A stretch of 64,000 nt of DNA from a bacterium. GTDB taxonomy: Bacteria; SZUA-79; Acidulodesulfobacterales; Acidulodesulfobacteraceae. Made by a program: the position numbers and the translations under genes. Shown here in pieces: positions 1 to 64,000 of the stretch. Under the pieces are notes generated by a model. It was not told where the DNA came from. It was given only the letters and a program-made list of their open reading frames with translations, and made no database searches. The stretch is from the NCBI GenBank assembly GCA_021825865.1, contig JAKAFU010000002.1:1-64000 (forward strand). The letters are read 5' to 3'. Position 1 is the stretch's first letter; every line of letters begins with the position of its first letter.

Positions 1-1
1 A

Positions 2-892
2 GGTTTTAATATACACAGTATTTTGCCAAGAATAGTGCTGTTTTCGGCAGGTGCGGTTTTAGCGCTCAGCGCTGCAATGGCAATAGCTAACTATGTGAAA
101 CTTTACGGCATAACCTTCCTGAGTTCCGCAAGGTCGAAAAGGGCGATGAAAGCTAGGGAAGTTCCGCTATTGATGAATATTGCCATTTTAATTCCGGCGC
201 TCCTCAGTATATCATTATCCGCTTTTATGTTTTTTTATACCCCTTTTATGTCTAAAGTATCAAATTTGATTTATCATATAAATATAAACGCTCAAATAAT
301 GCATAATTATATTTTTATCCCGTATTATAATACTTTTTCTGCGTCCAGTCCGGTTTACCTGTTTTTTGTATCAATAATCCTGTTAATTGTTTTATATATA
401 ATTTACCGTTATTTGCTTAAACCTGAAAGAAGATACGTAAAATACGCGTGGACGGGAGGAACCGAAAGCTCAAATCCGCATGCGCAAATTTCTGCTTTAG
501 GTTTTTCAAACGCAATAAGAATAATGTTTAATATTGTTTATAAATCAAGGCAGAGAATTGAAACGAGGACAATAAAAACTTTGTATGCCGATGTAAAATC
601 AGATTCAGATTTAAAATTAGGAATAGATGCGGATAATGCGAATGCGGACAATGGAGGCTTGCATGCCGAAGCAAAAAATCCTTTCCCTTACGCTTCTTTT
701 TACCACGATTCAAGCGGATACGGTTCCTACATATTTCCCCTGTTAGAATATTATCTTTATATGCCGGTTATAAAATTTTTTAACCGTCTAAGTTCGTTGA
801 CTACTTCAAGACTGCAGAACGGTTCATTAAACGTATATATATTTTATATATTTTTCGTATTTCTTGCCGCGCTGTTTATAGTGATAATTTAG
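2..892 (+). CDS. Hydrogenase-4 / complex I-like membrane subunit (HyfB/NuoL type), 3' part
   Basis: The reading frame is open from the window edge, so the gene starts upstream and only the C-terminal ~296 residues are visible. The segment AIANYVKLYGITFLSSARS followed by AREVPLLM is typical of the C-terminal part of HyfB/HycC-type proton-translocating subunits (proton antiporter/NuoL family). Several hydrophobic helices are visible, including one at the very C terminus. The family forms the membrane arm of formate hydrogenlyase-like or Ech/Hyf-type complexes. A hydrophilic low-complexity insert (ADNANADNGG) sits before the last helices. It converges on nifV and the stop codons overlap by 4 bases. 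Partner subunits lie outside the window, so the type of complex is not determined. Confidence 0.72.
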   Translation, partial: GFNIHSILPRIVLFSAGAVLALSAAMAIANYVKLYGITFLSSARSKRAMKAREVPLLMNIAILIPALLSISLSAFMFFYTPFMSKVSNLIYHININAQIMHNYIFIPYYNTFSASSPVYLFFVSIILLIVLYIIYRYLLKPERRYVKYAWTGGTESSNPHAQISALGFSNAIRIMFNIVYKSRQRIETRTIKTLYADVKSDSDLKLGIDADNANADNGGLHAEAKNPFPYASFYHDSSGYGSYIFPLLEYYLYMPVIKFFNRLSSLTTSRLQNGSLNVYIFYIFFVFLAALFIVII

Positions 893-2034
893 TGTTTAAT
901 ATTTAAATAAATGTCCATAATCTCCGCGCTGTTTAAATTTCTTTTTATATCAATAGATTTTTGTCTGACTGCGGATAAAATCTCTTTAGCCTCCGTTTCA
1001 TTTATAGCGATGCCCATTTTTTTTAATTTGAATTTAATAATAGATGTGCCGCTGTGTTTTCCGGCTAACAATTTTCTTTTAAGCCCTACTTCTTCAGGCT
1101 GATACGGTTCATAATTTATCGGATTTTTAATAATGCCGTCCGTATGAATACCCGCTTCGTGATGAAAAATATTTCTGCCGAGGACAGGTTTGTTTGCCGG
1201 AATAGGTCTCTTAGTGATTTTTGCTATAATTTCGGCAAGCTTTTTTACTTTTTTAAAATCAAAATTTATTTCTTTTTTTTCTATAAATTTAAAATAGGCA
1301 ATAACTTCTTCTAAAGCGCAATTTCCGGTTCTTTCCCCTATACCCGCAATGCTGCCGGAGACAAAGTCGGCTCCGGCTTCCAGAGCCGCTACGGAATTTC
1401 CGGTTGCCATGCCTAAATCGTTATGAGCATGTATTTCAATGGCTATTTGTTTAAACTTAGACTTTATAAGTTTTATATTTTTATAGATTTCAAGAGGATT
1501 CAAAATACCGACGGTATCGGAATATCTATATTTATAAGCACCTTCGCCTTCTGCAATACTTATTATTTCATAAAGATTGTCTTTATCGGCTCTTGACGAA
1601 TCTTCGCCGCCTACGGAAAATACGACTTGTTCCTTAGTTAAAATACGGCAAATATTAATCAGAGTTTTTTTTACATAATCAAAATCTTTATTAAGTTTAT
1701 ATTGCATATGGATATCCGATATAGGAATAGAAATATGAATATACCGCATTCCAATATCAAGCGATGTTTTAACATCGTCTATATTAGCCCTGTTCCATGA
1801 TATTATTTTTGCATTTAAACCTAAAGAGTTAATAGTTTTTACGGCATCTTTTTCTTCTCCGCCCATAATAGGAATGCCGGCTTCTATTTCATCAACCCCT
1901 ATTTCATCGAGCATTTTAGCTATTGTTATTTTTTCGTTATAAGAAAAAATAACCCCTGCAGTCTGCTCTCCGTCCCTGAGGGTTGTATCGTTTATTAAAA
2001 AACTGCCTTTTTTTTTATTTTTTAATTTTTTCAT
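889..2034 (-). CDS. nifV: Homocitrate synthase NifV
   Basis: NifV condenses acetyl-CoA with 2-oxoglutarate to homocitrate, the organic ligand of the FeMo cofactor. The 381-residue length suits the DRE-TIM metallolyase family. The N terminus has the signature NDTTLRDGEQTAGV. Later come EIHAHNDLGMATGNSVAALEAGA (metal-binding His-x-His) and NIFHHEAGIHTDGI. The NifV assignment, rather than isopropylmalate synthase, rests on the short length without a Leu-binding domain and on the location beside nifH. It is read away from nifH, and a candidate sigma-54 promoter lies ~280 bp upstream of its start. Confidence 0.93.
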   Translation of the reverse strand: MKKLKNKKKGSFLINDTTLRDGEQTAGVIFSYNEKITIAKMLDEIGVDEIEAGIPIMGGEEKDAVKTINSLGLNAKIISWNRANIDDVKTSLDIGMRYIHISIPISDIHMQYKLNKDFDYVKKTLINICRILTKEQVVFSVGGEDSSRADKDNLYEIISIAEGEGAYKYRYSDTVGILNPLEIYKNIKLIKSKFKQIAIEIHAHNDLGMATGNSVAALEAGADFVSGSIAGIGERTGNCALEEVIAYFKFIEKKEINFDFKKVKKLAEIIAKITKRPIPANKPVLGRNIFHHEAGIHTDGIIKNPINYEPYQPEEVGLKRKLLAGKHSGTSIIKFKLKKMGIAINETEAKEILSAVRQKSIDIKRNLNSAEIMDIYLNIKH

Positions 2035-2310
2035 AAAATTTTATGCAATAAAATTGTAAGTAAAGTATAGATATATATTATATGAATATATATGACGCTG
2101 AGCGATTATATTATTAAAATTCATACACGATTGAATAGAATAGATATTCTGTATCGACGAATTATGCGCCTAACTTTTCCTTATTTTTTTATGCATTACA
2201 TTATATCATATACTGCATACTATATATTATAAATACTATATACACTATAATATTATTACATTTACATGCTATATATTACATGATTTTATATGATATACAA
2301 TAATTAAAAT

Positions 2311-2326
2311 AGCATAAAATATGCCA
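2311..2326 (-). promoter_or_regulatory. Candidate sigma-54 promoter facing nifV
   Basis: On the minus strand this reads TGGCATATTTTATGCT. It has the invariant GG and GC doublets with exactly ten bases between them (-24/-12 geometry, consensus TGGCAC-N5-TTGCW). It is ~277 bp upstream of the nifV start. A second element of the same form faces nifH. Short motifs can arise by chance in AT-rich DNA; the paired, oppositely oriented occurrence supports a real function. Confidence 0.45.
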
Positions 2327-2746
2327 GCGTATATACAGCATTTGAGCGCATTTGTTCTATTGTGCAAGCAGTTATAAATCTTATATTGGTATAAAATTAA
2401 TCATTAAAAAATATTATGCACAAATATTAGGCATATTATTTGTTGATTTTTTAATAATAGCAGTACATTTGGTGCTGTCTAATTAATTTATTATCTTTTA
2501 AAATAATTTAATTACAGAGCACATTATTGTCATTTAATCTAATAATTTTTGTTCATTTGGCTAAATAATACAATCAGTTCACTTCATTTTTCAATCTTCC
2601 AAGCGCTTTCCGGTCTAAAGATTGGTTCTGAATATCAGTCTATCGTATCCGTTTTTCTTCTGTTCTTTTCTGCAGCTATGCAGTAATAGTAGTAAAGCAG
2701 ATTATGCAAGTGATTATTTTATAATTTATGGCTAATATTTTTTATT

Positions 2747-2762
2747 TGGCATAATTTATGCA
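2747..2762 (+). promoter_or_regulatory. Candidate sigma-54 promoter of nifH
   Basis: TGGCATAATTTATGCA matches the -24/-12 consensus with GG-N10-GC spacing. It lies 166 bp upstream of the nifH start, implying a leader of ~155 nt. It also contains the palindrome GCATAATTTATGC. nif operons of Proteobacteria are usually transcribed by RNA polymerase with sigma-54, so the position fits. No nifA gene is in the window. Confidence 0.5.
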
Positions 2763-2904
2763 TTATAATAAATAACGATAATAAGCCGTTAATTTAAAAT
2801 GAATTAAAAAAATAAATTAGATGCAATTAAGAATTGAGATGGATAACGATTAATAAATATAGAAATTTTAATATTTAACACATGATAAAAAATTAAAAAA
2901 CTAA

Positions 2905-3801
<897 letters not shown>

Positions 3802-3892
3802 ATTATTTAATTAATTTTTATTATTTATCGGTTTTGTATTTTACCAGTTATGCCAATAAAACGGCAGAATTACTTAAAAAAGGCAAATTATC

Positions 3893-4855
3893 ATGAAAAC
3901 AGACAATAAAGCAATTAACAGCATGAGGAATATAAAAAAAGACGGGAATAGCAATGCCTCAGACTATAATAATAGCGAGGACATCAAAAGGCATCCGTGT
4001 TTTAGCGTAGAAGCATCAAAATCTTACGGCAGAATACATTTGCCTGTTGCCAAAAGCTGCAATATTTCGTGCAATTATTGTCATAGAGATTATGATTGCC
4101 CAAATGAATCAAGACCGGGGGTTACAAGCAGGCTTTTAACCCCTGAAGAAGCGGTAGCAAGGATATATGAGGTAAAATCTCTTTATAATGAAATAAGCGT
4201 TGCTGCGGTGGCAGGTCCTGGAGACAGTCTTGCAGACCCGGATAATACGCTTAAGACATTTGAGTTAGTGAGAAAAGAATTTCCTGAATTAATATTTTGC
4301 ATGAGTACAAACGGTCTTAATTTAAAAGAAAATATAAACGACCTTAAAGATGCGGATGTAAAATTTATTACGGTAACATTAAATGCAACGGATGCAGCTA
4401 TTGCTTCTAAAATTTATAGATTTGTTAATTATAAGGGTATTTGCTATAAAGGCAATGAAGCGGCAGAACTGCTGCTTGAAAAGCAGCTGGAAGGCATAAG
4501 AACCGCTGTTTCGAAGGGGCTTATCGTCAAAATAAATTCGGTATTAATACCCGGAGTTAACGATAAGCATATAAGAGAAATGTCTGAAAGCATTAAAAAA
4601 ATGGGAGTATATCTTTTTAATGTAATGCCTATGATACCGGCAGATAAATCATTTTTTCAAAAAATAGGTGTTCCGGCTGCCACAAGGCAAGATATAGCTA
4701 ATGTAACAGAGGGTATAACAGGCATTAACATCATGAAGCATTGCCGGCAATGCAGATCTGATGCCGCGGGTCTGCTTGGAAACGATATAAGCAGCAAGTT
4801 GAATAATAATAAGGAGAAAGATCATGATAACAGAAAATGCTGTTCAGGGGTGTAA
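3893..4855 (+). CDS. nifB: FeMo cofactor biosynthesis radical SAM protein NifB (short form)
   Basis: NifB fuses two 4Fe-4S units with a SAM-derived carbide to make NifB-co, the core of FeMo cofactor. The radical SAM motif CX3CX2C is at Cys56, Cys60 and Cys63, inside CNISCNYCHRDYDCPNESRPGV, which is diagnostic of NifB. The preceding HPCF motif and the C-terminal CRQCRSDAAGLLG are also NifB signatures. At 320 residues it lacks the fused NifX-like C-terminal domain found in many proteobacterial NifBs; a separate nifX lies downstream. The ~37 residues before HPCF are poorly conserved, Asn/Ser-rich sequence. Its 3' end overlaps the next gene by 32 bases. Confidence 0.96.
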   Translation: MKTDNKAINSMRNIKKDGNSNASDYNNSEDIKRHPCFSVEASKSYGRIHLPVAKSCNISCNYCHRDYDCPNESRPGVTSRLLTPEEAVARIYEVKSLYNEISVAAVAGPGDSLADPDNTLKTFELVRKEFPELIFCMSTNGLNLKENINDLKDADVKFITVTLNATDAAIASKIYRFVNYKGICYKGNEAAELLLEKQLEGIRTAVSKGLIVKINSVLIPGVNDKHIREMSESIKKMGVYLFNVMPMIPADKSFFQKIGVPAATRQDIANVTEGITGINIMKHCRQCRSDAAGLLGNDISSKLNNNKEKDHDNRKCCSGV

Positions 4856-5729
4856 ACTGCAGAAAAGTTTAAATTTTTCACAGGATGAAGAATTGTATAT
4901 AGCAACTTCCGACACCAAAGGGAAAATGGAAAATGACTATAAACCATTTGTGAATAAAATTTTAAACAGCCTTTCATTTGTGCCTGATTCTGTGCTTGAT
5001 CTTGGCTGCGGTCCCGGTTATATAGCACGGAGGTTCAGTGAAGTTCTTCCGGATGCTAACGTTGTAGGCGTTGATATTTCGGAGATTATGATTAGTCATG
5101 CTTTAAAAAGTTCTGCTAAGATTGCGGATGAAGCACAGTTAAATTTTAGCGGGAGAAGTCTGCAGACTGCGGGATTTACAAATAATCACAATAATAATGA
5201 TTACGGTAATAAAATTACAAACAATATATACGCCATGAAAGCTGCAGAACGGGTGATTGCTGTTTCAGGCGGTGCTGTTAATGTTAATGTGAATTCCGAT
5301 GCTTATGATTTAAATAACCGTTTGAATAACAATTTGAATAATTACGGCAGCCGTTTTCATCAAAAACTGCGGTATTTGATTGCTAACAGCGAATGTCTGC
5401 CTTTTAACGACAATTATTTTGACGTTATTATTTTAAAAGGAACATTTAAATGTCTGGAAAGAAAAGCTGAATCCCTTGAAGAAATGCACAGGATATTGAG
5501 CAGCCGCGGGGAGATATTAATATTCGAATTCAGGAAGGATATACCTGAAGACGAGTTTTTGATTCTGACAAAAGATATGCAGCCTCAAAAAGTTAGGTCA
5601 TTAAGAAATAAATTGAATTGTTCTCCCGATTTGGCAGAATATAAATATTGTCTGTCTAAATCAAATTTGTCAAAATTTGCCGAAATAACGAGCGACGGAC
5701 TTGATTTAAAAATACGCATAATTAAATAA
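4824..5729 (+). CDS. Class I SAM-dependent methyltransferase inside the nif block
   Basis: A Rossmann-fold methyltransferase: motif I is VLDLGCGPGYIARRF (residues ~57-71), the acidic loop is VVGVDIS (~80-86), and the post-insert segment ANSECLPFNDNYFDVIIL matches motifs II/III. Between them, residues ~100-180 form an Asn-rich low-complexity insert (NNHNNNDYGN, NNRLNNNLNNYG). The start lies inside nifB (32-base overlap), with AAGGAGA just upstream, suggesting translational coupling to nifB. The substrate is unknown; methyltransferases are not part of the known FeMo-cofactor pathway. The Asn insert lengthens it beyond a typical single-domain enzyme. Confidence 0.8.
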   Translation: MITENAVQGCKLQKSLNFSQDEELYIATSDTKGKMENDYKPFVNKILNSLSFVPDSVLDLGCGPGYIARRFSEVLPDANVVGVDISEIMISHALKSSAKIADEAQLNFSGRSLQTAGFTNNHNNNDYGNKITNNIYAMKAAERVIAVSGGAVNVNVNSDAYDLNNRLNNNLNNYGSRFHQKLRYLIANSECLPFNDNYFDVIILKGTFKCLERKAESLEEMHRILSSRGEILIFEFRKDIPEDEFLILTKDMQPQKVRSLRNKLNCSPDLAEYKYCLSKSNLSKFAEITSDGLDLKIRIIK

Positions 5730-5915
5730 TTAACTTGTTAAATAGTCAGATAGTTAAGCAGCTAATTATTCGATTAATGATTTCAATAAAAAAATAGATA
5801 TATCAAAACATATAAATATAGATAAATATGGAATAAATAAATAATAAAAAAGAAAAATTAATAAATAAAAATAAAGCAGATATAATAAAACATTAAAAAA
5901 CAGGAGAAAATTTTT

Positions 5916-6215
5916 ATGAGTATTATGGACGGTTTTAGCGGAAATATTGAAGAATATATAGTAGCTCCGAGAAAATCAGGTTCAAAATGGGTACCGCATT
6001 TTTTAGTAGCTTTTGACCAGGAAAGCTGCATTTCATGCGGCAGATGCATCAAGGTGTGTCCTGGAGGAGTTTACGTTTTCGAAGATGAAGGCGACAAGAT
6101 GGTAGTTAGAATTGAAAATATGGATGATTGTCTCGGAGATATGTCATGTGAAAAGGTTTGTCCTAAGAACAAGACGATGCATCTGCATAAATTTGAACCG
6201 CTGCAAAAACTGTAA
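5916..6215 (+). CDS. fdxB: Nif-specific ferredoxin III (FdxB type)
   Basis: A 99-residue 2[4Fe-4S] ferredoxin. The first cluster motif is CISCGRCIKVCPG (Cys38, 41, 44, 48). The second half is irregular, C-X5-C-X3-C (CLGDMSCEKVCPKN, Cys72, 78, 82), with the LGD-containing spacing of the nif-associated ferredoxin III family. A role in electron supply to nitrogenase or cofactor assembly is inferred from the family and the position before nifD. CAGGAG upstream sets the start. Confidence 0.88.
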   Translation: MSIMDGFSGNIEEYIVAPRKSGSKWVPHFLVAFDQESCISCGRCIKVCPGGVYVFEDEGDKMVVRIENMDDCLGDMSCEKVCPKNKTMHLHKFEPLQKL

Positions 6216-6298
6216 ATTGTGAACTGTAAAACGATGCGATGTTAATTTAGTTAACTTTAACTGCATATAAGCAAGCATAAATCTATGGAGGAATTAAA

Positions 6299-7735
6299 AT
6301 GGCTATTAATATTAAAGAAAGCGAAGAGATAGTTGAAGATGTACTGAACATCTATCCCGAAAAACCTAGAAAAAACAGACAGGAACATATTGGCGTCAAC
6401 AAAAAAGATGCCTGCGGGTCTTGCGTAGCTAAATCTAATTTAAAATCTCTGCCGGGCGTTATGACCCCCAGAGGCTGTGCATATGCCGGTTCTAAAGGTG
6501 TTGTGTGGGGTCCTGTAAAAGATGTTATTAATATCAGCCACGGTCCTATAGGATGCGGACATTACAGCTGGGGAACACGCAGGAATTTAGCAAATGGAGT
6601 TCCTGGCGTAGAAAATTTTATGCCTTTTCAATTTACTACCGATTTCAGGGAGCGCGATATTGTTTTTGGCGGCGATAAAAAATTGGAACAGGCGATACAT
6701 GAATTAAAAGGGCTTTTTCCAACCACCAAGGGATTTGTTGTAGAATCGGAATGTCCCATAGGTCTTATAGGTGATGATATTGAGGCTGTAGCTAAAAAGA
6801 CATCCGCCGACTTAAACACAACGGTAATCCCCGTAAGATGCGAGGGTTTCAGGGGCGTCAGCCAATCATTAGGACATCATATCGCCAATGATTCAATAAG
6901 GGATTATGTTGTCGGTACGGGCAAATTAGACGACAGTCAAAAAACTAAGTACGATGTTGCAATTTTAGGCGATTATAATATAGGAGGGGATGTCTGGGCT
7001 TCAATGAAGGTTATTACAGAAATGGGTTTAAATGTAATTGCCCATTGGAGCGGCGACGGGTCAATCGAAGAGATGAGAATTACACACGAAGTTAATTATA
7101 TCCTTCTTCATTGCTATCGTTCGATGAATTATATTTCAAATTACTATAATGAGAAATACGGGATTCCGTGGATTGAATACAATTTCTTCGGTCCCACGAA
7201 AATAAAGGAAAGTATCAGGAAAATAGCCGCTTTATTTGACGAACATATACAGGAGCAGTCAGAAAAAGTAATTGAAAAGTACGAACCCAAAATGCAGGCG
7301 GTTATAGACAAATATAGACCGAGATTAGAAGGCAAAAAGGTTATGATACTTGTCGGCGGGCTTAGGCCGAGACATATAGTCGGAGCGTATGAAGACTTAG
7401 GAATGCAGGTAGTTACCGCCGCTTATGAGTTTGCTCATAGCGATGACTATGAAAGAACTACAAAAGAATTAGAAGACGGGGCTATTATAGCAGATGATTT
7501 AAACGAACATGAGTTTATTGAACTTGCGCACAGATTAAAACCGGATTTAGTTGCATCGGGGATAAAAGAAAAATATGTTTTTCAGAAAATGGGCATACCT
7601 TTCAGGCAGATGCATTCATGGGATTATTCCGGTCCTTATCACGGATATGACGGCTTTGAAATATTTGCAAAAGATATGGACCTTGCAATTAACAGCCCGT
7701 CATGGAAATTTGTAAAACCGTCATGGAAAAAATAA
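6299..7735 (+). CDS. nifD: Nitrogenase molybdenum-iron protein alpha chain NifD
   Basis: The catalytic alpha subunit carrying FeMo cofactor. P-cluster ligands are Cys60 ([15 protein letters not shown]), Cys86 ([11 protein letters not shown]) and Cys152 ([10 protein letters not shown]). FeMo-co ligands are Cys272 ([10 protein letters not shown]) and His439 ([17 protein letters not shown]). Substrate-pocket residues Gln189 and His193 are present in [16 protein letters not shown]. These mark a Mo-type NifD with a complete active site. 478 residues is normal. GGAGG precedes the start. It is separated from nifK by 198 bp, which is longer than usual. Confidence 0.98.
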
Positions 7736-7882
7736 AGAAATAAACAATAATAATATCCGTATGTTAACTTATATATAATTGATATTCAATCAATAGTTGA
7801 TAGCATCTCGGTTTGCAAATTTTGAGAAATATATTGCAGTTATAGTAAGTAATTATAATAAGTTGTATATTATTTGCGGCGG

Positions 7883-7896
7883 TAATGCCGGCATTA
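7883..7896. repeat. 14-bp perfect palindrome in the nifD-nifK gap
   Basis: TAATGCCGGCATTA is perfectly self-complementary and GC-rich in an AT-rich spacer, 38 bp before the nifK start. It could be an operator, an mRNA hairpin affecting nifK expression or stability, or chance. Confidence 0.35.
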
Positions 7897-7933
7897 TTTA
7901 TAAATACCAATAAAATTTGAGGAGGCTATTCAA

Positions 7934-9361
7934 ATGGCTAAGATGACTAAAGAAGAAGTCCGGCAAACTAAAGACTGGATGAAAACCGAAGAATATAAAG
8001 AATTAAATTTTAAAAGGAAATCTATTGTAATTAATCCTGAAAGAGCTTGCCAGCCTCTAGGAGCCGTTCTATGTTCCGCAGGATTTGAAGGAACTATGCC
8101 ATTTGTTCACGGTTCGCACGGCTGTGTTGCTTATTATAGAAATAATTTATCAAGACATTTCAGGGAGCCGATTGCTGCGGTTTCTACATCTCTTACAGAA
8201 GACGGAGCCGTGTTTGGAGGGCAGGCAAACGGGTTTGAAGGTTTTAAAAATTGTTTGAATCTTTATAAACCTAAAATGTTTGCAATATCTACAACCTGTA
8301 TGACGGAGGTTATAGGCGATGATTTGGGGGCGATAGTAAATAATGCCAGAGCAAAAGGATTTTTGCCTGAAGATGTGCCTGCGCCTTATGCAAACACTCC
8401 GAGTTTTGTCGGTTCGCATATAGACGGTTACGATAATATGCTTGCTGCAATTATAGATACGTTAGGGGTTAAAAGCGAATCTGTTTCAGACGCTATAAAT
8501 ATAATACCCGGTTTTGATACGACCACAGGCAATATTAATGAGATAAAAAGACTTTTAACAATCATGAAGGTTCCGTATCTTGTTATTGCAGATTACTCTA
8601 ATACGCTGGATTCTCCGCTGAACGGCGAATATAAGCTATACAATGAGGGCGCAACTACCTTAGAAGATACAAAAAATTGCGTTAATAACAGAGCGACTAT
8701 CGCGCTTCAAAAATTCAGCACTAAAAAGACGATAGCTTTATTGGCGGATAAGTTTAAACAGGAAGCAAAAGCCGTCAAAAGTCCGGTCGGAATAAAATTT
8801 ACAGACGAATTTCTTATGACCGTTTCTGAAATTACAGGAAAAGAAATTCCAAAAGAAATTGAAGACGAAAGAGGCAGAGCGGTTGACTCAATGACGGATG
8901 CGCAGCAGTATATTCACGGCAAAAAATTTGCAATATTCGGCGACCCGGATATATTAACGGGACTGACAAGCTATTTGCTGGAAATGGGCGGTATTCCTAA
9001 ATACGTGCTGTGTTCTAACGGCAATGAAGAATTCAAAAACGATGTTGAAGCATTGCTGAAAGAATACGGATGCGATGAAGGGGAGGTTTATATAGATAAA
9101 GACCTGTGGCACCTGCACTCTCTCGTAATGACCGGACCTGTCGATATGCTTATAGGGCCGAGCCACGGAAAATTTGTAGCAAGAGAAGCCGGCGTTCCTC
9201 ATATCAGATTAGGATACCCTATTTTTGACAGGGTCAATATCCACCGTTATCCTTTTTACGCCTATTCAGGAGTAATTAATTTAACGACATGGATAGTTAA
9301 TAAATTCATTGAGATTGTGGACGATACATCTGATGATGCCCATTTTGAGCTTTTAAGATGA
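7934..9361 (+). CDS. nifK: Nitrogenase molybdenum-iron protein beta chain NifK
   Basis: Beta subunit of the MoFe protein, sharing the P-cluster with NifD. Ligands are Cys39 (ERACQPLGAVLCSAGF), Cys64 (HGSHGCVAYYR) and Cys122 (STTCMTEVIGDDL). The segment TPSFVGSHIDGYDNM carries the conserved Ser near the P-cluster. At 475 residues it is a short NifK without the longer N-terminal extension of the Azotobacter protein. GAGGAGG precedes the start. The 198-bp spacer after nifD holds a 14-bp palindrome but no sigma-54 site that I could find. Confidence 0.98.
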   Translation: MAKMTKEEVRQTKDWMKTEEYKELNFKRKSIVINPERACQPLGAVLCSAGFEGTMPFVHGSHGCVAYYRNNLSRHFREPIAAVSTSLTEDGAVFGGQANGFEGFKNCLNLYKPKMFAISTTCMTEVIGDDLGAIVNNARAKGFLPEDVPAPYANTPSFVGSHIDGYDNMLAAIIDTLGVKSESVSDAINIIPGFDTTTGNINEIKRLLTIMKVPYLVIADYSNTLDSPLNGEYKLYNEGATTLEDTKNCVNNRATIALQKFSTKKTIALLADKFKQEAKAVKSPVGIKFTDEFLMTVSEITGKEIPKEIEDERGRAVDSMTDAQQYIHGKKFAIFGDPDILTGLTSYLLEMGGIPKYVLCSNGNEEFKNDVEALLKEYGCDEGEVYIDKDLWHLHSLVMTGPVDMLIGPSHGKFVAREAGVPHIRLGYPIFDRVNIHRYPFYAYSGVINLTTWIVNKFIEIVDDTSDDAHFELLR

Positions 9362-9418
9362 AAAATTTATAAAATAAAATTCATACGGTATAAAACTTAA
9401 AAAAAGGAGGCGATTAAA

Positions 9419-10771
9419 ATGCAGCTTAAGGTTAAAGAAGAGTTGTTTGATGAGCCTACATGCGAGCATAATATGCAGAAGAAAGAAAAAAAAGCATGCA
9501 AAACAGCTGTTCCCGGTTCTTCAACCGGAGGATGCGCTCTTGACGGCGCATATATTGTGCTGAGCCCGATACGCGATGCTCTTCATGTTGTTCACGGGCC
9601 GATTAATTGCCTCGGCAACAGTTATAATCAAAGAACATCGAAATCAAAGGGCAGCGAAACATTTTATATGTACGGAATGACATCTTCAATTAATGAAAAT
9701 GACCTGATTTTCGGTTCCGAAGATAAATTAAAAAAAGGAATTATTTATGCGGTAAACAAGTTTAATCCGAAGGGTGTTTTTATCTATAATACTTGTGTAC
9801 CTGCATTAACAGGGGAAGATATAGGAGGAGTCGCAAGAGACTTGACAGAAAAACTTAATATCCCCGTAGTTCCTGTGCAAAGTCAGGGATTTTCCGGCGG
9901 CAAAAATCTTGGAAATAAGATTGCCGGAGATGCGCTCTTTGAATATGTTATAGGAAAAAAAGAACCCAATATTGATATTTTAACCGATTATAATATTAAT
10001 TTAATCGGCGAATACAATATAAAAGGCGAATTGTTTTTAATTAAAAAAGCGCTTAGCGACAACGGCATTAATTTACTTTCAAATATAACAGGCAACGCAA
10101 CTATGGAAGAAATAATGTATTCGCATAAAGCAGGGTTAAATGTCGTTGTATGTTCTAAAGCTTTAGTATATTTAGCAAGAAAAATGGAAGAAAAATACGG
10201 GATACCTTTTATAGAAGAATCATTTTTTGGATTGTCTTCGACGAATAATGCAATGATGCACATAGCAGAAAGTTTTAAAGATGCTAAACTAATAGAAAAG
10301 GTTAAAAAAAATATTGAATCAAAGACTAAAATAATACGGAAAGAGATTGAACCGTATAAAAAATTTTTAACCGGCAAAAGAGTTCTTTTATATACAGGCG
10401 GTGTTAAAAGCTGGTCTTTAATCTCCGCATTAAATGACCTTGGCATGAAAGTTATAGCGACGGGGGTTAAAAAAAGTACGGAAGAAGATAAAAACAGAAT
10501 CAAGGAATTTGACGCAAACGGAAATATTATAATGTTAGATAACGGAAACCCTGTTAATTTGATAAAAATGATAAAGGACGAGCAAGCCGATATTCTGCTT
10601 GCAGGCGGAAGAAATCAGTATACGGCTATAAAATCTTTAATACCGTTTTTGGACGTTAATCAAGAGAGAATTAATTCTTATACGTCTTATGAAGGAATAG
10701 TTCATCTAGGAAGGCAGATTTATCTTGAACTAAACAGTCCGGTTTATGAAGTTATCAGAAAAGCAAATTAA
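9419..10771 (+). CDS. nifE: FeMo cofactor scaffold protein NifE
   Basis: The NifD-like half of the NifEN scaffold on which NifB-co is matured to FeMo cofactor. The cluster Cys residues are Cys39 (GGCALDGAYIVLSPIRDA), Cys64 (HGPINCLGNSYNQR) and Cys126 (NTCVPALTGEDIGGVARD), matching the three NifE ligands of the NifEN surface cluster. GGAGG is upstream. It follows nifK closely and precedes nifN. Confidence 0.95.
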   Translation: MQLKVKEELFDEPTCEHNMQKKEKKACKTAVPGSSTGGCALDGAYIVLSPIRDALHVVHGPINCLGNSYNQRTSKSKGSETFYMYGMTSSINENDLIFGSEDKLKKGIIYAVNKFNPKGVFIYNTCVPALTGEDIGGVARDLTEKLNIPVVPVQSQGFSGGKNLGNKIAGDALFEYVIGKKEPNIDILTDYNINLIGEYNIKGELFLIKKALSDNGINLLSNITGNATMEEIMYSHKAGLNVVVCSKALVYLARKMEEKYGIPFIEESFFGLSSTNNAMMHIAESFKDAKLIEKVKKNIESKTKIIRKEIEPYKKFLTGKRVLLYTGGVKSWSLISALNDLGMKVIATGVKKSTEEDKNRIKEFDANGNIIMLDNGNPVNLIKMIKDEQADILLAGGRNQYTAIKSLIPFLDVNQERINSYTSYEGIVHLGRQIYLELNSPVYEVIRKAN

Positions 10772-10814
10772 AGTTAAGATAAATTGAGCCTATTTTAACA
10801 AAAACAAAAATATT

Positions 10815-12206
10815 ATGGAAAATTTAAAAAACATTGAGATAAACCCGTTAAAAACAAGTTCATCGCTCGGGGCGGTCATTGTTTTCCTCGGTATTAAAAA
10901 TGCAGTTGTTCTCATGCACGGGTCTCAGGGATGCGCCAGTTTTGACAAAGTCACTTTAACAAAGCATTATAGAGAAAACATACCTGTTTATACGACTGCC
11001 TTAAATGAACTTGGAGCAATTTTAGGAGGAAGCAGCTATTTAAAAGCTGGGGTTAAAAATATCGCCGATAAAATTAACCCCGCTTTTATAGGTATTACAT
11101 CGACAGGTTTAAGCGAAGTAAACGGCGAGGATATTCATGCAACTTTTAATGAGTTGAAAAAAGAATTAAAAGAAAGCGGAGACTATGACAATTTAAGTTT
11201 GGCTTATGTCAGCACTCCGGATTATGACGGAAATTTTGAAGAGGGTTATAAAAATGCTATCCTTTCATTATTGCAGACATTTTGCATAGATGCTCAAAAT
11301 AATATCAGAAATATCAGCGATTATAAGAATAACGATAAAAATAAAGATAACGGCGCCAAAGAAGATATAAAAAATATACGCGCTAATGTGTTTTGTCCGT
11401 TTTCCTTTACCGCTATGGATTTCTTAGAGCTGAGAGACTTGTTAGAAGATTTCGGCATAACGCCTGTTATGATACCTGATTTGGGAACTTCAATGGACGG
11501 ACATCTTGATGAAAACGGCTACTTGCAGACGACATCCGGCGGGACTAATATTGAAGATTTAAAAAAGGCAGGTTTAAATAATTTAAATATAATTATAGGC
11601 AGCAGTTTAAAAAGTTTAATCGCGCCGGTCAAAAAAATTACCGGATTAAATACTTATTATTTTTCCAATGTCAGCGGATTAAAAAATACGGATTTATTTT
11701 TTAAATTTCTTGAAGAAATATCTTTAAGAAAGACTCCTGAAAGATATAAAAGACAGAAAAGACAATTAATGGATGCATATTTAGATACGCATTTTTACTT
11801 TTTAGGTAAAAATATTGCAATAGCAGAGGGGATTGATATATTAGATTCATTTTCTGAAGTGTTGAACGAAGTCGGAGCGAATATTAAAATAGGGGTGACA
11901 ACATCAAAAGCTTATGAAAATTTGAAAAACAGATTTGAAATTTTAACGGAAGGCGATATTGATTTATTTGGCGAACTTATTGAAAGTGACGGCAATGAAA
12001 TAGACCTTGTAATTTCAAACTCTAATGCCGGATACACTGCTGAAAAAATAGGCGTGCCTATTTTAAAAGCCGGTTTCCCGCTAATAGACCGGATAGGGCA
12101 TAATTTTAAACACTATATACTGTATAAGGGCAGCGCTAATCTGGTATATGAAGCTGCAAATCTGTTAATGTCTGCTAATGAAAAAATCATGAAGGAGGAG
12201 GAATAA
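10815..12206 (+). CDS. nifN: FeMo cofactor scaffold protein NifN
   Basis: The NifK-like half of the NifEN scaffold. The N terminus PLKTSSSLGAVIVFLGI and HGSQGCASFDKVTLTKHYRE are NifN features. The single Cys of HGSQGC (Cys40) corresponds to the only NifN ligand in the Azotobacter NifEN cluster; the first-position Cys of NifK is absent, as expected. An Asn/Lys/Asp-rich insert is at residues ~162-185. There is no fused NifX domain. No clear Shine-Dalgarno is seen before the ATG, so the start is less certain. Confidence 0.92.
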   Translation: MENLKNIEINPLKTSSSLGAVIVFLGIKNAVVLMHGSQGCASFDKVTLTKHYRENIPVYTTALNELGAILGGSSYLKAGVKNIADKINPAFIGITSTGLSEVNGEDIHATFNELKKELKESGDYDNLSLAYVSTPDYDGNFEEGYKNAILSLLQTFCIDAQNNIRNISDYKNNDKNKDNGAKEDIKNIRANVFCPFSFTAMDFLELRDLLEDFGITPVMIPDLGTSMDGHLDENGYLQTTSGGTNIEDLKKAGLNNLNIIIGSSLKSLIAPVKKITGLNTYYFSNVSGLKNTDLFFKFLEEISLRKTPERYKRQKRQLMDAYLDTHFYFLGKNIAIAEGIDILDSFSEVLNEVGANIKIGVTTSKAYENLKNRFEILTEGDIDLFGELIESDGNEIDLVISNSNAGYTAEKIGVPILKAGFPLIDRIGHNFKHYILYKGSANLVYEAANLLMSANEKIMKEEE

Positions 12207-12208
12207 AT

Positions 12209-12586
12209 ATGAAAGTAGGGTTTACGACAACCGACAATGTTTTTATCAATGACCATTTTGGATGGGCAAAAAAAATTGCAATTTACGATGTAACAGAATC
12301 AGGTTTTGATTTTATTGAATTAAGGGAATTTGAGGCAGAAGAAGATGAGATTGAAAAAATAGAAAAAAAAATTGCAAAATTGAGAGATTTAAAAATAATA
12401 TTTGTTGAAAGTATAGGCGGTACGGCTGCTGCAAAAGTAGTCAGTTCAGGTATTCATCCGGTTAAATCAAAACCTGATGATAAAATAGTAACCGTTCTTG
12501 AAAATTTAAAAGAGGTTCTATCAACGAATCCGCCGCCATGGCTAAAAAAAATTATGATGAAAGATAAAATGGCAAATATTGTATAG
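12209..12586 (+). CDS. nifX: NifX, FeMo cofactor carrier
   Basis: A small protein of the dinitrogenase iron-molybdenum cofactor domain family. It begins MKVGFTTTDNVFINDHFGWA and contains ESIGGTAAAKVVSSGIHPVK, the conserved NifX core. NifX binds and transfers NifB-co and FeMo-co precursors between NifB, NifEN and NifDK. The start is 3 bases after the nifN stop, with GGAGGAGG inside the end of nifN, so translation is coupled. A Glu/Lys-rich helix-like stretch lies in the middle. Confidence 0.9.
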   Translation: MKVGFTTTDNVFINDHFGWAKKIAIYDVTESGFDFIELREFEAEEDEIEKIEKKIAKLRDLKIIFVESIGGTAAAKVVSSGIHPVKSKPDDKIVTVLENLKEVLSTNPPPWLKKIMMKDKMANIV

Positions 12587-12676
12587 CTGCACGATCACTG
12601 TTTTTATTCTTAATAAGAACAATTAGAATATATTTTAATAACGATTTAATAACAATTTAAGAAGGAGAAGAAAATT

Positions 12677-13003
12677 ATGGAATCTATGGAAATGATTAGA
12701 GCAATAATCAGACCTGAAAAAGAGAAAGATGTTTTAAAAGGGCTTGAAGCAGGCGGTTTTATATCAGTCACCAAGATGCATGTTTTTGGAAGGGGTAAGC
12801 AAAAAGGCATAAAGGTAGGGCAGGTTGTTTATGATGAACTGCCTAAACTTGAGCTTATGATGGTTGTAAGTAAAAATGATGCAGAAAAAGTATGCGATAT
12901 TATACAGGAAAATGCATATACAGGCAATATAGGCGACGGTAAAATATTCGTGGTGCCTGTCAGCCATACTTATACTGTAAGAACAGGCGCGGAGGGACTT
13001 TAA
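12677..13003 (+). CDS. nifI1: NifI1, nitrogenase-specific PII protein
   Basis: A PII-like signal protein of the NifI1 (GlnB-I) class. It starts with MIRAIIRPEKEKDVLKGLEAGGF, and the motif FGRGKQKGIK is in the T-loop region. The end TGNIGDGKIFVVPVSHTYTVRTGAEGL is the typical PII C-terminal block. In methanogens, NifI1 and NifI2 form a complex that inhibits nitrogenase unless 2-oxoglutarate is bound. AAGGAG precedes the start. nifI2 follows after one base. Confidence 0.93.
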   Translation: MESMEMIRAIIRPEKEKDVLKGLEAGGFISVTKMHVFGRGKQKGIKVGQVVYDELPKLELMMVVSKNDAEKVCDIIQENAYTGNIGDGKIFVVPVSHTYTVRTGAEGL

Positions 13004-13004
13004 T

Positions 13005-13421
13005 ATGGAATCAAAATTTGAAGAAAAAGCGGTTGAGGTACTGGCAGTAATCAGAAGACATAAATTTCAGGAAACAAAAGAAATGCTCGCAAATGCCGGT
13101 TATGTCCAGATGACATTTTATTCTATACACGGGAGAGGCAAACAGAAAGGACACGGCGGTTTAGCCAATGAGCTGGACCCGGGATTAGATGCAATAAGCA
13201 AAAATAAAAATAATATGGAAGCGGCAGATAACGATTACCATTTTTTGCCGAAAAGAATGCTTTCTATAGTAGTACCGGAAAGCGAGATGCTAAAAGTAGT
13301 AAAAATCATAATGGATATTAATAAGACAGGATTTTACGGAGATGGAAAAATATTTGTCATACCTGTCGGATTTGTAGAAAGAATCAGAACTTCGGAAGAA
13401 GGATTATACGCTCTGGCATAA
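13005..13421 (+). CDS. nifI2: NifI2, nitrogenase-specific PII protein
   Basis: The second NifI subunit, longer than normal PII because of the insert around residues 55-80 (NELDPGLDAISKNKNN then DYHFLPKRM), which is characteristic of NifI2. The C-terminal block is FYGDGKIFVIPVGFVERIRTSEEG. Together with NifI1 it is expected to switch nitrogenase activity off after ammonium addition. In archaea and clostridia these genes normally sit between nifH and nifD; here they close the operon. GGAGGG lies within the end of nifI1. Confidence 0.92.
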   Translation: MESKFEEKAVEVLAVIRRHKFQETKEMLANAGYVQMTFYSIHGRGKQKGHGGLANELDPGLDAISKNKNNMEAADNDYHFLPKRMLSIVVPESEMLKVVKIIMDINKTGFYGDGKIFVIPVGFVERIRTSEEGLYALA

Positions 13422-13438
13422 ATTTTAAAATTTTTAAA

Positions 13439-13594
13439 AGTTCCTTAATTCTGTATATAATTTTGATTATAATTATTTACAATTGGCCGATAATCAAAAA
13501 TAATGTTTCGCCGATTTGCAATTTACAAAATTGATTTAATCAATTGCAGTATTTAATAATTATTTTTTTAATTCTACTTCAGTATTAAGGAACT
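13439..13594. repeat. Long imperfect inverted repeat after nifI2
   Basis: 15-base arms AGTTCCTTAATTCTG (13439-13453) and CAGTATTAAGGAACT (13580-13594) are inverted with one mismatch. The interior continues as imperfect complementarity (AATTATT...CAATTG on both sides). The 156-bp element lies between the convergent nifI2 and the small ORF at 13600-13656. It may be a bidirectional terminator, a structured RNA or a MITE-like element. No clear target-site duplication is visible. Confidence 0.5.
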
Positions 13595-13599
13595 CTTAG

Positions 13600-13656
13600 T
13601 TATTTCTTTTTTGTTGACGGTTTTTTAGTTTCTTTTTTTATCGGTTTATTTGCCAT
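13600..13656 (-). CDS. Possible 18-residue basic small protein with strong RBS
   Basis: Read leftward from ATG at 13656 to TAA at 13600-13602, the peptide is MANKPIKKETKKPSTKKK. It is preceded at a good distance by GGAGGAGGTGAG, one of the best Shine-Dalgarno sequences in the window, which is hard to explain without translation. The peptide is half Lys and has no hydrophobic segment. It lies 116 bp downstream of the fmdB stop on the same strand, so it may be cotranscribed. The function is unknown; the peptide resembles the disordered basic tails of nucleic-acid-binding proteins only in composition. Confidence 0.5.
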   Translation of the reverse strand: MANKPIKKETKKPSTKKK

Positions 13657-13772
13657 AGTTAAACTCACCTCCTCCATTTTTTAAACGCCGTACAATGTAT
13701 TTTTTATATCAGCATTATGTTGTATTATATATAAAATAATGAATGATAGAATTAAATTATTTGGTTTAATAT

Positions 13773-14093
13773 TTATTTTTTTGTAGAATCTGCGGCGCAA
13801 GACCCGCCCATTCCGCAGGAGCATGACGGAGCCGCCGCCGTTGAAACTGCCGCACCGCTCTTCTCCGTATTATGATTGTGATGATGAGCGGCTGCAGGCG
13901 ACGATGGTTGGTTGCCGCTTCCATAGTCGGTTTTATACCATCCTGACCCTTTTAGAACAAAACTGGAATTTGAAATTAATTTTTCAAGTTTTCCTCCGCA
14001 TTTAGAGCATGTTTCCAACGGTTTTTCATTTATTTTTTGGATTACTTCTGTTGTATCCCCGCATTTAGTGCATTTATATTCTCTTATAGGCAT
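13773..14093 (-). CDS. FmdB-type zinc ribbon protein
   Basis: 106 residues. The N terminus [19 protein letters not shown] with two CxxC knuckles (Cys8/11 and Cys29/32) and the block [16 protein letters not shown] define the FmdB/CxxC_CXXC_SSSS putative regulatory family. The C-terminal half is low-complexity Ala/Ser/His and then Cys-rich (CSCGMGGSC), which could bind metal. The family was named from the formamidase operon; its biochemical role is unproven. Read leftward, possibly with the small ORF downstream. Confidence 0.85.
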
Positions 14094-14356
14094 ATTAAAA
14101 CCTCCGTTAATATATTTTTATATAATATATAAATGTAATTATATTTGATTATTATATCATAATTAAATTAAAAATAAAATATTTCAGGCATCATAATGTA
14201 TTTAAAAAAATTTAAAAATATCTTATAATACTTACTGCGTTTATATTATAATACGTTTATCTTATAATGAAAATAATCATAGCGCTGTTCAAGTATGAAT
14301 TAAAGATATTAAAAAATATACGACAGATATCAAGATAAAAATTGAGGCATATTGAT

Positions 14357-15697
14357 ATGACGACAGACGGCGTTAAAGTTAAAAACGATATACAATCCGA
14401 TAGCATTAAAGACACCGGCGGAAAATGGCTTAACAGCAATGTTCTTTTTATATCATTATCCGCTTTTTTTGCCGATTTGGGCTATCAGGCCGTTTTGGTT
14501 ATGTTTCCGATTTTTTTAGTTCTGGACCTGCACAGTTCCATTATTTATTTTGGTATAGCCTCAGCAATAAGCTACGGAATAGGCGCTTTTTTCGGCTACT
14601 TCGGGGGGCGCGCAGGAGACAGGTTCGGACATAAAAAAATTGCGATTATAGGAAATCTTTTAATACCGCTGCTTTCATTCACGGGTTTCAGCATATATCC
14701 GGCAGAGGCTGTCGCATTTTTTTCAACAGGGTGGTGGTCGAGAAATTTCAGGTCGCCTTCAAGAAGGGTTCTGCTTTCAAGGTCTGTTTTTAAAGAATTT
14801 TACGGGAAAGCTTTCGGTTTTTTACATGCCCTTGATGAAGGAGGCGGTTTTTTTGCAGGTATTTACGCGTTGATTCTTTTTGCTGAGCATGTGCAGACAA
14901 AATTTATTTTGCTCGTAACCGTTGTGCCTCTGTTAATTTCTACATTTTTTCTAACGCTTATATCCAAAAAAAAATTGATTAACAATCCGGTCGATAATCC
15001 GGAAAAAATCAGTAAAGCTCATATAATTAAAAATAACACGATACATAATAATGCTGCCGGCAATAATAATTCTGCTAATGATGCAGCTAGTAATACCGTT
15101 AATGCCAAGCCTGATACCGTAAGTTCGGCGAAATCAAAAGATGCCGATTTAAATGAAAATTTATTTAAAAGAATACTAATTGCTACTTCTTTATACGGTT
15201 TCAGTTCTTTCAGTTTTGGATTTCCTATTTTAACAATTGCCCAGTCTTCAAAAAACGATGAATTAGGCATCTTGTCGTATATTTTATTTTTTGCTTTTAC
15301 TTCCCTTACAGGTTTAGTAGCCGGAAAAACTATACTTAAAACCGTAAAAAAATTGGGGTTCGGTTATTTTCTCACGTTTATAGGTTCGTCGGGAATGGCT
15401 ATAGTATTTTTCTTCTCTCTGAATCCGCTATTATATTATGCTGCGGTAGCTTTTCTGGGTGTTTCTTTAGGGATTATAGAAACGTTGGAGCCCACGGCTG
15501 TGAGTATAATCTCCAAAAACGATAAGAGAGGAAAGGGCATGGGTGCTTTAACTGCGGCAAGAAGCATCGGAATATTCGGCGGCAATATTATTATGGGGCT
15601 TTTGTACTCCGTCGGAGCCGACTATTCTTATTTATATGCCGGTCTTTTAAGTCTTGCAGCGGCTATGATAGTATACACGTCAAAATCTGAAATTTAA
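14357..15697 (+). CDS. MFS transporter
   Basis: A major facilitator superfamily permease with about 12 transmembrane helices. The loop after TM2 contains GGRAGDRFGHKK, the MFS G-x3-D-R-x-G-R/H-[KR] signature. The central cytoplasmic loop between the two six-helix halves (~residues 215-265) is Asn/Ala-rich (NNNSANDAASN). I prefer the ATG at 14357, because GAGG lies 9 bases upstream; a TTG at 14342 is an alternative. Substrate unknown. The neighbours give no clear pathway. Confidence 0.82.
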   Translation: MTTDGVKVKNDIQSDSIKDTGGKWLNSNVLFISLSAFFADLGYQAVLVMFPIFLVLDLHSSIIYFGIASAISYGIGAFFGYFGGRAGDRFGHKKIAIIGNLLIPLLSFTGFSIYPAEAVAFFSTGWWSRNFRSPSRRVLLSRSVFKEFYGKAFGFLHALDEGGGFFAGIYALILFAEHVQTKFILLVTVVPLLISTFFLTLISKKKLINNPVDNPEKISKAHIIKNNTIHNNAAGNNNSANDAASNTVNAKPDTVSSAKSKDADLNENLFKRILIATSLYGFSSFSFGFPILTIAQSSKNDELGILSYILFFAFTSLTGLVAGKTILKTVKKLGFGYFLTFIGSSGMAIVFFFSLNPLLYYAAVAFLGVSLGIIETLEPTAVSIISKNDKRGKGMGALTAARSIGIFGGNIIMGLLYSVGADYSYLYAGLLSLAAAMIVYTSKSEI

Positions 15698-15809
15698 AAA
15701 ATCAAAGCTCTAGCATACAAGATACAAATAAAAGCTCTAGTATATTAGATAAAAACACAAGATAGAGAGTGTATGCTCAATTTATAATTTTATAATAATA
15801 TTTATAAAT

Positions 15810-16454
15810 ATGAACAATTTTGAAGAAATAAAAAACATAGAATACTTTAAAACATTAAGCGAAGTTCAAATCGCCGAAGTAGCCGGTTTTTTAAAAGAAG
15901 AAAATTATGAAGCGGAAGAAAATTTATTTATTGAAGGCGAAAGATCCAAAGGCATCTACTTTGTTAAAAGCGGTACGATAAAAATTTATAAATCTTCAAA
16001 AGATGGAAAAGAGCAAATTTTAAAACTATGCTATGCAGGAGAGTCATTTAACGACGTCACGGTGTTCAGCGCAAATATAAATCCTGCTTCTGCCGATGCT
16101 GTTAATAAATCTACCGTTTTTTTGCTTTCTAAAGAAAACTTGGAAAATTTAATATTTAAATATCCTGAAATATCATTCAATATAATAAGAAGTTTGACGG
16201 ATAAACTCAGGTTTCTGACAAGCAGGATTGAAGACCTTTCCTTAAAGCATACGCAGGAAAGAATAGGCAAGATACTGCTGCTTTTTGAAGGACAGAAACT
16301 AAGTCAAAAAATGATAGCGGATATTGCAGGTACTGCAAGAGAGGTGGTATCACGCGCTTTAAGAGAATTTTCCAATCAGGATATTATCAGATTAAATAAA
16401 AGAGAAATAGAAATAATCGATAAAGGCAAATTAAAAAAATTAGTAGACAAATAA
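15810..16454 (+). CDS. Crp/Fnr family transcriptional regulator
   Basis: 214 residues: an N-terminal cyclic-nucleotide-type beta-roll (FKTLSEVQIAEVAGFLKEENYEAEENLFIEGERSKGIYFVKSGTIKIYK), a dimer helix and a C-terminal winged HTH (SQKMIADIAGTAREVVSRALREF). The Fnr N-terminal cysteines for a 4Fe-4S cluster are missing, so it is not a classical oxygen-sensing Fnr. The HTH recognition helix has ARE--SR as in Crp/Fnr proteins. Ligand and targets are unknown. It lies after the nif block and could regulate it, but nothing in the sequence proves that. Confidence 0.88.
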   Translation: MNNFEEIKNIEYFKTLSEVQIAEVAGFLKEENYEAEENLFIEGERSKGIYFVKSGTIKIYKSSKDGKEQILKLCYAGESFNDVTVFSANINPASADAVNKSTVFLLSKENLENLIFKYPEISFNIIRSLTDKLRFLTSRIEDLSLKHTQERIGKILLLFEGQKLSQKMIADIAGTAREVVSRALREFSNQDIIRLNKREIEIIDKGKLKKLVDK

Positions 16455-16543
16455 AATAAATAGGAGCGATAATAGCAGCTAGATTAGCCGGAAAGAAAAT
16501 TAACAAATTAACAAATAGTAAAAGACAAATAATCAAATAAATC

Positions 16544-17107
16544 GTGAGAATAATAAGCGGTACGCTCAAAGGCAGAAAAATTCCAAATGTGTTTAACGTC
16601 AAAGATGTAAATCCTTCGTCTGATATGCTCAAAGGCGCTTTGTTTAGTATTTTAGGGGATGAAATAAATAATAAAATTTTTTGCGATTTATATGCAGGCA
16701 CAGGCAATATCGGATTTGAAGCATTGTCAAGGGGAGCCGATTCATGTATTTTTGTGGAAAGTTTTAAAAAAATGGCATTGCTTATAGGTAAGATAGCGGA
16801 CGAATTTAAAATTAAGGACAAAATTAAAACAATTTGCGGCGATGCTATAAACTTAATTAATAAAAATTTTTTGGAAATATATACGCCCGATATTATTTTT
16901 CTCGATCCGCCCTACGAATTACGAATTAGCGGAAAAACTTTAGAAGCTATTGCAAGTGCCGTTTTTTGCGGCTCATGCGATTATCGCCCGCTGATAATTG
17001 TCCAGCATGATAAAAAAGAAATCCTGCAAAATAGATATGAGGATTATATTTTAACTAAAGAAAAAATATACGGCAGGTCGGCGCTGTCTTTTTATGAAAA
17101 AATTTAG
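16544..17107 (+). CDS. rsmD: 16S rRNA (guanine966-N2)-methyltransferase RsmD
   Basis: Begins MRIISGTLKGRKI from a GTG codon, as is common in this family. SAM-binding motif I is FCDLYAGTGNIGFEALSRGA; the catalytic motif DPPYE is at FLDPPYELR. RsmD methylates G966 of 16S rRNA. 187 residues is the usual length. coaD follows downstream, a very common pairing in bacteria. Confidence 0.93.
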   Translation: MRIISGTLKGRKIPNVFNVKDVNPSSDMLKGALFSILGDEINNKIFCDLYAGTGNIGFEALSRGADSCIFVESFKKMALLIGKIADEFKIKDKIKTICGDAINLINKNFLEIYTPDIIFLDPPYELRISGKTLEAIASAVFCGSCDYRPLIIVQHDKKEILQNRYEDYILTKEKIYGRSALSFYEKI

Positions 17108-17390
17108 AATACTGAAAGACGCTTAAAGACAATTTATTAATTATAAATTGCAATATAATTAAATTACTGCAATATGTCTCGGTAATCCGCTATTTTCTTT
17201 ATAACCTAATTTTATAGTTCGCTATTTGGATGCACCCGTCGAACAGTCTAATATTAATGTTTTATTGCTTTTTTTTGCTGTTTATGGTAAAAATATAGCT
17301 TGCAGTATATACAAAGTTCATGGGCAGATTAATTAGCAGAGGCGCACTTTTTATATCGTGATTTATAATAATAATTCTCAAGCAGGTCCG

Positions 17391-17924
17391 ATGACTATGG
17401 CTAAAAAAAATATAGCCGTTTACCCGGGTTCGTTTGACCCTGTTACTTTCGGTCATATAGACATTTTAAAGAGAAGTCTTAACATATTTGATAAAGTTAT
17501 AATTGCTGTTGCATGCAATAGAAAAAAAGGATATCTTTTTGGTCAAAAAGAAAGGGTTAAGCTTATTAAAGATACGATAACAGGCATAGACGAAATCGAA
17601 GACGACAGGGTTGAAATTGTTGCGCTCAGCGGTTTGTTGGTAAAATTTGTAGAAAGTATAAATGCGCGTGTTATAATAAGAGGGCTAAGGGCGGTATCCG
17701 ATTTTGAGTACGAACTGCAGCTTGCGACTACAAATAGAACATTAAACCCGGATATAGAAACTATTTTTATGATGACGGCGGAAAAGTACTCATTTTTAAG
17801 CTCGACTATCGTGAGGGAAATATCCCGCCTCGGAGGCGATGTTTCTACCATGGTGCCGCTTTTAATATCCGAAGAACTTCAAAAATTATATTCTAAAGGA
17901 GATAGAGATGAAACTCTCATGTAG
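17391..17924 (+). CDS. coaD: Phosphopantetheine adenylyltransferase CoaD
   Basis: Transfers AMP to 4'-phosphopantetheine in CoA synthesis. The signature AVYPGSFDPVTFGHIDILKRS contains the nucleotidyltransferase T/HxGH-type motif (TFGH); RGLRAVSDFEYELQ and the SSTIVREIS segment near the C terminus are CoaD hallmarks. I take the start at ATG 17391 (MTMAKKN) or the in-frame ATG at 17397; a GTG 33 bases upstream would add a non-conserved tail. The stop overlaps the next gene by 17 bases. Confidence 0.95.
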   Translation: MTMAKKNIAVYPGSFDPVTFGHIDILKRSLNIFDKVIIAVACNRKKGYLFGQKERVKLIKDTITGIDEIEDDRVEIVALSGLLVKFVESINARVIIRGLRAVSDFEYELQLATTNRTLNPDIETIFMMTAEKYSFLSSTIVREISRLGGDVSTMVPLLISEELQKLYSKGDRDETLM

Positions 17925-19125
17925 GGCATCGCTGATTAAACCCTCTGCAACGCTTGCAATAACGGCAAAAGCTAAAAAACTTAAATCGGAGGGCAAGGAC
18001 GTCGTCGGTTTCGGCGCCGGAGAACCGGATTTTGACACGCCTTCCTATATAAAAGACGCCGTAAAAGATGCATTGGACAAAGGTTTAACAAAATATACGC
18101 CTGTAGCAGGAATAGACGAACTTAGAAGTGCCGTTAGCGATAAATTTTTGACGGACTACGGCGTTCATTATGAAAATAACGAGATTTTAGTTTCATGCGG
18201 AGGCAAACACAGCCTATATAATTTATTTATGGTTTTGCTTGATGAAGGCGATGAAGTTATTATACCTTCACCTTACTGGGTTTCTTACACAGAAATAGTA
18301 AAACTTGCAGGAGGCGTGCCCGTTCTTGTTGATACTGCATCAAATGATTTTAAGTTTAATCTTGATATGCTTAAAGAAAACTATAGTTCCAGAACTAAAG
18401 CCGTAATTATAAACAGTCCTTCAAATCCAACAGGCGTGATGATGAATGATAAAGACCTGATAGACATTGCCATGTTTGCGGTTGAAAAAGATTTGCTTAT
18501 TGTTACCGATGATATATACGAAAAAATAATATTTGACGATAAGAAATTTTTTAATGTATTAATGGTTGATAAATCATTAAAAGAAAATACCGTTGCGGTC
18601 AATGCCGTTTCTAAAACATATTCTATGACCGGTTTTAGGATAGGATATGCCGCAGGAAAAAAGGAAATAATTTCTGCCATGAACAATCTGCAATCACAAA
18701 GTACATCAAATCCTACATCGTTTGCTCAATACGGAGCACTTGCTGCTTTAAGGGGAAATCTTGATTTTACGGTAAAAATGAAAGAGGAATTTGAAAAAAG
18801 ACGCAATTATATGCTGGAATTTTTTGCGAGTGAAATTAAAAGCATAAATCCCGTAAAACCGGATGGAGCTTTTTATATTTTTGCCGATATATCTGAAGTG
18901 CTAAAAAACAGCGGCGGGGCTATAGACTCATCTGCTAAGTTTTGCTCCTATCTGTTGGATTCGTATTTAGTCGCAGCCGTTCCCGGCATAGAATTCGGAA
19001 ACGATAATTTTATACGGCTTTCATTTGCTACAAGTTTTGACTTAATAAAAGAAGGGCTTTATAGAATAAAAGAGGCGTCAAAGCCGGAAAACTTGAATAA
19101 AATCGATTTAAATAAATTGAAATAA
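17908..19125 (+). CDS. Pyridoxal-phosphate aminotransferase, aspartate aminotransferase type
   Basis: A class I/II fold-type I aminotransferase of the bacterial AspAT I-gamma group. Features are FGAGEPDFDTP, KYTPVAGIDELR, SPSNPTGV, TDDIYEKIIFD, the PLP-lysine in VSKTYSMTGFRIGYAAG, and the substrate-binding Arg region near the C terminus (NFIRLSFATS). Likely reaction: L-aspartate + 2-oxoglutarate to oxaloacetate + glutamate; other aromatic or branched acceptors cannot be excluded. 405 residues is typical. It overlaps coaD. Confidence 0.9.
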   Translation: MKLSCRASLIKPSATLAITAKAKKLKSEGKDVVGFGAGEPDFDTPSYIKDAVKDALDKGLTKYTPVAGIDELRSAVSDKFLTDYGVHYENNEILVSCGGKHSLYNLFMVLLDEGDEVIIPSPYWVSYTEIVKLAGGVPVLVDTASNDFKFNLDMLKENYSSRTKAVIINSPSNPTGVMMNDKDLIDIAMFAVEKDLLIVTDDIYEKIIFDDKKFFNVLMVDKSLKENTVAVNAVSKTYSMTGFRIGYAAGKKEIISAMNNLQSQSTSNPTSFAQYGALAALRGNLDFTVKMKEEFEKRRNYMLEFFASEIKSINPVKPDGAFYIFADISEVLKNSGGAIDSSAKFCSYLLDSYLVAAVPGIEFGNDNFIRLSFATSFDLIKEGLYRIKEASKPENLNKIDLNKLK

Positions 19126-19214
19126 ATTTAAATTAAATTATATCAACTAAATATAAAGTAAGCGGAGATTAATTTAATTTAAGAACATTGTACTTGACTT
19201 TAGAGGAGATTTAC

Positions 19215-19640
19215 ATGTCATATTTAGAACGAAGAATATTAAAATTTCTTGAAAACACTAAAGAAAATACTTCAAGTAAAAAGAACGGCGCATTTGATGA
19301 CAGAATTTTAAACTTTATAAAAAATATTCTAAAATTACCTTTGCTTGTCATTTCGTATATTGTCGTTGTTTTTACAAAACTTAAAAGGTTCATGTACGCC
19401 AATAGTATTCTTTTCAAGTCAAAAGACCCGGGTATTTTTACTGTAAGCATAGGCAATATCAATATGGGCGGGTCAGGCAAAACGCCGCATGTTTATTCGC
19501 TTGCCTCTTATTTATACAATAAAGGTTTTAAACCTTGCGTTGTTAGCCGCGGATACGGGGCTAACTTAAAAAAAAAATCTATATTGCCGGATGGGAATAC
19601 GACAATAAACATCTTCTCTCCGATGAAACTCTCCTTTTGA
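19215..19640 (+). CDS. lpxK: LpxK, N-terminal part (frameshifted gene)
   Basis: Tetraacyldisaccharide 4'-kinase, a membrane-associated enzyme of lipid A synthesis. This part has the N-terminal hydrophobic helix ([13 protein letters not shown]) and the P-loop [17 protein letters not shown], followed by [13 protein letters not shown]. Just after that the frame runs out in a run of ten A (19568-19577) and ends at TGA. The conserved protein continues in the next frame ([14 protein letters not shown]). The start is ATG 19215, with GAGGAG upstream. See the companion entry. Confidence 0.85.
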
Positions 19641-20602
19641 TAGAAAAATTTAAATCTTTGAATCAAGAAATACCTGTAGTTGTGTCAAAAAACAGATTAA
19701 AGGCTTCTACGTTATGCCTTCAAGAGACTGCTTATGTAAATTTGCGCGATATCTATGAAGCAGAGTCATTTGATATTGATAGCATAGATAACGGCGGTAT
19801 CAATATTAATAACAGCCATTATGATGATGACGAATTTTCATCCCATTGCGCATACGGCGATGTTCATGATAAGTATGAAAAATATAAAAGGATAAGTATT
19901 ATAGACGACGGATTCACTGCATTAAATATTAAGAAAAATTTAAATATTATTCTTATAGACGGAACTAAAAATTTATTTATACAGTCTGTTATTCCGGCAG
20001 GGATTTTAAGAGAGCCCGTATCTTCCGTACGGCACTCAAATTGCATTATAATTTCTAAAACGGCAGAGCACGATTTGTCGTTAGAAGCAGAGATAAGAAA
20101 ATATAACAAATCATGTCCGATATTCTATTCTTACTACGTACCGTCAAATATCAAAGGCGGATTAGGCGGAAGAGAAGTAATTCCGTGCGGACAGGTATCT
20201 AACGGCAACGAAAGAGCAGCAAAAAAAGCGGCAGTTATCTGCGGTATAGGCAATCCTGAATATTTTTATGCAAATATAAAAAGCTGCGGATTTGATATAT
20301 CAGATACGCTTGAGTATGGCGACCATCATAATTATAAATATGAAGATGTATTAAAGTTAAAATCAATAACAGATAGTCATGAAGATATAACAATTATTAC
20401 CACATTAAAAGATTATGTGAAGCTGAAAAATTTCAGGCTGAAGCTTCCGGATGTTATAGACAAATTATATTATTTAGATTTTGAAGTAAAAATCGACGGC
20501 GAATTTTGTGATTTTATTATAGAAAAATATTTTGATTATATAGGAAATATAAAATCGGAATTAATTGATAAAGTTAAAAATTCTTTAACAATAAATCAAT
20601 AA
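19637..20602 (+). CDS. lpxK: LpxK, C-terminal part (frameshifted gene)
   Basis: Continuation of LpxK in the -1 frame relative to the first part. Extending this frame back to the A-run reads [20 protein letters not shown], matching the family's GDEP region. Then come [13 protein letters not shown], the [11 protein letters not shown] segment (family DDGFQH) and a C-terminal [12 protein letters not shown] block. It contains an Asp/Asn-rich insert (residues ~50-80). A TTG at 19637 could serve as a start only if the fragment is made separately. One extra A in the run would give a full-length 462-residue-class enzyme. Confidence 0.85.
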
Positions 20603-20740
20603 AATCAAACAGTGATGCCGAAGATAAAAATATAAATAAAAAGAATTGCCGGCAATAACAAGAATAATAATTAATAATAAAGATAATAATAATAAAATAA
20701 TCATTAAACAGTAAAGCCATTAAACATAAATAAACTATAG

Positions 20741-21739
20741 ATGAAAAAAAATTTAATTGCAGGGAAAGCGGAATATTTTTTGGTAAAAAGCCTTTATATA
20801 ATTATAAATATTTTGCCTGTTAATTGCGCATTAGCTTTTGGCAGATTTTTAGGCATAACATTTTACAGATTAGACAAAAAACATGCAAAAAGCGTTATGA
20901 TTAATTTAAAGACAGCTTTTGGAACAAATAGAAAAAATGGCGGAGAATATAAGAACGATGAAGAATTAAAGAAAATAGCCGTAAATTTTTATAAAAATCT
21001 CGGTATGGTTTTTATTGAGATTTTCAGGTTAAATAAATACGATAAAGAAAACATAGATAATTTTGTAGAAACCGATTTTGGCAATATTAAAGATATATAC
21101 GGTAAAGAGCCGATTCTTTTATTGACTGCGCATTTCGGAAATTGGGAGCTGCTGGCAAAAACATTCAGTCTTAAGGGGTACAAAGGGAATGTTCTTGCAA
21201 GACCGTTAGACAATGAATATATAGAGCAGATACTCTACAGATTAAGAACTGCTTCCGGCAACAAGGTAATTTATAATAGAGAAAATGCCGTTAAAGAAAT
21301 ATTGACTGCTATTAACAATAAGGAGATTATTGGATTTCTTCCTGATGAAAATGCGTCTAAAAGAATAGGCGTTTTTGTAGATTTTTTCGGAAAATCCGCA
21401 TGTACAATGCCGGGCATCGCAAATATTGCTGCTAAAACCAGAGCGACTATCGTGCCGGCATTTATTGTCAGACAAACCGAGTATAGTACCGCCGTGCATT
21501 TAAACAACAATGCACTTGCCGACAGCGGCAAAAATGCAGACGCGAAAAATAAGATTAATTATTGCAGGCATAAATTAATTATAGGAAAACCGCTAAAAAT
21601 TGACTATACCGGCAACAGAAAAGAAGATGTCATAAATATTTTAAATATTTTTCACAGAACGATAGAAGATATTGTACAAGAACATCCAGAACAATGGTTC
21701 TGGATTCACAACAGATGGAAAACAAGACCTGATAAGTAA
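20741..21739 (+). CDS. Lipid A biosynthesis acyltransferase (LpxL/HtrB family)
   Basis: A membrane-associated lysophospholipid acyltransferase-like enzyme adding a secondary acyl chain to lipid A. Motifs: LLTAHFGNWELLAKTF (HX4D/E catalytic motif), IGFLPDENASKRIGVFVDFFGKSACTMPGIANIAAKT, and the C-terminal QWFWIHNRWKTRP. An N-terminal hydrophobic segment is present. A short Ala/Asn/Lys insert lies around residues 255-270. It follows lpxK, forming a lipid A pair. Confidence 0.9.
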   Translation: MKKNLIAGKAEYFLVKSLYIIINILPVNCALAFGRFLGITFYRLDKKHAKSVMINLKTAFGTNRKNGGEYKNDEELKKIAVNFYKNLGMVFIEIFRLNKYDKENIDNFVETDFGNIKDIYGKEPILLLTAHFGNWELLAKTFSLKGYKGNVLARPLDNEYIEQILYRLRTASGNKVIYNRENAVKEILTAINNKEIIGFLPDENASKRIGVFVDFFGKSACTMPGIANIAAKTRATIVPAFIVRQTEYSTAVHLNNNALADSGKNADAKNKINYCRHKLIIGKPLKIDYTGNRKEDVINILNIFHRTIEDIVQEHPEQWFWIHNRWKTRPDK

Positions 21740-21878
21740 AAGAAATATAATCATATTATTTACTATTTGACAATTTATGATAAAATGATATGATGACGAA
21801 AAATTATAATAAGAAAATATAAAAAATAAGCATAAAAAGCTGCATAAAATATTATGCATCTTTAAAAAAAATGGAGCA

Positions 21879-23180
21879 ATGATGCTGCTAAAAAAACTTA
21901 TTAAAATTATTAAAAAAAATTTTAATTTTAGCGGAAAGAATAGCGTCAAATTCTCGTTTATTGTTTTATTGTATCTATTCATTATAGCTGCAGCCCCAAT
22001 CGGCGTCGCAGAAGCGAGCGGAACAATAACCGGCGTTACACCGTCAAATAATTATAATCAAAGCTCCGGCAGCGCAGGAAACGTTACCGGTATGCAGCCG
22101 CCTGTTAGCAGCGGCAATCAGGGTATGTTTAATTCTAAATCTTATTACCCCGCCGGTCACGCAGATTCGGGTAATCCTTTCAAATGGTGGGGCGTTAATT
22201 TGGATTTATCGCCGTTTGTGAGTCAAAATTATACAAATCCTATAAGCCAGCTTGACAATATTTCTGATACAATAACCGGAATTAACAATGAATCTGTTGT
22301 TGTTCCATTCAATTACAGTTTAAATAATTCAAATTTTAACGGTAACGGATTGGCATTAAGATATCATTCGTTTAATCATATTATTTCCGTGGGCGATTTT
22401 TTGCCTCCTCCTATTTCATGGATTTTATTTTTTATTCCAAGCATTAAAGATAAATATTATTATTCAAGTTCAAATTTTAATTTAAGTTATGTTGACAGTT
22501 CTAATTTGACTATGAACACAACAGATGCAACTATAACAGGTAAAATGCAGGAGGTATTTTTAAGATATTACTGGAATCCGGTAGGCGTGGACTATCCGGT
22601 TAGTTTAGATAATCATAAGATAACTTTGGTTCCATATGCAGATTTGGGAATCGGCGGCTTTACAGATTTTTTCTATGCGCATGATTTTACCTCAACTAAC
22701 CCGAATGACCTTCTGTATGCGGCTTTAACAAATCCGCAGGCAGCTAATGATGAATATGCTCAGGGGTTGTACGGATTAGGAATGCGATACGGCGCGGGAG
22801 TTCAGGTATTTGCTAAACATCTTTCCGGTCAAGTGTCTTTCCATGTATTGCCTTATAATTTTAAAAGAGGTTTTGCAGCACCTGGTTTTATAGCCGCAAA
22901 TCAGGGTGCGTCGCTGCCTTCTCCAAATATGACAGAAGATATTTTTGATGCCGGCGTTCACTATAATTTTATATCTAACTGGTATGTCGGTTTAAATTAT
23001 GAATATGATTCTTTTCATATAGGCTCAATAGGGCAGACGCCTATAAGTTTGTCCAATGTGAATGTGACGCAGCAGAGCAGCGGTATTTCAGCTAATTCAA
23101 ATCTGACCGCCGATAATTTTTATAACGGCGGAACAATGACGAATAATTATTTATATTTAACTATAGGATATAATTTTTAA
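21879..23180 (+). CDS. Predicted outer-membrane beta-barrel protein
   Basis: 433 residues with a basic N terminus and hydrophobic core (FSFIVLLYLFIIAAAPIGVAEAS) that looks like a cleavable signal peptide. The body is rich in Gly, Asn, Ser and aromatic residues with alternating patterns, and the chain ends YLYLTIGYNF with a terminal Phe, the usual outer-membrane insertion signature. The last strands (YNFISNWYVGLNYEYDSFHI) resemble OmpA/OmpW-like porin strands. I cannot assign a family or substrate. It lies after the lipid A genes but with a 139-bp gap. Confidence 0.7.
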   Translation: MMLLKKLIKIIKKNFNFSGKNSVKFSFIVLLYLFIIAAAPIGVAEASGTITGVTPSNNYNQSSGSAGNVTGMQPPVSSGNQGMFNSKSYYPAGHADSGNPFKWWGVNLDLSPFVSQNYTNPISQLDNISDTITGINNESVVVPFNYSLNNSNFNGNGLALRYHSFNHIISVGDFLPPPISWILFFIPSIKDKYYYSSSNFNLSYVDSSNLTMNTTDATITGKMQEVFLRYYWNPVGVDYPVSLDNHKITLVPYADLGIGGFTDFFYAHDFTSTNPNDLLYAALTNPQAANDEYAQGLYGLGMRYGAGVQVFAKHLSGQVSFHVLPYNFKRGFAAPGFIAANQGASLPSPNMTEDIFDAGVHYNFISNWYVGLNYEYDSFHIGSIGQTPISLSNVNVTQQSSGISANSNLTADNFYNGGTMTNNYLYLTIGYNF

Positions 23181-23277
23181 CAATATGATGATATTATATT
23201 TGTTATAGATGTTATTTATATGTATTATTAATATTTATTTAACTGCAGGATATATTTGAAGAAATATTTGATAAAAA

Positions 23278-23826
23278 ATGATACCGCCGAATCAGAAAAA
23301 AGTAGATGAACTTATTCAGCTTGACTTAGGATATATTCCGGATGTCAGCGTTGATGATTATAGACTTACTATAAACGGGCTTGTAGATAATCCTTTAGTG
23401 TTAGCCTATCAAGATATTGCGACTATGGCAAACGATAAAGTAATAGACGACTTTCATTGTGTTACAGGATGGACTAAAGAATCTGCAGCATGGGAAGGCG
23501 TGTTGACAAAAAAAATTGCCGCGCAGGTAAAACCTGATAAAAAGGCAAAGTATATTCTTATAGGCTCTTACGATGGCTATACTACAAATGTGGGGATTGA
23601 TTTTTTTATTAAAGATAATTCAATACTTGCGATTAAATACGGCGGAGAAACGTTGAGCCGAGAACATGGTTATCCGCTGCGCTTAGTGATTTCCGATAAG
23701 TATGCATACAAAAGTGCTAAATGGGTGAAAGTTATCACGTTTTTAGATAAGGAAGAGCTTGGATATTGGGAAAAAAGAGGATATTCTAACGGCGCAGACC
23801 CTTTCAAAGAAGAAAGATACGCTTAG
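23278..23826 (+). CDS. Molybdopterin-dependent oxidoreductase, sulfite oxidase family
   Basis: A single Moco-binding domain of the sulfite oxidase/MsrP fold. The Cys ligand is Cys61 in DDFHCVTGWTKESAAWEGV. Further family marks are KYILIGSYDGYTTNV, LSREHGYPLRLVISDKYAYKSAKWVKVITF and the C-terminal GYWEKRGYSNGADPF. At 182 residues it has only this domain, with no dimerisation domain and no signal peptide, so it appears cytoplasmic. The substrate is unknown. DUF488 follows closely. Confidence 0.85.
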   Translation: MIPPNQKKVDELIQLDLGYIPDVSVDDYRLTINGLVDNPLVLAYQDIATMANDKVIDDFHCVTGWTKESAAWEGVLTKKIAAQVKPDKKAKYILIGSYDGYTTNVGIDFFIKDNSILAIKYGGETLSREHGYPLRLVISDKYAYKSAKWVKVITFLDKEELGYWEKRGYSNGADPFKEERYA

Positions 23827-23850
23827 TAATTTAAATAAAATAAAAATAAT

Positions 23851-24276
23851 ATGCTAAATACAAAAAGAATTTATAAAGAACCGTCGGATGAAGACGGAAT
23901 AAGAATATTAGTTGACAGGCTATGGCCGAGAGGAATGAGTAAAGAAAAAGCCGGAATAGATTTTTGGTTTAAAGATATTGCCCCTTCTAACGAAATAAGA
24001 AAATTGTATCATGCAGCAGCAATTGATTTTGATGAATTTAAAAGAAGATATTTGCAGGAACTTTCGGAATACAGCCATAATAACGATATGACAAAAGGCG
24101 GCGAATCCGAAAATTCATTGGCACAAATATTGACATTTGTCAAAAACGGCGGCAAAAATATAACATTGCTGTACGGTCTAAAAGATGAAATAAATAATAA
24201 CGCCTCAGTATTAAAAGAATTTATCAAAAAGATAAGCAAGAATACCCGCACCTCTTTGACCGGAGCAGCTCACTGA
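23851..24276 (+). CDS. DUF488 family protein (YeaO-like)
   Basis: The family motif KRIYKEPSDEDGIRILVDRLWPRGMSKEKAGIDFWFKDIAPSNEIRKLYH is essentially complete, with the F-KRRYLQEL segment after it. The function of DUF488 is unproven. A short hydrophilic insert (HNNDMTKGGESEN) precedes the last strand region. It begins 24 bases after the Moco gene stop and is probably in the same operon. Confidence 0.85.
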   Translation: MLNTKRIYKEPSDEDGIRILVDRLWPRGMSKEKAGIDFWFKDIAPSNEIRKLYHAAAIDFDEFKRRYLQELSEYSHNNDMTKGGESENSLAQILTFVKNGGKNITLLYGLKDEINNNASVLKEFIKKISKNTRTSLTGAAH

Positions 24277-24283
24277 AAACAAT

Positions 24284-24411
24284 ATGTTATTGTCCGCCGT
24301 TATAAGGAAATTTGAAATCATCGGCGAAGCAATAAAAAGATTCCTATTGATATGCGTGAAAAATATTGCAATATCATTAATATTCCTCGAAAGAAGATGC
24401 GGCGGGAATAA
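24284..24411 (+). pseudogene. Decayed HepT/DUF86 fragment
   Basis: From ATG 24284 the frame reads MLLSAVIRKFEIIGEAIKR; a one-base shift then gives IPIDMREKYCNIINIPRKKM before a stop. The combined peptide matches the conserved middle of HepT-like (DUF86) toxins: RNFEIIGEA-K, then IP-EIREKYPEIPW and the GMR region. N- and C-terminal parts and the MNT-type antitoxin partner are missing. The RX4-6H RNase motif is lost. This is a relic of a HepT/MNT toxin-antitoxin locus; recognised by eye from the family pattern. Confidence 0.5.
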
Positions 24412-24503
24412 AATAATTTGCACAGAGCATTAGACCTGTTATAAATACTTGAAAATGGAGAGCTTAAAAATTAAAAAAACAAAGAGGTAAAGAGGATAGG
24501 ATT

Positions 24504-25076
24504 TTGGAAAATAAAAAAAATAAATGCATATTTTTAGATAGAGACGGAGTTATAAATAAAGACATAGGCTATCTTAAATCTCCAGACCAGTTAATAATTC
24601 TTCCGGGGGTTATAGAAGCCTTAATAAAACTCAAAGAAGCCGGATTTTTGCTAATTATAGTAACGAATCAATCAGGCATTGCAAAAGGTTTTTTTTATGA
24701 AGACGATTTAATAAAAGTGCACGAGGCGCTTTTAGCAATTTTTAAGAAAAACAATGTTTATATTGATGATATATTTTATTGTCCTCATCATAAAGACGGA
24801 ACGGTAGAGCCGTACAATATATCCTGTAATTGCCGCAAACCTGATACAAAAATGATAAAAAACAGCGTAATAAAATATAATATAGATTTGAGAAAATCTT
24901 ACTTGGTGGGGGATAAAGATACCGATATTCAGCTTGCGATTAACGCAGGTCTTAAATCTTTTTATGTAAAAAACGATATGTATGAATATGACAAAAATGT
25001 GGTTCCGGATTATATTGTCGGCAATTTGGCGGAGGCTGCAGAGATAATTATTGAGACCTCAAATTCAAATATGTAA
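24504..25076 (+). CDS. gmhB: D-glycero-D-manno-heptose 1,7-bisphosphate 7-phosphatase GmhB
   Basis: A HAD-superfamily phosphatase with motif I CIFLDRDGVIN, motif II VTNQSGIAKG, Zn-binding CPHH...CNCRKP and motif IV VGDKDTDIQLAINAG. This combination is the GmhB/histidinol-phosphatase HAD-IIIA subgroup. It dephosphorylates the heptose precursor for the LPS core. The start is TTG at 24504 (MENKKNKCIFLD); there is no ATG closer to motif I. Confidence 0.87.
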   Translation: MENKKNKCIFLDRDGVINKDIGYLKSPDQLIILPGVIEALIKLKEAGFLLIIVTNQSGIAKGFFYEDDLIKVHEALLAIFKKNNVYIDDIFYCPHHKDGTVEPYNISCNCRKPDTKMIKNSVIKYNIDLRKSYLVGDKDTDIQLAINAGLKSFYVKNDMYEYDKNVVPDYIVGNLAEAAEIIIETSNSNM

Positions 25077-25287
25077 CGCTGCTATTTTTTTAAAGATATA
25101 TGCAATAGATATAACATATTAAAATATTAAGTAAAATTTAATATTACTACAACTGTTTTTACGTTTTGTTATGATGAATATATCGCAATAAATAGTTAGA
25201 TAAAAATCATTAATAGTTAGACAAGAATTGCATTAGCAGTGTCCAATTATAAATAAAAATTAAATCGGTGTCTTGCCCCGTATCATC

Positions 25288-26718
25288 ATGTCTATGTCAA
25301 TTTTATACAGCTATCTTCGGTTATCAACGACCATGCCTGTTTTAATCATAATTTTACTTGTTATTAACATTTATTTTATTTTTTTTAAAAGCAAAAAAAA
25401 CGAAAAAAACATTGAAGAAAATATTAAGCTATCAGATGGGTCGTTGTCGGCGCTTTCCGAAGTAAATATAAATTTACTAAGATTAAAAGATGCGGTTGAA
25501 AAATCCGACTCAAATATAAGAAATGAGATAAAAACAGAGTTTAAAAACAGCCGTGATGAAACTTTATCTTTATTAGCAAAAATAAGGGAGGAGCTTGCTA
25601 ATTCTTCTAAGAGTTCAAGAGAAGAACTTTCCAGCTCATTTAAAAATTCAAACGATGCAGTTTTGAATTTTTTAAATACGACAGGCGAAAAACTTGAGCA
25701 GATAAGAAGCACAGTTGAAATCAGCGTAAAAAATCTTCAGGACGAAAATACAAAAAAATTAGATGAAATGCGTGCGACGGTAGATGAAAAACTTCATGCC
25801 GCTTTAGAAAAAAGATTGGCTGAGTCATTCAATCAAGTATCTGAAAGATTAGAATCCGTACATAAAGGTTTAGGAGAAATGCAAACGCTTGCCGCAGGGG
25901 TAGGCGATTTAAAAAAAGTTCTGTCAAATGTAAAAACAAGAGGAATATTAGGAGAAGTTCAGCTTGAAAATTTATTAAATGATATTTTATCGACTGGACA
26001 TTTTGAAAAACAGTTCGATATTACAAAAAACGGTCTAAAGCAGAGGGTAGATTTTGCAATAAAAATTCCGCAGGATAACAATTTTAATTCCTATAATTAT
26101 TTACCCGTCGATTCAAAATTTCCTGTTGAAGCGTATCTGTTTCTTCTGAATGCTTATGAGACAGGCGATAAAAGCGAGATAGAAAAGGCATCTAACGGTT
26201 TAAAAAGCGTAATTAAAAAGCATGCGGGGGATATCAGGAATAAATATATTTCTCCGCCCCAAACCACGGATTACGCAATAATGTTTTTGCCTACGGAAGG
26301 TCTTTATGCCGAAATTTCAAGACAGCAAGCTCTCATAGAAAATCTTTATAGAGACTATAAGATAATTATCGCCGGACCTAATACGTTAGTTTCTATTTTA
26401 AGCAGTTTTTTAATGGTTTTCAGGGCTATTAATATTGAAAAACATGCAGGTGAAATTCAAAATGTGCTTTCGGCAGTTAAAACCGAATTTAATAAATTTG
26501 GCGATATATTAAAAAATGCCCAGGATAAAATCAATAAGGCAAGCGACGATATAGATAAATTAATCGGAACAAGAACGAGGAAGATGCAGTCTGTTTTAAA
26601 AAATATCCAGGAACTTCCTGAAAAAGAAGCAGCGAATATATTGGATGTTCAGGCAAACACTGCGGCAGGTGCAGATACGGAGGCGGAAGAGCAGAGTAAT
26701 CAAGAAAAAAATATGTAA
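25288..26718 (+). CDS. rmuC: RmuC family DNA recombination protein
   Basis: An N-terminal membrane anchor (PVLIIILLVINIYFIFF), then a long coiled coil (residues ~40-210, Glu/Lys/Ser heptads), then the RmuC nuclease-like domain (VKTRGILGEVQLENLLNDIL, VDFAIKIP, LPVDSKFPVEAYL, TDYAIMFLPTEGLYAEI, AGPNTLVSILSSFLMVFRAI). RmuC limits inversion and rearrangement at short inverted repeats. The exact start is uncertain: ATG 25288 and 25294 and a TTG at 25273 are in frame, and none has a strong ribosome binding site. Confidence 0.88.
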   Translation: MSMSILYSYLRLSTTMPVLIIILLVINIYFIFFKSKKNEKNIEENIKLSDGSLSALSEVNINLLRLKDAVEKSDSNIRNEIKTEFKNSRDETLSLLAKIREELANSSKSSREELSSSFKNSNDAVLNFLNTTGEKLEQIRSTVEISVKNLQDENTKKLDEMRATVDEKLHAALEKRLAESFNQVSERLESVHKGLGEMQTLAAGVGDLKKVLSNVKTRGILGEVQLENLLNDILSTGHFEKQFDITKNGLKQRVDFAIKIPQDNNFNSYNYLPVDSKFPVEAYLFLLNAYETGDKSEIEKASNGLKSVIKKHAGDIRNKYISPPQTTDYAIMFLPTEGLYAEISRQQALIENLYRDYKIIIAGPNTLVSILSSFLMVFRAINIEKHAGEIQNVLSAVKTEFNKFGDILKNAQDKINKASDDIDKLIGTRTRKMQSVLKNIQELPEKEAANILDVQANTAAGADTEAEEQSNQEKNM

Positions 26719-26752
26719 ATATTAAGAGCAGCTGCCGTTATATTATTTTTCC

Positions 26753-26781
26753 TTGACTTTACAAAATTTATATGGCAAAAT
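26753..26781 (+). promoter_or_regulatory. Candidate sigma-70 promoter for rpsT
   Basis: TTGACT (26753-26758), a 17-base spacer, then CAAAAT (26776-26781), about 100 bp upstream of rpsT in a gap after rmuC. The -35 is close to consensus and the -10 weaker. Confidence 0.4.
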
Positions 26782-26881
26782 TTCTTAGTTATTGATACAA
26801 TAATGTAAATGAAGATAGATAATTTTTCAATAAAATAAATAAAGCAAACATAAAAATAAAATAAGGGAGTCAACAAAATTT

Positions 26882-27148
26882 ATGCCTAATCATAAATCTG
26901 CAATTAAAAGAGTGAAACAAACAAAAAAAAGAAATCTCCGCAATACCAGCAATGTTTCTGCAATGAAAACATTTATGAAGAAATTTATAAGCGCTGCCGA
27001 AAACAAAGATATGGATAATGTTGAGAAATTTTTTAAAATTAACGTGTCTTTTATAATGAAATTAGCTTCTAAACATGTTATTCATAAAAACAACGCAGCG
27101 AGAAAGGTTTCTAAAATAACTAAACTTTATAATTCCGTAAAGGCATAA
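26882..27148 (+). CDS. rpsT: 30S ribosomal protein S20
   Basis: 88 residues beginning MPNHKSAIKRVKQTKKRNLRNTS, the S20 N-terminal signature, with the C-terminal ASKHVIHKNNAARKVSKITKLYNSVKA. S20 binds 16S rRNA early in 30S assembly. AGGGAG lies upstream. It converges on holA. Confidence 0.97.
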   Translation: MPNHKSAIKRVKQTKKRNLRNTSNVSAMKTFMKKFISAAENKDMDNVEKFFKINVSFIMKLASKHVIHKNNAARKVSKITKLYNSVKA

Positions 27149-27344
27149 GCACAAAACAGCATACAACGCGAGCGCGAGGTGTGCTATATACAAAGAAGCA
27201 AAGGGCGCAGCCTCAGGAAGCATACATAAGAAGAAAAAGAAATAATAATTTAAGATAGAAGTATATATAGAAGGCAAAGCGAAGCATATAACGGCAAAAA
27301 AGCAGAAAAATAAAATTGTTTTACAGATTGTTTAGTTTTATTGT

Positions 27345-28463
27345 TTAACTATATTGCTTAACTGCAAGATTTGTTTTAAATATCAACTCTTCCAATATCA
27401 AATTATCAGGAAACCCGGACGTTTTCAGCTTAATATCGGTTTCTTCTATTATTTCTATGATAGCCGACAGATTTTTTAGATTATAAGAATTAATCCTTGA
27501 GAGGAACTTATTTTTCAGAAATGACGGAACATTATTTGCCAGCAGTATAGTATTTAAATCAATGCCGGATTTGTCCATCAGTTTTCCTTTATGAATTTTC
27601 TTTATTTCTGTATATAGTATTGAAATTATTTTGACCGGTTCTTCTCCCTCCTCATATATCAGGCTAAAAATATTGTAGGCTTTTTTAAAATCTTTGTCTA
27701 TTATAGCGTCTATAAAATCAAAAACAGTAAAAGTGCGGGATACGGAGATTAAAGACTTTATATCTTTTACGGTTAGATGTTTTACATGTTTCGTATTGTC
27801 ATTGTCATGCGCTATATTAATGTCGGTAATATAGCCGTCTGCTGCAGCGTCAGCATCGTCGTTACCGCCGGTATTTGCAATAGCGGTATCGCAGCCGCTG
27901 CCTGCCGTACTGCTTTCTTTGACGGTTAGTTTTTTAAAATTATTTGATATTTTATCCAGTTCGTTATTTATATTGGAAAGATTATTGCCGATAATTCTTA
28001 AAAAGTAATAAACAGTTTCTTCATTCATAGCTATATTCTTTTCTTGGCACATTTCAGATATATATTTTGGTAATTCAGAATCATAAAGCGGTCTTATTTT
28101 AATGAGCTTAGAATATTCTTTAGACTTTAATGTTTTGAAAAAATTGTTGTTTTCGTTTATTTTTGCAGCATTTTTATAAAAAATCATTATAGAAGTTAAC
28201 GACGGATTATTTATATATCTTATTAAATCTTCATTGTTCAAGATAGATTCTTCAAAATCATATATAAGTATTATTCTTTTGTCGGCAAAAACCGGATAGC
28301 TGTCAGCGATATTTAAGATTTGTGATGCGGAGGGGTTTGATAATTTATCAAAATTAAAATCAAACTGTTCTTTATTTAAATATGTAAGTTTTATTTTTTC
28401 AAGCTCTTTATTTATCCTGAATTCGTCTTCCCCATAAAAAAAATATATAAGTGTTTCTTCCAT
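27345..28463 (-). CDS. holA: DNA polymerase III delta subunit HolA
   Basis: The clamp-loader subunit that opens the beta clamp. It begins METLIYFFYGEDEFRINKELEKI-like sequence (EETLIYFFYGEDEFRI), with the delta AAA+-like and lid features (FADKRIILIYDFEE, IGNNLSNINNELDKI). The C-terminal helical collar domain is recognisable (FIDAIIDKDFKKAYNIFSLIYEEGEEPVKIISILYTEIKKI). A Gly/Asp/Ala-rich insert (~residues 185-215) is unlike other HolA proteins. Last gene of leuS-lptE-holA, the same order as in E. coli. Confidence 0.88.
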   Translation of the reverse strand: MEETLIYFFYGEDEFRINKELEKIKLTYLNKEQFDFNFDKLSNPSASQILNIADSYPVFADKRIILIYDFEESILNNEDLIRYINNPSLTSIMIFYKNAAKINENNNFFKTLKSKEYSKLIKIRPLYDSELPKYISEMCQEKNIAMNEETVYYFLRIIGNNLSNINNELDKISNNFKKLTVKESSTAGSGCDTAIANTGGNDDADAAADGYITDINIAHDNDNTKHVKHLTVKDIKSLISVSRTFTVFDFIDAIIDKDFKKAYNIFSLIYEEGEEPVKIISILYTEIKKIHKGKLMDKSGIDLNTILLANNVPSFLKNKFLSRINSYNLKNLSAIIEIIEETDIKLKTSGFPDNLILEELIFKTNLAVKQYS

Positions 28464-28546
28464 TGTAAATTAACTGATTTATAAATTCAATTTAAAATAA
28501 AGATAAAGGTTGAGATATCAAAGCGCTGCTTCTCTGCTTATTAATA

Positions 28547-29158
28547 CTATTTGTGAATTATGGCTTTTGTTTCTATTAAAAGAATAATTTTTTTTGCTAT
28601 CCTTTTTGAAACAATATCTAACGCTGTTTTTTCCTGTTTATGCCCTACTAACGGATTTTCATAGTTAAAATAGTTTGCGCTGGATGTCAGTGTAACATTA
28701 TGAAATAAAATTTTGCCGCTCGTTTTGTATAAATTTATTGATACTGTTGCAGAAATTGAATACTGGACGGCTGCTGCAACGCCCGTGTATGATATAACAG
28801 AATTATTAATAGAAATTATTCTGCCGGTGAGGTAATATTGTGCGTTGTTTTTATTTGAACTGAACATGCCGGTAGAAGAGTTAAGATAATAAGCTATATT
28901 GTCTGAAAAATAAATGCCGATTCCGCTTTTGTATGTTATATTTTTAAAAGGCTTAATATAAATGTTTTTTATACTTGAATAATTTCCGTAAGCAGGCGAA
29001 TAAATATCGGTATTATTATTTGAACTTATTGATGCACCGCCTGTTTCGACGGCACCTGCCGTTCCGTTTGTTTGTTTAAGCAGCGAATATCCGCAGGCAG
29101 ACAGGAGCAGCGGAGGGAGCAGAATAAATATTAAAATAATAAGTCTTTTTAAAAGCAT
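28547..29158 (-). CDS. lptE: LPS assembly lipoprotein LptE
   Basis: A type II signal peptide with lipobox LSAC (Cys at residue ~22, followed by GYSL). LptE plugs the LptD barrel that inserts LPS into the outer membrane. Downstream features are IKNIYIKPFKNITYKSGI, YYLTGRIISINN and the C-terminal KRIAKKIILLIE. A Gly/Ser/Asn-rich stretch follows the lipobox. Location between leuS and holA supports the call, since sequence similarity in this family is weak. Confidence 0.83.
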   Translation of the reverse strand: MLLKRLIILIFILLPPLLLSACGYSLLKQTNGTAGAVETGGASISSNNNTDIYSPAYGNYSSIKNIYIKPFKNITYKSGIGIYFSDNIAYYLNSSTGMFSSNKNNAQYYLTGRIISINNSVISYTGVAAAVQYSISATVSINLYKTSGKILFHNVTLTSSANYFNYENPLVGHKQEKTALDIVSKRIAKKIILLIETKAIIHK

Positions 29159-29336
29159 AGTTATTAAATTTTTTGAACAATAATTTTTTATAATAATCTT
29201 AAATAACGCGGTTAAATAAAGATAATCCTACATAGTGAATATAACAATATGATGAATAATAATTTTTAATTAATAGTTTTATCCGCTTTATATCCTTAAA
29301 TATATTTTTAAAAATTAAATACTTTTGGTAACTCGG

Positions 29337-32009
29337 CTAAATAATAATATTAATTAGTTTATTTTTTACATATATATATTTTTTAACCAAAGAAATATCA
29401 GATATGTTTTTCTTAATTTTTTCGTTTTCCAATGACAAATTAAGAATATCATGCTGTTCTGAATCTAGATTTGCTGTTATTTGAGCTCTCAGTTTGCCGT
29501 TTATCTGCACTGCAATATTGCATGTATCAATTTTATAACCGGTTTCTATAATTTCAGGCCATCCTGCGCATTCAACGGTTATATCGCTGCCTAAAATTTC
29601 AAAACACTCTGAACAAACATGCGGAATAAATGGATATAATATTATTAAAATAGAATTTAAAATATGCTTTAATAAATATGCGTCGCTAATAGTTAAATCA
29701 TTCTGAGTTTTATTTTTATCGTATTCATAAATTTTATTAACTAATTCCATACAGGAACTTATAATTGTATTAAAATGAAATCTTTCCTCCATTTCATTTT
29801 CGGATTTTTTTATTATAGCATTTAATTCATTATTAATCTTTTCTAATTCAATATTTGTATCTTCGAATTTTTTTTGCTTTTTTATTGTAACATTATTTAG
29901 ATGATGTTTATATAATGAGCTCAGTTTATATATTTTAACAATAAATCTATAAGCGCCCTCGACCCCTTTCTCATTCCATTCAAGGTCTTTTTCAGGAGGA
30001 GCGGCAAAAAGCGAAAAAAGCCTGACGGTGTCTGCGCCATATTTATTTATTAGGTCGTCAGGGTCAACCACATTACCTTTTGATTTTGACATTTTAGAAC
30101 CGTCTTTTACGACCATGCCCTGTGTTAATAAATTTTTAAAGGGTTCATTGACATTCAGGTACCCTAAATCTCTTAAAACTTTAATAAAAAATCTTGCATA
30201 TAAAAGATGCATTACTGCATGTTCTACCCCTCCCACATACTGGTCAACCGGAAGCCAGTAATCGGCAGCTTTTTTATCAAAAGGAGATTGTCCAAAAGAA
30301 GATTTGCCGGCATCGGAATTGCAATCACAATTATTACTAGAATGTAAATTCGCATTGTTATCCAAATTAAACGGCAAACCGGGTTTTGTAGTATATTTTG
30401 CATAATACCATGAAGATTCGACAAAAGTGTCCATAGTATCGGTTTCTCTTTTAGCTTGTCCTCCGCATACGGGGCAGCGCGCATTAATAAATGATTCTAA
30501 TTTTGCAAGCGGAGATTCGCCTTTGCCTGTAAAGGTTACATTTTCTGGCAGTTCTAATGGTAAATCCTCTTCATTCAGCGGTACGGCGCCGCACTTTTCG
30601 CAATATACAATCGGAATAGGGCATCCCCAGTATCTCTGTCTAGAAATTCCCCAGTCTTTCAGTCTATAATTTATCACACGTTTGCCGATGCCTGTCTTTT
30701 CTGCTTCTAAGGATATAGCCTTTTTAGCTTCTTCGGATGTTAAACCGCTAAATATAGATGAGTTAATTAAAATGCCGTCTTCAAGGAACGGGCTCGTGAG
30801 TTCCTGAATTTCGTCTTCTTTAATGCCGCCGTTCATCTCATTTTTATTAATTTCATTTTTTTCGATATTTGAAGAAGTCTTTTCATTGTTTTTATTTTTA
30901 ATAACCTGTTTTATTTCAATATTATATTTTTTTGCAAACTCAAAATCTCTTTCATCATGAGCCGGAACCGACATGATTGCACCTGTTCCGTAATCCATTA
31001 GAACGAAATTTGCGATATAAATAGGAAGTTTTTGCCCGTTAAACGGATTAATTGCAAAAGAGCCGGTAAAAACACCTTCTTTTTCGTTAAGTTCTTTTGA
31101 AATCAAGCTTTTTCGAATTAATTCTTCAGTTTTAATCCTGGCATCTTCAGTTTTCAATAAATCTTTAGCGAGCGGATGCAGCGGCGAAATAGCAAGATAC
31201 GTTGCGCCAAAAACGGTATCCGGCCGCGTTGTGAATATTTCCAGCTGTATCGGTTCAGCAGATATTTTAAAAAATAGACTAAGTCCCTCGCTTTTCCCTA
31301 TCCAATTTTTTTGCATGAGTTTTACTTTATCCGGCCAGCCGCTTAGATTATCTAATTCTGAAAGAAGTTCTTCTGCATAGTCTGTAATTTTAAAAAACCA
31401 CTGTTCCATGTTTTTGATAGTAATTTCACTTCCGCACCGCCAGCATTTTCCGCTTTCAACCTGTTCGTTGGCAAGGGTAGTATGACATGATTCACACCAA
31501 TTAACGCGTGAGAGCTTTTTATACGCAAGCTCTTTTTTATACATTTGAATAAAAAAGAGCTGTTCCCATTTATAATACGAACTGTCGGACGTTATAATTT
31601 TTCTGTCCCAATCGTAAGAAAGTCCAAGTTTTTTAAGCTGAACTTCCATTGTTTCAATATTTTTAAGTGTCCACTCTTTAGGATTGGTGTTATTTTTTAT
31701 CGCCGCATTTTCGGCAGGCAGCCCAAAACTGTCAAAACCTATCGGGTGCAGGACATAATAGCCTTTTAATCTTTTATATCTGGCTATAGCATCGCCTATG
31801 GAATAATTCCTGACGTGCCCCATATGAATCCTTCCTGAAGGATAAGGAAACATTTCAAGGCAATAAAATTTTTGTCTATTTTCACCATTGACATTGACAC
31901 TTACATTGTCAAGCGGTATATCTTCGACGGAATATGTTTTTTCGTTATACCACTTATTCTGCCATTTTTTTTCTATTGAATAAAAATCGTAACTTTTTTC
32001 CTCTTCCAT
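29337..32009 (-). CDS. leuS: Leucyl-tRNA synthetase
   Basis: A class I synthetase with HIGH-type motif PYPSGRIHMGHVRNYSIGD and KMSKS motif DGSKMSKSKGNVVDPDD. A Zn-binding CESCHTTLANEQV...CWRCG segment, a CP1 editing domain (TRPDTVFGATYLAISPLHPLA) and a C-terminal anticodon-binding domain are present. 890 residues, long because of two low-complexity inserts: KNKNNEKTSSNIEKNEINKN in the editing region and a NNANLHSSNNCDCNSDAG stretch in the catalytic domain. First gene of leuS-lptE-holA. A tRNA-Leu is also in this window. Confidence 0.97.
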   Translation of the reverse strand: MEEEKSYDFYSIEKKWQNKWYNEKTYSVEDIPLDNVSVNVNGENRQKFYCLEMFPYPSGRIHMGHVRNYSIGDAIARYKRLKGYYVLHPIGFDSFGLPAENAAIKNNTNPKEWTLKNIETMEVQLKKLGLSYDWDRKIITSDSSYYKWEQLFFIQMYKKELAYKKLSRVNWCESCHTTLANEQVESGKCWRCGSEITIKNMEQWFFKITDYAEELLSELDNLSGWPDKVKLMQKNWIGKSEGLSLFFKISAEPIQLEIFTTRPDTVFGATYLAISPLHPLAKDLLKTEDARIKTEELIRKSLISKELNEKEGVFTGSFAINPFNGQKLPIYIANFVLMDYGTGAIMSVPAHDERDFEFAKKYNIEIKQVIKNKNNEKTSSNIEKNEINKNEMNGGIKEDEIQELTSPFLEDGILINSSIFSGLTSEEAKKAISLEAEKTGIGKRVINYRLKDWGISRQRYWGCPIPIVYCEKCGAVPLNEEDLPLELPENVTFTGKGESPLAKLESFINARCPVCGGQAKRETDTMDTFVESSWYYAKYTTKPGLPFNLDNNANLHSSNNCDCNSDAGKSSFGQSPFDKKAADYWLPVDQYVGGVEHAVMHLLYARFFIKVLRDLGYLNVNEPFKNLLTQGMVVKDGSKMSKSKGNVVDPDDLINKYGADTVRLFSLFAAPPEKDLEWNEKGVEGAYRFIVKIYKLSSLYKHHLNNVTIKKQKKFEDTNIELEKINNELNAIIKKSENEMEERFHFNTIISSCMELVNKIYEYDKNKTQNDLTISDAYLLKHILNSILIILYPFIPHVCSECFEILGSDITVECAGWPEIIETGYKIDTCNIAVQINGKLRAQITANLDSEQHDILNLSLENEKIKKNISDISLVKKYIYVKNKLINIII

Positions 32010-32125
32010 AGGTAATATCTGTTATTTTTTTATAGGTTTAATTGATTTAAACAACAATTATAATTAAAATTAAAAACAAAAACAAAAAATAATAAAATCA
32101 AATAAATTGTGAAATAATTATTAAT

Positions 32126-32163
32126 AAAAAAAACTCCCTATTATAAAATATAGCAGGGAGTTT
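32126..32163 (-). terminator. Rho-independent terminator of the phosphoketolase gene
   Basis: AAACTCCCT (32131-32139) pairs with AGGGAGTTT (32155-32163), a 9-bp stem. On the minus strand it is followed by a run of T (complement of the A-run 32126-32133). It lies ~70 bp beyond the phosphoketolase stop. Confidence 0.85.
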
Positions 32164-32234
32164 CAAAATTTTATAATTAATAATATTATCATAAAAAAGG
32201 ATATAAATAAATATAGACTTTTTTATGAATAATT

Positions 32235-34592
32235 TTACGATAACGTCCAGTTTTCAATTTTATCCATATCTTTAAGATTTGTTTTAACATATACTTTGTT
32301 ATCGCTTATTTTTTCTTCTAATTTAGCAATCAAATCTATATATTTTGACTCAAAGTCGGGAACATTTTTTAAAGCAAGAATAGCCAAATCAAATCTGCTC
32401 ATTTTATTTCTTATCACCATATCAAACGGTGTCGTCGTGGCGCCTTCTTCCATATAGCCTCTAACATGAAAGCGTTCAGGGTCGGGTCTTCCGTGGACGA
32501 GGTCGTGAATTATCCTGATATATCCATGGAATGCAAATACAACAGGGGTATGTTCAAGAAAAAGATTGAGAAAAACATCCGGGTCTATTCCGTGAGGATG
32601 ATATTCCGCCGGACTCAATGTCATTAAATCTACTATGTTTATTACCCTTGTTTTTAGCTCGGGAGCATATTCTTTCAACAAAGATGCGGCGGCAATAGTT
32701 TCTAAAGTCGGAACGTCGCCGGCGCAGGCAAAAATTATATCGGGATTGCCATCATCTTTATTGCCCGCCCAGTCGAACACGGAAATTCCTTTCTGACAGT
32801 GTTTTTTTGCCGATTCCATATCAAGCCACTGAAGCTCAGGCTGTTTGCCTGCAATAATAACATTTACGTAGTTTTTAGAACGCAGGCAATGGTCCATGAC
32901 TGCCAATAGCGTATTTGCGTCAGGCGGAAAATAAATTCTGGCGACCGATGACCTTTTATTTATTATATTATCGATAAAGCCCGGTCCTTGATGTGAAAAT
33001 CCGTTATGGTCCTGTCTCCATACATGAGAAGAAAGTATAATATTGAGAGAAGCTATCGGTTTTCTCCATGGAAATTCCTGAGCTATTTCAACCCATTTTG
33101 CAAACTGAGTAACCATAGAATCAACAACGGTTGCAAAGGCTTCATAAGTGATAAAAATGCCGTGTCTGCCGGTTAGCAGATACCCTTCAAGCCATCCTTC
33201 GCATAAATGCTCCGACAAAACTTCCATTAATCTTCCGTTTGCGGATACATGGTCGTCAATTTTTATGACAGGATTGACCGAGCATCTGTCTGTAACCTCA
33301 AAAACTCCGTAAAGCCGATTGGATGCGGTTTCATCAGGACTGGTTAAACGGAAATTTTTAGGATTTTTTTTATAGATATCTCTTACATATTCACCGAGCC
33401 TTCTTGTGGATTCCAAAGTTATTGTTCCTGAAGTTTTTATGTCCACCGCATATTGCGTAAAATCGGGAAGATTTAAATCTTCAAGAAGAAATCCGCCGTT
33501 AGCATAAGGACTTGCCCCGATTCTTTTATTTTTCTTCGGAATAAAATCGGCTAATTCTTTTATCAATACGCCATTTTCATCAAAAAGTTCATTATGTTTA
33601 TAACTGCGCATCCATTCCTCAAGCAGTTTTAGATGAGAAGGATTTTGTACGGCATCCGTTATAGGCACCTGATGAGCCCTGAACGTGCCTTCTAAAGGTA
33701 AACCGTCAAGTTCTTTTGGACAAGTCCAGCCTTTTAAAGTTCTCAATATTATCATAGGCCACGCAGGTTTTGTTTTAAATCCGTTTTCTCTGGCGTCTTT
33801 TTGTATTGCAATTATATTTTTATAGCAGGTATCAAGGGTTTCAGACATTTTTTTATGCATTTCAAACGGGTCGTCCCCTTCTACAAAAAATACGTTGTAA
33901 CCATAACCTGAAAACAAATTTTTTAAATGTTCGTCATCGGTTCTGCCTAACACGGTAGGACCGGCTATTTTATATCCGTTTAAATGCAAAATAGGAAGGA
34001 CGGCACCGTCTCTAACCGGGTTTAAAAAATCAACGGATTTCCAGCTCCCTTCTAACGGCCCTGTTTCGGCTTCGCCGTCTCCTACCACACATACCGTGAT
34101 AAGCTGCGGATTATCGAATGCCGCTCCGAAAGCATGAACCAATGAATATCCTAACTCTCCGCCTTCGTGCATTGAACCGGGAATATGGGGTCCGACGTGG
34201 CTCGGAAAACCGTACGGCGTTGAAAATTTTCTGAACAGCTGATTCATTCCATAAGCGTTCTGCGCAATTTCGGTGTGATGCTCGGATAAAGTACCTTCTA
34301 AATAAGTATTTGCGAGTATTGCCGGAGCTCCGTGCCCGGGGCCTATTATCAAAAGTATATCTGCATCGGTATGATTTATCAGATTATTTAAATGCGCATA
34401 AATAAAATTTAAACCTGGCGTAGTTCCCCAGTGTCCGAGCAGTCTCGGTTTTATATGCTCAGGATTCAGCGGCGCTTTTAACATTGCGTTATCTTTGAGA
34501 TAGATAGTGCAGCAGGCTAAATAATTTGCAGCTCTCCAGAATGAATTTATGGTTTCTAATTCTTTTTCGTTCGTTATTGTTTTTTCCGTCAT
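32235..34592 (-). CDS. xfp: Phosphoketolase (xylulose-5-P/fructose-6-P)
   Basis: A thiamine-diphosphate enzyme cleaving xylulose 5-phosphate (and often fructose 6-phosphate) with phosphate to acetyl phosphate plus a shorter sugar phosphate. 785 residues is the usual size. Family motifs: LLGHWGTTPGLNFIYAHLN, GPGHGAPAILANTYLEG, GGELGYSLVHAFGAAFDNP, and the TDP-binding VVGDGEAETGPLEGSW. AGGAGG precedes the start and a terminator follows. It is monocistronic here. Its presence suggests a phosphoketolase shunt to acetyl phosphate rather than a complete oxidative pentose route, but that is inference. Confidence 0.95.
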   Translation of the reverse strand: MTEKTITNEKELETINSFWRAANYLACCTIYLKDNAMLKAPLNPEHIKPRLLGHWGTTPGLNFIYAHLNNLINHTDADILLIIGPGHGAPAILANTYLEGTLSEHHTEIAQNAYGMNQLFRKFSTPYGFPSHVGPHIPGSMHEGGELGYSLVHAFGAAFDNPQLITVCVVGDGEAETGPLEGSWKSVDFLNPVRDGAVLPILHLNGYKIAGPTVLGRTDDEHLKNLFSGYGYNVFFVEGDDPFEMHKKMSETLDTCYKNIIAIQKDARENGFKTKPAWPMIILRTLKGWTCPKELDGLPLEGTFRAHQVPITDAVQNPSHLKLLEEWMRSYKHNELFDENGVLIKELADFIPKKNKRIGASPYANGGFLLEDLNLPDFTQYAVDIKTSGTITLESTRRLGEYVRDIYKKNPKNFRLTSPDETASNRLYGVFEVTDRCSVNPVIKIDDHVSANGRLMEVLSEHLCEGWLEGYLLTGRHGIFITYEAFATVVDSMVTQFAKWVEIAQEFPWRKPIASLNIILSSHVWRQDHNGFSHQGPGFIDNIINKRSSVARIYFPPDANTLLAVMDHCLRSKNYVNVIIAGKQPELQWLDMESAKKHCQKGISVFDWAGNKDDGNPDIIFACAGDVPTLETIAAASLLKEYAPELKTRVINIVDLMTLSPAEYHPHGIDPDVFLNLFLEHTPVVFAFHGYIRIIHDLVHGRPDPERFHVRGYMEEGATTTPFDMVIRNKMSRFDLAILALKNVPDFESKYIDLIAKLEEKISDNKVYVKTNLKDMDKIENWTLS

Positions 34593-34725
34593 TAGCAGTT
34601 AACCTCCTTAATTTATTTAAACTTATTTAACAATATTATTATTAAATATATATCAGACAGTTAAATATAATTTATTAATTTGAAAGAATAAAACAACAGT
34701 TAACCTGCTTTTTCGTATTTTTCAA

Positions 34726-35331
34726 TTAACTAAATCCATATTGTTCCAGTTCTTTTTTTGTTGTATCGTAGCTGATATGGCGGAAGGCGTTAATGCCTAA
34801 ATTAGCGGCTGTCTCAACGTTAAAATATCTGTCGTCTATAAAAATACATTCTTCTGGTTTTGAAAATGCAAGATTTAAGGCAAGTTTGTATATATTTTCA
34901 TCAGGTTTTCGCAAATGCACAAAACACGATGTTATAAAAAAGTCGAATAATTTGTCTAATTTAAATGTTTTAACACGGTATAGAGAAAGTTCAAGCCCTT
35001 CGTTGTTGAGAGCGGCAAGTTTAAATTTATGACGGGATTTTAATACATGAAAGAAGTTTATCATATCCGGAATATCGCGCGACTGACTGAACATAAAATT
35101 TTTAAAATCAGTTTTAGAAAACTCCCGTTCAGTATAAAATATTGATTTGTCAAGATAATTATCTAATGTAATCTTTCCCTCTTCATAAAGCGAAAATAAA
35201 TAACCATGCCTTTCAGAAAAATCATTATAATCTAAATTAAATTTTTCAGCGGCAGATTTTCTTGAATCGGTATCCCAGCCGTTAGTCAGCAAAACACTGC
35301 CTATATCTAAAAAAATTGTTTTTATTTCCAT
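34726..35331 (-). CDS. HAD-superfamily phosphatase (YihX-like)
   Basis: HAD motif I is FLDIGSVLL, the D-x-G variant seen in YihX-type sugar phosphatases and related HAD-IA proteins. The Ala-Leu-Asn-Asn-Glu motif II (LAALNNEG), Lys in LRKPDENIYKLAL and motif IV IFIDDRYFNVETAANLGI follow. Likely a small sugar-phosphate phosphatase; the substrate is not determined. The gene is read leftward from a gap shared with the rightward deacetylase gene. Confidence 0.8.
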   Translation of the reverse strand: MEIKTIFLDIGSVLLTNGWDTDSRKSAAEKFNLDYNDFSERHGYLFSLYEEGKITLDNYLDKSIFYTEREFSKTDFKNFMFSQSRDIPDMINFFHVLKSRHKFKLAALNNEGLELSLYRVKTFKLDKLFDFFITSCFVHLRKPDENIYKLALNLAFSKPEECIFIDDRYFNVETAANLGINAFRHISYDTTKKELEQYGFS

Positions 35332-35449
35332 CTTGTTTTCATTGTTAATATAGCAGATTTTCTTAAAATTATTTGATACAATATATCGGTATATCGATGT
35401 TTAGGGTGCAATATAATAATTATATCACAATTTATTCAAATAACAATTT

Positions 35450-35471
35450 AAGAGAAGCGACATCTTCTCTT
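35450..35471. repeat. Short hairpin between divergent genes
   Basis: AAGAGAAG and CTTCTCTT form an 8-bp perfect stem around a 6-base loop, in the gap between the divergent HAD and deacetylase genes. It could be an operator or a leader hairpin. Confidence 0.35.
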
Positions 35472-35538
35472 TTAGTAGGCAGAGTTAGGCAGATACGTTC
35501 CGCATTTGCCGTCGATACCGCATATGTGAAAAAATAAT

Positions 35539-36576
35539 ATGAAAAAAATAGCCTTGTTATATAATCAGGAATTAGAAAAATATAAATATGCCGAGTATCA
35601 TCCTTTAAAAAGGGAACGCATTATTTATACGATGCAAAAAATTAAAAAATATTCAAAAGGCGTATATGAAAATTTTATTGCAGAGCCTGCTTCGCTTGAA
35701 GAAATGAGTTTATATCACGGCGAAGATTACATCAGGTATCTTTATGAAATAGAAAATGCTCAAACAAAATATATACCCAATAAATATGGAATAGGCACCC
35801 CGGACAATCCTTATTTTAAAGGGATTTTTTCTACATCCGCCATTCACATAGGCGCGGCGAATTTAGCTGCCGATTTAATTATAAAAGAAAATTATTCCGA
35901 TGTTTTTTATTTTCCGGGCGGACTTCATCATGCAAAAAAAAATCAGGCATGGGGATTCTGTTTTGTAAACGACCCTGTTTATGCAATATTGAGATTATTA
36001 AATTATAAAAAAAGGGTGCTGTATGTAGATATAGATGCACATTTTTGCGACGGTGTTGCATGCGCTTTCAAAAACAATCCGGTAAACAAAAAAGATTTAT
36101 TAATAATGTCGTTCCATGAAAGCGGAGATTTTTTGTTTCCGGGGAACGGTTATATCGAAGAAAATAATTCAATTAATTTTCCGCTTTACCCCGGCACCGA
36201 CGACTATACTTATTTATTAAATTTCAAAAAAGTTTTCGATACCGTATTTGATGAATTTCAACCTGATATTATAATTGCGCAAATAGGGGCAGATTCATCA
36301 AAATTTGATATATTATCACATTTAGATTTATCTTTGAAAGGTTATTTAAATATAATTAAAACTATTAGTGAAAAAAACGTAAATAAAATATGGCTGGGCG
36401 GCGGGGGATATAATAATAAATTTACTTCATGCGCATGGTCATCGGCTTTCAGATTGGTTTTAGGAGATATAAAGGCCGGTGATATTAAACATAATATTAA
36501 AGACCTGAAAGCGTTTAATTATGCAGAAAAAAATTACGATTTTCTCGCAAAAAACATTCTTCAAAGCCTAAATTAA
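35539..36576 (+). CDS. Histone deacetylase / AcuC-like family protein with altered active site
   Basis: The arginase-fold deacetylase family: catalytic His pair in GGLHHAKKNQAWGFCFVNDP (His130/His131), zinc ligands Asp166 and His168 in VDIDAHFCDGVACAF, the third Asp in GADSSKFD (Asp257) and GGGGYN with the catalytic Tyr. The canonical DxHHGDG loop reads D-A-H-F-C-D-G, so the second His and the Gly are replaced. Metal ligands are kept, so it may still be active on a different acyl or amine substrate. AcuC in Bacillus deacetylates acetyl-CoA synthetase; that role here is inference. Confidence 0.85.
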   Translation: MKKIALLYNQELEKYKYAEYHPLKRERIIYTMQKIKKYSKGVYENFIAEPASLEEMSLYHGEDYIRYLYEIENAQTKYIPNKYGIGTPDNPYFKGIFSTSAIHIGAANLAADLIIKENYSDVFYFPGGLHHAKKNQAWGFCFVNDPVYAILRLLNYKKRVLYVDIDAHFCDGVACAFKNNPVNKKDLLIMSFHESGDFLFPGNGYIEENNSINFPLYPGTDDYTYLLNFKKVFDTVFDEFQPDIIIAQIGADSSKFDILSHLDLSLKGYLNIIKTISEKNVNKIWLGGGGYNNKFTSCAWSSAFRLVLGDIKAGDIKHNIKDLKAFNYAEKNYDFLAKNILQSLN

Positions 36577-36614
36577 GTGAGCATTTTGACTGATTTAGGC
36601 ATATCAGCATCTCA

Positions 36615-37076
36615 TTAGATATATTTAATTATAGATAGGAAAAAAAGTATTGTCCCTACCACTACGCAGCTGTCGGCAACGTTAAAACTCGGCCAGTGAT
36701 ACTGATATATATGTATATCTATAAAATCGACCACAAATCCCTGCACAATCCTGTTGATTAAATTAGAAAAAGCGCCTGATATAATTAATGCGGAAGAAAC
36801 TATAAAAAGATTTGTATTTATTTTAACTTTGAATAAAATATAAATTAGCGCAATTATAATAGCAAATGTGAAAAATATTATGATATATTTAGATGCGCCT
36901 CCCATTATACCGAAAGCTATGCCTGTGTTATCAACATGCACAATATTGAAATAATGTTTTATAACCGTAATTTTTCCGTAAAAAGAAATATTTTTAGCTA
37001 TTATATACTTTGTGAGCTGGTCAATAATAAGAATCGGGATAAATATAGCAATTAAAACTAATAATTTTTTTTTCAT
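36615..37076 (-). CDS. lspA: Lipoprotein signal peptidase LspA
   Basis: Signal peptidase II, an inner-membrane aspartyl protease that cleaves prolipoproteins. 153 residues with about four membrane helices and the conserved blocks VDNTGIAFG, GAFSNLINRIVQGFVVDFIDIH (catalytic Asp) and FNVADSCVVVG (catalytic Asp). It would process LptE in this window. Convergent with the deacetylase gene. Confidence 0.94.
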   Translation of the reverse strand: MKKKLLVLIAIFIPILIIDQLTKYIIAKNISFYGKITVIKHYFNIVHVDNTGIAFGIMGGASKYIIIFFTFAIIIALIYILFKVKINTNLFIVSSALIISGAFSNLINRIVQGFVVDFIDIHIYQYHWPSFNVADSCVVVGTILFFLSIIKYI

Positions 37077-37154
37077 ATATGATTATTTATTTTTTTACGA
37101 AAAATTTATGTATTTTATATAGTTATTGTATAATAATTTTTTTATATAGGAATT

Positions 37155-38381
37155 TTACAATTGCTGATTAGGCATCAATTTATTTTTTTTAGAACATTCT
37201 ATGAGAGCCTGTATCCCCGGCAAAACTTTACCCTCAAGCAGTTCAAGAAACGCTCCGCCTCCCGTGGAAACATAGGACATTTTGGCAAATTCGCCTGCTC
37301 TGTGCAGAGCTACATCCGTATCCCCCCCGCCGACTATCGTCAGTGCATACGCGTTTGCAACATTTGATACCATGGCATATGTACCCCTGCTGAATGCATC
37401 AAACTCAAACACGCCCATCGGACCGTTCCATACGATTGTTTTTGCATTTTGAATCGCTTCTGAAAATAAGGTTACGGTAGCAGGTCCAATGTCTAAAGCA
37501 AGCCAGTCTTTCGGAATTTCCTGAACCGTTGTGACTTTGGATTCTGCATCCGGTTTAAACTTATCGGCAACTACCGCATCGACGGGCAGATATAGTTTAA
37601 TTTTTTTTTCCTTTATTTTATTCAATGTGTTTTTAGCATATTCAACCATATCGTTTTCGACTAATGAAGCCCCGATATCGTGGCCTAAAGCCTTTAAAAA
37701 GGTATTTGCCATGGCCCCGCCTATAACTAATTTATCTACTTTTTCAGCTAAATTGGAGAGCACTTCTATCTTTCCTGAGACTTTTGCCCCTCCTATAATT
37801 GCCACAAACGGTCTCATCGGGTTTTCTACCGCTCTTCTGAAGTAATTAAGCTCTTTTCTGATGAGAAAACCGGCTGCGCAGGTATTGACATATTTGGTTA
37901 CTGCAACATTTGAAGCATGTGAGCGGTGTGCCGTTGCGAAAGCGTCGTTAACGTATATATCGCACAAAGATGCAAGCTCTTTGCCGAAATTATCGTCGTT
38001 AGCAGTTTCTTCGGAATGAAACCGTAAATTTTCCAAAAGCATAATATCCCCGTAAGAACTGGACTTTACGGCATTTTCAGCCAACTCCCCTATGCAATCG
38101 TTGACAAACTTGACTTCTTTATCTAAAAGTCTGCTGAGCCTTTTGGCGACAACGAGAAGAGAAAGTTCGGGAACAGGTTTTCCTTTAGGGCGTCCCATAT
38201 GGGACATAAGTACAATCTTTGCTTTTTCATCGAGGCAGTAATTTATTGTCGGTAATACTGCCCTGATTCTGGAATCATCTGTTATATTACCGTTTGAGTC
38301 CAAAGGCACATTGAAGTCAACCCTTATTAAAAGGGTTTTATTTTTGATTTCGATTTCATCTATATATATAATATTATCCAT
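37155..38381 (-). CDS. pgk: Phosphoglycerate kinase
   Basis: Glycolytic/gluconeogenic enzyme interconverting 1,3-bisphosphoglycerate and 3-phosphoglycerate. Signatures: LLIRVDFNVPLDSNG near the N terminus, SHMGRPKGK, ENLRFHSEE, NDAFATAHRSHAS and the C-terminal nucleotide loop GGGDTDVALHRAG with STGGGAFLELLEGK. 408 residues is normal. It follows gap on the same strand with a 191-bp spacer. Confidence 0.98.
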   Translation of the reverse strand: MDNIIYIDEIEIKNKTLLIRVDFNVPLDSNGNITDDSRIRAVLPTINYCLDEKAKIVLMSHMGRPKGKPVPELSLLVVAKRLSRLLDKEVKFVNDCIGELAENAVKSSSYGDIMLLENLRFHSEETANDDNFGKELASLCDIYVNDAFATAHRSHASNVAVTKYVNTCAAGFLIRKELNYFRRAVENPMRPFVAIIGGAKVSGKIEVLSNLAEKVDKLVIGGAMANTFLKALGHDIGASLVENDMVEYAKNTLNKIKEKKIKLYLPVDAVVADKFKPDAESKVTTVQEIPKDWLALDIGPATVTLFSEAIQNAKTIVWNGPMGVFEFDAFSRGTYAMVSNVANAYALTIVGGGDTDVALHRAGEFAKMSYVSTGGGAFLELLEGKVLPGIQALIECSKKNKLMPNQQL

Positions 38382-38572
38382 GAATAATAGTCAGGAAGTT
38401 TTATAAATTTACCATTATTTTATTATTATAGCGTTAAGATATCAAGCTTAATCATTATGTATATGTGTATATAAAAGAACAGAACCTGTGCGTGCAGCCT
38501 TAAGGTTATCAATTCATTATAATTCAATAAATTAGTTAATCATAATATGGTTGATAATTATTTAATGTCTAA

Positions 38573-39586
38573 TTATCTGAACATAAAAGTGCTCAAATCA
38601 GTAATTCTTGTTGAATAACCCCACTCGTTATCGTACCATGCGAGAACCTTAACCAAATTATTCTGTATAACTTTTGTCGTTAAAGAATCCACAATGGATG
38701 AATGAGGATCGCCTCTATAATCTATTGAAACTAACGGCTCCTCGCTGTAAGCCAGAATTCCTTTCATAGAATTTTTCGAAACCTCTATAAATTTTTCATT
38801 TACTTCTTCGACCGTCGTATTTTTTCTGACCAAACATACTAAATCGTTTATTGATACGTCCGGAGTAGGAACCCTCAAAGACATGCCGTCCAATTTTCCT
38901 TCTAATTCCGGCAAGACTTCGCAAATTGCTTTTGCAGCGCCGGTCGTAGTAGGTATTATAGAAACAGCTGCGGCTCTCATTCTTCTGAAATCTTTATGCG
39001 GAAGATCAAGAATTCTCTGGTCATTGGTGTAGGAATGCGCCGTTGTCATATTGCCTTTTTCTATAATAAAATTATCATTAAGCACTTTTGCAACCGGAGC
39101 AAGACAGTTTGTCGTGCATGACGCCATGGAAACTATCGTATGTTTATTTTTGTCATATATATCTTGATTTACGCCAAGCACGATAGTAGCGTCCGGATTG
39201 TGTGCAGGGGCTGAAATCAGGACTTTTTTTGCTCCCGCCGCAAGATGTTTTGATGCATTTTCCCTGTCTGTAAACAATCCTGTAGATTCAACAACTAAAT
39301 CTACGTTAAGTTTTTTCCACGGCAGCCCGGAGGGGTCTTTAATAGCCGTGATTAATGAATCTCTTTTATTAGCATAAATATTTGTATCGTCATACCCTAT
39401 TTCGAAATTTGCTTTGCCATGGACAGAATCAAATTTTAGCAGAAAAGCAAGCGCTTTAGGTGTAGTTATATCATTTATTGCGACGATTTTAATGTCTTCG
39501 CCGGCCTCTATTTTAGATTGAAAAATTCTGAAAACATTTCTGCCTATGCGGCCAAAACCGTTAATTGCAATTCTTAAAGAAGCCAT
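38573..39586 (-). CDS. gap: Glyceraldehyde-3-phosphate dehydrogenase
   Basis: Type I phosphorylating GAPDH: NAD-binding AINGFGRIGRNVFRI at the N terminus, catalytic Cys in SMASCTTNCLAPVAKVL, and the WYDNEWGYSTRITDL block at the C terminus. 337 residues is typical. Upstream of pgk in the usual gap-pgk order. A GGAGGTAAC sequence precedes the start. Confidence 0.98.
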   Translation of the reverse strand: MASLRIAINGFGRIGRNVFRIFQSKIEAGEDIKIVAINDITTPKALAFLLKFDSVHGKANFEIGYDDTNIYANKRDSLITAIKDPSGLPWKKLNVDLVVESTGLFTDRENASKHLAAGAKKVLISAPAHNPDATIVLGVNQDIYDKNKHTIVSMASCTTNCLAPVAKVLNDNFIIEKGNMTTAHSYTNDQRILDLPHKDFRRMRAAAVSIIPTTTGAAKAICEVLPELEGKLDGMSLRVPTPDVSINDLVCLVRKNTTVEEVNEKFIEVSKNSMKGILAYSEEPLVSIDYRGDPHSSIVDSLTTKVIQNNLVKVLAWYDNEWGYSTRITDLSTFMFR

Positions 39587-40163
39587 TCTGTTACCTCCGT
39601 GTTGAAATAAAATTAAATAAAGACATATTATGTAATAACGCAGTATATCAGATTGAATTTTAGCACATTTGTTCCGGAAAATATATCAATAATTATTATA
39701 AATATTATATCTTATTAATATAATCATAAAATACAAATTATAATGTTAATTATCTTTGTTATTTTATTGTAATATTTGATATAATATCGTATTATATGAT
39801 ATACGTTTATAACTTTATGTATAATTGCATATAATTTATATAATTATTAATATTTTTAGTACATTTATATTATATATTACATATTTTTCAGCAGGTGATA
39901 AATTGAATTAATAACACAGGCTGCCGCAGATTATTAATTAGCCGGTTAATGAATAAACGTTAATAAACGGTTAATAACCCTGCTGCCAGATTAAATTATA
40001 CCACAATTATATCCATATATAATATAATAATTGATAAAAATATAATTCATTACAGATTCGTTATAGTGCTATAATGTTATAATCCCAAATTTTTAAATTG
40101 GATTATAACATTATTTTGTTTAATATAATCTTAAATATAACTAAAAAATAAGGAGATATTTTA
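39587..40163. other. Intergenic region between gap and the MBL-fold gene
   Basis: A 577-bp AT-rich gap between divergent genes with no ORF of interest. It contains three GTTAAT units at 39945, 39959 and 39970, in a stretch of near-repeats (AATAAACG repeated), and a strong hairpin at 40071-40114 just before the MBL gene. GGAG precedes the MBL start. Both promoters presumably lie here. Confidence 0.5.
40071..40114. repeat. 15-bp stem hairpin upstream of the MBL-fold gene
   Basis: ATAATGTTATAATCC (40071-40085) is perfectly complementary to GGATTATAACATTAT (40100-40114), with a 14-base loop. It ends ~50 bp before the start codon at 40164, so it would sit in the leader or serve as a dimeric-regulator target. 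It contains TATAAT-like sequence on both strands. Confidence 0.45.
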
Positions 40164-40829
40164 ATGTATATCTATAAAGATATTACTGTAAAAAGAATTG
40201 CTCATGACTGTTTTTTAATTTCAAACGGTAAAATTAATCTTTATTTTGACCCGTTTAGGATAGAAGAAAACCTTCCGAAGGCTGATTATATTCTTATAAC
40301 CCATGAACATTTCGACCATTTTTCAATAGACGACATAAGGAAAATAATCAAAGAATCTACTGTTTTATTTATGAATGAAATGACAGAAAAGGCATTGGGA
40401 AACCAGTTAGCAAATAAAGTTGTGACCGTTAACCCAGGAGATTCGATTGATTATGACGAAATTCACATAAAAGGAGTTCCTGCTTATAATATCAACAAAT
40501 TTAGAGAACACGGCATCGTATATCATCCTAAAGAAGATAAAAAATTAGGGTTTATAGTACTTATTAACAATGTGAAGATTTATCATGTCGGAGATTCGGA
40601 CAATATTCCTGAAATGAAAAATTTAAAGGATGAAAATATTGATATTTTGCTAATTCCGGTAAGCGGAACTTATGTAATGACCCCTAAAGAGGCTCTTGAC
40701 GCTACATTAACTATTAATCCAAAAGTTGCTATCCCTATGCATTACGGTGCTATAGTCGGTTCTGAAGCCGACGCGCAAGATTTCGTAGAAGCAGTCAAGA
40801 ACAAAGGGTTAGATGCCGTTGTAATTTGA
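40164..40829 (+). CDS. MBL-fold metal-dependent hydrolase (UPF0173/UlaG-like)
   Basis: A metallo-beta-lactamase-fold protein. Metal motif THEHFDHFS (HxHxDH), a later KIYHVGDSD and C-terminal IPMHYGAIVGS, all characteristic of the UlaG-like/UPF0173 branch. 221 residues. The substrate is unknown. It is a single gene with its own upstream hairpin and GGAG ribosome binding site. Confidence 0.85.
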   Translation: MYIYKDITVKRIAHDCFLISNGKINLYFDPFRIEENLPKADYILITHEHFDHFSIDDIRKIIKESTVLFMNEMTEKALGNQLANKVVTVNPGDSIDYDEIHIKGVPAYNINKFREHGIVYHPKEDKKLGFIVLINNVKIYHVGDSDNIPEMKNLKDENIDILLIPVSGTYVMTPKEALDATLTINPKVAIPMHYGAIVGSEADAQDFVEAVKNKGLDAVVI

Positions 40830-40972
40830 TGTTATTTATGTACTGTATTTAAGCGGTTTATTTATTTACATGATTAATAATATAAAAAATTACAAAAACG
40901 ATACCGAGTGTATTTAATCGGTTTATTTTTTATTTATACATAGTTGTATTCTGTTAAATTATATAAAACTAT

Positions 40973-41956
40973 ATGCAAAAAGAAAATTATCTGCCGATAA
41001 TAATAGAAAGTCTCGTATTCGGTAAAAATTCTGATTATCCGCTGTATATCAAAATAGGCGACAGATATGTTCTATACAGGTCAAAAGCTCTGATATTCTC
41101 GCATAACGATGTTTTGCGGCTGAAAAATAACGGAGTCTGCAATCTGTATATTAAACAGGAAGATAAAAAAAAATACGACGAAGACATGACGGGACACATG
41201 AAGAATATCGTATCGGCTAATGATAAAAACTTTGAAGATAAAGCAGTGAGTATTTATAATTATGCAAAAATATATGCGCAATATATCATTACTACCGGTA
41301 ATATTAAAGATATAAAGGAACAGCTGAAGCAGGTCGTTGAAAGTATGGTGGAATATATTTTAGTAAGCGAACTTGCTTTGGTTAATATTATTCATATGTC
41401 GCAGCGCGATTCCGGCGAAGTTGGACATGGAATGAATGTCAGTATTTATGCTATGACCCTTGCAGGCAGATTAGGATTCTCCAACAAAGTATCATTGTAC
41501 GAAATAGGATTAGCCGGATTAGTGCATGATATAGGAAAAATAAAAATTTCGCAGCAATTGCTGAAGAAAGAACATTTGACTGAAGAGGAGTTAAATGAAA
41601 TAAAGAAACATCCTATTTATTCAAAAGATATTTTGATAGAAAATGAGGTCGGCAGCGATAATATAATAAACGCCGTTATCGAACATCACGAATCATCAAA
41701 CGGAACAGGTTATCCATACGGTAAAATGGAAGAAAATATTTCCGCTTTCGGCAAAATACTTATCATTGTCAACATGTTTGATTCGCTTATGAGAGACTTG
41801 CCTTATAAAATCAAATTAGAAAAAAAAGACGCGTTAAACAATATGATTTTACACAGAGAACTATATAATAATGCATTTTTAAAAGAATTTGTGCTGCTTA
41901 TGAAAGAATCAGGCGAAAAAAACAAATTTATCGCAAATACTAATTTTATTGCTTGA
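40973..41956 (+). CDS. HD-GYP domain protein (probable cyclic di-GMP phosphodiesterase)
   Basis: The C-terminal HD-GYP domain has LAGLVHDIGKIKIS (HD pair), EEELNEIKKHPIYSKDIL, NAVIEHHESSNGTGYPYG (HHE and GTGYP signature) and AFGKILIIVNMFDSLM. The N-terminal ~95 residues (YPLYIKIGDRYVLYRSKALIF) look like the small beta-rich domain often found before HD-GYP. No transmembrane segment is obvious, so it is likely cytoplasmic. The predicted reaction is hydrolysis of cyclic di-GMP. Confidence 0.88.
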   Translation: MQKENYLPIIIESLVFGKNSDYPLYIKIGDRYVLYRSKALIFSHNDVLRLKNNGVCNLYIKQEDKKKYDEDMTGHMKNIVSANDKNFEDKAVSIYNYAKIYAQYIITTGNIKDIKEQLKQVVESMVEYILVSELALVNIIHMSQRDSGEVGHGMNVSIYAMTLAGRLGFSNKVSLYEIGLAGLVHDIGKIKISQQLLKKEHLTEEELNEIKKHPIYSKDILIENEVGSDNIINAVIEHHESSNGTGYPYGKMEENISAFGKILIIVNMFDSLMRDLPYKIKLEKKDALNNMILHRELYNNAFLKEFVLLMKESGEKNKFIANTNFIA

Positions 41957-41969
41957 CCAATTTCCGGTT

Positions 41970-42683
41970 TTAGTCCCTCTGCTGACCAAATAAATTTAAA
42001 AGCATCAGGAAAAGATTTATAAAATCCAGATAAAGGGTTAATGCGCCCATAACCGTCTCTTTCCTTTCATCAAAAGAACCGCTCAGATAAATTTGTTTTA
42101 GTTTTTGCATATCATAAGCGGTTAAACCTAAAAATATTATAACCCCCAGTACAGAAATGATATACATTAAGGCGCTGCTGTGCAGAAAAAAGTTAACAAA
42201 CATAGCTACTATTATTGCAATTAAACCTACGAACATAAAATTACCCATAGATGTCAAATCTTTCTTGGTGGTATAGCCTATAAAAGCAAGCAAACCAAAC
42301 GAAAATGCAGTTAGAAAAAATACTAATCCTATGGATTGCGATGTGTAAATTAGAAAAATTGTTGAAAATGTAACGCCGGTGAGGGCTGCATATAAAACAA
42401 AAATGGTCTCGCTCATAACGGCAGGCAATTTATTAATGCCGAATGAAAGTCCTAAAACTGCTGCAAGCTGCAATCCTATAAGTATATAAAATAACAGGAC
42501 ATGAGTGCTCAGAAATATCACCATCGGCTTATCCGAAGACACTAATTCTGCAATAACGCCTGTAATAGCCAGTCCGAAAAGCATCCATGTGAAAATATCC
42601 CTGAAAAAATCCGACAAACCTTCTCTTTCGCCTGTGCCGTAAGCCGCCTTCACGCCGCCGTTTGAATTATTCCCTAAATACAT
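41970..42683 (-). CDS. Bax inhibitor-1/YccA family membrane protein
   Basis: 237 residues with seven predicted helices. The N-terminal region has FRDIFTWMLFGLAITGVIAEL, and the C-terminal half has LTAYDMQKLKQIYLSGS...GALTLYLDFINLFLMLLNLFGQQRD, the BI-1 family signature. Some family members are pH-sensitive calcium leak channels; a bacterial role is not settled. Convergent with the HD-GYP gene. Confidence 0.9.
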   Translation of the reverse strand: MYLGNNSNGGVKAAYGTGEREGLSDFFRDIFTWMLFGLAITGVIAELVSSDKPMVIFLSTHVLLFYILIGLQLAAVLGLSFGINKLPAVMSETIFVLYAALTGVTFSTIFLIYTSQSIGLVFFLTAFSFGLLAFIGYTTKKDLTSMGNFMFVGLIAIIVAMFVNFFLHSSALMYIISVLGVIIFLGLTAYDMQKLKQIYLSGSFDERKETVMGALTLYLDFINLFLMLLNLFGQQRD

Positions 42684-42805
42684 TATGCACCTCTTGAAAA
42701 TTAGATTATTTTATTAACATACAATATATGTAAGGAACCATGTAAAGAAATAAACTAAAATTATCAACTTTAAAAATACATTATAATAAAATTCAGTTCT
42801 GAAAA

Positions 42806-43858
42806 TCAATCTAATTTGAGCATATGTCCGTTATCTTTGAGCCATTTTATGCGGATTTTGTAATCAGGCATTATTGAACCTACATAATTCCAAAAATTTT
42901 TAGAATGATTTTTATGGACCGTATGCGATAGTTCGTGAATTATTACATAATCAATGATATCTGCCGGCGCCATTATTAATCTCCAGTTTATTCTTATGCA
43001 GTCGTTATATGAACACGAACCCCATCGTTTTCCTGCGGAAGTTAAGCTGATTTTTTTATATTTAAAACCGTGAGCATCCGAGATAATTTTAATCCTTTGC
43101 AATATTACGGCCGACGCTTTATATTTATAAAAATTTTCAAAAAATGACCTATAATCTTCAGCAGTATAAAGAGTATGGCAGTTTTCAAAATAATTTACAT
43201 TTTTGCCGTCTGTTTTTTTGCCGATGCATACGTATTTATAATATTTATTTTTGGGTATAATCTCTATCTTTAGGCAACTATTCTTTACTGTCTGCATAAA
43301 GTATTCTGTTTGGACTGGAGATATATTGAAAATATAGAAAAATTGAGAATTTTCATTATGCAATAGACAAAAATTATCCAATATCGATAAAGAGCGGTGT
43401 GCAGCGGGGATATCTTCCGAACCCGCCGCTAATTTTAAAAAATTTTCATTGTCGTCAATAATTTTTAAAGTATATTTTTTTCCGAGAAGCAGAAATTTTT
43501 CGCCGGAGACAAATGATTTTTGCCCGCCTGCGGTACTTTTTTTATACTCCATCAGTTCAAATTTTTTATTTAGCCATTTTTTATTTTTTTTTAACAGATT
43601 ATAAATGCCGGATTCGGTATAATTTAACGGCAATCTTATAATAAGAGTTGCAGAAGGGGTGACTTCCAGTGTTACGCTCTTCCTTCCGGTTTTTATTATT
43701 TTTTCTATCTTATCCGGATTAATAATGGAATGTATATCCGGTATGTTTTTTATTAAGTCTATGCTTACCAATTTTTTTTTGTATTTATCATTGCGGCGCA
43801 ATGCATTATTTTTCATATTCATTTTTTTGCCGATTATATTAAAAATTTTTTCAAGCAT
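42806..43858 (-). CDS. DUF45/YgjP-type putative metalloprotease with long insert
   Basis: The zinc-metalloprotease motif HELSHTVHKNHSKNFWNYVGSIMPDYK near the C terminus, with the block KKISLTSAGKRWGSCSYNDCIRINWRLIMAPADIIDYVIIHE before it, identifies the YgjP/WLM-type DUF45 family. The N-terminal beta domain (SVTLEVTPSATLIIRLPLN, KFELMEYKK) is present. At 350 residues it is ~100 longer than usual, from an insert between ~residues 130 and 225 that is not conserved in families I recognise. The physiological substrate is unknown. Confidence 0.82.
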   Translation of the reverse strand: MLEKIFNIIGKKMNMKNNALRRNDKYKKKLVSIDLIKNIPDIHSIINPDKIEKIIKTGRKSVTLEVTPSATLIIRLPLNYTESGIYNLLKKNKKWLNKKFELMEYKKSTAGGQKSFVSGEKFLLLGKKYTLKIIDDNENFLKLAAGSEDIPAAHRSLSILDNFCLLHNENSQFFYIFNISPVQTEYFMQTVKNSCLKIEIIPKNKYYKYVCIGKKTDGKNVNYFENCHTLYTAEDYRSFFENFYKYKASAVILQRIKIISDAHGFKYKKISLTSAGKRWGSCSYNDCIRINWRLIMAPADIIDYVIIHELSHTVHKNHSKNFWNYVGSIMPDYKIRIKWLKDNGHMLKLD

Positions 43859-44012
43859 AATTTATTGTAGAAAAGACAGAGACAAAATTTTAAAGTACCC
43901 TTTTGTTTTATAAAATAATTGCCAATTAAATTATTTACGATATAATAACATTATATTATGATTGATGTTAAAAATAAATTAAATAAGTTTAAATCTGGAG
44001 GTTTTATCTGCT

Positions 44013-44441
44013 ATGGCTAAAACATTAGCTGGAACAAAGAGTTTAGAAAATTTAAAAACCGGATTTGCAGGCGAATCAGAAGCGAACAGAAGGTATTTGT
44101 ATTTTGGAAAAGAAGCCGATATTCAAGGCGAACCGGATATTGCAAATAATTTCAGAGAGACCGGAGAAGGGGAAACTGGGCATGCTTTCGGACATCTTGA
44201 TTATTTAAGAAAATACGAAGGCGGCGACCCGGCTACCGGCAAACCGCTGGGTGATTTAAAAGAAATGCTGGAGTCGTCTTTTGCCGGTGAAACATATGAG
44301 TATACCGAAATGTATCCGGGTTTTGCCAAAACTGCAAGAGAAGAAGGTTTTGACGACTTGGCTTTGTGGTTTGAAACACTTGCAAAGGCAGAAAAATCTC
44401 ATGCAGGAAGATTTCAAAAATTACTTGAAAATTTTAAATAA
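44013..44441 (+). CDS. Rubrerythrin (erythrin-like, no rubredoxin domain)
   Basis: A four-helix-bundle diiron protein: [20 protein letters not shown] (first Glu), [17 protein letters not shown] (ExxH), [14 protein letters not shown] and [18 protein letters not shown] (ExxH). At 142 residues it lacks the C-terminal rubredoxin-like CxxC domain. Rubrerythrins reduce H2O2 in anaerobes. GGAGG precedes the start. It begins a recognised gene trio with an HdrD-like Fe-S protein and DUF3501. Confidence 0.92.
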
Positions 44442-44607
44442 AGCAATATAAGCAAGGGTTATATAAAATAAATAAGCTAATAATAATTTGCAATAATTAA
44501 TTATTATTAAAATTATTTTAAAATATATATTTACCTGACTAATCGGCAGAAAAAAGTTAATTCCGGCCGATTTATAAAAATTCTAAAAAATTAATCAGGA
44601 GCATCAA

Positions 44608-45906
44608 TTGTACAAAGCAGGCGCCGACCCGAAAGAAGCTCAGAACTTCGATATAAAGGACGCAAATTTTTTCAGCGAAGATAATCTTTTTGAAGAAATA
44701 AAAAGGGTATATCTTAAATGCATCAACTGCAGGTTATGTATCGGGTTTTGTCCTTCTTTTCCCGCAATATTCAACATTGTAGATAAAAAAGACGGCGATG
44801 TCGGAGCCATGACGAAAGCGGAATTAATAAAACCGCTTGATTTATGTTTTTACTGCAAACAGTGTTATTTTAAATGTCCGTTTACCCCTCCTCATGAATG
44901 GAAAATTGATTTTCCGCATTTAGCGCTCAGATTTAAGGCGCTCAGATTTAAAAAAGAAGGCGCAAGGATTCAGGATAAGCTGCTTGTCGATACCGACAGT
45001 ATGGGAAAAAAATCAGTTCCTATGGCTTCTATAGTTAATAAAATCAATACATCAAAGGCTGTGCGCTCCATAATGGAACCTTTTATGGGCTTAGACAAAA
45101 GAGCCAAATTACCGGTATTTAATAAAATAACATTTGAAAAATGGTTTCGCAGTAATTATAAGCCGGATAAGAAACCTATTGAACAGTTTAGCGGAAAAGC
45201 TGTCCTTTTTTATACCTGTATGCTTAATTATAATTTTTTAGAAAGAGGAATAGCTTTAATAAAAGTTTTGGAAAAAAACAATATATATATTGAGCTGCCG
45301 GATATACAGTGCTGCGGCATACCTTTTTACGACACCGGCGATATTAATAATTCAATAAAAAAAGCCGAATACAATGTTAAGAATTTAAAAGAGTATATTA
45401 GAGAAGGTTTTGATGTAATAGTTCCCGTGCCGACATGCGCTATGCAGATTAAGCACGAGTATCCGCTGCTGCTTCCTGACGATAAAGACGTACAGTTAAT
45501 TTCTGCGAAAACGTATGAAATAAATGAGTACCTGTTTAATCTATATAAAAATGACAAATTTAATATTGATTTCAAAAAATCTATGGGCAATATCGTCTAT
45601 CATATTAATTGCCATTTAAAATCTCTTAATGTTGGATATAAGGCGATAAATTTATTAAAACTGATTCCTGATACTAAGGTTAAAATTATAGAAAAATGTT
45701 CAGGACATGACGGCACATTCGGGGTAAAGAAAAAAACCTTTGACTACGCGCTGGATGTGGGCAAAAGCTTATTCGAAGATGTAACTGAAATGCAGGCGGA
45801 TTATTATATTTCGGATTGCCCGCTGGCCTCAGACCAGATTGAAATGGCAACAGGCAAAAAAGTTAAACATCCGGTTGAAATTTTATATAAAGCTTATTCG
45901 GATTAA
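44608..45906 (+). CDS. Fe-S oxidoreductase, GlpC/HdrD-like, rubrerythrin-associated
   Basis: An N-terminal pair of 4Fe-4S motifs (CINCRLCIGFCPSFP and CFYCKQCYFKCPFTPP), then two CCG-type cysteine-rich domains: DIQCCGIPFYDTGD and INCHLKSLNVGYK...IEKCSGHDGTFG. The CSGHDGT variant is typical of the subgroup found beside rubrerythrin. It probably passes electrons to rubrerythrin or another oxidant-defence partner; this is inferred from neighbourhood. The start is TTG 44608, with CAGGAG upstream. Confidence 0.87.
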   Translation: MYKAGADPKEAQNFDIKDANFFSEDNLFEEIKRVYLKCINCRLCIGFCPSFPAIFNIVDKKDGDVGAMTKAELIKPLDLCFYCKQCYFKCPFTPPHEWKIDFPHLALRFKALRFKKEGARIQDKLLVDTDSMGKKSVPMASIVNKINTSKAVRSIMEPFMGLDKRAKLPVFNKITFEKWFRSNYKPDKKPIEQFSGKAVLFYTCMLNYNFLERGIALIKVLEKNNIYIELPDIQCCGIPFYDTGDINNSIKKAEYNVKNLKEYIREGFDVIVPVPTCAMQIKHEYPLLLPDDKDVQLISAKTYEINEYLFNLYKNDKFNIDFKKSMGNIVYHINCHLKSLNVGYKAINLLKLIPDTKVKIIEKCSGHDGTFGVKKKTFDYALDVGKSLFEDVTEMQADYYISDCPLASDQIEMATGKKVKHPVEILYKAYSD

Positions 45907-45914
45907 AATAAATT

Positions 45915-46598
45915 ATGAGAAAAATTGAGCTTAAAGATATTGTAAACATTTATGAATATGAAAAACAAAGAGAGCAGCGTATAAAAGATATGCTGCAGTT
46001 AAAAGAGAGAAGAAGAATCCATATTGGCGACAAGCTCTTAATAACGTTTGAAAATTTTAAAACGTTATTGTTTCAGATTCAAGAAATGCTCAGGGCGGAA
46101 CGGATTGTTTCTGAAGAAAAGATACAGGAAGAAATTGATGTATATAATGAATTGATGCCGCAAAAAAATGAACTTTCTTTTACTTTATTTATAGAAATAC
46201 CGGACGATGAAGAAAGAAAAAAGCTGATACCAAAATTGGTCGGTATTCATGACTTTGTCGCGCTTTATATAATGGAACAGAGCCGTGAAAATAATCAGCA
46301 TGCAGCCCCTCTTCTTCAGCATCACGATGATGATGCTGAAGAGGGAAATAACGGCATAGATAAAATAGATAAACCGGCTGCCGTTATTAAAGGCACGGCG
46401 GATAAACAGAGCGCATTAGATTATAAAACGAACCGTACTCAAATGGTGCATTTTTTAAAATTTCATTTTAACGAAGATGAGATAAAACAATTTGAGTTTG
46501 GCGAAAGCTTAATAGTCGTCAATCATCCGGAATATAATTATAGCGCTGTTATAGAACCGCAATTAAAGCGGGAGTTGTCAGACGACTTATTGCAATAA
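45915..46598 (+). CDS. DUF3501 family protein
   Basis: Follows the Fe-S gene by 8 bases. RKIELKDIVNIYEYEKQREQRIKDMLQLKERRRIHIGDKLLITFENFKTLLFQIQEMLRAERI and NELMPQKNELSFTLFIEIPD are the DUF3501 core; the end is VVNHPEYNYSAVIEPQLKRELSDDL. A ~55-residue hydrophilic insert (His/Asp-rich, residues ~125-175) interrupts the last conserved part; its DNA contains an 11-bp perfect hairpin. Function unknown; strictly associated with the rubrerythrin trio. Confidence 0.87.
   Translation: MRKIELKDIVNIYEYEKQREQRIKDMLQLKERRRIHIGDKLLITFENFKTLLFQIQEMLRAERIVSEEKIQEEIDVYNELMPQKNELSFTLFIEIPDDEERKKLIPKLVGIHDFVALYIMEQSRENNQHAAPLLQHHDDDAEEGNNGIDKIDKPAAVIKGTADKQSALDYKTNRTQMVHFLKFHFNEDEIKQFEFGESLIVVNHPEYNYSAVIEPQLKRELSDDLLQ
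46306..46345. repeat. Hairpin-forming inverted repeat inside DUF3501
   Basis: CTTCAGCATCA (46314-46324) and TGATGCTGAAG (46331-46341) are perfect complements around a 6-base loop. With a 3-base bulge the stem extends into CCCCT/AGGG. It encodes part of the non-conserved LLQHHDDDAEEG insert, so the DNA or RNA structure rather than protein sequence may be what is maintained or newly inserted. Confidence 0.6.
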
Positions 46599-46719
46599 AA
46601 ATATATTTGCACTGTAAGTAATTTTTTTGTTTTAATTAATGAAACTATTAGCGGACAGTAAAAGGTAATACTAAAATAATATTAATAAAATACTAATAAA
46701 ATTTATATAGAGAGATGAC

Positions 46720-47166
46720 ATGGCTTATTTGTTGAAATCAGAACAAAGTTTTGTGTTAGAAATATTAATTGACACAACAATTTCGGAGTATGAAAGAATA
46801 AGGAGGGATTTAAACTTTTCAGAGAATATAACGTCTATCGATTACTTAAGTCTTTTATATATTAAACTTAACACATCTGCAATAGACGGCAGTATTTTTA
46901 AAAGTATACTCAGCACGTTGAGAACGGCAGATTCAATGATTGTCAATGGCAAAGAAATTATTATGTTTTTGCCCGGAACAGATAAAGAAGGCGTTTTACA
47001 TCTGGAAGCCGGCATAAGAGAATTTTTAGACGATCTTTACGGGGGATATGTAAGCGTGTCATACCCTGAAGACGGCAATAACAAAACACAATTAATCAAT
47101 AATTTTAAAAAATATATAAGATTAAAATTTAATGAAGATTCGGAGCTGTTTAAAAACATAAATTAA
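46720..47166 (+). CDS. Hypothetical protein, 148 residues
   Basis: I do not recognise this protein. It is soluble and acidic, with alternating hydrophobic segments: SFVLEILIDTTISEYERIRRDL, IDYLSLLYIKLN, STLRTADSMIVNGKEIIMFLPGTDKEGVLHLEAGIREFLDDLYGGYVSVSYPEDG. The pattern of two strands and long helices could be a small alpha/beta regulatory domain, resembling a diguanylate-cyclase-type strand in the LPGTDKEGV part, but this is weak. AGAGATG precedes the start. The 3' end is duplicated 98 bp downstream. It sits between DUF3501 and tRNA-Leu. Confidence 0.6.
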   Translation: MAYLLKSEQSFVLEILIDTTISEYERIRRDLNFSENITSIDYLSLLYIKLNTSAIDGSIFKSILSTLRTADSMIVNGKEIIMFLPGTDKEGVLHLEAGIREFLDDLYGGYVSVSYPEDGNNKTQLINNFKKYIRLKFNEDSELFKNIN

Positions 47167-47228
47167 ATTTTCAATTAATTAAAACACAATTAATCAATAA
47201 TTTTAAAAAATATATAAGATTAAAATTC
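47083..47228 (+). repeat. 98-bp-period direct duplication at the end of the hypothetical gene
   Basis: The 47-base segment starting AAAACACAATTAATCAATAA at 47083 recurs identically at 47181. The following ~30 bases diverge (AAAATTTAATGAAGATTCGG versus AAAATTCAATAAAGATTCC). The first copy lies in the 3' coding end of the hypothetical gene, the second in the spacer before tRNA-Leu. Confidence 0.85.
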
Positions 47229-47273
47229 AATAAAGATTCCAGATAATTAATGTTTTTAAAAGTGAAAAAAAGA

Positions 47274-47359
47274 TGGTGCCGAAGGCCGGAATCGAACCGG
47301 CACGGATATTATCCACCACCCCCTCAAGATGGCGTGTCTACCAGTTCCACCACTTCGGC
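47274..47359 (-). tRNA. tRNA-Leu (anticodon GAG)
   Basis: On the minus strand, the acceptor 5' GCCGAAG pairs with 3' CTTCGGC, followed by discriminator A and an encoded CCA. The anticodon stem CCATC/GGTGG closes the loop TTGAGGG with anticodon GAG. The T arm is GCCGGTTCGAATCCGGC. The long variable arm (TGGATAATATCC) and the class II D arm are typical of tRNA-Leu. 86 nt. Confidence 0.95.
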
Positions 47360-47488
47360 AGTTTTACTTTAAGCTTACTTATGTCGATATGTTGAAAATA
47401 ATAATAATTCGGTTAAATCTTATCTGATACACGGCATTACAATGTTTATAATTTTATTTTATTTATAATGTCCAGAGCAGTTTTCTGA

Positions 47489-47947
47489 CTATTTTTTTGT
47501 TCCCTGCCGGCTTACCGTATTGACTATGCTGTTTTTTGCAGATGTTTTAACAGCGGCGTTATCATTAGCAGCTTTACTGTTACTATTATGATTTGCCGCA
47601 ATTTTTTTGGCTGCAGCTTTCTTAGAAATATTTATACTGCCGGTTTTTTTTACTGTATTTTTGCCTGCTGCAGATGTTTTTTTAGCAGAAAGATAATGTT
47701 TTATAGATATTGGCGTGACCTGCTTTGCCGCTATATAACTTATCAAAAATGCCGAACCAAGAAAAATTACCGCAAGTACGGCGGTAGTTTTGGTTAAAAA
47801 ATTTCCGGCTCCGGAAGCCCCAAACACGGTTTGAGAACTCCCGCCGAAGACGGCACCCATTTCCTGACCCTTACCCTGCTGCATTAAAATTACGATAATA
47901 AGAAAAATAGCCGAAACTATAAGAACAACTGTTAAAAAAGCAATCAT
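47489..47947 (-). CDS. secG: Protein translocase subunit SecG with long basic tail
   Basis: Two transmembrane helices flanking the conserved loop VILMQQGKGQEMGAVFGGSSQTVFGASGAGNFLTKTTAVLAVIFLG, the SecG signature. SecG assists SecYE in protein export. At 152 residues it carries a non-conserved C-terminal tail of ~70 residues rich in Ala, Lys, Asn and Ser, unlike the usual ~75-115 residue length. It is located next to a tRNA gene, as is common. Confidence 0.92.
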   Translation of the reverse strand: MIAFLTVVLIVSAIFLIIVILMQQGKGQEMGAVFGGSSQTVFGASGAGNFLTKTTAVLAVIFLGSAFLISYIAAKQVTPISIKHYLSAKKTSAAGKNTVKKTGSINISKKAAAKKIAANHNSNSKAANDNAAVKTSAKNSIVNTVSRQGTKK

Positions 47948-48096
47948 GGTATAATTATTGATTATTAATAAAATTAGTTAAATTAGCTTACAAAGAATTT
48001 ATTTATTTTATTTATCGTTTTTATTATTTTATGAAGATTAATAATTAAATATAGTTTAATTATTAATAGTATAAAATTACGGACAAAAAGTCAATT

Positions 48097-48681
48097 TTAA
48101 TTTTTTTCAAAATTATATCCGTTTGTTTTTGTAATTCTTTTATAAATTATTAATGTAAGTTTAGCAAAACCGTATCCTAAAATGCCTCCCGCAATTACGT
48201 CAAGAGGATAATGTTCGCCGTCATATACCCTTGAAAACGCGACTATTGCGGCTAATATATAAAATAGTTTGTAATGTTTAGGAAAAAAATAAGCAAGGGC
48301 AACGGCTAATGAAAAAGCTGTTGTTGAATGACCCGAAGGGAAAGAATATTCGGTAAGATGTCTTCCCAACAGGTTGATATGCACCAAACCCTGTTCCATT
48401 AATTTATGCATTGCGACAATGGGTCTCGGCCTGTTTACTAATCTTTTTAAGATAATATCGAATATGCCGGGAACCAATTGAGTAATAATTAATAAAAAGA
48501 AAGATTTTTTGAAATTTTGTCTATTATAAATATAAACAAATAATAAGACAAGCCAGTATGCAACCCAACCGTTTCCTAAGAATGTGACCGCCCTCATATT
48601 TTCATTAAGCATTGAAAAATGAAAATTATTATTTATAAATAAGAACAGCAGCGTATCTAAATGTAATATGTAATTAAGCAT
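48097..48681 (-). CDS. PAP2-family membrane phosphatase
   Basis: 194 residues with several membrane helices and the three PAP2 motifs: KRLVNRPRP, PSGHSTTAFS and SRVYDGEHYPLDVIAG. This matches lipid phosphatases such as undecaprenyl-diphosphate phosphatases of the BcrC/PgpB group. The substrate cannot be fixed from sequence alone. Confidence 0.87.
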   Translation of the reverse strand: MLNYILHLDTLLFLFINNNFHFSMLNENMRAVTFLGNGWVAYWLVLLFVYIYNRQNFKKSFFLLIITQLVPGIFDIILKRLVNRPRPIVAMHKLMEQGLVHINLLGRHLTEYSFPSGHSTTAFSLAVALAYFFPKHYKLFYILAAIVAFSRVYDGEHYPLDVIAGGILGYGFAKLTLIIYKRITKTNGYNFEKN

Positions 48682-49025
48682 GATTTTTATTAAAAATTTT
48701 AAAATTTGTTATTTTTTTAAATAATTTAAGATATAATTAAAATATGCGTGTATTAAACGTTGATTTATAGTTTAATATTTAGTAATGCACATTAAATACT
48801 TACGGCAGCCGGCTTTTATGATTTTATTTTATATACACAGTTGCGCTTAAATATGCAATATGTATTTTTAATGCTGATTTTGCTTTCGCGTTTCGTACAA
48901 CTTCACATATCTACCTTATCATATTTAGTTCATTAATTAAACAGATAATTAACATGTCTATATTAATTAATATAATTAATGATGCTTTTATCATATAAAA
49001 ACATAAAAAGGAGGAAAATTAATTT
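48682..49025. other. Divergent intergenic region, no features beyond an RBS
   Basis: A 344-bp AT-rich gap between the leftward PAP2 gene and the rightward ManC-PMM gene. I see no ORF, repeat or terminator; only AAAAGGAGG just before the ManC-PMM start. Confidence 0.5.
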
Positions 49026-51545
49026 ATGCAAGCTGTTATTATGGCAGGAGGTTTTGGAACAAGACTTAAGCCGTTGACGAATAATACTCCTAAACCGATG
49101 ATACATGTCGCCAACAAACCTATGATGGAACACGTAATAAATTTATTAAAAAAATATTCTATTAAAGATCTTATCGTTTTGCTTTATGTTCAGCCTGAAG
49201 TAATTACAAGCTATTTCAAAGACGGAAGCCAATTCGGAGTCAATATTAAATATATTCTTGCCGATGAAGATTATGGTACTGCCGGAAGTGTTAAAAATGT
49301 GGAAAAATTTATTGAAGAAGACAGTTTTATGGTTATAAGCGCCGATATTATCACAGATTTCAATCTTCAAAAACCTGTTGACTTTCACAGAGAAAAAAAT
49401 GCTGATGCAACTATAGTTCTGACGAGGGTTGAAAATCCGCTCCCTTACGGAATAGTTATTACCGACAATGAAGGTAAAATTAATAAATTTCTTGAAAAAC
49501 CGTCATGGTCGGAGGTCTTTAGCGATACTATAAATACCGGAATTTATATTTTAAATAAAAATATATTTAAATTTATCCCCGAAAAAAAAGAATTTGATTT
49601 TTCTAAAGAGCTTTTTCCTTCTATTATGAAAAATAATATGGAGCTGTACGGTTTTATTTCCGACGGGTACTGGAAAGACGTAGGCACGCTTTCTGAATAC
49701 AGACAAAGCCACCTTGATATTATTGCAGGTAAGGTTGATATCAATATAGACGGAGGACATTTAACAAAAAAAAATATACGTATTGCGGAAGGTACAATAA
49801 TTGATATAACTTCTAGTGTTGAAAATTCAATATTCGGTAAAAATATTAAAATAATGCAGCAATGTAAAATCAAAAACTGCGTTATAGGCGACAATGTAAT
49901 TATACAAGGGAATACATCGATAAGCGGCTCTGTTGTCGGCAAGAATTCGCATATCGGCAGCTCATGCGAATTGCAGGAAACTATATTAGGATATAGAACG
50001 CAGGTAGGGAATAATGTCTTTGTCGGTACGGGGGGAATTATTTCAGATGCATGCATAATAGGAAATGGCGCAGTTATAAATCCTAATGTGAAAATATGGC
50101 CGTTTAAAAATGTGGAAGACGGCGCCATACTTTCTGAAAGTTTAATCTGGTCTGATAAATGGAGTGCAAGGATTTTTGGTCAGTATGGGGTTACAGGGCT
50201 TGCTAATTATGAAATAACGCCGGAATTTTGTTCAAAATTGGGCGCCGCTTTCGGTGCATCGATAGGCAAGTCTAAAACAATATCCATTTCAAGAGACAGC
50301 CATAAAGCATCAAGACTTTTCTCAAGGGCTATGATGTCCGGCGTTCTTTCCGTCGGCGTCAATGTGAATGATTTTAGCGATACTCCCATACCTATTGCGA
50401 GATATCAGGCACGGCAATATAAAACATTCGGCGGTATCCATGTAAGAAAACATCCCTTTGACAGAAAACTTATAAATATCAAATTTTTTGATTCGGAAGG
50501 ATTAGACCTTTCTCTTGCGAGTGAACAAAAGATAGAGAGGTTGTTTTTCAGAGAAGATTTCACAAGGGTGGGCTCTGAAGATACAGGAGAAATTTTTTAT
50601 CCCACACACGGTACGGAATATTATACCGACGGATTTTTAAAAACAATAGATGTCGATAAAATTGCTAAAAGGAATTTTAAGATAGTCATAGATTATTCTT
50701 ACGGATCTTCCAGCAAAATATTTCCGGCGATAATAGGCAAATTGGGCGTTGAATCCGTTCATCTCAATGCCAATCTTGACCAGACTAAAATAACCAAAAG
50801 CGACGAAGAATTTAAAAAATCGCTAAAAGATCTTTCCGGTATTGTAAGGTCAATTAACGCTGATATAGGTATCTTTATGGATAACGGCGGAGAAAAAATT
50901 TTTATATGTGATGAAAACGGCGATGTAATTGACGGAAATACAGCTCTTTCGCTCATGAGTCTTTTAGTTATGAAAACGGAAAATCAGAATAAAATTATTT
51001 CCGTGCCTGTAAATTCTTCATTTAATATAAGCAAATTAGCAAAAGAATACGCTTTTGAAGTAATTCCGGCAAAAAATTTTTCAAGCGCTCTGATGGAAAA
51101 GGCGGCAAATTCTCAAATATGTTTCGCGGGAGACAATGAGGGCGGGTATATACATCCAGTGTTTCAGCCTGCATTTGACGGAATGTATTCGGCGATAAAA
51201 CTTTTAGAAATGCTGGCAACGTTAAACACTTCTATTAAAAATGAATTGAGATATATAGAGCCCAGTTATTTTGAATATACAACCGTACCGTGTCCCACTG
51301 AATTAAAAGGTTTCATTATGAGAAAATTTATAGAAACGTATAAAGAAGAAGATGCATTGTTTATCGATGGAATAAAACTTTTCAAAACAGACGGATGGGT
51401 TTTATCCACCCCTGCATCGGAAGGGGCATATTTTGAAATTTATTCCGAAGGTAAAACTAAGGGCGAAGCGGTTGAGTTTCTAGAACAGTTTAAGAACAAT
51501 ATTGAAGAATGGAAAAATGCAAGAACATTTAGTTTTCAATCTTAG
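49026..51545 (+). CDS. Mannose-1-phosphate guanylyltransferase / phosphomannomutase-like fusion
   Basis: Residues ~1-235 are a nucleotidyltransferase (QAVIMAGGFGTRLKPLTNNTPKPM, KFLEKPSW). Residues ~245-370 are left-handed beta-helix hexapeptide repeats (GDNVIIQGNTSISGSVVGKNSHIG). Residues ~380-839 are phosphohexomutase-like. The mutase part lacks the phosphoserine loop (TASHNP is replaced by GIHVRKHPFD), and the metal loop reads MDNGGEKIF instead of DGDxDR. So only the transferase half is likely catalytic, as in other members of this 800-residue-class fusion family. The product is presumably GDP-mannose or another NDP-sugar. An intact mutase gene follows. GGAGG precedes the start. Confidence 0.87.
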   Translation: MQAVIMAGGFGTRLKPLTNNTPKPMIHVANKPMMEHVINLLKKYSIKDLIVLLYVQPEVITSYFKDGSQFGVNIKYILADEDYGTAGSVKNVEKFIEEDSFMVISADIITDFNLQKPVDFHREKNADATIVLTRVENPLPYGIVITDNEGKINKFLEKPSWSEVFSDTINTGIYILNKNIFKFIPEKKEFDFSKELFPSIMKNNMELYGFISDGYWKDVGTLSEYRQSHLDIIAGKVDINIDGGHLTKKNIRIAEGTIIDITSSVENSIFGKNIKIMQQCKIKNCVIGDNVIIQGNTSISGSVVGKNSHIGSSCELQETILGYRTQVGNNVFVGTGGIISDACIIGNGAVINPNVKIWPFKNVEDGAILSESLIWSDKWSARIFGQYGVTGLANYEITPEFCSKLGAAFGASIGKSKTISISRDSHKASRLFSRAMMSGVLSVGVNVNDFSDTPIPIARYQARQYKTFGGIHVRKHPFDRKLINIKFFDSEGLDLSLASEQKIERLFFREDFTRVGSEDTGEIFYPTHGTEYYTDGFLKTIDVDKIAKRNFKIVIDYSYGSSSKIFPAIIGKLGVESVHLNANLDQTKITKSDEEFKKSLKDLSGIVRSINADIGIFMDNGGEKIFICDENGDVIDGNTALSLMSLLVMKTENQNKIISVPVNSSFNISKLAKEYAFEVIPAKNFSSALMEKAANSQICFAGDNEGGYIHPVFQPAFDGMYSAIKLLEMLATLNTSIKNELRYIEPSYFEYTTVPCPTELKGFIMRKFIETYKEEDALFIDGIKLFKTDGWVLSTPASEGAYFEIYSEGKTKGEAVEFLEQFKNNIEEWKNARTFSFQS

Positions 51546-51578
51546 GGCTGATACAATGTAAATTAAATTATGAATCTT

Positions 51579-51597
51579 GTACGGCATGAAGCCGTAC
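51579..51597. repeat. Short GC-rich hairpin after the ManC-PMM gene
   Basis: GTACGGC and GCCGTAC form a 7-bp stem around ATGAA. There is no T-run on either side, so it is a weak terminator at best. Confidence 0.35.
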
Positions 51598-51656
51598 GTT
51601 AAACAGATTACAGTATTCAGAGAATTGCAATAAGTTAATTTAACGGGAGATTAAAT

Positions 51657-53147
51657 ATGGAGATTGAATTTGGCACGTCCGGCTGGAGAGGGAAAATAGC
51701 CGATGATTTTACTTATGAAAATGTAAAAATAGTTTCTCAGGCAATATGTAATTTTTTAAATGAAAAAAAAGTAAATGTTATAACGAATAGCGAAAATACT
51801 GATAAAACTATAATTATAGGATATGATACACGTTTTTTATCTGAAGAATTTGCAAAATGCGCAAGCGGTGTTTTTTGCGCTAACGGCTTTAAAGTATTAT
51901 ACTGCGAAACTTTTACGCCTACTCCGGTTCTTGCTGCGGCAATATTAAAAGAAAAAGCGCTGGGAGCTATTAATATTACCGCAAGCCATAATCCGTACAA
52001 TTATAACGGGGTTAAATTTTCGCCTTGCTGGGGAGGACCTGCCCTTCCTGAAGATACCGAAATTATTACCGATAAATCAAATGAACTGCTCAAAAATCCG
52101 CATTATAAATTTATTGAATTTGATGAAGCAAAGGATAAATCTCTATTAAAAGAAGTAAGTTTTATTGATTATTATATCGGTCTTATAGAAGATAAAATAG
52201 ATTTTAATCTGATAAAATCTAACGGCAGCAATATTTATATTATTGTGAACCCCATGCACGGCACTTCCAGCGGAGTAATAGACAAGGTGCTAAAAAAAAA
52301 CGGCATAGATTTTGACATATTAAATCCGCAGAGAGATGCCTTTTTTGGAGCCGGAAAAGCACCTGACCCGTCTGATAAGAATTTAGCCGACCTTAAAGCA
52401 AGAATTAAAGAATATAACGATAAAAGAAATAATAATAGCGACGGCAAGAATAAAAAAATAGCATTCGGACTTGCTACGGACGGTGACGCGGACAGATACG
52501 GGATAATTGACGAAGAAGGCAGATTTGTCGAACCTAATATTATTTTGCCTATGCTTTATAATTACTATATTTCAGGGAAGAATATAAAAGGCGATGCTGC
52601 AAGAAGTGTGGCTACCTCAGCGCTTATTGACAGAGTTGCGAGGAAATACGGTTTTAAAATTCATGAGACTCCTGTCGGGTTTAAATATCTAGGAAAATTA
52701 ATTTCCGAAAAAAAAGTTATAATGGCGGGCGAAGAATCGTCAGGGCTTACCGTTATAAACCATACGCCTGATAAAGACGGCATATTCACATGCCTGTTAG
52801 TTCTTGAGATGCTCTCTTTCTATAAGAAACCGCTAAACAGTTTAGTTAAAGAATTTATGGAAGAATTCGGTCCTATTTTTACTAAGCGTATTAATGAACC
52901 TGTTAACAGAGAGAAGTTCAAAGCGAATATAGACAGCAAAATGGCGGCATTTCCTTCAATTTTTGAAGGAAAAAAGGTAATAAATAAAAGTTTTGTCGAT
53001 GGATATAAAATCTTTTTTGAAGATGATGCGTGGCTCCTGGCAAGACTTTCCGGAACAGAAGAGGTCATGAGAATATACGGAGAAGCAGACACGTCTGAGA
53101 CATTAAACTTATTAATTGAGTCATTTAAAACCTATTTAAATAAATAA
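51657..53147 (+). CDS. Phosphoglucomutase / phosphomannomutase (intact)
   Basis: Alpha-D-phosphohexomutase family with all catalytic loops: phosphoserine NITASHNPYNYNGVKFS, metal-binding ATDGDADRYGIIDE, sugar-binding GEESSG and the phosphate-binding RLSGTEEVMRIYGE near the C terminus. It begins MEIEFGTSGWRGKIADDF. 496 residues. It presumably supplies hexose-1-phosphate to the guanylyltransferase encoded just upstream. Confidence 0.94.
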   Translation: MEIEFGTSGWRGKIADDFTYENVKIVSQAICNFLNEKKVNVITNSENTDKTIIIGYDTRFLSEEFAKCASGVFCANGFKVLYCETFTPTPVLAAAILKEKALGAINITASHNPYNYNGVKFSPCWGGPALPEDTEIITDKSNELLKNPHYKFIEFDEAKDKSLLKEVSFIDYYIGLIEDKIDFNLIKSNGSNIYIIVNPMHGTSSGVIDKVLKKNGIDFDILNPQRDAFFGAGKAPDPSDKNLADLKARIKEYNDKRNNNSDGKNKKIAFGLATDGDADRYGIIDEEGRFVEPNIILPMLYNYYISGKNIKGDAARSVATSALIDRVARKYGFKIHETPVGFKYLGKLISEKKVIMAGEESSGLTVINHTPDKDGIFTCLLVLEMLSFYKKPLNSLVKEFMEEFGPIFTKRINEPVNREKFKANIDSKMAAFPSIFEGKKVINKSFVDGYKIFFEDDAWLLARLSGTEEVMRIYGEADTSETLNLLIESFKTYLNK

Positions 53148-53220
53148 AAAATGCTATAATATAAAAAGTTTTACAAATTTATCTTTTAAAATTTTAATTA
53201 TTTATAAGGAGATTAAAATA

Positions 53221-53859
53221 TTGCCGGTAAAATATTTTATAATACCTTCAGGGCCTTTTGAGGTAAACACTTATCTTGTTTATGACGATGAAAACAGTGA
53301 AAGACCCGGATTTATCATTGACCCCGGAGGGCAGGAATCTAAAATTGATAATTTAATTAAAGAAAATGATATTAACCTGAAATTTATATTAAATACCCAT
53401 TGCCATATTGACCATGTGGCTATGGTTAATTATTTTAAAAAAAAGTATAGTATTCCGCTCTATGCAAATGAGAACGAACAGTCTATTATTGACAATTTAA
53501 AAGAACAGGCGGATTATTTAGGATTTGATTTTTCAGGCGAGAGTATTTCAATAGATAAAAAATTAGATGAAAATGAAAAGATAAATATCGGCGGCATTAA
53601 TATCAGAACAATCTTTACACCCGGTCATTCACCCGGAAGCACGTCGTTTCTGGTAAATAATCGATTTCTTTTCAGCGGAGACACTTTATTCAGACAAACG
53701 ATAGGAAGAACCGATCTTTTCGGCGGGGATTCCGAAAAAATAATAAGCTCTATTAAAAATAAGCTTTTTAAATTAAATGACGAGATTAATGTATTTCCGG
53801 GTCATGGCAGAGAGACGACTATAGGATATGAGAAAAAAAATAATCCTTATTTTTTATGA
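53221..53859 (+). CDS. MBL-fold hydrolase (glyoxalase II-like)
   Basis: A metallo-beta-lactamase-fold protein with FIIDPGGQESKID, the metal motif NTHCHIDHVAMVNYF (HxHxDH), FTPGHSPGSTSF, FSGDTLFRQTIGRTDLFGG and FPGHGRETTIG. This is the bacterial YcbL-type glyoxalase II-like group. The exact thioester substrate is unknown. The start is TTG 53221, with AAGGAG 6-7 bases upstream. Confidence 0.88.
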   Translation: MPVKYFIIPSGPFEVNTYLVYDDENSERPGFIIDPGGQESKIDNLIKENDINLKFILNTHCHIDHVAMVNYFKKKYSIPLYANENEQSIIDNLKEQADYLGFDFSGESISIDKKLDENEKINIGGINIRTIFTPGHSPGSTSFLVNNRFLFSGDTLFRQTIGRTDLFGGDSEKIISSIKNKLFKLNDEINVFPGHGRETTIGYEKKNNPYFL

Positions 53860-53904
53860 ACTTTCTGTTATGAATCCGGCAATGGCAGCAGCGTATAAAA
53901 AAAT

Positions 53905-55179
53905 ATGGTATTAAAAAACAAAAAAATTATTCTGTGTATAACAGGTTCAATAGCAAGCTATAAAGCAGTTGAACTATACAGGGTTTTAAAAAAAGAAGGC
54001 GCTTCAGTTGTTATAATCCTCAGTTCATCGGCTTCAAAGTTTATTTCTCCGTATATATTTAAATCCTTCGGAGAAGAAGTATATAGTGATGACGCTTTTG
54101 AAATTCCTCTTGCGCATATAGAACTTGCAAAAACGGCAGATGCCATAGTTATTGCCCCCGCTACATATAATACAATAAACAAGATAGCCTGCGGTATAGC
54201 AGATTCTTTAATAACGCTCACTGTTTCAGCTTCCGGCGACAAGCCGTGTGTGTTCATTCCTGCAATGAACGGCAAAATGTATTCAAATGAAATTTTACAG
54301 AAAAATATAAAAGAAATGTCTCCGGAAAAATATTTTTTTGTATCTCCTGCTTCGGGAGAGCTGGCCTGCGGCGATTTTGGAGAAGGGAAATTTCCTGAAA
54401 TTGCGGATATTATTTTCGAACTTGAAAGCGTATTTAAAAATAATAGATTAAAGGGCAGAAAAATATTGATTACGGCAGGGGGAACAAGAGAATATATTGA
54501 CCCTGTGAGATTTATATCTAACGCTTCAAGCGGAAAAATGGGGGTTGCTATCGCCAACGAAGCGGCTAAGGAAGGAGCAAACGTTACGCTGATAGCATGT
54601 AATATAGATTTTTCATGTTTATATATAAGCAAAAAAATAAAACTGATTAGAAAACAAAGTTTCCGAGATTTAAAGGACAGCATTCTGGAAGAATTTCCAG
54701 AAAATGCTCTATTAATTATGGCGGCGGCAGTTTCCGATTTTAGTGTAAAGGAAAAAAGCGCTCTTAAGATTAAAAAAGAGGATATAAGTCCTAACGGTGC
54801 TGCAGATATGAGATTAAACCTTATTAAAAACGAAGATATTCTTAAACTTCTCGCAAAAAATAAACAAGACGGTCAGATAGTTTTTGGATTTGCCGCTGAA
54901 ACTGATAATATAATTGAAAATGCACAAAAAAAACTTAAAGAAAAATCATTAGATTATATTTTTGTCAATGATGTTTCAAAAAATATAATAGGAAGCGATG
55001 AAAACGAAGGCTATCTGCTCAAAAAAACATCGGAATTCAGTGCGGCGGCAACTAATAAAAGTCGCAGCGAAATCAACAAAAAAGCAATTGAAAATTACGA
55101 GCAGTCCCTTGAAATAAAAAAATTTGAAAGGATGAACAAAACTGAACTTGCCGAATTGCTGCTGGCGGAGTTGGCGTAG
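53905..55179 (+). CDS. coaBC: Bifunctional phosphopantothenoylcysteine decarboxylase/synthetase CoaBC
   Basis: The N-terminal flavoprotein CoaC domain has CITGSIASYKAVELYR, the active-site-containing LAHIELAKTADAIVIAPATYNTINKIACGIADSL and PAMNGKMY (PXMNXXMW variant). The CoaB domain from residue ~190 begins ILITAGGTREYIDPVRFISNASSGKMG and contains the synthetase blocks VFGFAAETDN and VNDVS. Acts before CoaD (also in this window) in CoA synthesis. 424 residues is a little long because of a hydrophilic stretch near the C terminus. Confidence 0.95.
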   Translation: MVLKNKKIILCITGSIASYKAVELYRVLKKEGASVVIILSSSASKFISPYIFKSFGEEVYSDDAFEIPLAHIELAKTADAIVIAPATYNTINKIACGIADSLITLTVSASGDKPCVFIPAMNGKMYSNEILQKNIKEMSPEKYFFVSPASGELACGDFGEGKFPEIADIIFELESVFKNNRLKGRKILITAGGTREYIDPVRFISNASSGKMGVAIANEAAKEGANVTLIACNIDFSCLYISKKIKLIRKQSFRDLKDSILEEFPENALLIMAAAVSDFSVKEKSALKIKKEDISPNGAADMRLNLIKNEDILKLLAKNKQDGQIVFGFAAETDNIIENAQKKLKEKSLDYIFVNDVSKNIIGSDENEGYLLKKTSEFSAAATNKSRSEINKKAIENYEQSLEIKKFERMNKTELAELLLAELA

Positions 55180-55294
55180 TATAGTAATATTATTTTATTG
55201 ATAATAATATAAAATAATAAACTCGTTCCGTTTATAATATTTAATCTTATTATTATTTCACCGGCTGACGGCATAAACATAAACATATTTATAT

Positions 55295-55735
55295 TTATGT
55301 TTGTTCTGTAATAATTATTTCCTCAATAATCGGCTTGTTAATTTTATCTGGCATCAAATAATTTTTAATATCGGCGACATCTTCTAATCTGCTGCCTTTT
55401 ATGGAAACGATTGTATAAGAGTAATATGGCCATGAAGCGCCGATATCGGTATTTGAAGGAACAGCCGGATGATTAGGGTGAGAATGATAGAACCCTATTA
55501 CTTCTATATTTTCTTTTCTTGAAAGTTTGTCTATTTCAAGCATATCCTTAGGTTCAATTTCAAATGCATCCCATGCTATTTTTCTGTATTTATTCTGTGC
55601 CGGAAATATTTTTGTTATTTTCTTATTATCGCCGTCAAAGATGCCGAGCATAGCTCCGCAGGCTTCATAAGGAAAAATTTCGGCAACATGTTTTTTAATT
55701 ATAGTTAAATTTTCTTTAGAAATTATCAGCGGCAT
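55295..55735 (-). CDS. JAMM/MPN metalloprotease (Mec/HcyD-like)
   Basis: A 146-residue JAB1/MPN domain with the full JAMM motif: Glu24 (FPYEACGAMLG), His84 and His86 (GFYHSHPNHP), Ser94 and Asp97 (SNTDIG). Prokaryotic JAMMs of this size remove C-terminal residues or adducts from ubiquitin-like sulfur carriers (Mec in Mycobacterium, HcyD in Wolinella), or serve in Urm-like systems. A MoaD-NIL fusion and an E1-like ThiF/MoeB are encoded 7-8 kb away. The gene lies downstream of arsR on the same strand. Confidence 0.87.
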   Translation of the reverse strand: MPLIISKENLTIIKKHVAEIFPYEACGAMLGIFDGDNKKITKIFPAQNKYRKIAWDAFEIEPKDMLEIDKLSRKENIEVIGFYHSHPNHPAVPSNTDIGASWPYYSYTIVSIKGSRLEDVADIKNYLMPDKINKPIIEEIIITEQT

Positions 55736-55844
55736 GTTTTGTTATTATTACTAAGTTACGCTTTGATTATGTTTATTTTTTGAACTTTTTTATAATTATA
55801 CAATACATACACATTGTACGTTTGTATATAAATAAGTTTTTACT

Positions 55845-56291
55845 TTATTCTGCATCGCATAGCAGATTTTTCAAACAGTTTTCGTTTTCATTTTGATTAT
55901 TTTTGTCGTCATCGCTCATATTTTTTATCGTGGAAAACAAAATATTAATAATAAAATTTTCTTTATTAAGTTTATAAAACGTCCACGTGCCTTTTTTTCT
56001 TGTTTTAACTAATTTGGCTTTTCTGAGTATGCTGAGATGAAAGGAAAGATTCGGCTGCGGAAGTTTGAAAATTTCCTGAAACTTACAAACGCAAATCTCT
56101 TCGTTTTCCGTCAATAATTTTATTATTTTCAATCTGATTTTATCAGAAAGTGCGTAAAAAAGCTCTCTGACATCGTCAATATTTCTGCCGTCTGAATCAT
56201 CGGATAAACCGGTCTGTACAACAGGCTCAATAAGCTGTTCATGCTCTGCTGATTTGTTTTTAACCTTTTTTTTTGCTATTAGACTCGGCAT
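55845..56291 (-). CDS. ArsR/SmtB family repressor with CVC metal site
   Basis: Winged HTH with VRELFYALSDKIRLKIIKLLTENEEICVCKFQEIFKLPQPNLSFHLSILRKAKLV. The CVC pair (Cys67/Cys69) in the ICVC segment is the As(III)/Sb(III) site of ArsR-type sensors. The C-terminal tail is Asn/Asp-rich with Cys. The N-terminal ~40 residues are an unusual extension. No arsenic resistance genes are near it, so the inducer is uncertain. A sigma-70-like promoter lies just upstream; a Cys-rich small protein gene lies 136 bp upstream on the same strand. Confidence 0.85.
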   Translation of the reverse strand: MPSLIAKKKVKNKSAEHEQLIEPVVQTGLSDDSDGRNIDDVRELFYALSDKIRLKIIKLLTENEEICVCKFQEIFKLPQPNLSFHLSILRKAKLVKTRKKGTWTFYKLNKENFIINILFSTIKNMSDDDKNNQNENENCLKNLLCDAE

Positions 56292-56343
56292 TTTAACCTT
56301 TTAAGTTTTTTTATGCTATTCTTATCAGTTTAGTTTATATACG

Positions 56344-56373
56344 ATTATATCATAAAATTTCGTGAAAAGCCAA
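56344..56373 (-). promoter_or_regulatory. Candidate sigma-70 promoter of the arsR-type gene
   Basis: On the minus strand, TTGGCT, an 18-base spacer and a perfect TATAAT, ~53 bp before the arsR start codon. The -10 is consensus. Confidence 0.5.
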
Positions 56374-56427
56374 AACACCGTGAGATTTGTTTATATTAAA
56401 TTAATTGATTATTTATTTATTGCTATT

Positions 56428-56757
56428 TTAACAACTTTGATTTCTCATTGCTTTTTCCATCGTTGTTCTTATTTCGTCCTTAGTGATATCCCCTTTAATT
56501 TCTATAGACAATTTTCCATCCGAATCTTCTTTGAGAGAAATAGATTCTATCCTTTCTTTTTGAGATTTGCTTAAACAATCGCATTTACCGGTATTACAGC
56601 TTTCTATACTTTTCTCCATATCGCTTTTTTTAATTTCTAAAGAATTCAGTTCGATAAGAACGCCGCTGTCTAAATCTTTTATTGCAGCAGCGATATCTTT
56701 AGCTGTTTTATTTTCACCAAAACTGCAGCAGCTTGAACCGATAGATTTTTCATTCAT
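56428..56757 (-). CDS. Small Cys-rich protein of unknown function
   Basis: 109 residues; no family recognised. Cysteines are at 10, 11, 54, 59, 61 and 109, in the motifs SSCCSFG, ESCNTGKCDC and a C-terminal Cys. The pattern suggests binding of a thiophilic metal or metalloid, which fits the neighbouring CVC-type ArsR. The rest is charged and helical, ending ITKDEIRTTMEKAMRNQSC. AAGGAG is upstream. Its 5' region contains a 20-bp palindrome and three AT-rich repeats. Confidence 0.7.
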   Translation of the reverse strand: MNEKSIGSSCCSFGENKTAKDIAAAIKDLDSGVLIELNSLEIKKSDMEKSIESCNTGKCDCLSKSQKERIESISLKEDSDGKLSIEIKGDITKDEIRTTMEKAMRNQSC

Positions 56758-56840
56758 AATAATAATTCTCCTTATTTCATTAAATTTTAAATTAAATTAA
56801 TTAAATTGTAATATCATTGCACAGCTAACAGGCTTAATCT

Positions 56841-56860
56841 GCTTAATCAATTGATTAAGC
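56841..56860. promoter_or_regulatory. 20-bp perfect palindrome, putative operator
   Basis: GCTTAATCAATTGATTAAGC is perfectly self-complementary with no loop, so it suits binding by a dimeric regulator rather than an RNA hairpin. A partial copy GCTTAATC precedes it at 56832. It is ~84 bp upstream of the Cys-rich gene start. Confidence 0.55.
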
Positions 56861-56872
56861 TGTTAATTTAAG

Positions 56873-56999
56873 TATATAAAATTATTTTTATGAATCTGAT
56901 TATAATTTATTGCTGTTTCTATATTTATTCTTGTCTTTAAATTAAGTATATAAAATTATTTTTATATAGTCAAGTTATATATAAAATTATTTTTATAAA
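56873..56999. repeat. Three AT-rich near-palindromic repeats
   Basis: The 19-base core TATATAAAATTATTTTTAT occurs at 56873, 56947 and 56978. The middle copy continues to TATATA, giving a nearly symmetric 22-bp element. Copies 1 and 3 are each followed by similar sequence (CTGATTATAATTTATT / TTGATTATAATTTATT, then TGTTTCTATA), so a larger unit was duplicated at ~105 bp spacing. They lie between the divergent Cys-rich and DUF134 genes. Confidence 0.75.
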
Positions 57000-57093
57000 C
57001 TTGATTATAATTTATTTATGTTTCTATACTTTTGTCGTATTTTCTACAGGTTATAAAGAATATAAATCAGAAAAAAAATTATAATTTTTTTTG

Positions 57094-57122
57094 TTGACAA
57101 AGTTTTGAAAAACATTTAATAT
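57094..57122 (+). promoter_or_regulatory. Candidate sigma-70 promoter of the DUF134 gene
   Basis: Consensus TTGACA (57094-57099), a 17-base spacer and TAATAT (57117-57122), with a further TATAAT-like stretch right after. It lies ~120 bp before the DUF134 start and directly abuts the palindrome at 57127-57146. Confidence 0.5.
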
Positions 57123-57126
57123 ATAA

Positions 57127-57146
57127 TTATTAGCATATGCCAATAA
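57127..57146. promoter_or_regulatory. Near-perfect palindrome overlapping the expected start site
   Basis: TTATTAGCATATGCCAATAA pairs in 9 of 10 positions and covers the expected transcription start of the promoter above, the classic place for a repressor operator. It is followed by another inverted pair, AATAACTAT and ATAGTTGTT. The DUF134 HTH protein is a candidate autoregulator. Confidence 0.5.
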
Positions 57147-57240
57147 CTATTTTTAATGTATAGTTGTTATACATCAAAAAATAAATGATAATTAAATAAA
57201 AATTAATGCAGTTAACTTAATAATAAATAGCGCAAAAAAT

Positions 57241-57690
57241 ATGAGACCGTTTAAATGCAGAACAGTTGAAGGCGAACCCGTTATTACCTATTTTAAGCCA
57301 AACGGGATTCCTGCAAAATTATTAGAAGAAATTATATTAACTGTTGACGAGTTAGAGGCCGTCAGGCTGGGTGACTTTGAAGGTTTATATCAGGAAGATG
57401 CCGCCGGAAAAATGGGTATTTCACGTCAGACGTTCGGTAATATTATAACGTCTGCTCATAAAAAAATTGCTGATTGTATCGTTAACGGCAAAGCGCTAAA
57501 AATTGAAGGAGGTATGGTTGAAATGAAAAGACGTTTTTTATGTTCAGGGTGCAAGAATGAATGGGAAGAATCTTTTGGAACCGGCAGACCTGCGGAATGT
57601 CCAAAATGCGGTTCGAAAAAGTTTCAGAGGGCAAATAAAGGGAGAGGAGAATGCGGCGGCAGAGGAAGGCGTTCGGGATGTTCTAAGTAA
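57241..57690 (+). CDS. DUF134 family HTH protein with zinc ribbon tail
   Basis: Begins MRPFKCRTVEGEPVITYFKPNGIPAKLLEEIILTVDELEAVRLGDFEGLYQEDAAGKMGISRQTFGNIITSAHKKIADCIVNGKALKIEGG, the full DUF134 signature including a sigma-like HTH. The C-terminal part is a CSGC...CPKC zinc ribbon, ending in an Arg/Gly-Cys tail. DUF134 genes commonly sit beside NifX/NafY-like or Mo-Fe-S orange protein genes; the same occurs here. A DNA-binding role is inferred. It has its own promoter and operator-like palindrome. Confidence 0.87.
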   Translation: MRPFKCRTVEGEPVITYFKPNGIPAKLLEEIILTVDELEAVRLGDFEGLYQEDAAGKMGISRQTFGNIITSAHKKIADCIVNGKALKIEGGMVEMKRRFLCSGCKNEWEESFGTGRPAECPKCGSKKFQRANKGRGECGGRGRRSGCSK

Positions 57691-57744
57691 ATATAAATTT
57701 TAATATTAAATGAAAAATTAATCAACAATCAAGGAGAAAAAATT

Positions 57745-58137
57745 ATGAAATTATGTATTCCTACGGTAAGTTTTGAAGGGGTCAAAGTAAGTAAACATTT
57801 TGGAAATGCTCCGTACTTTTTTATTTATGATACGGAAAATGAAACATCTGAAATAATTTCTAATTCCAATAAGATTCATGAGCACAATATGTGTAATCCA
57901 ATCGGTGTTATTGCAGAGAAAAATGTCGATGCCGTCGTATGTTTCGGTATAGGCGAAGGCGCGATAAGAAATCTTAAGAGAGGCGGAATTGATGTTTTTA
58001 AAACTGATAGAAATTTAGTTTCCGAAGTGCTGCAGGACAGTAAAGATAATAAATTCAGCAATTTTGAAGAAGGTCACATATGCAGCGAACATGACAATCA
58101 TCATGGAAACAGCAGCGATATTCATGCATGTCATTAG
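57745..58137 (+). CDS. NifX/NafY-like (FeMo cofactor-binding fold) protein with His/Cys tail
   Basis: 130 residues of the dinitrogenase iron-molybdenum cofactor domain: MKLCIPTVSFEGVKVSKHFGNAPYFFIYDTE, NPIGVIAEKNVDAVVCFGIGEGAIRNLKRGGIDVFKT. The C-terminal 25 residues are rich in His, Cys and acidic residues (EEGHICSEHDNHHGN, HACH), a possible metal-binding extension. It is not the nif-block NifX (12209-12586) and resembles proteins of the orange-protein and MTH1175 type. AAGGAG is upstream. It pairs with DUF134. Confidence 0.87.
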   Translation: MKLCIPTVSFEGVKVSKHFGNAPYFFIYDTENETSEIISNSNKIHEHNMCNPIGVIAEKNVDAVVCFGIGEGAIRNLKRGGIDVFKTDRNLVSEVLQDSKDNKFSNFEEGHICSEHDNHHGNSSDIHACH

Positions 58138-58168
58138 TATCATTATATAATTTAAAGTTTGCATCAAT

Positions 58169-58286
58169 AGAAGGGGACGGAATTTAGTAATTAAGCGCTG
58201 TTCGTGCAGTTTTTTCGATAAAACAAAAGGCAAATGTCCTTAGAATTTAATCGGTGCTAAAAGATAAAATAAATCCGTCCCCTTTT
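58169..58286. mobile_element. REP/MITE-like element with GGGGACGGA arms
   Basis: AGAAGGGGACGGAATTT (58169-58185) and AAATCCGTCCCCTTTT (58271-58286) are inverted arms sharing AAGGGGACGGA exactly, ~118 bp apart. The GGGGACGG-type arm resembles those I associate with REP-like repeats mobilised by IS200-like REP-associated tyrosine transposases; that association is from memory. No transposase is inside, so this would be a non-autonomous copy. The right arm ends at the stop codon of the cofH-like gene. Confidence 0.5.
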
Positions 58287-58288
58287 AT

Positions 58289-59389
58289 TTAAATATAGTT
58301 ATAAAGAGTATCTCTTCTGACCGGATTTTTTCCGGCTGATTTTATAAGAGACACTATATCTTTTTCACTGAGGTACTCGCCGAAGCTGCCTCCGGCACTT
58401 TTTGTGATATTCTCTTCCATGAGTGTTCCGCCGAAATCGTTAATTCCGCATGAAAGGGATTGAACGGCAAGTTCCGTGCCTATTTTAGGCCAGCTTGTCT
58501 GAATATTTTTAAAATTATTTAGATATAATCTTAATATAGCGTAAAATTTTAGTATTTTTTGACTATCGGTATTAATACCTGTTTTAATCTGATGTTTTAA
58601 TGAAGTTTTTGATGCAATAAAAGGCAAAGCAATAAATTCTGTAAAACCGTTTGTTGAATCCTGAATTTTTCTTATTAAATCAAGATGGTAAACTATATCG
58701 GCGTTTGACTCAATGTGTCCGAGCAGAATAGTTGCCGAAGATTTTATATCCATTTTATGCGCAGTTTTAATGATTTCAGTCCATTGGGGTGCGGATATCT
58801 TGTCTTTGCATATTGCTTTTCTCGTTTCAGGCGCTAAAATTTCAGCAGCTGTTCCAGGCATTGAATTAAGTCCGTTTTCTTTTAAAATTTCAAAAACTTT
58901 CTCAAACGAAAAGCCTGTTTTGGCAGAAAGTTCAAAAATTTCCTGCGGAGAGAATGCGTGTATATGCAGTTTCGGAAAAGCGGCTCTTATATCTTTAATT
59001 AAATTAAAATAAAAATCAGGATTAAAATCGGGATTTATGCCTCCGGTTACGCAAACCTCAGTTATACCGATATTATAGCCTTCATTTATTTTTTCAATAA
59101 TTTTCTCGATTGTTAAAACAAATGAGTCCTTTGAATTGACAGTTCTTTTATATCCGCAAAATTTGCAGTTCAGATAACAGATATTTGTAAAATTAATATT
59201 TCTATTGACCACATACGAAACGTTATCGCCGTTTACGGATTTATTAAGACAAGCTGCGTATTGTATAATTTCGTTAAAATTTTCATTATCATTAAGCAGA
59301 TTTGACAGTTCATCGCTGTTTATCCGTTCGGATTTATTAATCTTATCAAAGATATTGTCTAAATTATGATATTTGTTTATGTTTATCAT
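58289..59389 (-). CDS. CofH-type radical SAM enzyme at the ThiH position of the thi operon
   Basis: Radical SAM motif at Cys71, Cys75 and Cys78 (VVNRNINFTNICYLNCKFCGYKR). Further blocks are TEVCVTGGINPD, HAFSPQEIFEL, MPGTAAEIL, LGHIESNADIVYHL, GFTEFIALPFI, GGTLMEENITKSAG and RRDTLYNYI. These match CofH (FO synthase subunit 2) better than ThiH, MqnC or MqnE. CofH uses tyrosine and 5-amino-6-ribitylaminouracil, releasing 2-iminoacetate. It is the third gene after thiS and thiG, under a TPP riboswitch, where ThiH is expected; ThiH also makes 2-iminoacetate (dehydroglycine) for ThiG. Its true role, F420 or thiazole synthesis, is unresolved. Confidence 0.8.
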   Translation of the reverse strand: MININKYHNLDNIFDKINKSERINSDELSNLLNDNENFNEIIQYAACLNKSVNGDNVSYVVNRNINFTNICYLNCKFCGYKRTVNSKDSFVLTIEKIIEKINEGYNIGITEVCVTGGINPDFNPDFYFNLIKDIRAAFPKLHIHAFSPQEIFELSAKTGFSFEKVFEILKENGLNSMPGTAAEILAPETRKAICKDKISAPQWTEIIKTAHKMDIKSSATILLGHIESNADIVYHLDLIRKIQDSTNGFTEFIALPFIASKTSLKHQIKTGINTDSQKILKFYAILRLYLNNFKNIQTSWPKIGTELAVQSLSCGINDFGGTLMEENITKSAGGSFGEYLSEKDIVSLIKSAGKNPVRRDTLYNYI

Positions 59390-59434
59390 ATTTTTATATA
59401 TTAAGATTGCAAAAAATATAAAAATTTATTTATA

Positions 59435-60244
59435 TTAAAACACGATTCCTTCCATTTGCGTAGAAGCAGATGCATATAATTTCATCGGAATTCTCCCAGA
59501 TAAAAAAGCCAGCCTCCCGGCTTTGACTGCGTAATTCATCGCCAGAGCCATATTCAGAGGATCTGTAGCTCCGGCTATCGCAGTATTCATTAAAATTCCG
59601 TCAACTCCTAACTCCATAGTTTTTGCAGCATCGGATGCGGTACCCACCCCTGCGTCAACTATTACCGGAATAGAAACAGTTTCTTTTATTATTTTTAAAT
59701 TATAGGGATTTCTTATTCCCAAACCGGAACCTATCGGCGAAGCAAGAGGCATTACAACAGGACAGCCAATGTCCTCAAGTTTTTTTGCGACGATGGGGTC
59801 GTCAATAATATAAGGCATAACCGTAAATCCTTCATTTACCAGAATCTTTGCAGCTTTTAAGAGTTCTTCGTTATCAGGATAAAGAGTCTTGGGGTCGCCT
59901 ATAACTTCCAATTTTACAAGGTCGGTTTTAAATATGCCAAGTTCGCGGGATAATCTTATCGTGCTGACAGCGTCTTCAGCTGTAAAACATCCTGCGGTAT
60001 TCGGCAAAAGGGTATATTTATCCTGGTCAATAAATGATAGCATATTTTCTTTCTGTTCAAAATCGATACGTCTTATTGCAACAGTTATAATTTCTGCGCC
60101 GGAAAGTTCTATCGCTTTTTGCATGGTGACAAAATCCGGATACTTGCCCGTCCCGACTATTAAACGCGACTTAAAAGAATATTTGCCTATTTTTAATTTG
60201 TCTTCAAAATTGGTTGTCATATGATTATTGGGTATTATAGCCAT
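59435..60244 (-). CDS. thiG: Thiazole synthase ThiG
   Basis: A TIM-barrel enzyme that forms the thiazole ring of thiamine from DXP, the ThiS thiocarboxylate and 2-iminoacetate. Hallmarks: [94 protein letters not shown] and [31 protein letters not shown]. 269 residues; the N-terminal ~10 residues are extra. It lies 55 bp after thiS and 45 bp before the cofH-like gene. Confidence 0.96.
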
Positions 60245-60299
60245 GTATTCCCCCTTTTGATATTATTAGTAAAATATTTTATTTTATAATTAAATAAAA

Positions 60300-60500
60300 T
60301 TATCCGCCCGGTGCGATTGTTACAAGGTCTAATCTGTCTTTATCTTTCAGGATAAATTCTGCATATTTTGCCTTTGGTACGATTTCTTTATTAACTGCAG
60401 CCGCCGTACTTTTAATATTGAGATTAAGACTGTCTATGAGCTGGGCTATAGTTAAGTTTTCATTCAAATTGATTTCTTTATCGTTTACGTAAATTAGCAT
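60300..60500 (-). CDS. thiS: Sulfur carrier protein ThiS
   Basis: A 66-residue ubiquitin-fold protein ending in VTIAPGG, with the C-terminal Gly-Gly that is thiocarboxylated. It starts MLIYVNDKEINLNENLTIAQLIDSL. It donates sulfur to ThiG. The E1-like MoeB/ThiF protein at 62480-63295 is the likely activating enzyme. It is the first gene after the TPP leader. Confidence 0.93.
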   Translation of the reverse strand: MLIYVNDKEINLNENLTIAQLIDSLNLNIKSTAAAVNKEIVPKAKYAEFILKDKDRLDLVTIAPGG

Positions 60501-60623
60501 AATTTATTCTTTTATAATTAAAGCCGTTTAGTTTTATTATTTATTTTATTTACCTGCGATAACATTTGTTTGTTAAATATTAAATAATTAATAAAATAAA
60601 GAGAGTTATTTGTAAAAAAAAGA

Positions 60624-60671
60624 CAAAAAAAAATCCTTAAAGCTGTTATATAGAAATTTCAGCCTTAAGGA
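60624..60671 (-). terminator. Rho-independent terminator in the thiS leader
   Basis: A 12-bp stem (60634-60645 with 60660-60671; one G-U pair in the RNA) is followed on the minus strand by a T-rich run. It lies between the TPP riboswitch and thiS, 124 bp before the thiS start, so it is the likely attenuation point. It is ~260 nt away from the aptamer, which is longer than usual. Confidence 0.7.
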
Positions 60672-60718
60672 CCGCTTTTATATTTATTTAATAAATTTAA
60701 ATTAATTCAGAATATGTC

Positions 60719-60745
60719 AGTTATATATACTGTGTATATATAACT
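60719..60745 (-). repeat. 12-bp hairpin between TPP aptamer and terminator
   Basis: AGTTATATATAC and GTATATATAACT form a perfect stem with a 3-base loop. As it lies between the aptamer and the terminator, it may be part of the expression platform. Confidence 0.4.
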
Positions 60746-60934
60746 ATCTGCATCCGTTTATTATATCTGCGTATATTTATTGATTACCCGCCGCTGTTAT
60801 TAAAGTTTAAAACTAAAATCAAAACTAAGAATTATAACGTGCGGTTAAATCAATTTATACTAATAAGATATGCAGCATGACATAATTTCAAAATTATTCT
60901 GAACTATTGTTTGTTATGTAAATAAGTTTACAAG

Positions 60935-61062
60935 CTTTCCTTCGCTGGTATTGTCCATATTCAGGTTCAGAGGGTTCCGGATATATAAATAAATCCAATC
61001 TCAGCCTTTTATGTATATTTTCAATCGTGCAATTGAAACTGTACGTTGAAACAGGCACCCCT
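60935..61062 (-). promoter_or_regulatory. TPP riboswitch (THI element)
   Basis: On the minus strand, all conserved pieces occur in order: GGGGTGCC (61061-61054), a P3a-type hairpin (TTTCAAT...ATTGAAA), GGCTGAGA, then ACCCTCTGAACCTG, and finally ATACCAGCGAAGGAAAGC at the 3' side. These match the pyrimidine- and pyrophosphate-sensing arms of the thi box. It would repress thiS-thiG-cofH when thiamine diphosphate is abundant. The remaining part of the 655-bp gap (60501-61155) is AT-rich, with the terminator and hairpin listed separately. Confidence 0.93.
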
Positions 61063-61155
61063 AGCATTTATATCTTAAATATATAATATCATATTAATAT
61101 CGGTTAGTCAACAACTTGCAGCGTGCAAAGGGCAATAAATTTTATCATTCTAAAA

Positions 61156-62112
61156 TTAAAACATATCTTTGAAGACAACTGTCGATAAATATCTGGAACC
61201 TGTATCCGGCAAAACCGTAACATAGTTTCCTTTGTATTTTTGAGAAAGTTTATATACCCCATATAAATTAGCGCCCGAAGAAAAACCGCATAAAAGTCCT
61301 TCTTTTTTTATAAGCTTTTTCAGCATTGAATAACTGCCTTCCGTGTCAACTTTCACGTAATCATCTATAATATTATTATGAGCAAAACCTTTAAAATTAA
61401 ATGAATAGTTATATTTCCAGCCCTCTATGCCGTGCATCGGACTGTCAGGTATCACCGCTATAATTTTAATATTTTTGTTATATTCTTTTAATCTTTTTCC
61501 GGCGCCGAGAATTGTTCCGCCTGTTCCTATACCGGTCACAAAATAATCAATATTGCCGCCTGTTTGTTCAATAATTTCTGCTGCCGTAGTTTCATAATGC
61601 GATATGGCATTATTCGGGTTGTTATATTGGTCGGGCATATAATAGAGAGCAGTTCCGCCGGTTTTATATTCTTCGAGGGATTTTTTTATAGCACCGTCAT
61701 GACTTTCTTCGGCAGGGGTCAGAATTAATTCTGCACCGTAAAGTTTTATAAGCTGTTTACGCTCTTCGCTCATATTAGAAGGGGCGTATATTTTTACCTT
61801 AAGGTTTAAAAATGAACCTATCATAGCATAGGAAATGCCGGTATTGCCGGAAGATGAATCGATTATAGTCATATTTTGTTTAAGAATATTCTTATTTATT
61901 GCATCCTTCAGCATATAAAATGCAGGTCTGTCCTTAATTGAACCGCCGGGATTCTGAGATTCTGTTTTAGCGTAAACTTTAGAACCGTCAGAACCGTTAA
62001 ATAAATTATCTAATAAACAAATATTCGTTCTGCCTATAGAATTAAATATATTTAAACTTAAAAAATTTAATTTATATTTTAAATCGTTTTCAGTTTTTTC
62101 TTCTTTTGACAT
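61156..62112 (-). CDS. Cysteine synthase (CysK/CysM family)
   Basis: A fold-type II PLP enzyme: SQNPGGSIKDRPAFYML (PLP lysine), DSSSGNTGISYAMIG, GIGTGGTILGAGKRLKEYN and a C-terminal LPDTGSRYLSTVVF. It forms cysteine from O-acetylserine (or O-phosphoserine) and sulfide or a protein thiocarboxylate. The neighbouring sulfur-carrier genes hint at CysM-like use of a carrier; that is inference. 318 residues. It lies 10 bp after tusA. Confidence 0.9.
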   Translation of the reverse strand: MSKEEKTENDLKYKLNFLSLNIFNSIGRTNICLLDNLFNGSDGSKVYAKTESQNPGGSIKDRPAFYMLKDAINKNILKQNMTIIDSSSGNTGISYAMIGSFLNLKVKIYAPSNMSEERKQLIKLYGAELILTPAEESHDGAIKKSLEEYKTGGTALYYMPDQYNNPNNAISHYETTAAEIIEQTGGNIDYFVTGIGTGGTILGAGKRLKEYNKNIKIIAVIPDSPMHGIEGWKYNYSFNFKGFAHNNIIDDYVKVDTEGSYSMLKKLIKKEGLLCGFSSGANLYGVYKLSQKYKGNYVTVLPDTGSRYLSTVVFKDMF

Positions 62113-62122
62113 TATGATTTGT

Positions 62123-62368
62123 TTATTTTTTTAAACCGTTTTTTTCGACTATTATTTCATAATCGGTATCGTTTATTTTATTTATGGAAACCACCTTGTG
62201 TCCCTGTTCCTCCATAGAGCGGGGAACATTTCTTATGGCAGGTTCATAATCTACTATTATTCGCAGTATTTCGCCTTGATTTATTTTTTCTAATGCAAGT
62301 TTGGATCTGACAAAAGTAAAAGGGCATATTTCGCCTTTAATATCTAATTCACTATTGTATTCAGCCAT
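62123..62368 (-). CDS. TusA-like sulfur carrier
   Basis: 81 residues of the SirA/TusA family: LDIKGEICPFTFVRSKLALEKINQGEILRIIVDYEPAIRNVPRSMEEQGHKV. The active-site Cys is in CPFTF, replacing the common CPxP; CPFT is seen in several family members. It passes persulfide sulfur to other proteins. Between moeB and the cysteine synthase gene. Confidence 0.87.
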   Translation of the reverse strand: MAEYNSELDIKGEICPFTFVRSKLALEKINQGEILRIIVDYEPAIRNVPRSMEEQGHKVVSINKINDTDYEIIVEKNGLKK

Positions 62369-62479
62369 TATAATACGTTCTCCGACAAATTTTATTTTAT
62401 ATTTTTGTATATTTTTATTAAATTAAAAAATGCTCATTGCGGTTAAATAGTAAAAATAGCTCACTGTATTGCAATTACA

Positions 62480-63295
62480 TCAAGCTTTAAATTCGCATAA
62501 TTCTTCATATTCTATCAGCTCGACTACCGTCGGATTTTCTCCGCAAAGCGGACAAGTCTTGTCTTGTCTCAGTTTCATTTCTGTAAATTTCATATCTAGG
62601 GCATCGTATATTAATAATCTGCCGTTTAATGTCGTCCCAATGCCCAGTATTATTTTTATGGCTTCGTTTGCCTGTATTGCTCCGATAACACCCGGCAATA
62701 CGCCCAAAACGCCGGCTTCTTGGCAGCTTGGAACTAATCCTGCCGGCGGAGGCGAAGGGAATAAACACCTGTAGCAAGGACCATTGTCGGGCAGAAACAC
62801 TGTCGCCTGTCCGTCAAATCTAAAAATAGAACCGTAAACAAGGGGTTTTCCGTAAAAATGGCATGCATCGTTAATCAGATATCGTGTAGGAAAATTATCG
62901 GTAGCATCTATTATTACGTCATAATCTGCAATAAGTTCCTGTATATTGTCGGAAGATATTTTTTCTTTATATGTTATAACTTTGACATCGGGGGTAATCC
63001 TTTCAATAGAATCTTTTGCCGAGTCGACTTTATATCTTCCTACGTCTTTATTACCGTGCCATATCTGTCTTTGCAAGTTTGAAAGGTCAACAGTGTCAAA
63101 ATCGGCTATGCCGAGTGTCCCTATTCCTGCAGCTCCTAGATATAAACCGCACGGAGCTCCTAAACCGCCTGCGCCTATCAAAAGGACTTTAGAGGATAAT
63201 AATTTTTCCTGACCTTCTCCGCCGACCTCAGGCAATATTATATGTCTGGCGTATCTTTTAATCTGTTCTTCCGTAAAATCCAAAATGACCTCCAC
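62480..63295 (-). CDS. E1-like adenylyltransferase MoeB/ThiF
   Basis: 271 residues: KVLLIGAGGLGAPCGLYLGAAGIGTLGIADFDTVDLSNLQRQIWHG (ATP-binding), DATDNFPTRYLINDAC, CYRCLFPSPPPAG...CPLCGENP (two CxxC Zn pairs), and the family catalytic loop around SCQEAGVLGVLPGVIGAIQANEAIK. It adenylates the C-terminal Gly of ThiS/MoaD-like proteins so sulfur can be added. No rhodanese domain is fused. Candidate substrates here are ThiS and the MoaD-NIL fusion. Confidence 0.92.
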   Translation of the reverse strand: MEVILDFTEEQIKRYARHIILPEVGGEGQEKLLSSKVLLIGAGGLGAPCGLYLGAAGIGTLGIADFDTVDLSNLQRQIWHGNKDVGRYKVDSAKDSIERITPDVKVITYKEKISSDNIQELIADYDVIIDATDNFPTRYLINDACHFYGKPLVYGSIFRFDGQATVFLPDNGPCYRCLFPSPPPAGLVPSCQEAGVLGVLPGVIGAIQANEAIKIILGIGTTLNGRLLIYDALDMKFTEMKLRQDKTCPLCGENPTVVELIEYEELCEFKA

Positions 63296-63323
63296 TCATA
63301 AAATAACGTAAATAAAATTTAAT

Positions 63324-63839
63324 TTATTCAATGATATCCAATACGATAGGCTCAACGCTCACGCCTTTAGATTCTAGGAATTTTATTGCTTTTTCTATAT
63401 CTGTCTGTTCACCTTCGACTTCAAGAGCAATTATACCTATATCGTTAGAAATACTGGCACTTCTGATGTTAGTTATTATATTGTAATTTTTACCTATTAA
63501 ATATATCAGCGGGTCTTTAATTACTTCCTGAGGATAATTTAAATAAAATTTTTTTTTTTCTGAAGTTCCCCCCGCAATTGCAGGTATTATAGAAATTGTA
63601 TCTCCGTCTTCTACCTTTGAATCGTTATTGTCTATAAATCTTATATCTTCGTCGTTTAAATAAACATTAACGAATCTCCTGACCTGGTCATTTTTTTCGC
63701 ATATTCTTTCTTTTATTCCGGGATAAGTTTTTTCAAGGTCGTTAATAATTTCTAAAATATTAGTTCCCGCAGCATCAACTTCCGATTTGCCTCCGGTTAA
63801 TGTTCTTAAAGGCGTCGGTATTCTAACAATTATAGCCAT
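63324..63839 (-). CDS. MoaD/ThiS-like sulfur carrier fused to a NIL domain
   Basis: Residues 1-91 are a MoaD-type ubiquitin fold (VRIPTPLRTLTGGKSEVDAAG, VNVYLNDEDIRF, GDTISIIPAIAGG). The Gly-Gly is followed by TSEKKKFYLNYP and a NIL (ACT-like) domain (IYLIGKNYNIITNIRSASISNDIGIIALEVEGEQTDIEKAIKFLESKGVSVEPI). Because the Gly-Gly is internal, activation would need either cleavage or another mechanism. NIL domains occur in anaerobic homocysteine synthesis proteins and in MetN. It lies upstream of moeB, tusA and the cysteine synthase gene. Confidence 0.88.
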   Translation of the reverse strand: MAIIVRIPTPLRTLTGGKSEVDAAGTNILEIINDLEKTYPGIKERICEKNDQVRRFVNVYLNDEDIRFIDNNDSKVEDGDTISIIPAIAGGTSEKKKFYLNYPQEVIKDPLIYLIGKNYNIITNIRSASISNDIGIIALEVEGEQTDIEKAIKFLESKGVSVEPIVLDIIE

Positions 63840-63895
63840 ATCTCCTCCAGACTATTATTAATTAAATAAATTATTTAATTTGTTTTTTTATTATT

Positions 63896-64000
63896 TCATT
63901 TTTTGTTTTTTTCTTTCTCCCGTACTTTTTTTAGGACGTCTTCAAATTCTTCCAAATTGGGCTTTATAACGGGTGCTTCGTCTAATCTGCCGTTAAGCGC
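63896..64000 (-). CDS. C-terminal end of an unidentified gene (threonine synthase-like tail)
   Basis: The minus-strand frame is open from the window edge to TGA at 63896-63898. The last 34 residues include RLDEAPVIKPNLEEFEDVL and a Lys-rich end. The APVIKPNLEEFEDVL pattern resembles the C-terminal tail of threonine synthases, which often sit near MoaD-type genes, but 34 residues are too few to assign it. It lies 56 bp upstream of the MoaD-NIL start. Confidence 0.4.
   Translation of the reverse strand, partial: ALNGRLDEAPVIKPNLEEFEDVLKKVREKEKNKK

Follow-up and report, generated by a model that had tools for sequence, protein, structure and literature searches.

How ThiG obtains its 2-iminoacetate is the question raised by an operon near one end of the window, i.e., the whole 64-kb stretch of DNA analysed here. 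Two enzymes, ThiH and ThiO, are recognised as providing this compound to ThiG. In the window, a gene of the CofH type follows thiS and thiG under a TPP riboswitch; CofH ordinarily serves in making the deazaflavin cofactor F420. A gut-genome survey has listed 89 genomes in which ThiG and the other pathway enzymes are present but ThiH and ThiO are not, and ascribed them to a 'yet unknown enzyme/route' (PMC6593275). Whether a CofH-type enzyme could be such a route is considered below.

The operon and its conservation in the family

The minus strand reads TPP riboswitch, hairpin with U run, thiS, thiG and CofH-type gene; the gene order given in a preliminary description of this DNA was borne out by cmscan and profile scores. 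The operon leader starts with the TPP riboswitch aptamer (RF00059; 60920..61072, minus strand), which scored 62.4 bits (E 7.5e-10) and lies above the gathering score of 54.3. A promoter-like site is found 5′ of the aptamer (61083..61111, minus strand), with TTGACT and TATTAT separated by 17 nt and a TG before the -10 (10/12 consensus positions). The promoter scan gave more sites than shuffled sequences did, yet this is weak evidence. The stretch separating the aptamer from thiS contains a hairpin with a U run behind it (60625..60673, minus strand), which probably forms the terminator arm of the riboswitch's expression platform; the RNA fold of 60612-60685 has an energy of -19.6 kcal/mol (z -4.14), and none of the shuffles was equally good. 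Next come thiS, encoding a sulfur carrier protein with a C-terminal GG (60300..60500, minus strand; TIGR01683, 66.7 bits vs 37.45), and thiG, encoding thiazole synthase (59435..60244, minus strand; PF05690, 363 bits). The last gene (58289..59389, minus strand) encodes a radical SAM protein of 366 amino acids that NCBIfam scores, the tree, the thiSG linkage and an AlphaFold model mark as CofH-derived and as the proposed 2-iminoacetate synthase for ThiG. Since the downstream neighbour lies on the plus strand (57745-58137), converging on the operon, and the upstream gene (61156-62112) stops short of the riboswitch, thiS, thiG and the CofH-type gene look like a separate transcription unit.

Two further features of the window deserve mention. 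An inverted repeat with 19-nt arms 86 nt apart (58166-58289; motif GGGGACGGATTTA) lies directly 3′ of the cofH stop codon and could be either a terminator or a small element of the REP type. Besides, the regions 55295-55735 and 61156-63839 encode a JAB-domain protease, a cysteine synthase, TusA, a ThiF/MoeB-type E1 and a MoaD/ThiS-NIL fusion, a set that looks like a sulfur-carrier route to cysteine or methionine. A SAM riboswitch is present upstream of this set in G001, G003 and G004.

The family, whose members are uncultivated, was sampled with 30 genomes, all of them MAGs of 59-100% completeness, and 25 of them (G000-G024) were searched fully. Orthologues of the CofH-like gene occur in 27 of the 30, and in 26 of these 27 the gene adjoins thiS-thiG, in the same orientation and with little space between the genes. 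Owing to this recurrence, the arrangement is not chance. The window's genus (g1) has the order thiS-thiG-cofH. In the other genera the order is cofH-thiS-thiG, the CofH-like gene being the first to follow the riboswitch; the G010 lineage is the exception. A TPP riboswitch above the gathering score precedes the operon in 21 genomes, and in three genomes of genus g4 it falls slightly under that score (51-54 bits). As for the remaining linked loci, the one in G008 is truncated by a contig end and the one in G041 gave no riboswitch match. In G010, about 36 kb separate the CofH-like gene from a TPP-thiS-thiG unit, and the gene is not preceded by a TPP riboswitch. Since the tree unites G010 with g1, the genes may perhaps have been separated and later rejoined, and this would suggest that their linkage is under selection. 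As all carriers belong to a single clade, the linkage counts as one evolutionary origin. Separately, the thiS-thiG spacers of G002 and G006 (L059 and L060) are unusually long at 383-432 nt, whereas those of the other genomes in the genus measure about 60 nt.

Family identity and gene content

The window protein passes the CofH models TIGR03551 (418 bits, cut-off 374) and PRK07360 (427, cut-off 426) and carries the CX3CX2C motif (C71/C75/C78). It fails the NCBIfam cut-off for CofG, stays under those for MqnC (361 vs 428) and MqnE (336 vs 435), and scores 22.8 bits with the ThiH profile TIGR02351 (cut-off 380). In an IQ-TREE phylogeny of 92 proteins, the CofH-like proteins of the family form one clade (100/100) that is nested in CofH (100/99 against MqnC/MqnE). 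The scores and the tree together rule out an ordinary MqnC/MqnE paralogue; paralogues of that type are present elsewhere in the same genomes. The sister group of the clade consists of the CofHs of G070, G347 and G215 (98/91), followed by other bacterial and Lokiarchaeal CofHs, and the stem branch of the clade is long (0.74). The preliminary description had set its proposal against an ordinary CofH whose position is not conserved in relatives; the protein is indeed placed in CofH, but its adjacency to thiS-thiG is conserved throughout the family. Outside the family, Methanohalophilus euhalobius (L106) has two tandem CofH-type genes behind CofG, the second on a longer branch.

The family clade keeps 66 of the 69 sites conserved in CofH. 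At the other three a substitution has become fixed (F80Y, Q115T and M222L); other CofH subgroups show 0 to 2 such changes. Residues F67, C113, T180, E251 and K302, invariant in CofH and absent in MqnC/MqnE, are kept in 23/23 family copies. With these 66 sites and every CofH-only invariant residue retained, CofH-type chemistry is probably retained as well. An AlphaFold model built from 23 sequences (pLDDT 91, pTM 0.90) found its best structural match in MqnE (TM 0.88, 34% identity), and ThiH structures, including the tyrosine-bound form, gave TM values of 0.70-0.71 at 13% identity. Conserved sites and predicted structure thus favour a retained cleavage of tyrosine.

Statements on absent genes are based on profile searches of the family MAGs against NCBIfam cut-offs, and the ThiH/ThiO controls in E. 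coli, B. subtilis and others responded as expected. In the 25 family genomes, no protein reached the ThiH cut-off of 380; the best scored about 39 bits, and the matches at or below this value were the CofH-like gene (on top), its paralogues of the menaquinone type and various minor radical SAM matches. No ThiO (TIGR02352) was found at its cut-off of 251 in the same 25 genomes, the DAO-family genes of G001, G006 and G019 being far under it at about 70 bits. A hidden ThiH or ThiO, or the separate thiH or thiO that had earlier been named as an argument against replacement, is therefore not seen above cut-off in these genomes. The full cof set named along with them is missing too, as CofG never exceeded its cut-off in 30 family genomes (the 25 and five more) and CofD gave no match in the 25. 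The CofG search works, because it detected CofG at 290-316 bits in G070, G347 and G215, the closest CofH genomes outside the family. Moreover, G003 (5 contigs, 99%) and G009 (7 contigs, 97%) are near-closed, which makes MAG incompleteness a poor general excuse for the absences.

Of the 25 genomes, 23 contain ThiG, and precisely these 23 also contain the CofH-like gene; G014 and G021, both incomplete genomes, have neither. ThiC is present in 24/25, and a ThiE-like gene adjoins thiC in the window's genome. Nearly every family genome has a second ThiC, for example at L205:3495-4853 (G000, contig C8), next to a gene resembling cobyrinic acid a,c-diamide synthase. This copy scores as ThiC and under the BzaB cut-off, and is possibly related to the B12 lower ligand.

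Outside the family, thiG or thiS accompanied CofH at none of 75 loci among the matches listed (at least 80 loci in the scan). Within a sample of 386 genomes, no outside CofH was closer than 48%, and the three best outside CofHs lie away from thi genes. The sister genomes G215, G347 and G070 have a TPP-thiG-thiE-thiD-thiC operon without ThiH (L196, L197 and L198). Full-length DAO-family proteins of the sister genomes score 117-150 bits, under the ThiO cut-off of 251, and their genes adjoin recA and ferredoxin-like genes outside the thi operon. In these CofG-bearing genomes, one CofH may serve both F420 and thiamine.

Proposed recruitment of CofH for thiamine and competing explanations

Our best explanation, to which we give a probability of about 85%, is that a CofH-family tyrosine-cleaving enzyme has come to provide ThiG with 2-iminoacetate in place of ThiH (and ThiO). 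Such a replacement of ThiH had been suggested in the preliminary description; the absence of ThiH and ThiO above cut-off and the family-wide thiSG linkage support it, the activity being predicted from gene context and family chemistry. CofH reportedly releases 2-iminoacetate as one of two fragments of tyrosine (Philmus et al. 2015). The abstraction of a hydrogen from the amine of tyrosine by CofH, and the p-hydroxybenzyl radical to which tyrosine then fragments, have been described (PMC8498797), and dehydroglycine, since it hydrolyses in water, is handed from ThiH to ThiG (PMC9046217). As CofH and ThiH yield the same fragment and ThiH hands it over to ThiG, we propose that the present protein feeds ThiG.

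The lineage would have started from an ordinary CofH that lost its partner CofG and was then recruited. The nesting in the tree and the CofG of the sister genomes indicate that the gene descends from a genuine CofH that was one half of an FO-type pair, with CofG probably lost. In the proposed reaction, the 5′-deoxyadenosyl radical would abstract hydrogen from the amine of tyrosine, the Cα-Cβ bond would break, and 2-iminoacetate (dehydroglycine) would pass to ThiG together with ThiS-thiocarboxylate and DXP; TPP would shut the synthesis off through the riboswitch. For the 4-hydroxybenzyl fragment, the favoured option, with about an even chance, is addition to 5-amino-6-ribitylaminouracil as in CofH. 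Quenching to p-cresol as in ThiH seems less likely, and transfer to another acceptor rather unlikely. We infer the reaction, the hand-over to ThiG and the fate of the benzyl radical from gene content, linkage, riboswitch, phylogeny and conserved sites. A broader statement can be made tentatively, at somewhat below even odds: CofH chemistry could constitute a third, unrecognised route to 2-iminoacetate, in which the CofG-less enzyme is dedicated to thiamine while the riboflavin precursor 5-amino-6-ribitylaminouracil possibly still serves as its radical acceptor, and the sister genomes may share one CofH between F420 and thiamine.

Other explanations have to be weighed against this recruitment. 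The CofH adduct might still be made for a deazaflavin (FO or F420), F420 and thiamine being merely co-regulated, an alternative that had been raised earlier. The passing of the CofH equivalog cut-offs and the preservation of all CofH-only invariant residues would agree with it. Yet known chemistry offers no way from the adduct to FO unless CofG is present, the linkage is to thiSG rather than to cof genes, and co-regulation is disfavoured because CofG (30 family genomes) and CofD (25) are missing; we regard it as highly improbable. Somewhat less remote, though still unlikely, is that an unrecognised enzyme makes the 2-iminoacetate and that the CofH-like protein has a different role in thiamine synthesis or a connected pathway, e.g., the formation of a different tyrosine-derived product. 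Genomes with ThiG and without ThiH, ThiO or a known substitute do exist (PMC6593275), and the sister genomes G070, G347 and G215 likewise have ThiG without ThiH. Such an enzyme would, however, leave aside that the CofH-like gene is under TPP-riboswitch control, stands as first gene beside thiS-thiG, tracks ThiG exactly and stems from a family that cleaves tyrosine.

The least credible explanation is that of a relic or passenger without any selected role in thiamine synthesis. The confinement to a single lineage and the location of the gene outside the operon in G010 might suggest so. Nevertheless, the gene is full-length with its active-site residues conserved in 23/23 copies, it stays linked across the genera under either gene order, and none of the 25 genomes tested lacks it while having thiG.

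No literature that links CofH with ThiH, iminoacetate or thiazole synthase was found in our search, which covered literature outside subscription; a review of mycobacterial flavins was the one paper with both CofH and a riboswitch. The present enzyme would be a member of the CofH family at work in a new pathway, and it offers a concrete third candidate source of 2-iminoacetate for ThiG that is open to test. It would also be a case of a cofactor-pathway enzyme retained for its former by-product. Furthermore, a cofH annotation by itself is no proof of F420 production, as the gene passes the CofH equivalog cut-offs in genomes without CofG and CofD.

Comparison with known systems

The window enzyme resembles CofH, or the C-terminal domain of FbiC (TIGR03551, FO synthase subunit 2), in family, tree position, CX3CX2C motif and CofH-only invariants, and the same cleavage of the tyrosine Cα-Cβ bond is expected of it. 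It differs from CofH by a genome without CofG and CofD, a TPP riboswitch with thiS-thiG, a long stem branch and the three changes F80Y, Q115T and M222L fixed in its clade. It is outside the CofG/CofH FO-synthase system, because the defining partners CofG and CofD were looked for and not found. MqnE is its nearest solved structure (TM 0.88, 34% identity), but the protein scores below the MqnE and MqnC cut-offs, and the tree places it with CofH. With ThiO (TIGR02352) it would share the product for ThiG, whereas ThiO is an unrelated flavoenzyme that needs oxygen and is not above cut-off in the family. By sequence it is not ThiH (TIGR02351; 22.8 bits vs 380, and 13% identity to ThiH structures); nevertheless, it is like ThiH in its TIM-barrel kind, in its proposed product and in the operon slot that it holds beside a TPP-regulated thiS-thiG.
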